DNA of 12,517 nt from Chloroflexota bacterium (GTDB taxonomy: Bacteria > Chloroflexota > Dehalococcoidia > GIF9 > AB-539-J10). The notes beneath the pieces were generated by a model. The model was not told the DNA's origin. It ran no database searches and saw nothing but the letters and a program-made list of their open reading frames with translations. Location: positions 1-12,517 of the forward strand of contig JADFUX010000051.1 in assembly GCA_015222255.1 (NCBI GenBank), in the 5' to 3' direction. Below, in pieces: positions 1 to 12,517 of the stretch (the stretch's first letter is position 1; every line of letters starts with the position of its first letter). A program made the translations under genes and the position numbers.

Positions 1-228
1 AAGATTCCTGAGGGTGAGGTGTATGTGCGTAATGAAATTGCCAGAGGCGAAGCAGGCATTTACATGAGGGCTACCGGGGGAGGAGAACCGTACAGGGTTA
101 AAGTAAGAGGTCCTGATTTTCTACATATGATACCCGTCCTCGAGCACTTGCTGGTAGGTTGTGAAATAGCGGATATACCGGCCATCTACTGGAGTCTAAA
201 TATTTGCCCCGCGGACATGGATAGGTGA
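1..228 (+). CDS. NuoD-like / group 4 hydrogenase large-subunit-like protein, C-terminal part (5' end outside window)
   Basis: The frame is open from base 1 to the TGA at 226-228 and gives the last 75 residues of a NuoD / hydrogenase large-subunit family protein. The tail aligns well with the complete large subunit at 2970-4226: GE-x-RGE, a conserved IADIP/IADVP block, then SLNICPADMDR against SIDPCMSCTNR. In this alignment only the first of the two C-terminal NiFe cysteines is kept; the second is Asp. The protein ends at the Arg where hydrogenase precursors are cut, so it has no cleavable tail. In this family that pattern is typical of members that no longer hold NiFe, such as NuoD and Mbx-type proteins. 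Its N-terminal CxxC motif is outside the window, so loss of the metal site is inferred from one end only. A Shine-Dalgarno-like AGGTGA overlapping its stop serves the next gene, so the two are co-transcribed. Confidence 0.85.
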   Translation, partial: KIPEGEVYVRNEIARGEAGIYMRATGGGEPYRVKVRGPDFLHMIPVLEHLLVGCEIADIPAIYWSLNICPADMDR

Positions 229-234
229 CGTACA

Positions 235-621
235 ATGGGCATGGTGCAAACAATCGTAGTACTATTTGAGAATTTATTCTCGAGGCCAATGACGGTCAAA
301 TTTCCCTACGATGCTATTGAAATCCCTGAGGGCTATCGGGGAGAACATGAGCTCGATATTGATAGATGTGTAAGTTGTAATCTTTGCGCTGAGATATGCC
401 CCAACAACGCTATAGAAATGGTGGAGATGCCTGAAGAGTATAAGCAGAAATATCCCAAGACTTATCCTCGAATCGACCTCAGAAAGTGTTGTTTTTGTGC
501 CCTTTGTCAGGACATATGCCCCAGAAAATGTTTGACGATGACGAAAAACGTCTTTCTTGCCACCCCCGATCCTTCCGCAGTGATTAGGAATCCCGTGCCC
601 AAAGAAGAAGGAGCAGGATGA
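235..621 (+). CDS. NuoI/MbhN-like 2x[4Fe-4S] ferredoxin-type subunit (first copy)
   Basis: A 128-residue electron-transfer subunit with two CxxCxxCxxxCP motifs (C45, C48, C51, C55 and C85, C88, C91, C95). It is the NuoI / MbhN / HycF type that passes electrons from a ferredoxin-side input to the catalytic core at the cytoplasmic membrane face. Extra cysteines occur at C86 and C99. The N-terminal segment, residues 1-25, is the amphipathic stretch usual in NuoI-like proteins for docking on the membrane arm. The start at 235 is preceded by AGGTGA at 224-229; a second ATG lies at 241. The 3' end overlaps the NuoH-like gene by four bases (ATGA), which implies translational coupling. It precedes the NuoH gene, the reverse of the order in the second set (4207-5632). 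Confidence 0.92.
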   Translation: MGMVQTIVVLFENLFSRPMTVKFPYDAIEIPEGYRGEHELDIDRCVSCNLCAEICPNNAIEMVEMPEEYKQKYPKTYPRIDLRKCCFCALCQDICPRKCLTMTKNVFLATPDPSAVIRNPVPKEEGAG

Positions 622-1619
622 TCATTACCTCTGGAGCCATTTTAGGAGCAGTCGTAGGAACTATAGGGCTTAGTTTTTTTGGCATTTTCTGCGGTCTGTT
701 ATACAAAGGCTTTGATAGGAAAATCGCTGCTCATATGCAAAGCAGGACAGGTCCACCGGTAATACAGCCCTTCTTAGATGTAAGCAAGTTCATGATTAAA
801 GATACAGTTCAGCCTGAGAGAGCCCTGACTTGGCTTTACAATGCCGCGCCAATCATATGTCTTGCTTCCATGATTACCGTCCTTCTCTACCTGCCCTTCG
901 GGGGCCTGCCCTTCACTCCCATACTCTCTGGATATGGAGACCTTATCTTGCTGGTATATCTGCTCATCATTCCCGCCTTGGTTATGATTGTTGGAGGATT
1001 TGCTTCTTCTTCTCCCTTTGCCACAGTTGGAGGGCAACGAAAGATGATAACCATGATGTCATACGAGTTTCCCTTGGCTGTGGTTGCAATCGCAATCGCT
1101 TGGAAGCTAAACGCACTTTACCCAGGCGAAAGCGTTTTTGGCCTCGCTTTTATATACTCACATCCGCTCTGGGGTAGCGTGGGCCCTTTGGGCATAATAG
1201 GCCTGCTCTTACTCCTTTTCTCCTTAGTTATAGTTACTCCAGGTCAATTAGCCACGGTGCCTTTTGACGTTTGTGAGGCTGGCCCCGAAATTGCCGAAGG
1301 TGTGGCAACTGAGTATTCAGGCCGGAATTTCGGTCTTTTCTACCTCGCTGATGCCGTAAAGACAATCGCAGTGGGCACCCTGATGATCGCCTTATTCTTT
1401 CCGTATGATCTCTCGCCACTTATTGGTATAAGTGGCCCTGCTGGCCACATTGTGAATTTCCTGTTCTTTTTGCTAAAGTTATTCCTGGTTGTGATACTAA
1501 CAGTAACCCTACCTAGAGTAGCAGTAGCTAGGCTAAAGATATCTCAAGTTACTACCACCTATTGGGGCATCGTAACTGGTATAGCCGTGCTTGGCTTGAT
1601 ATTCATTGTCATAGGATAG
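618..1619 (+). CDS. NuoH/MbhM-like membrane subunit (first copy)
   Basis: A 333-residue polytopic membrane protein of the NuoH / HycD / EchB / MbhM family, the subunit that joins the peripheral electron-transfer arm to the ion-pumping membrane arm. It has about eight hydrophobic helices and the family signatures DRKIAAHMQSRTGPP, SYEFPLA, PFDVCEAGPEIAEG and EYSGRNFGLFYLAD. It is closely related to the second copy at 4207-5226: 32 of 52 residues match over its residues 31-82. In the acidic motif, usually EA(E/D)xE, it has Gly222 in the middle, while the second copy keeps Glu224. It also has KD where the second copy and most relatives have KE. The ATG at 618 lies inside the ferredoxin stop (ATGA). 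The next gene starts after a 40-bp gap. Confidence 0.92.
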   Translation: MIITSGAILGAVVGTIGLSFFGIFCGLLYKGFDRKIAAHMQSRTGPPVIQPFLDVSKFMIKDTVQPERALTWLYNAAPIICLASMITVLLYLPFGGLPFTPILSGYGDLILLVYLLIIPALVMIVGGFASSSPFATVGGQRKMITMMSYEFPLAVVAIAIAWKLNALYPGESVFGLAFIYSHPLWGSVGPLGIIGLLLLLFSLVIVTPGQLATVPFDVCEAGPEIAEGVATEYSGRNFGLFYLADAVKTIAVGTLMIALFFPYDLSPLIGISGPAGHIVNFLFFLLKLFLVVILTVTLPRVAVARLKISQVTTTYWGIVTGIAVLGLIFIVIG

Positions 1620-1659
1620 CAGGGCAGGACACATCAGCGGACTTGCAGGAGAATCGTAA

Positions 1660-1992
1660 ATGCTAGGTCTTCCTTATTGGAATCCTCTTATTTGGATCTT
1701 TGTGTTCATAATTGCGTTGGCTTTGGCCTACTATTTCAGGAGTCGGGGGCAGAAGAAATACAAGAAAGGGACTGCTCAAACGGAGATCTTCCTAAGTGGT
1801 GAAGCACCTCCTGAAGCAGAGGAAAGACATGTAAAAGCCCACAACATATACTGGGGGTTTTTTGAGACCCTCAAAGGATACTACAAGGAAAACATGAGAG
1901 CACACACAGGAATAGTAAATGATTATGTTATCTGGTTTGTGGCTCTTATTGCTCTAACAGCAGTGATACTTTTCGTTGTAGGACTGTTATGA
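1660..1992 (+). CDS. Small two-helix membrane protein, probably MbhI-like hydrogenase subunit
   Basis: A 110-residue protein with one hydrophobic helix near the N terminus (about residues 10-26), a charged central part rich in Lys, Glu and His (27-85), and a second helix at the C terminus (about 89-110). The segment before helix 2 reads HTGIVNDYVIWF. No metal ligands or signal peptide are seen. It sits directly before the small subunit, the position of mbhI in archaeal Mbh operons. MbhI is a small bridging membrane subunit, so an MbhI-like role between the hydrogenase and pump modules is inferred from size, topology and place; I cannot confirm it by alignment. The ATG is preceded by a good AGGAG at 1647-1651. 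The stop is 10 bases before the next ATG. Confidence 0.75.
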   Translation: MLGLPYWNPLIWIFVFIIALALAYYFRSRGQKKYKKGTAQTEIFLSGEAPPEAEERHVKAHNIYWGFFETLKGYYKENMRAHTGIVNDYVIWFVALIALTAVILFVVGLL

Positions 1993-2002
1993 AAGGAGAC
2001 AT

Positions 2003-2437
2003 ATGAGCCTTAGTTCATTTAGAAGAGCGCTGTGGGCCTACCATATGAATACCGGATCGTGCAACGGATGCGATATTGAGATCCTGGCCATACTAACGCC
2101 CAGGTATGATGTTGAGCGCTTTGGGATCATGCTTGTGGGTTCACCGCGCCATGCTGATGTGTTGCTGGTGACGGGTCCAGTAACCAGGCAAATGGCTTCC
2201 AGGGTCAAGCGTGTATATGAACAGGTACCTGACCCCAAGATGGTCATCGTAGTCGGTAGCTGCGGCATAGAAGGGGGTGTATTCCATGAATCCTACAATT
2301 TGGTGGGACCGGTAGACCAGATTATACCAGTGGATGTTTATGTTCCCGGGTGTCCTCCCAGACCTGAAGCCATTATAGAGGGAGTGGCCAAGGCATGGGT
2401 AAAGCTGGAGCAAGCTGAGAAGCAGGGGGCAATATAA
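2003..2437 (+). CDS. Group 4 [NiFe] hydrogenase small subunit (NuoB/MbhJ/EchC/HycG-like)
   Basis: A 144-residue NuoB-family protein carrying the proximal [4Fe-4S] cluster next to the active site. Cluster ligands are visible as C20 and C23 in TGSCNGCDIE, C87 in GSCGIEGG and C117 in PGCPPRPE. The block LTPRYDVERFG followed by GSPRHADVLLVTGPVT is characteristic of group 4 hydrogenases and complex I. It is short, with no Tat signal and no extra C-terminal cluster domain, as expected for a cytoplasm-facing group 4 enzyme and unlike group 1-3 small subunits. An AAAGGAG sequence lies just ahead of the ATG. The stop directly abuts the GTG start of the NuoC-like gene. With the large subunit at 2970 it forms the catalytic core. 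No second NuoB-like gene is in the window; one for the upstream set may lie to the left. Confidence 0.95.
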   Translation: MSLSSFRRALWAYHMNTGSCNGCDIEILAILTPRYDVERFGIMLVGSPRHADVLLVTGPVTRQMASRVKRVYEQVPDPKMVIVVGSCGIEGGVFHESYNLVGPVDQIIPVDVYVPGCPPRPEAIIEGVAKAWVKLEQAEKQGAI

Positions 2438-2983
2438 GTGGAAATGCTGAGTCCGAAAGCAATAGTTGACAGCTTTAAGACTGCTCTGGGAGATAGCTTA
2501 ATCGATTCAAGGATCTATGAAAGAGAAGTGGCAGTCAAAAGGAATCTCTTCAGAACAATCTGGATACATGTCAAGAGAGAGGCATTTAGAAACGCAGTAG
2601 AACATATTGGCACACTCCAGGAATATCCCCATTTGGCTATAATCTCATGCGCTGATCTTGGCGATGATGTTGAGTTAATATATCACTTCACAATATATTA
2701 CGGGCACCACCTTCAAGAGTTATCGTTGGGGTTACGCGTCACCTTGGCCAAGAATGACCTGAGGATACCAACAATTACAGATATCATACCCGGTGCGTTA
2801 TTCACCGAACGTGAGATTCAGGAGATGATGGGGGTGGAAGTAATCGGTATCCCAGATAAGAGACGTTTGTTCTTGCCTGACGATTTTCCGGACGGTGTTT
2901 ACCCCTGGAGAACAGATGAGACGGGACCGCAGGACCTGCTTAGAGTCCTGCCAGGGAGGCAGAAGGAATATGGCAATGGATGA
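2438..2983 (+). CDS. NuoC/MbhK/EchD-like hydrogenase subunit (complex I 30 kDa family)
   Basis: A 181-residue protein of the complex I 30-kDa family, a structural subunit that packs against the large subunit and has no cofactor of its own. The family block is clear in the C-terminal half: PTITDIIPGALFTEREIQEM, then MGVEVIGIPDKRRLFLPDD and PWRTDE. The start is taken as GTG 2438, immediately after the previous stop. GGGGG at 2425-2429 gives better spacing to GTG 2438 than to the in-frame ATG at 2444, so either start is possible. The 3' end overlaps the large-subunit gene by 14 bases. The C-terminal tail, from about residue 160, is polar and not conserved. Confidence 0.93.
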   Translation: MEMLSPKAIVDSFKTALGDSLIDSRIYEREVAVKRNLFRTIWIHVKREAFRNAVEHIGTLQEYPHLAIISCADLGDDVELIYHFTIYYGHHLQELSLGLRVTLAKNDLRIPTITDIIPGALFTEREIQEMMGVEVIGIPDKRRLFLPDDFPDGVYPWRTDETGPQDLLRVLPGRQKEYGNG

Positions 2984-4226
2984 GACAAAGACAAGATACA
3001 CTATACCTGTAGGGCCCATTCATCCCGCGCTGAAGGAGCCGATTCGGCTAGACCTTGAGGTTGATGGTGAGGAGATTGTGGATGTAGACGTAATTGTGGG
3101 GCAGGTCCACCGAGGCATGGAATGGCTTGGTATGAATAGAAATAACCCCATCCAGAACATATATCTGTCTGAACGGGTATGTGGCATCTGCAATATATGT
3201 CATCCCTTCGCATATATCATGGCCGTCGAGCAGGCTGCTGGAATCACTCCCCCCGAACGCGCAGAATATATAAGGGTGATTGTGGCGGAAATGGAGCGAA
3301 TACACTCTCATCTCTTATGGGCAGGCGTTGCGGCTCACGAGATTGGCTTCGACACCGTGTTTTACCTTGTGTGGCGTGTAAGAGAAGAAATAATGGATTT
3401 GATGGAATATGTCACGGGAAACCGCGTCACGAAGGCCATGTTCCAGATTGGCGGGGTGAGAAGAGATATCACCGAAGAACAATTCCCCAGGGTTAGACAA
3501 TCTCTGGACTACTACAAGAGCATATTCAACCAGTTGAAAACCGTGTTTTTGGACGATTGGACGATCAGGATGCGTACAAGGAATGTAGGTATCCTGAAAA
3601 CCGAGGACGCTTTGAAACTGCTTACAGTCGGACCAACTGGTAGAGCGAGCGGCGTACCCAAGGACGTAAGACAAGACCAGCCCTATAGCGCCTATGCCGA
3701 TTTAGATGTGAAAGCGATTACCCCAGACATGCTCACCGGGACTGTAGTCGGCGATGTGTACGACAGAATCATCGTTCGGTTACTGGAGGTTAAGCAGTCG
3801 ATCGAAATCATCGAGCAGTGTCTAAATGAAATGCCACCCGGCCCCATAGTTGCTGAGGGGAAGACAGCAAAGCTGCTGAACACACTGACCAAAGCGGAAG
3901 GTGAAGGCGTGGGGCGAGCCGAAGCACCTAGAGGTGAAGTTATACACTATGTTCGTCTGGAAGCGGGGAGGGAGACCTTGTCCAACTGGAAGATAAGGGC
4001 GCCCACATACACGAACCTGATGGCGGTACCGATAATGCTAAAGGGCGGGCAGATTGCCGATGTACCCATTGCCTTTGCCTCTATTGACCCCTGCATGTCA
4101 TGCACCAACAGAGCGATTGTCGTCGACCTCAAAGCGAATAAGAAGTCTTTGCTTACCGGCGAGGAATTGCACAAGCTCTCCGTTCAGAAAACAAGGAACT
4201 TGAAGCGTGATGAATCTACTAGGTGA
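2970..4226 (+). CDS. Group 4 [NiFe] hydrogenase large (catalytic) subunit precursor, NuoD/MbhL/HycE-like
   Basis: A 418-residue catalytic subunit for reversible proton reduction / H2 oxidation. All four NiFe cysteines are present: C71 and C74 in ERVCGICNICH near the N terminus, and C375 and C378 in DPCMSCTNR at the C terminus. This separates it from NuoD, which has lost them. After Arg381 comes a 37-residue tail starting AIVVDLK, which resembles the HycE tail removed by HycI after NiFe insertion; a HycI-type protease gene lies nearby at 5680. The frame is open back to 2895, but ATG 2970 is preferred because GGGAGG (2954-2959) and AAGGA (2963-2967) precede it and the protein then begins at the usual family N terminus. 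ATG 2976 is an alternative. It overlaps the NuoC-like gene and the following NuoH-like gene, so assembly is probably translation-coupled. Confidence 0.95.
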   Translation: MAMDETKTRYTIPVGPIHPALKEPIRLDLEVDGEEIVDVDVIVGQVHRGMEWLGMNRNNPIQNIYLSERVCGICNICHPFAYIMAVEQAAGITPPERAEYIRVIVAEMERIHSHLLWAGVAAHEIGFDTVFYLVWRVREEIMDLMEYVTGNRVTKAMFQIGGVRRDITEEQFPRVRQSLDYYKSIFNQLKTVFLDDWTIRMRTRNVGILKTEDALKLLTVGPTGRASGVPKDVRQDQPYSAYADLDVKAITPDMLTGTVVGDVYDRIIVRLLEVKQSIEIIEQCLNEMPPGPIVAEGKTAKLLNTLTKAEGEGVGRAEAPRGEVIHYVRLEAGRETLSNWKIRAPTYTNLMAVPIMLKGGQIADVPIAFASIDPCMSCTNRAIVVDLKANKKSLLTGEELHKLSVQKTRNLKRDESTR

Positions 4227-5226
4227 TAGCGCCTGGTTGAGCATTCTGGTCATAATCGCCGGCTCGATCGTAGTTGCCGTGCTCGGGGCAGTCTTTGCTT
4301 TGTTATTCCGGGGTGTAGATCGCAAACTGGTTGCTCATATGCAGGGTAGAATAGGCCCTCCAATAATCCAGCCTTTCCGTGATCTCCGTAAGCTACTTAT
4401 CAAGGAGACTATTGTACCTGATGGTGCCGTTTCTTGGCTCTTCAATGCTGCCCCGATTGTCTGCCTAGTGGTGACAATCGTGCTGCTTCTTTATATACCC
4501 CTGTTCGGGCAGAACGCACTTCTGGATGGCTATGGCGACGCCATACTAATACTATACCTGTTGGTCGTACCATCTCTAGCATTTGTGGCAGGTGGGTTCG
4601 CGTCGAGTTCACCGTATGCCACTGTGGGTGCACAGCGTGAAATGGTTATCATGATGAGCTACGAGTTCACCCTGGCGTTAGTGATAGTCGCCATTGCTTG
4701 GCGCATCGTTCCCATGACTGATGCTGATCCCTTCATGTTATCCACGGTTGCTGCATATCCTGTATGGAACTTGGTGGGCCCACTAGGAGTAGTCGGGGCA
4801 CTGGTTCTGCTCTTTGCTTTGCTGACGGTTACGCCCGGAGAAGTCTCTAAGGTGCCTTTTGACATAGCCGAAGCTGAAACGGAGATTGCCGGAGGAATAT
4901 TGGTGGAATATTCCGGCAGAAATCTAGCTTTGTTCTACCTCTCAGATGCGATGAAAGCTTTTGTGATGGTATCTCTAATAGTCGCTCTATTCTTCCCATA
5001 CAACCTCTCTCCTGTGATTGGAATTAGCGCTGCTATCCCCGCAGCTATAGTTGATGGCCTGTTTTTCCTCCTGAAAGTCTTCGTGATAATGTTTGTTAGC
5101 GTGATACTAGTACGCACTGCCATGGCGCGGTTTAAGATCAGTCAGGCAAGCTATGTCTACTTGATAGCAATGACACTCATAAGTCTTGTGGGGTTGATAT
5201 TGCTAGGGCTGGACTTGAGAGTGTGA
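4207..5226 (+). CDS. NuoH/MbhM-like membrane subunit (second copy)
   Basis: A 339-residue membrane protein of the NuoH / MbhM / HycD family, the anchor between the hydrogenase arm and ion-translocating subunits. It shows about eight hydrophobic helices and the signatures GVDRKLVAHMQGRIGPP, SYEFTLAL, PFDIAEAETEIAGG and EYSGRNLALFYLSD. Unlike the first copy at 618-1619 it keeps the full acidic EAExE motif (with Glu224) and KE in the first cytoplasmic loop. It may start at GTG 4207 or ATG 4210; AAGGA at 4193-4197 is better spaced for 4207. It overlaps the end of the large-subunit gene by 17-20 bases. It is followed after 10 bases by the second ferredoxin-type subunit, matching the L-M-N order of Mbh-type operons. 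Confidence 0.94.
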   Translation: MMNLLGDSAWLSILVIIAGSIVVAVLGAVFALLFRGVDRKLVAHMQGRIGPPIIQPFRDLRKLLIKETIVPDGAVSWLFNAAPIVCLVVTIVLLLYIPLFGQNALLDGYGDAILILYLLVVPSLAFVAGGFASSSPYATVGAQREMVIMMSYEFTLALVIVAIAWRIVPMTDADPFMLSTVAAYPVWNLVGPLGVVGALVLLFALLTVTPGEVSKVPFDIAEAETEIAGGILVEYSGRNLALFYLSDAMKAFVMVSLIVALFFPYNLSPVIGISAAIPAAIVDGLFFLLKVFVIMFVSVILVRTAMARFKISQASYVYLIAMTLISLVGLILLGLDLRV

Positions 5227-5236
5227 GGTTGAAGAT

Positions 5237-5632
5237 ATGGGAATAGTTGGGATAATACTAAAGCAGCTCTTTCTGAAGCCGGCTACAAACAAGTTCCCGG
5301 CAAAATATGCTCCGGCATCAATCATTCAATTCCTGGACAAGGTTACAAAAGGCGAATTAAAGTTGATACCACCAATACCGGTACCGCCCCAGTTTCGGGG
5401 AAAAATCGCCTATGACAGAGAGAAATGTAGTGGGTGCAAGTTGTGCGTCAAAATCTGCCCCACCAGAGCGATAGAGTTCATTCCCGAGGAGAAGAAGGTC
5501 AAGATATTCATATCCAGATGCTGCTTCTGTGCTCAGTGCGTTGAGATATGCCCAGTCGATGCGCTTGCTATGACCGATGAGTTCCTCCTTTCCACCTATG
5601 ATAAATATGCCGATGATCTGATATTACAATAG
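5237..5632 (+). CDS. NuoI/MbhN-like 2x[4Fe-4S] ferredoxin-type subunit (second copy)
   Basis: A 131-residue polyferredoxin subunit with two CxxCxxCxxxCP motifs (C64, C67, C70, C74 and C95, C98, C101, C105) plus an extra Cys96, a CC doublet shared with the first copy. It would carry electrons between a soluble ferredoxin and the proximal cluster of the small subunit. Compared with the first copy, its region before the clusters is longer (residues 1-60, with a proline-rich stretch LIPPIPVPPQF). It is the last gene of the + strand run. It converges on the hydrogenase protease gene, whose stop is 47 bases away. Confidence 0.93.
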   Translation: MGIVGIILKQLFLKPATNKFPAKYAPASIIQFLDKVTKGELKLIPPIPVPPQFRGKIAYDREKCSGCKLCVKICPTRAIEFIPEEKKVKIFISRCCFCAQCVEICPVDALAMTDEFLLSTYDKYADDLILQ

Positions 5633-5654
5633 CGAAGTAATCCGCAAGCTCTCT

Positions 5655-5695
5655 GCCTCTGAATTTCAGTCTCAAATGCTCATGGTTCCAGAGGC
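5655..5695. terminator. Possible weak stem-loop between convergent genes
   Basis: GCCTCTG at 5655-5661 is complementary to CAGAGGC at 5689-5695, followed on the + strand by TTTAT. The 27-nt loop is long and the right arm lies inside the 3' end of the protease gene, so it could end the hydrogenase transcript only weakly. It may be chance. Confidence 0.25.
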
Positions 5696-6201
5696 TTTAT
5701 CTCAGTCAACCGTTTCTCTATTATCAGATCGGCAACGTGATCTCCCCCATTCTTGACAACGCGGGATAATGCCGTGCCGAAATCCATCCTATGGGGTTGG
5801 ATTCCTATAAGCACCACCTCCTTACAGAACTCGCTTACGTAAGAGATAAGAACAGACAGTGGTATGTTGTGTGTTGATACATGCATAACGCCTATCTTCT
5901 CTGGTGGGATAGTTCTATATGACCCCGGTTCTAAGCCCATGTCAGCCGCGTCCACTAATATCAGTCTATCAGGCTTACGTTTTCTAATGATTGAGGTGAA
6001 ATTCTCCGGAGTCGTGCCACAATCTATGGCAACAACCTTTCCAATTCCCATGGGTTTGGCTTGTACCTGCTCCTCTTCAGCGTCTCGGAGCTGTTCACTG
6101 ATTCTTTCTGCAACGTAACTGCCAATTCCATCGTCCCCATTCAATGTGTTTCCTATGCCAAGGATTACCTCTTTCACGTCTTGTCTATCAGCATAAAGCA
6201 T
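5680..6201 (-). CDS. hycI: HycI-type hydrogenase maturation protease
   Basis: An endopeptidase of the HycI/HybD/HyaD family, which trims the C-terminal tail of [NiFe] hydrogenase large subunits after nickel insertion. Three metal-contact segments are visible in order: GIGNTLNGDDGIG, LILVDAADMG and the His in STHNIPLS, matching the Glu/Asp, Asp and His nickel-sensing residues of HybD. A charged stretch (DAEEEQVQAKPMG) after the first helix appears to be an insertion relative to HycI. The C-terminal half, with VVLIGIQPHRMDFG, fits the HycI branch. The start is uncertain: ATG 6201 gives 173 residues and the usual short lead before GIGN; ATG 6243 (187 residues) and TTG 6249 are in frame but add an unconserved leader. 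No start has a strong Shine-Dalgarno. Its target is presumably the large subunit at 2970-4226. Confidence 0.9.
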   Translation of the reverse strand: MLYADRQDVKEVILGIGNTLNGDDGIGSYVAERISEQLRDAEEEQVQAKPMGIGKVVAIDCGTTPENFTSIIRKRKPDRLILVDAADMGLEPGSYRTIPPEKIGVMHVSTHNIPLSVLISYVSEFCKEVVLIGIQPHRMDFGTALSRVVKNGGDHVADLIIEKRLTEIKPLEP

Positions 6202-6338
6202 GGACTTCACACAAATCAAATCTCCCAAACGTCCCAGGGACATGCCCAAAGGGTAAAGCTTCCACGCGCAGGGCCAAGCCTCCGCTTTTGCTCATGACTT
6301 CTGCAGTGATTCCACTCAAATTATGGCCGCGCTATAGA

Positions 6339-6434
6339 TATGCCCAGCTTCTTATTAGTCATCGGGTTGGCTAACCGGTGTAGCTACGGTCGATTGATGT
6401 TCTTGATTTCCAACCCAAGTAGTATGCCCAGCTG
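6339..6434 (+). repeat. Short direct repeat TATGCCCAGCT
   Basis: The 11-mer TATGCCCAGCT occurs at 6339-6349 and again at 6423-6433, 84 bases apart, in the gap between the divergent protease and NAD kinase genes. Each copy is followed within a few bases by a TTCTT/TCTTA run. It could be an operator pair or chance; little else is seen in 6250-6440. Confidence 0.25.
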
Positions 6435-6441
6435 TTCTTCC

Positions 6442-6471
6442 TTGACGCTGGAAAGCCAGCGATGCTAGACT
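6442..6471 (+). promoter_or_regulatory. Candidate promoter of the NAD kinase operon with hairpin in the spacer
   Basis: TTGACG (6442-6447) and TAGACT (6466-6471) are separated by 18 bases. The spacer holds most of a perfect 6-bp inverted repeat, CGCTGG-AAAG-CCAGCG (6446-6461). The predicted transcript would begin around 6478, only a few bases before GTG 6482, so the message would be almost leaderless. This agrees with the absence of a Shine-Dalgarno ahead of that start. Inferred by eye. Confidence 0.35.
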
Positions 6472-6481
6472 TGCCTTGCCT

Positions 6482-7294
6482 GTGAAACGATTTGGCATCT
6501 TGTATCATCCAGGGTTGGAAGAAGCGCGCGATCTAGCTGGGAAGCTGGGAGATTGGTTATCTGCTCAAGGGGTCAACTCATGGCAATGCTCAGCTTGGGA
6601 TGAGGACAAGGCTAAAGCTCAAGTGGCTGGCTCAGATTTGATCCTCAGCATTGGCGGTGATGGCACTATCCTCCATGTTGTACGGATCATAACTCCGTTA
6701 GCCGTGCCCATCTTGGGGATAAACCTGGGGCGACTGGGATTCATCACCGATTTAAAGGCTGACGAGGCTCTATCGCAATTGCCCCGGTTGCTTGATAGCG
6801 GAGGTTGGATCGAGGAGAGAGCCATGCTTCAAGCTGAGCTTCAGGAAAGAAGCTTCCATGCCTTGAACGACGTGGTAGTGCGAAGTACCGCTGTTCGCTT
6901 GGTTAACTTAGAGGTAAGGATTGATGGCGAGGTACTGACTACCTATCGGGCTGACGGCGTTATTGTTGCCACAGCTACAGGCAGCACCGCCTATTCGCTG
7001 GCATCTGGAGGGCCGATTCTTAACCCTCAATCCAAAGAATTTATCCTCCAGCCAATATCCTGCCACCTCGGCTTAAGTCATCCCCTGGTCTTACCTCCAA
7101 AAAGCACAGTCAGTTTAAGGCTCGTCAATGATGATAAGGCTATCCTTAGCATCGATGGGCAGGCGGAGTTGCCCTTATCCAACAAACAAGATGTTGACGT
7201 AAAACTCAGCCCCTATTTGGCGCGCTTCTTGAGGCTCAACCAGCCGACTTATTTCTACGGCTCACTGTGGCAGAAATTGAGAGGGAAAGCGTAA
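6482..7294 (+). CDS. nadK: NAD kinase (ATP/polyphosphate-NAD kinase)
   Basis: About 270 residues, the usual NAD kinase length. It phosphorylates NAD+ at the 2'-OH of its adenosine ribose to make NADP+ in the cytoplasm. The family motifs are all present: SIGGDGTILH near residues 56-65 (the GGDGT nucleotide-binding loop), GINLGRLGFITDL, a NDVVVRS block, and ATATGSTAYSLASGGP (the NAD-binding glycine-rich loop). The C-terminal part continues with SHPLVLPPKSTV and SIDGQ, the typical second domain. GTG 6482 is chosen; TTG 6476 would add two residues, and neither has a clear Shine-Dalgarno. It is the first gene of a three-gene operon; the next ATG follows its stop after one base. Confidence 0.95.
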   Translation: MKRFGILYHPGLEEARDLAGKLGDWLSAQGVNSWQCSAWDEDKAKAQVAGSDLILSIGGDGTILHVVRIITPLAVPILGINLGRLGFITDLKADEALSQLPRLLDSGGWIEERAMLQAELQERSFHALNDVVVRSTAVRLVNLEVRIDGEVLTTYRADGVIVATATGSTAYSLASGGPILNPQSKEFILQPISCHLGLSHPLVLPPKSTVSLRLVNDDKAILSIDGQAELPLSNKQDVDVKLSPYLARFLRLNQPTYFYGSLWQKLRGKA

Positions 7295-7295
7295 T

Positions 7296-7760
7296 ATGGT
7301 GGTTGGCATAAAAGTTGACAGGGCAAAGGTAAAGGATGCCGCCTTAATGCAGCAGCTAATTAACTGGTTCGCTGGTCAAGGCGAGATGCTGCCCCGTGCC
7401 TTAAGCGAGATATATGAAGATATTAGAGATTTCTTTGTAGCTAGGGACGGGGACAAAGTCATCGCTTGCACCGCTCTGCACGTCAGCTGGCTTGATTTGG
7501 CTGAAATCAGATCCTTGGCTGTGGGTGAAAAGAGCCAGAATCAAGGAATTGGTTCTTCGCTTGTTCAGGCTTGTCTCAATGAAGCTAGGGAGTTGGGCAT
7601 CCCCAGTGTTTTTTGCCTCACTCGTAGACCAGCTTTCTTCGAGAAGCATGGCTTTCGTTTGATTGATAAAATGGAATTGCCCCATAAAGTGTGGGCGGAG
7701 TGTTATCGCTGCCCCAAGTTTCCTAATTGCGACGAGGTGGCCCTAATTTGCCACCTTTAG
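7296..7760 (+). CDS. GNAT-family N-acetyltransferase, short ArgA-like, with cysteine-rich C terminus
   Basis: A 154-residue GNAT acetyltransferase. The acetyl-CoA pyrophosphate loop is SQNQGIGSSLVQA (Q-x-x-G-x-G type), preceded by the strand LAEIRSLAVG and followed by VFCLTRRPAFFEKHGF. The N-terminal block with LSEIYEDIRDFFVA and VIACTALHVSWLDLAEIR resembles the short N-acetylglutamate synthases (ArgA-type, single GNAT domain) of actinobacteria and others, which would place it in arginine biosynthesis. That assignment is from pattern memory. The C terminus has a cysteine cluster, ECYRCPKFPNCDE, and a late Cys that could bind metal. The ATG follows a good GAGAGGGAAAG. It is almost contiguous with nadK, implying co-expression, although no other arginine genes are nearby. 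Confidence 0.85.
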   Translation: MVVGIKVDRAKVKDAALMQQLINWFAGQGEMLPRALSEIYEDIRDFFVARDGDKVIACTALHVSWLDLAEIRSLAVGEKSQNQGIGSSLVQACLNEARELGIPSVFCLTRRPAFFEKHGFRLIDKMELPHKVWAECYRCPKFPNCDEVALICHL

Positions 7761-7769
7761 GAGCTGATC

Positions 7770-8312
7770 TTGCGTCCGGAGAGACTTCTATCTAGCCAAG
7801 AGATTTGCCATGGTCGTGCGGTAAATTTGCGCGTGGACCACGTGGAGAAGCCTGGTGGTAGAAGAACTACCAGGGAAATTGTGGAACATAGTGATTGTGT
7901 AGCTGTAGTGGCCATTGATGATCAAGACAACGTACTTTTGGTTCGCCAGTTTCGTCACCCGGTAGGGAAGTTCCTACTCGAAATACCCGCCGGTGGCATT
8001 GAGCCTGGTGAGGACCCCGTCGACTGCGCCCGCCGCGAATTGCAGGAGGAAATCGGCTATTTGCCCCAGAAAATAGACGACCTCGGCGGCTTTTATACCA
8101 TCCCAGGCTACGGCACTGAATACTTGCATTGCTATCTAGCCAGCAACCTCGTGCTCAGTCGCCTTGTTGCTGAGGACACTGACGACATTGAGCTAGTGCG
8201 AGTCCCTCGCGCCCAGATACCCCAGCTTATCGCTTCAGGTGAGATCTGCGATGCTAAGAGCATTGCCGCCTTGCTCACGTTCAACTTACTGCAGCGAGAG
8301 AAATACAGCTAA
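7770..8312 (+). CDS. Nudix hydrolase, ADP-ribose pyrophosphatase type
   Basis: A 180-residue Nudix protein. The Nudix box (G-x5-E-x7-REUxEExGU) is intact: GGIEPGEDPVDCARREL followed by QEEIGY, about residues 76-98. The preceding VLLVRQFRHPVGKFLLEIPAG and the later YTIPGYGTEYLHCYLAS are typical of ADP-ribose pyrophosphatases, which split ADP-ribose into AMP and ribose 5-phosphate using Mg2+. The start is TTG 7770, supported by AGGAG at 7759-7763 six bases upstream; no ATG or GTG fits as well. The Shine-Dalgarno overlaps the stop of the acetyltransferase gene, so it is the third gene of the nadK operon. Association with NAD kinase fits a role in NAD-derivative turnover, an inference. Confidence 0.93.
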   Translation: MRPERLLSSQEICHGRAVNLRVDHVEKPGGRRTTREIVEHSDCVAVVAIDDQDNVLLVRQFRHPVGKFLLEIPAGGIEPGEDPVDCARRELQEEIGYLPQKIDDLGGFYTIPGYGTEYLHCYLASNLVLSRLVAEDTDDIELVRVPRAQIPQLIASGEICDAKSIAALLTFNLLQREKYS

Positions 8313-8333
8313 GCCAGATCTGCAATCAACCGG

Positions 8334-8361
8334 ACACTTCTTGTAATCCTCAGCGAAGTGT
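8334..8361. terminator. Possible stem-loop between convergent genes
   Basis: ACACTTC (8334-8340) and GAAGTGT (8355-8361) form a 7-bp stem with a 14-nt loop just past the end of the Nudix gene and at the 3' end of the facing DUF3795-like frame. There is no T-run on either side, so termination activity is doubtful. Confidence 0.25.
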
Positions 8362-8688
8362 GTCGCGTTCTCCTTCAAGCAGCAGGATGCCGGGAGAGAC
8401 GTTAGCTATTAAGATAAGACCTGAGAGTGCTACATTCACAGAACTTCCCCATTTCTTGTCAATCCGATGTTTCACACCTAGTTGGGCTGTTCCCCAACCC
8501 CTTCTAGAGTATCTTTCACAGGGATATTCTTCACATTCGGCGCAGGTAATGAATCCTTTCTTCATCACGCAGCAGCGGTAGATGCTACACCACGAATGCT
8601 GCTCACCCAACCGGCAGCCGATACACCTGCTAGCCCCGCGTAGAGCACCGGAACCTGGTCTTACTCTGCCGCTTTGGCGAATTTTGCT
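8350..8688 (-). pseudogene. DUF3795-like cysteine-rich protein, N-terminally truncated remnant
   Basis: The frame shows the cysteine spacing of the second half of DUF3795 proteins: CIGCR, then WCSIYRCC, ITCAECEEYPCERY and a GWG...HRI segment. The family's usual first half (a CGxYC...C pattern) is missing. The conserved CIGCR block lies upstream of the only start codon (TTG 8610, giving 86 residues), in frame that is open back to a stop at 8689-8691 but has no start. The frame also overlaps the end of the membrane-protein gene at 8661-9014. This looks like a decayed or truncated gene; a short functional protein from TTG 8610 is possible. The function of the family is unknown; the cysteines suggest metal binding. 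The C-terminal 35 residues are hydrophobic and not clearly family-like. Confidence 0.5.
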
Positions 8689-9014
8689 TCATGGAGCACC
8701 CATAACACTCCCGCCACCAACATCGGCAACGGGTAGACCAGGAATGTCCCTAGAAGATCCATCGGCCTACCTATGAGCCTTATGGTAAAGAGTATCCCGG
8801 TAATAACGCCTCCCGCAATCAACCACCAGCCACCAATCCGCTCATGCCTCCAGGCCACAGCAGTGCCAGCAATCATCGAGATCGGACCCAATAGCAACAG
8901 CACGCAGTCTTGAGGGTTTGGGTTGCCTCCAAGCCCCTCACCGATGGCGAAGATCACAAACAGTACCCCGAAGGCAATGCCTATTCCCGTGGCAGTATAG
9001 CGCATCCAGTTCAC
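8661..9014 (-). CDS. Small four-helix integral membrane protein, function unknown
   Basis: A 117-residue protein with four hydrophobic segments: about residues 9-27, 37-55, 61-82 and 89-107. A short polar loop with PNPQDC follows helix 1, and WRHERIGGWWLIAGG links helices 2 and 3. Similar small proteins are common hypothetical membrane proteins in bacteria; I cannot assign a function. The start is GTG 9014, preceded by AAGGAAGG eight bases upstream; ATG 9005 is in frame but poorly spaced. A TATAAT box on the minus strand (9040 to 9035) lies only about 14 bases before the leader end, so the message has a very short leader. The 3' end overlaps the DUF3795-like remnant. Confidence 0.7.
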   Translation of the reverse strand: MNWMRYTATGIGIAFGVLFVIFAIGEGLGGNPNPQDCVLLLLGPISMIAGTAVAWRHERIGGWWLIAGGVITGILFTIRLIGRPMDLLGTFLVYPLPMLVAGVLWVLHEAKFAKAAE

Positions 9015-9034
9015 GAGGATGACCTTCCTTGCGC

Positions 9035-9040
9035 ATTATA
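9035..9040 (-). promoter_or_regulatory. TATAAT -10 box for the small membrane protein gene
   Basis: A perfect TATAAT on the minus strand, 20 bases before GTG 9014. The predicted start of transcription near 9028 leaves a 14-base leader that holds AAGGAAGG. No convincing -35 box is seen at 16-18 bases. Confidence 0.45.
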
Positions 9041-9122
9041 TGCCAATTTGCCTATTTCTTCTTCATAGGATATCAAGGGTTAGGCAGAGTATCTTGAGGA
9101 CAGGACATCCAGCCGGTGTGGT

Positions 9123-9147
9123 CAGGTAAAGCCTGGGGCAAAGCCCC
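9123..9147. other. Two adjacent small hairpins in the 9015-9251 gap
   Basis: CAGG-TAAAG-CCTG (9123-9135) and GGGGC-AAA-GCCCC (9135-9147) lie side by side downstream of the minus-strand COG2426 gene. They could cap its transcript but have no U-run. The rest of 9041-9251 shows no gene. Confidence 0.3.
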
Positions 9148-9251
9148 CAATGTAAGCCGCAACAGCAAACGAGGTTTGGTTCTTCCACATTAGATTGAAT
9201 ATGATAGCCGGTCGGTAGAGATTCTACAGGCGGACCTTACCCGAACCTGAC

Positions 9252-9785
9252 CTATCTTCTCCACCAGCCAAGAACAGCTAGAGTGCCAAGCCCAACGCCG
9301 GCAATCACTGCTCCGACCCAACCAAGCAGACACAAGCTGGTGACAATTGCACCCGCAATGATGACTCCTACAAGGATAGATAGGAAAGCATACCTGAATT
9401 TTAAGCCCAGCAGGAAGGCGCCGATTGACCCAGTCCAAGCGCCGGTTACGGGAAGTGGGACGGCTACAAATAGCGTCAAGCCGATTTTCTCATATCTTTC
9501 GATCCTCTTTCCCTGCCGCCTGGTACGCTCAAAGACCCAGTCGACCGCCTTCCGACCTGTCTCTGTACGACTAACAACCCTGGCCAACGAGTCTAAGAAA
9601 AGCAACAGGATGGGCACAGGCAGCATGTTGCCGATGACAGCCAGGCAGTAAGCCTTATACCAGGGCATATCAAACACGTTTATAGCTATGGGCAAGGCTA
9701 GTCGAAGTTCCACCACAGGCAAAGCCGATATGATAACGATTATCGCCTCCTGAGAAATGCCCCAACCAAGCAGTTCTTCGATCAT
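9252..9785 (-). CDS. COG2426 / Sm_multidrug_ex family membrane protein
   Basis: A 177-residue membrane protein of the family labelled 'small multi-drug export' (Pfam Sm_multidrug_ex). The N-terminal signature is IISALPVVELRLALPIAI, with the conserved P-x-x-ELR-x-x-P motif of the family. PWYKAYCLAVIGNMLPVPI and FVAVPLPVTGAWTGSIGAFLLG follow; these are the usual conserved helix-loop blocks. About five membrane segments are visible, with a basic cytoplasmic stretch (TRRQGKRIERYEK) in the middle. Despite the family name, transport of drugs is not established for most members, so the substrate is unknown. ATG 9785 has no Shine-Dalgarno, and an extended -10 box ends only 15 bases upstream, so the mRNA may be leaderless or nearly so. 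Confidence 0.88.
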   Translation of the reverse strand: MIEELLGWGISQEAIIVIISALPVVELRLALPIAINVFDMPWYKAYCLAVIGNMLPVPILLLFLDSLARVVSRTETGRKAVDWVFERTRRQGKRIERYEKIGLTLFVAVPLPVTGAWTGSIGAFLLGLKFRYAFLSILVGVIIAGAIVTSLCLLGWVGAVIAGVGLGTLAVLGWWRR

Positions 9786-9799
9786 AGCTTTGGCTAGCC

Positions 9800-9808
9800 A
9801 TTATACCA
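9800..9808 (-). promoter_or_regulatory. Extended -10 promoter (TGGTATAAT) close to the COG2426 start codon
   Basis: On the minus strand TGG-TATAAT reads from 9808 to 9800, a perfect extended -10 element. Transcription would start near 9793, eight bases before ATG 9785. No -35 box is evident, which an extended -10 tolerates. Confidence 0.5.
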
Positions 9809-10184
9809 TCTAAGCGTTGCGTGCCTAGGTGATTTACCTCGTGGTACTCAATTGTTCCAGTTGGCGCACTAGACTCTGGCGAAGCAACTCAAGGTTACAG
9901 AACCGAATGCGAAGAACCCACGGCTTCGGTGTAGCATCTTCGGCAAGGACGAAACAGCGACAAAGCAGACGCTGGACCTCCGCGGTAAAGAAACTCGGAG
10001 CTAAGTGCCTGTAGAAACAGAGCGTCTTCTTTGCGACCTGACCTTTTTTCAGAGCTCTCTCACCTGAATTCGTGAACCAAATACCGAAGGCGCAGCTGAA
10101 TACACTCGTTTAGGTCATCACCCACAAGGCAAACCTCCGGAATCTCGACTCGGGAATTGAGCTTCCAACAGAAACCTTGACGTG
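9809..10184. other. Gap without an intact gene; possible decayed minus-strand coding frames
   Basis: No start-to-stop gene of convincing quality is present here. On the minus strand two frames read like protein. One, about 10180 to a TGA at 10060-10062, contains VEIPEVCLVGDDLNE and ends YLVHEFR. The other, from a TAA at 10110-10112 to a TAA at 9834-9836, is open for 91 codons and contains FYRHLAPSFFTAEVQRLL and LELLRQSLVRQLEQL, but has no usable start codon near its beginning. The two overlap around 10062-10109, as would a gene broken by one frameshift. I recognise no family. The + strand frame at 9829-10014 has no protein-like character. Confidence 0.25.
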
Positions 10185-10206
10185 ACCTGCCTTCCCCATC
10201 GATATG

Positions 10207-10215
10207 TGGTATAAT
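10207..10215 (+). promoter_or_regulatory. gyrB promoter P1, extended -10 (TGGTATAAT)
   Basis: A perfect extended -10 element in repeat unit 1; transcription would start near 10222, giving a leader of about 110 bases to gyrB. The -35 region at a 17-bp spacing is CTGCCT, a weak match. Confidence 0.55.
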
Positions 10216-10260
10216 GTGTGGTGAGTTGCAGCTACGCTACCTGCCTTGCCCATCAATATG

Positions 10261-10269
10261 TGGTATAAT
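10261..10269 (+). promoter_or_regulatory. gyrB promoter P2, extended -10 (TGGTATAAT)
   Basis: The same perfect extended -10 element in repeat unit 2; transcription would start near 10276, giving a leader of about 57 bases. The -35 position again holds CTGCCT, as expected from the duplication. Confidence 0.55.
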
Positions 10270-10332
10270 ATATGGTAAGTTGTAGTTGCGTCACCTCCTA
10301 GGCAATCCACACTACAAGGAGACCGATTAACT

Positions 10333-12255
10333 GTGGCACAAGCTGAGCTAAACCCTGGACTGAACACAGAGTATACTGCCGAACATATTCAGATTCTCGA
10401 TGAAATCGAAGCTGTCCGCTTACGGCCCGGCATGTACATTGGCAGCACTGACCACCGTGGCCTCCACCACCTCATCTATGAGATAGTCTATAACAGCATA
10501 GACGAGGCCATGGCCGGCTTCTGTGATCAAGTCGACGTGACAATCCATAGCGACAATACTATCACTGTTACCGACAACGGGCGAGGTATTCCTGTAGAGA
10601 CGATCCCGACAATGGATATCACGGCCTTGGAAGCAGTGATGACCCGCTTACATGCTGGAGCCAAGTTTGGTGGATTCATCTACACGATATCCAGCGGCTT
10701 GCACGGCGTAGGCGCTTCAGTGGTGAACGCTCTGTCATCCTGGCTGAAAGTTGACGTTGCACGCCAGGGAAAGCTCCATCGTCAAGAATATCAGCGGGGA
10801 ATTCCCAGAGGACCTGTAGAAATCATCGGAGACACCGACCCCACAGGCACTTCCACTACTTTCCTCGCCGACGAGGCAATCTTCGGCAAATTGCATTACG
10901 ATTTCGATGCCGTTTGTCAGAGGTTAAGAGAACTAGCCTATCTCAACAGAGGAGTGCAGATAACTATCAAAGACGAGAGGAGTGACACAGAGAAAGCTTA
11001 CTATTTCGAGGGAGGAATAGCCAGTTTTGTACGCCGCATAAATAGAAACAAGACAGTGCTTTACAGCTATCCTATATACATATCAACTATGGTTAACTCC
11101 ACCATAATCGAGGCGGCGTTACAGTACAATAGTGGCTTTGCTGAGTCCACCTTCAGCTTTGCTAATTGCGTCAATACTGCCGATGGAGGCAGTCACCTCA
11201 CCGGTTTCAGGTCAGCATTAACGCGGACCCTTAACGACTATGCTCGAAATAGCAAACTCATCAAGGATACCGACCCCAATCTGACAGGCGAGGATGTTCG
11301 TGAAGGCCTAGCTTGCGCCATTAGTGTGAAACTAACTCAGCCTCAATTTGAGGGGCAAACCAAAGCGAAGCTGGGCAATCCCGAAGTGAAGAGCCAGGTT
11401 GAAATCGCCGTAGCTAATGGTATGTCCCTTTACCTGGAACAACACCCAGAAGAAGCAAGAGTAATCATAGGGAAATGCCTAACCACCGCCAAAGCCAGAG
11501 AAGCAGCCCGCAAAGCTCGTGACCTAATCCTGAAGAAAAACACTTTTGAAGCAGCAACATTGCCAGGCAAACTGGCCGACTGCGCAGAGAAGAACCCCAG
11601 CTTGTGCGAGCTTTACTTGGTTGAAGGTGACTCCGCTGGCGGCTCAGCTAAACAGGGGCGGGATCGCCGCTTCCAGGCCATCCTCCCATTACGCGGCAAG
11701 ATACTCAACGTCGAGAAGGCTCCCAAAGACAAGATTATGGCCTATGAGGAAATACGCGCTATAGTTACGGCGCTTAGGGTAAATAGCTATGAGTCACCTG
11801 ACCTATCGAAATTGCGCTATCATCGGATAATCATTATGACCGACGCCGACGTTGATGGTTCCCACATTCGTACCCTGCTTCTTACATTCTTCTACCGCTA
11901 TCTGGTAGAAATGATTAGCCACGGACACCTTTTCATCGCCCAACCACCCCTTTATCGAATTCAGGCAGGGAAGAAAAGGTTCTGGATTTACTCCGAACAG
12001 GAAAAGGAAAGCAAGCTCAGGGAATTGGAAGGAACCAAGGTGGAGGTTCAACGCTATAAAGGTCTAGGAGAGATGAGCCCTGAGCAATTATGGGAAACAA
12101 CTATGAATCCTGCTACAAGAACTCTGCTTGAAGTAGAAGTAGAGGACGCCATGGCAGCAGATCAAATTTTCCATACGCTTATGGGGGGCGAGGTTTTACC
12201 CAGGCGAAAGTTCATCCAAGCCCACGCTTTGAGCGTGAAAAATCTTGATATTTGA
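10333..12255 (+). CDS. gyrB: DNA gyrase subunit B
   Basis: A 640-residue type IIA topoisomerase ATPase subunit that, with GyrA, adds negative supercoils to DNA. The domains are in order: GHKL ATPase with [10 protein letters not shown], the catalytic Glu50 and Asn54 in [18 protein letters not shown], and the ATP-lid [13 protein letters not shown]; a transducer domain ending at [19 protein letters not shown] with [23 protein letters not shown] and [12 protein letters not shown]; and the C-terminal QRYKGLGEM block ending in VKNLDI. The length fits the short GyrB form without the proteobacterial insertion. The start is GTG 10333 with AAGGAG at 10316-10321. A ParE assignment is less likely given the ending and sequence style. 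It is convergent with nadD, 11 bases away. Confidence 0.96.
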
Positions 12256-12266
12256 GGTACTTTCGC

Positions 12267-12517
12267 TTAGATGCCATGCGCCGGCCCGCCATACAACTTT
12301 TGCTCCGCAATGTACTCTCTTACCTCATCCGGCACCAGGTAACGGACGGACAACCCCTCAGCTGTAAGCCGCCGAATCTGCGAGGAGCTAATTCCAATTA
12401 TGGGCATATCAAGCTGGATAACAGCGTCACTAACTCCAGGAATAGATGCCTCCAAAGAGCTTAGATCCCCCACGGACACTCCTAACCTCGGAACAGCCAC
12501 CAGGCGACATAGTTGAA
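12267..12517 (-). CDS. nadD: Nicotinate-nucleotide adenylyltransferase, C-terminal part (5' end outside window)
   Basis: The frame is open on the minus strand from the right edge to a TAA at 12267-12269. The 82 visible residues are the C-terminal end of NadD, which joins nicotinate mononucleotide and ATP to make nicotinate adenine dinucleotide. The recognisable blocks are [24 protein letters not shown] (the ISSxxIR ATP-phosphate motif of the nucleotidyltransferase family) and [18 protein letters not shown], the usual C-terminal helix. A GTG at 12500 is in frame, but the family needs about 100 more residues upstream, so the real start is outside. Its presence means genes for two NAD(P) synthesis steps (nadD and nadK) lie within 6 kb of each other. 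Confidence 0.9.

Follow-up and report, generated by a model that had tools for sequence, protein, structure and literature searches.

An MBS-like redox head encoded beside an MBH-type [NiFe] hydrogenase head in a Chloroflexota contig

Introduction

The closest described systems to the locus analysed here are MBH and MBS of P. furiosus and the Ehr complexes. MBH (PDB 6cfw), a 'group 4d' enzyme, is encoded by Mrp-type genes, MbhA-H, in front of a hydrogenase head with the gene order MbhI-J-K-L-M-N and an adjoining HycI gene. In the Thermococcales-like genome G484 (locus L114) the MBH and MBS types lie side by side on the chromosome, as the two heads do here, but on opposite strands and each with its own Mrp genes. 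The MBH and MBS operons are adjacent in P. furiosus as well. MBS, or Mbx (PDB 6u8y), as presented in the sections of PMC7684303 used here, contains two pump subunits, MbsH and MbsH', a small subunit in which three cluster cysteines are conserved and a loop is shortened, a two-cluster NuoI, and a large subunit, MbsL, that keeps C85 and C385, two of the four NiFe cysteines (C..E, CPxDxDR). The Ehr complexes resemble group 4 enzymes in composition but have no complete NiFe site, and are either stand-alone or part of a proposed FDH-Ehr; none is described in the sections of PMC6349859 used here as sharing an Mrp set with a hydrogenase head.

Results

The window, that is, the whole 12,517-nucleotide stretch analysed, contains a complete [NiFe] hydrogenase head with a HycI protease gene adjoining, preceded by the end of a second large subunit and two further genes.

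1..228, + strand, D1: last 75 residues of a large subunit of MBS-like type (MbsL/NuoD homologue), the rest lying beyond the contig
235..621, + strand, I1: NuoI/MbsN-like, with eight cysteines for two [4Fe-4S] clusters
618..1619, + strand, H1: NuoH/MbhM-type membrane anchor of core 1
1660..1992, + strand, MbhI: linker subunit of the hydrogenase head (NF053600, 121 bits, cut-off 95)
2003..2437, + strand, B2: NuoB/MbhJ, with four cluster cysteines (CxxC type)
2438..2983, + strand, C2: NuoC/MbhK
2970..4226, + strand, D2: MbhL, [NiFe] large subunit, with C71, C74, C375 and C378 and a C-terminal extension after CTNR
4207..5226, + strand, H2: NuoH/MbhM anchor of the hydrogenase head, EAE loop
5237..5632, + strand, I2: NuoI/MbhN, two [4Fe-4S] clusters (NF006221, 155 bits, cut-off 124)
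5680..6249, - strand, HycI-type hydrogenase maturation protease (TIGR00142, 138 bits, cut-off 119)

D2 (418 aa from the ATG at 2970) retains all four NiFe cysteines, as originally noted, and C71, C74, C375 and C378 are invariant across seven aligned MBH large subunits. The protein matches PF00346 (230.9 bits, cut-off 24) and PF00374, contains ASIDPCMSCTNR followed by a 37-residue tail that HycI is expected to trim, and carries at E23 the equivalent of MbhL E21. MbhL is its best match in the PDB (390 bits). Core 2 thus combines four NiFe cysteines, the E21 equivalent, a C-terminal tail and HycI, the features by which MBH is recognized. Its gene order is that of P. furiosus MBH, and in relatives MbhA-H genes stand in front, as there; the difference is the MBS-like head, which in two genomes lies between MbhH and MbhI and in the window lies directly 5' of MbhI, MbhH being beyond the contig.

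The open frame of D1 (1-228) ends in SLNICPADMDR and a stop codon, has no cleavable tail and matches PF00346 (66.7 bits, cut-off 24). The second C-terminal cysteine is replaced with Asp, as had been noted from the window, giving Cys-x-x-Asp for CxxC. As the contig begins at window base 1, the N-terminal motif is unreadable in the window and was sought in relatives. The D1 of genome G007, 87% identical to the window protein over 75 residues, reads VCILE, the first cysteine being present and the second replaced with Glu; an intact CxxC is therefore absent. C85/E88 and C381/D384 are invariant in the 18 aligned sequences (16 among 120 listed homologues plus two translations), the window itself showing the C-terminal motif only. 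D1 has therefore lost two of the four cysteines, one per motif (the N-terminal one by reference to relatives), and these are the same two as in MBS.

The original prediction had taken the loss of cysteines to mark a NuoD- or Mbx-type protein. The Mbx alternative is retained, MBS being the nearest solved relative: the G007 D1 scores 329.6 bits against 6u8y_L, compared with 256.5 for Nqo4 and 164.4 for MbhL, and D1 shares 42-45% identity with MBS-type large subunits. In a quick tree of 43 large subunits, restricted to D sequences of >300 aa, D1 lies beside MBS and D2 groups with MBH. The identification of D1 as complex I NuoD was rejected, as the two NuoD-type sequences of the order branch apart from it. 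Complex I lacks all four cysteines and has quinone residues, whereas D1 keeps two of the cysteines and, in pairwise alignments read by eye, has Ser and Ile at the equivalents of Nqo4 H38 and Y87; in such an alignment the MbhL E21 equivalent is also absent. The original interpretation holds in part: a hydrogenase core does stand beside a paralogous non-hydrogenase core.

The Mrp genes, MbhH, B1 and most of D1 lie beyond the start of the window's contig, and these upstream partners were found in relatives. In two loci (L037 and L038) the genes I'-B1-C1-D1-I1-H1 (core 1, or head 1) sit within one MBH operon, after MbhH and before MbhI, with a single Mrp set ahead of them; L038 shows one Mrp set and then both heads, and in G007 the MbhA-H module was read across the ends of contigs C113 and C111. 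The gaps between heads are 40-67 bp, and the H1-MbhI gap of the window contains no promoter or terminator match (matches number 10 for promoters and 7 for terminators, vs 9.7 and 5.1 in shuffles). The choice originally posed, two neighbouring complexes or one hybrid, can be sharpened to one Mrp gene set and two heads, each with its own MbhI and NuoH-type anchor. In the searchable literature we found no description of a gene arrangement with two heads on one Mrp set.

Both heads occur together in three genomes of the family (the window's, G007 and G396), all of them MAGs, but they are not an obligatory pair: core 1 is present at two of the 17 MBH loci of the family in which the MbhH/MbhI junction is visible and absent from the other 15, and it also occurs without an adjoining MBH in other phyla. 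Two findings had been named as fatal to the prediction, an intact N-terminal CxxC and a lack of joint conservation of the two sets, and neither was obtained in full.

The remaining parts of core 1 are of mixed type. In all 13 B1 proteins of relatives (the contig of L046 lacks the gene) sequence alignment places cysteines at the positions of MbsJ C28, C93 and C123 and none at C25, which, with a shortened loop, is the three-cysteine proximal cluster pattern of MBS. A non-conserved extra cysteine occurs three residues on in 3/13, namely L037 and L038, the only readable double-head B1 proteins, and L044; it could supply a fourth cluster ligand, which counts against the MBS-like reading. In L047 a non-conserved extra cysteine lies two residues on. 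The best PDB match of the G007 B1 is 6u8y_J (134.3 bits), and a branch with support of 95 separates B1 and MBS from MBH and Nuo. By contrast with this MBS signature, I' matches the MbhI model NF053600 (104.5 bits in G007 and 99.3 in L038, cut-off 95) and, in the PDB, MbhI only, while H1 falls within the MBH anchors, with MbsM outside (a second H1 tree was built without MbsM). The TMH5-6 loop of H1 reads EAG instead of EAE (the incomplete gene of L122 was not counted). We considered and dropped the idea that head 1 anchors lost the loop Glu twice independently; a single clade of EAG anchors is not rejected (p-AU 0.154), so the loss may be one event.

With D1 and B1 of MBS signature and H1 and I' of MBH type, core 1 is a chimera. 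On sequence grounds its redox head is MBS-like and the arm that carries it is of MBH type, with one pump. It differs from MBS in its MbhI-type linker and single MbhH in place of MbsH' and MbsH, and hence in having one pump instead of two; in its MBH-type rather than MbsM-type anchor; in its gene order, B-C-D-I-H rather than M-J-K-L-N (as in L114); and in sharing an operon with an MBH head. A contig that starts inside D1, and three double-head genomes that are all MAGs, might raise the suspicion that head 1 is a duplicate in decay or that the junction is an artefact of assembly. This explanation, to which we attach next to no probability, is already contradicted by purifying selection on the head 1 genes (omega 0.06-0.18), by their invariant signature residues and by an arrangement common to the window, JAFGBN010000071 and JAUWGZ010000016.

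In G396 the locus is a mosaic. A block of ~8 kb with both heads is G007-like, whereas the Mrp genes and flanks are native to the genus of G396, as is HycI. C2 is not diagnostic (80% identical to G007, 74-79% to genus g9), and g9 offers no core 1 counterpart for comparison. Its Mrp genes most resemble the ones in plain MBH operons of the genus, found at the same chromosomal site in G289, so by descent the Mrp set here is the MBH operon's own. These data show a mosaic exchange, which may have run either way. Misbinning of L038 was rejected: its flanks match the g9 plain-MBH site, and an adjoining gene, ksgA-like by reading, is 96% and 94% identical to two g9 genomes. That the double head arose once within the family is neither rejected (p-AU 0.218) nor supported, in a test that counted G001 in although core 1 is not visible there. 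The clade in the g9 test was named by genus and the test run after the tree was seen; the MbhH tree comprised 17 sequences from chosen loci, and a second concatenated tree omitted L137 and L138 (another group 4 type) and L047.

Discussion

We favour, at a probability of about 0.43 for the reading as a whole, the view that the window holds the 3' portion of a single long operon in which two redox heads come after MbhA-H, and that two alternative acceptor heads, an MBS-like chimera (head 1) and MBH (head 2), share one antiporter module. Head 1 would be an MBS-like cytoplasmic cassette, B-C-D-I, grafted onto an MbhI-like linker and an MbhM-type anchor. What the sequences demonstrate is which genes are present, their order and ancestry, the cysteine patterns, the mosaic exchange and the selection. 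As to substrate, sharing, coupling and assembly, we infer that reduced ferredoxin feeds either head; that head 2, an ordinary H2-evolving MBH head, reduces protons at [NiFe]; and that head 1 passes electrons to polysulfide or another disulfide at a proximal [4Fe-4S] cluster in which one iron has no cysteine ligand. Each head would drive the same single-pump MbhA-H arm via its own MbhI, and the cell could then switch between terminal electron acceptors on a single ion pump. More tentatively, the heads may be exchangeable, the Mrp arm serving the H2-evolving [NiFe] head and the sulfane-reducing FeS head by turns, with head 1 a natural 'one-pump MBS' in which the MBS reaction would power an MBH-type arm with a single pump. 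Against the favoured reading count the restriction of the double head to three genomes, all MAGs, a window without the Mrp genes and with little of D1, and the MbhI found where P. furiosus MBS has MbsH' with its second pump.

Arm sharing would be mistaken if the genes of two independent complexes merely abut, head 1 owning the Mrp set and the MBH head using another membrane module or none. We consider this unlikely, even though the heads have separate MbhI and anchor subunits, head 1 stands alone with one Mrp set in Altiarchaeales (L041, L042 and L117) and in L039, and in L114 complete MBS and MBH operons are convergent neighbours. The descent of the G396 Mrp genes from a plain MBH operon argues against it, as does the presence of a single full-length MbhH in G007 and in G396; neither genome yielded a further NuoLMN-like protein at 1e-5, although, at 92% and 80% completeness, respectively, a second Mrp set could be missed.

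The single Mrp set, the two linkers and the common ancestry of both heads in G396 would also suit one double-headed complex working on one arm at once, for example with H2 oxidation at head 2 and disulfide reduction at head 1. Also in its favour, MBS is a dimer in which, according to PMC7684303, the peripheral arm of one unit contacts the membrane module of the other. In MBH, however, a single MbhI docks a single head next to the one MbhH, and the gene row shows no head-joining subunit. We know of no second docking site for a head on the MBH arm. Such a physical hybrid strikes us as highly improbable.

The substrate proposed for head 1, sulfane sulfur or a disulfide, is suggested by homology to one characterized enzyme. 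Alternatively, and compatibly with arm sharing, head 1 could be an Ehr oxidoreductase with a non-sulfur acceptor (NAD(P)+ via a partner, or quinone), since complexes without NiFe ligands have diverse proposed partners in the sections of PMC6349859 used here, and free-standing B-C-D-I clusters have varied neighbours (in L045 the genes that follow encode an MvhD/FlpD-type and a ferredoxin-like protein). This assignment seems rather doubtful: B1 keeps the MBS three-cysteine pattern, D1 has Ser and Ile at the quinone positions, and no additional gene is present in the row of L037, L038 or the window.

If the two heads do work on a common arm, as we favour, the coupling ratio could be compared between two chemistries on one pump. 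In the sections of PMC7684303 used here, the MBS reaction is put at ~41 kJ/mol per 2 e- at standard state, the matching of such redox energies to one, two or four pumped protons is left open, and the addition or inactivation of a pump in MBS is suggested. Evolution appears to have built one: an MBS-like head whose arm carries a single pump, next to an MBH head that relies on the same arm genes. The case also illustrates the modular swapping of redox heads and pump arms within the complex I superfamily.

Among the soluble B-C-D-I loci listed, a link to hyp genes was rejected, as HypD and HypF were seen at one locus only (L040/L023) and no hyp gene was seen, by eye or by search, among the neighbours of the others. 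These free-standing clusters, which several groups of archaea and bacteria carry, would correspond naturally to the C-MBS subcomplex that has been purified.

A hydrogenase operon preceded by a second core

The window is an entire contig (G000:C12) of an 827-kb MAG that is 62% complete, and the region 5' of base 1 is therefore unreadable in this genome. It opens within D1, the large subunit of a first core, and continues into a hydrogenase head of the type found in the membrane-bound hydrogenase (MBH) of P. furiosus.

Window, in order, + strand: D1 tail, I1, H1, MbhI, B2, C2, D2, H2, I2
Window, after I2, − strand: HycI protease
6476-12255, 3' of the operon, ordinary genes: NAD kinase, GNAT acetyltransferase, NUDIX hydrolase, DUF7670 protein, PF06695 (small multi-drug export) protein, gyrase-type subunit B

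G001, G006 and G027 likewise have NAD kinase next to their MBH operons. The [NiFe] large subunit, D2, retains all four NiFe cysteines and E23, the equivalent of MbhL E21, carries a C-terminal tail of 37 residues beyond CTNR, and has MbhL (6cfw_L) as its top solved match (390 bits). The original prediction, that a hydrogenase large subunit with a complete set of NiFe cysteines is preceded by the tail of a paralogue, is borne out.

The complete row was read in two relatives, G007 (L022/L037) and G396 (L038), where MbhH, the linker I', B1, C1, D1, I1 and the anchor H1 (head 1) are followed by MbhI, B2, C2, D2, H2, I2 and HycI (head 2). H1 and the second linker, MbhI, are 40 bp apart in the window, 66 bp in L037 and 67 bp in L038. 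In L038 the row is preceded by an Mrp antiporter set of E, F, G, two small D/E-like, B, C and D types, equivalent to MbhA-H, in which the D/E-like and C-type matches score under the model cut-offs. The Mrp genes of G007 sit at the end of contig C113 and MbhH lies on C111; these contigs adjoin, as the last bases of C113 encode MbhH residues 1-41, 98% identical to the start of the C111 protein.

Head 1 resembles sulfane sulfur reductase

In G007 the D1 N-terminal motif is VCILE, showing that each CxxC motif retains its first Cys and has lost the second; the N-terminal motif is therefore not intact. The Cys and the E/D of both motifs are invariant in 18 of 18 aligned homologues. According to the available text on the P. 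furiosus sulfane sulfur reductase, MBS (PMC7684303), MbsL displays the same pattern (C85 and C385), sulfur reduction is proposed to take place at a three-Cys cluster with one open iron, and catalysis requires neither MbsJ C25 nor MbsL C85/C385. Consistent with this cluster, B1 has Cys at the places of MbsJ C28, C93 and C123 in 13/13 sequences and at that of C25 in 0/13. An extra Cys three residues further occurs in three of the 13 (L037, L038 and L044), including both readable double-head loci, where, against the MBS-like reading, it could close the open iron site; B1 of L047 and L040 contains other extra Cys residues.

D1 matches MbsL at 329.6 bits, ahead of Nqo4 (256.5) and MbhL (164.4), and is 42-45% identical to MBS-type large subunits. 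In a quick tree D1 forms a clade (n=15, SH-aLRT 99) apart from NuoD and MBH, with four MBS-type large subunits as its sister (19 rows jointly, 99). B1 is likewise a single clade (n=15, support 99), and a branch of 95 splits B1 and the small subunits of MBS from MBH and Nuo. The putative function of head 1 is argued from the homology of D1 to MBS-type large subunits; against this reading, the accessible part of PMC6349859 proposes other acceptors for Ehr-type complexes.

A probable graft of a soluble cassette on MBH membrane parts

The membrane components of core 1 have different affinities. H1 falls inside the MBH anchors (clade of 17 rows, support 96), with an MBH-linked Thermoplasmata anchor as sister (94/91), whereas MbsM lies outside. 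Against the MbhI model (cut-off 95), I' scores 104.5 bits in G007, where MbhI is its sole solved-structure match, 99.3 in L038, 99.8 in L039 and, slightly below the cut-off, 94.3 in the Altiarchaeal L041. Gene order, I-[BCD]-H-I in MBH and I'-[BCDI]-H in core 1, also fits an MBH-type origin of the membrane parts. Among the three loops that define the catalytic chamber, that of TMH5-6 reads EA[GST] in 7/7 head-1 anchors and EAE in 25/25 MBH-linked anchors; two MbsM similarly lack this Glu. As a single clade of the seven head-1 anchors is not rejected, the Glu may have been lost once.

B-C-D-I occurs with no following anchor gene in L040, L043, L044, L045, L046, L048, L049 and L116 (L044, L046 and L049 end on the B side, where upstream Mrp genes are possible), and in the company of an MbhI-like linker and Mrp genes in L037, L038, L039, L041, L042 and L117; L050 shows this layout too but is cut within D1. 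We infer that core 1 arose by the joining of an MBS-like cassette, originally soluble, to membrane parts of MBH.

The neighbours of the soluble clusters vary. In a Thermoplasmata MAG (L045:4337-5691) an MvhD/FlpD-domain protein and a ferredoxin-like protein follow the cluster, hinting at a link to Hdr-type electron transfer. In G011 (L023:1-4492; L040) HypF and HypD genes flank it, and in a Thermococci MAG (L043:320-1345) a PLP-dependent enzyme (PF00291), which we take to resemble D-cysteine desulfhydrase or ACC deaminase, lies 5' of the cluster, a possible link to sulfur.

A possible shared membrane arm for two heads

A search with MbhH at 1e-5 recovered a single full-length copy from each of G007 (92% complete) and G396 (80%), and no other NuoLMN-like protein in these genomes; the same search of the window's own 62%-complete genome returned none. 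On the simplest reading, a single type of arm serves both heads, which bring separate MbhI linkers and anchors and either take turns on it or compete for it. Double-headed particles, in which both would occupy one arm simultaneously, seem unlikely. Head 1, whose linker is MbhI and not MbsH', would drive one pump, in contrast to P. furiosus MBS, which drives two in the available text of PMC7684303.

The operon of G396 is a mosaic. Its MBH proteins cluster with those of G007 (100/100), apart from three other members of its genus, g9, and a single g9 clade is rejected for these proteins (p-AU 0.001). The contig itself belongs to g9, as an adjoining gene shares 96% and 94% identity with two further g9 genomes and the corresponding site in G289, also of g9, is occupied by a plain MBH operon. 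By sliding identities, ancestry switches around residue 400 of the 523 in MbhH and around residue 100 of the 148 in I2. G396 is nearest g9 in seven small Mrp genes (proteins 84-92%), which descend from the MBH operon of its genus, and in HycI (94%), but nearest G007 in MbhI (88%), D2 (93%) and H2 (85%), where the g9 maxima are 59, 82 and 67%; B2 (89% to G007 vs 86% to g9) and C2 (80 vs 79%) discriminate poorly. Over MbhH residues 421-480, L136 of G012 equals G007 in closeness. Head 1 is 83-95% identical to G007 and has no g9 counterpart. Judged from these identities, the simplest account would be one exchange of ~8 kb that moved both heads while the resident Mrp set was kept. Purifying selection acts on the genes of head 1, for which a simple counting method, at dS values as high as 1.65, gives omega of 0.06-0.18.

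Distribution and precedent

The available text of the open-access MBH, MBS/Mbx and Ehr literature (PMC7684303, PMC3035292, PMC6349859, PMC8415708, PMC10356935 and PMC6759336; subscription papers fall mostly outside this set) contains no two-head operon behind one Mrp set. Both kinds of head are already known; what appears new is the chimeric one-pump MBS-like head and the operon it has in common with MBH. At L114 the MBH and MBS operons are chromosomal neighbours, and such adjacency is not new in kind; the two are also adjacent in P. furiosus.

Full-length D1 occurs in three of 52 family genomes (G007, G396 and G011), the window's genome being a fourth, partial case, and three of these four have the double head, all of them MAGs. 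G011 has the soluble BCDI and an ordinary MBH at another place. Core 1 is absent from the MbhH/MbhI junction in 15 of the 17 family MBH loci where that junction is visible. In a 393-genome class sample that excludes G007 and G011, the sole match of D1 grade came from G396, at 4e-235, the next hit being 5.8e-96. MBH-type D2 is annotated in nine of 17 D1-bearing genomes; in the remaining eight it was not found or may correspond to a weaker second match. A record labelled Desulfobacterales (L039) has core 1 by itself, accompanied by Mrp genes; its core 1 proteins match their counterparts in G007 or the window at 64-82% identity, which may reflect transfer or a binning error. Outside the family, D-I-B-C lies immediately 5' of an MBH operon in a Thermoplasmata genome (L047, G428), which also harbours a further MBS-related C-D-I set (L126:8880-10963; D 42% identical to D1). 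A more divergent MBS-related set, with B and C fused, is present in G482 (L118).
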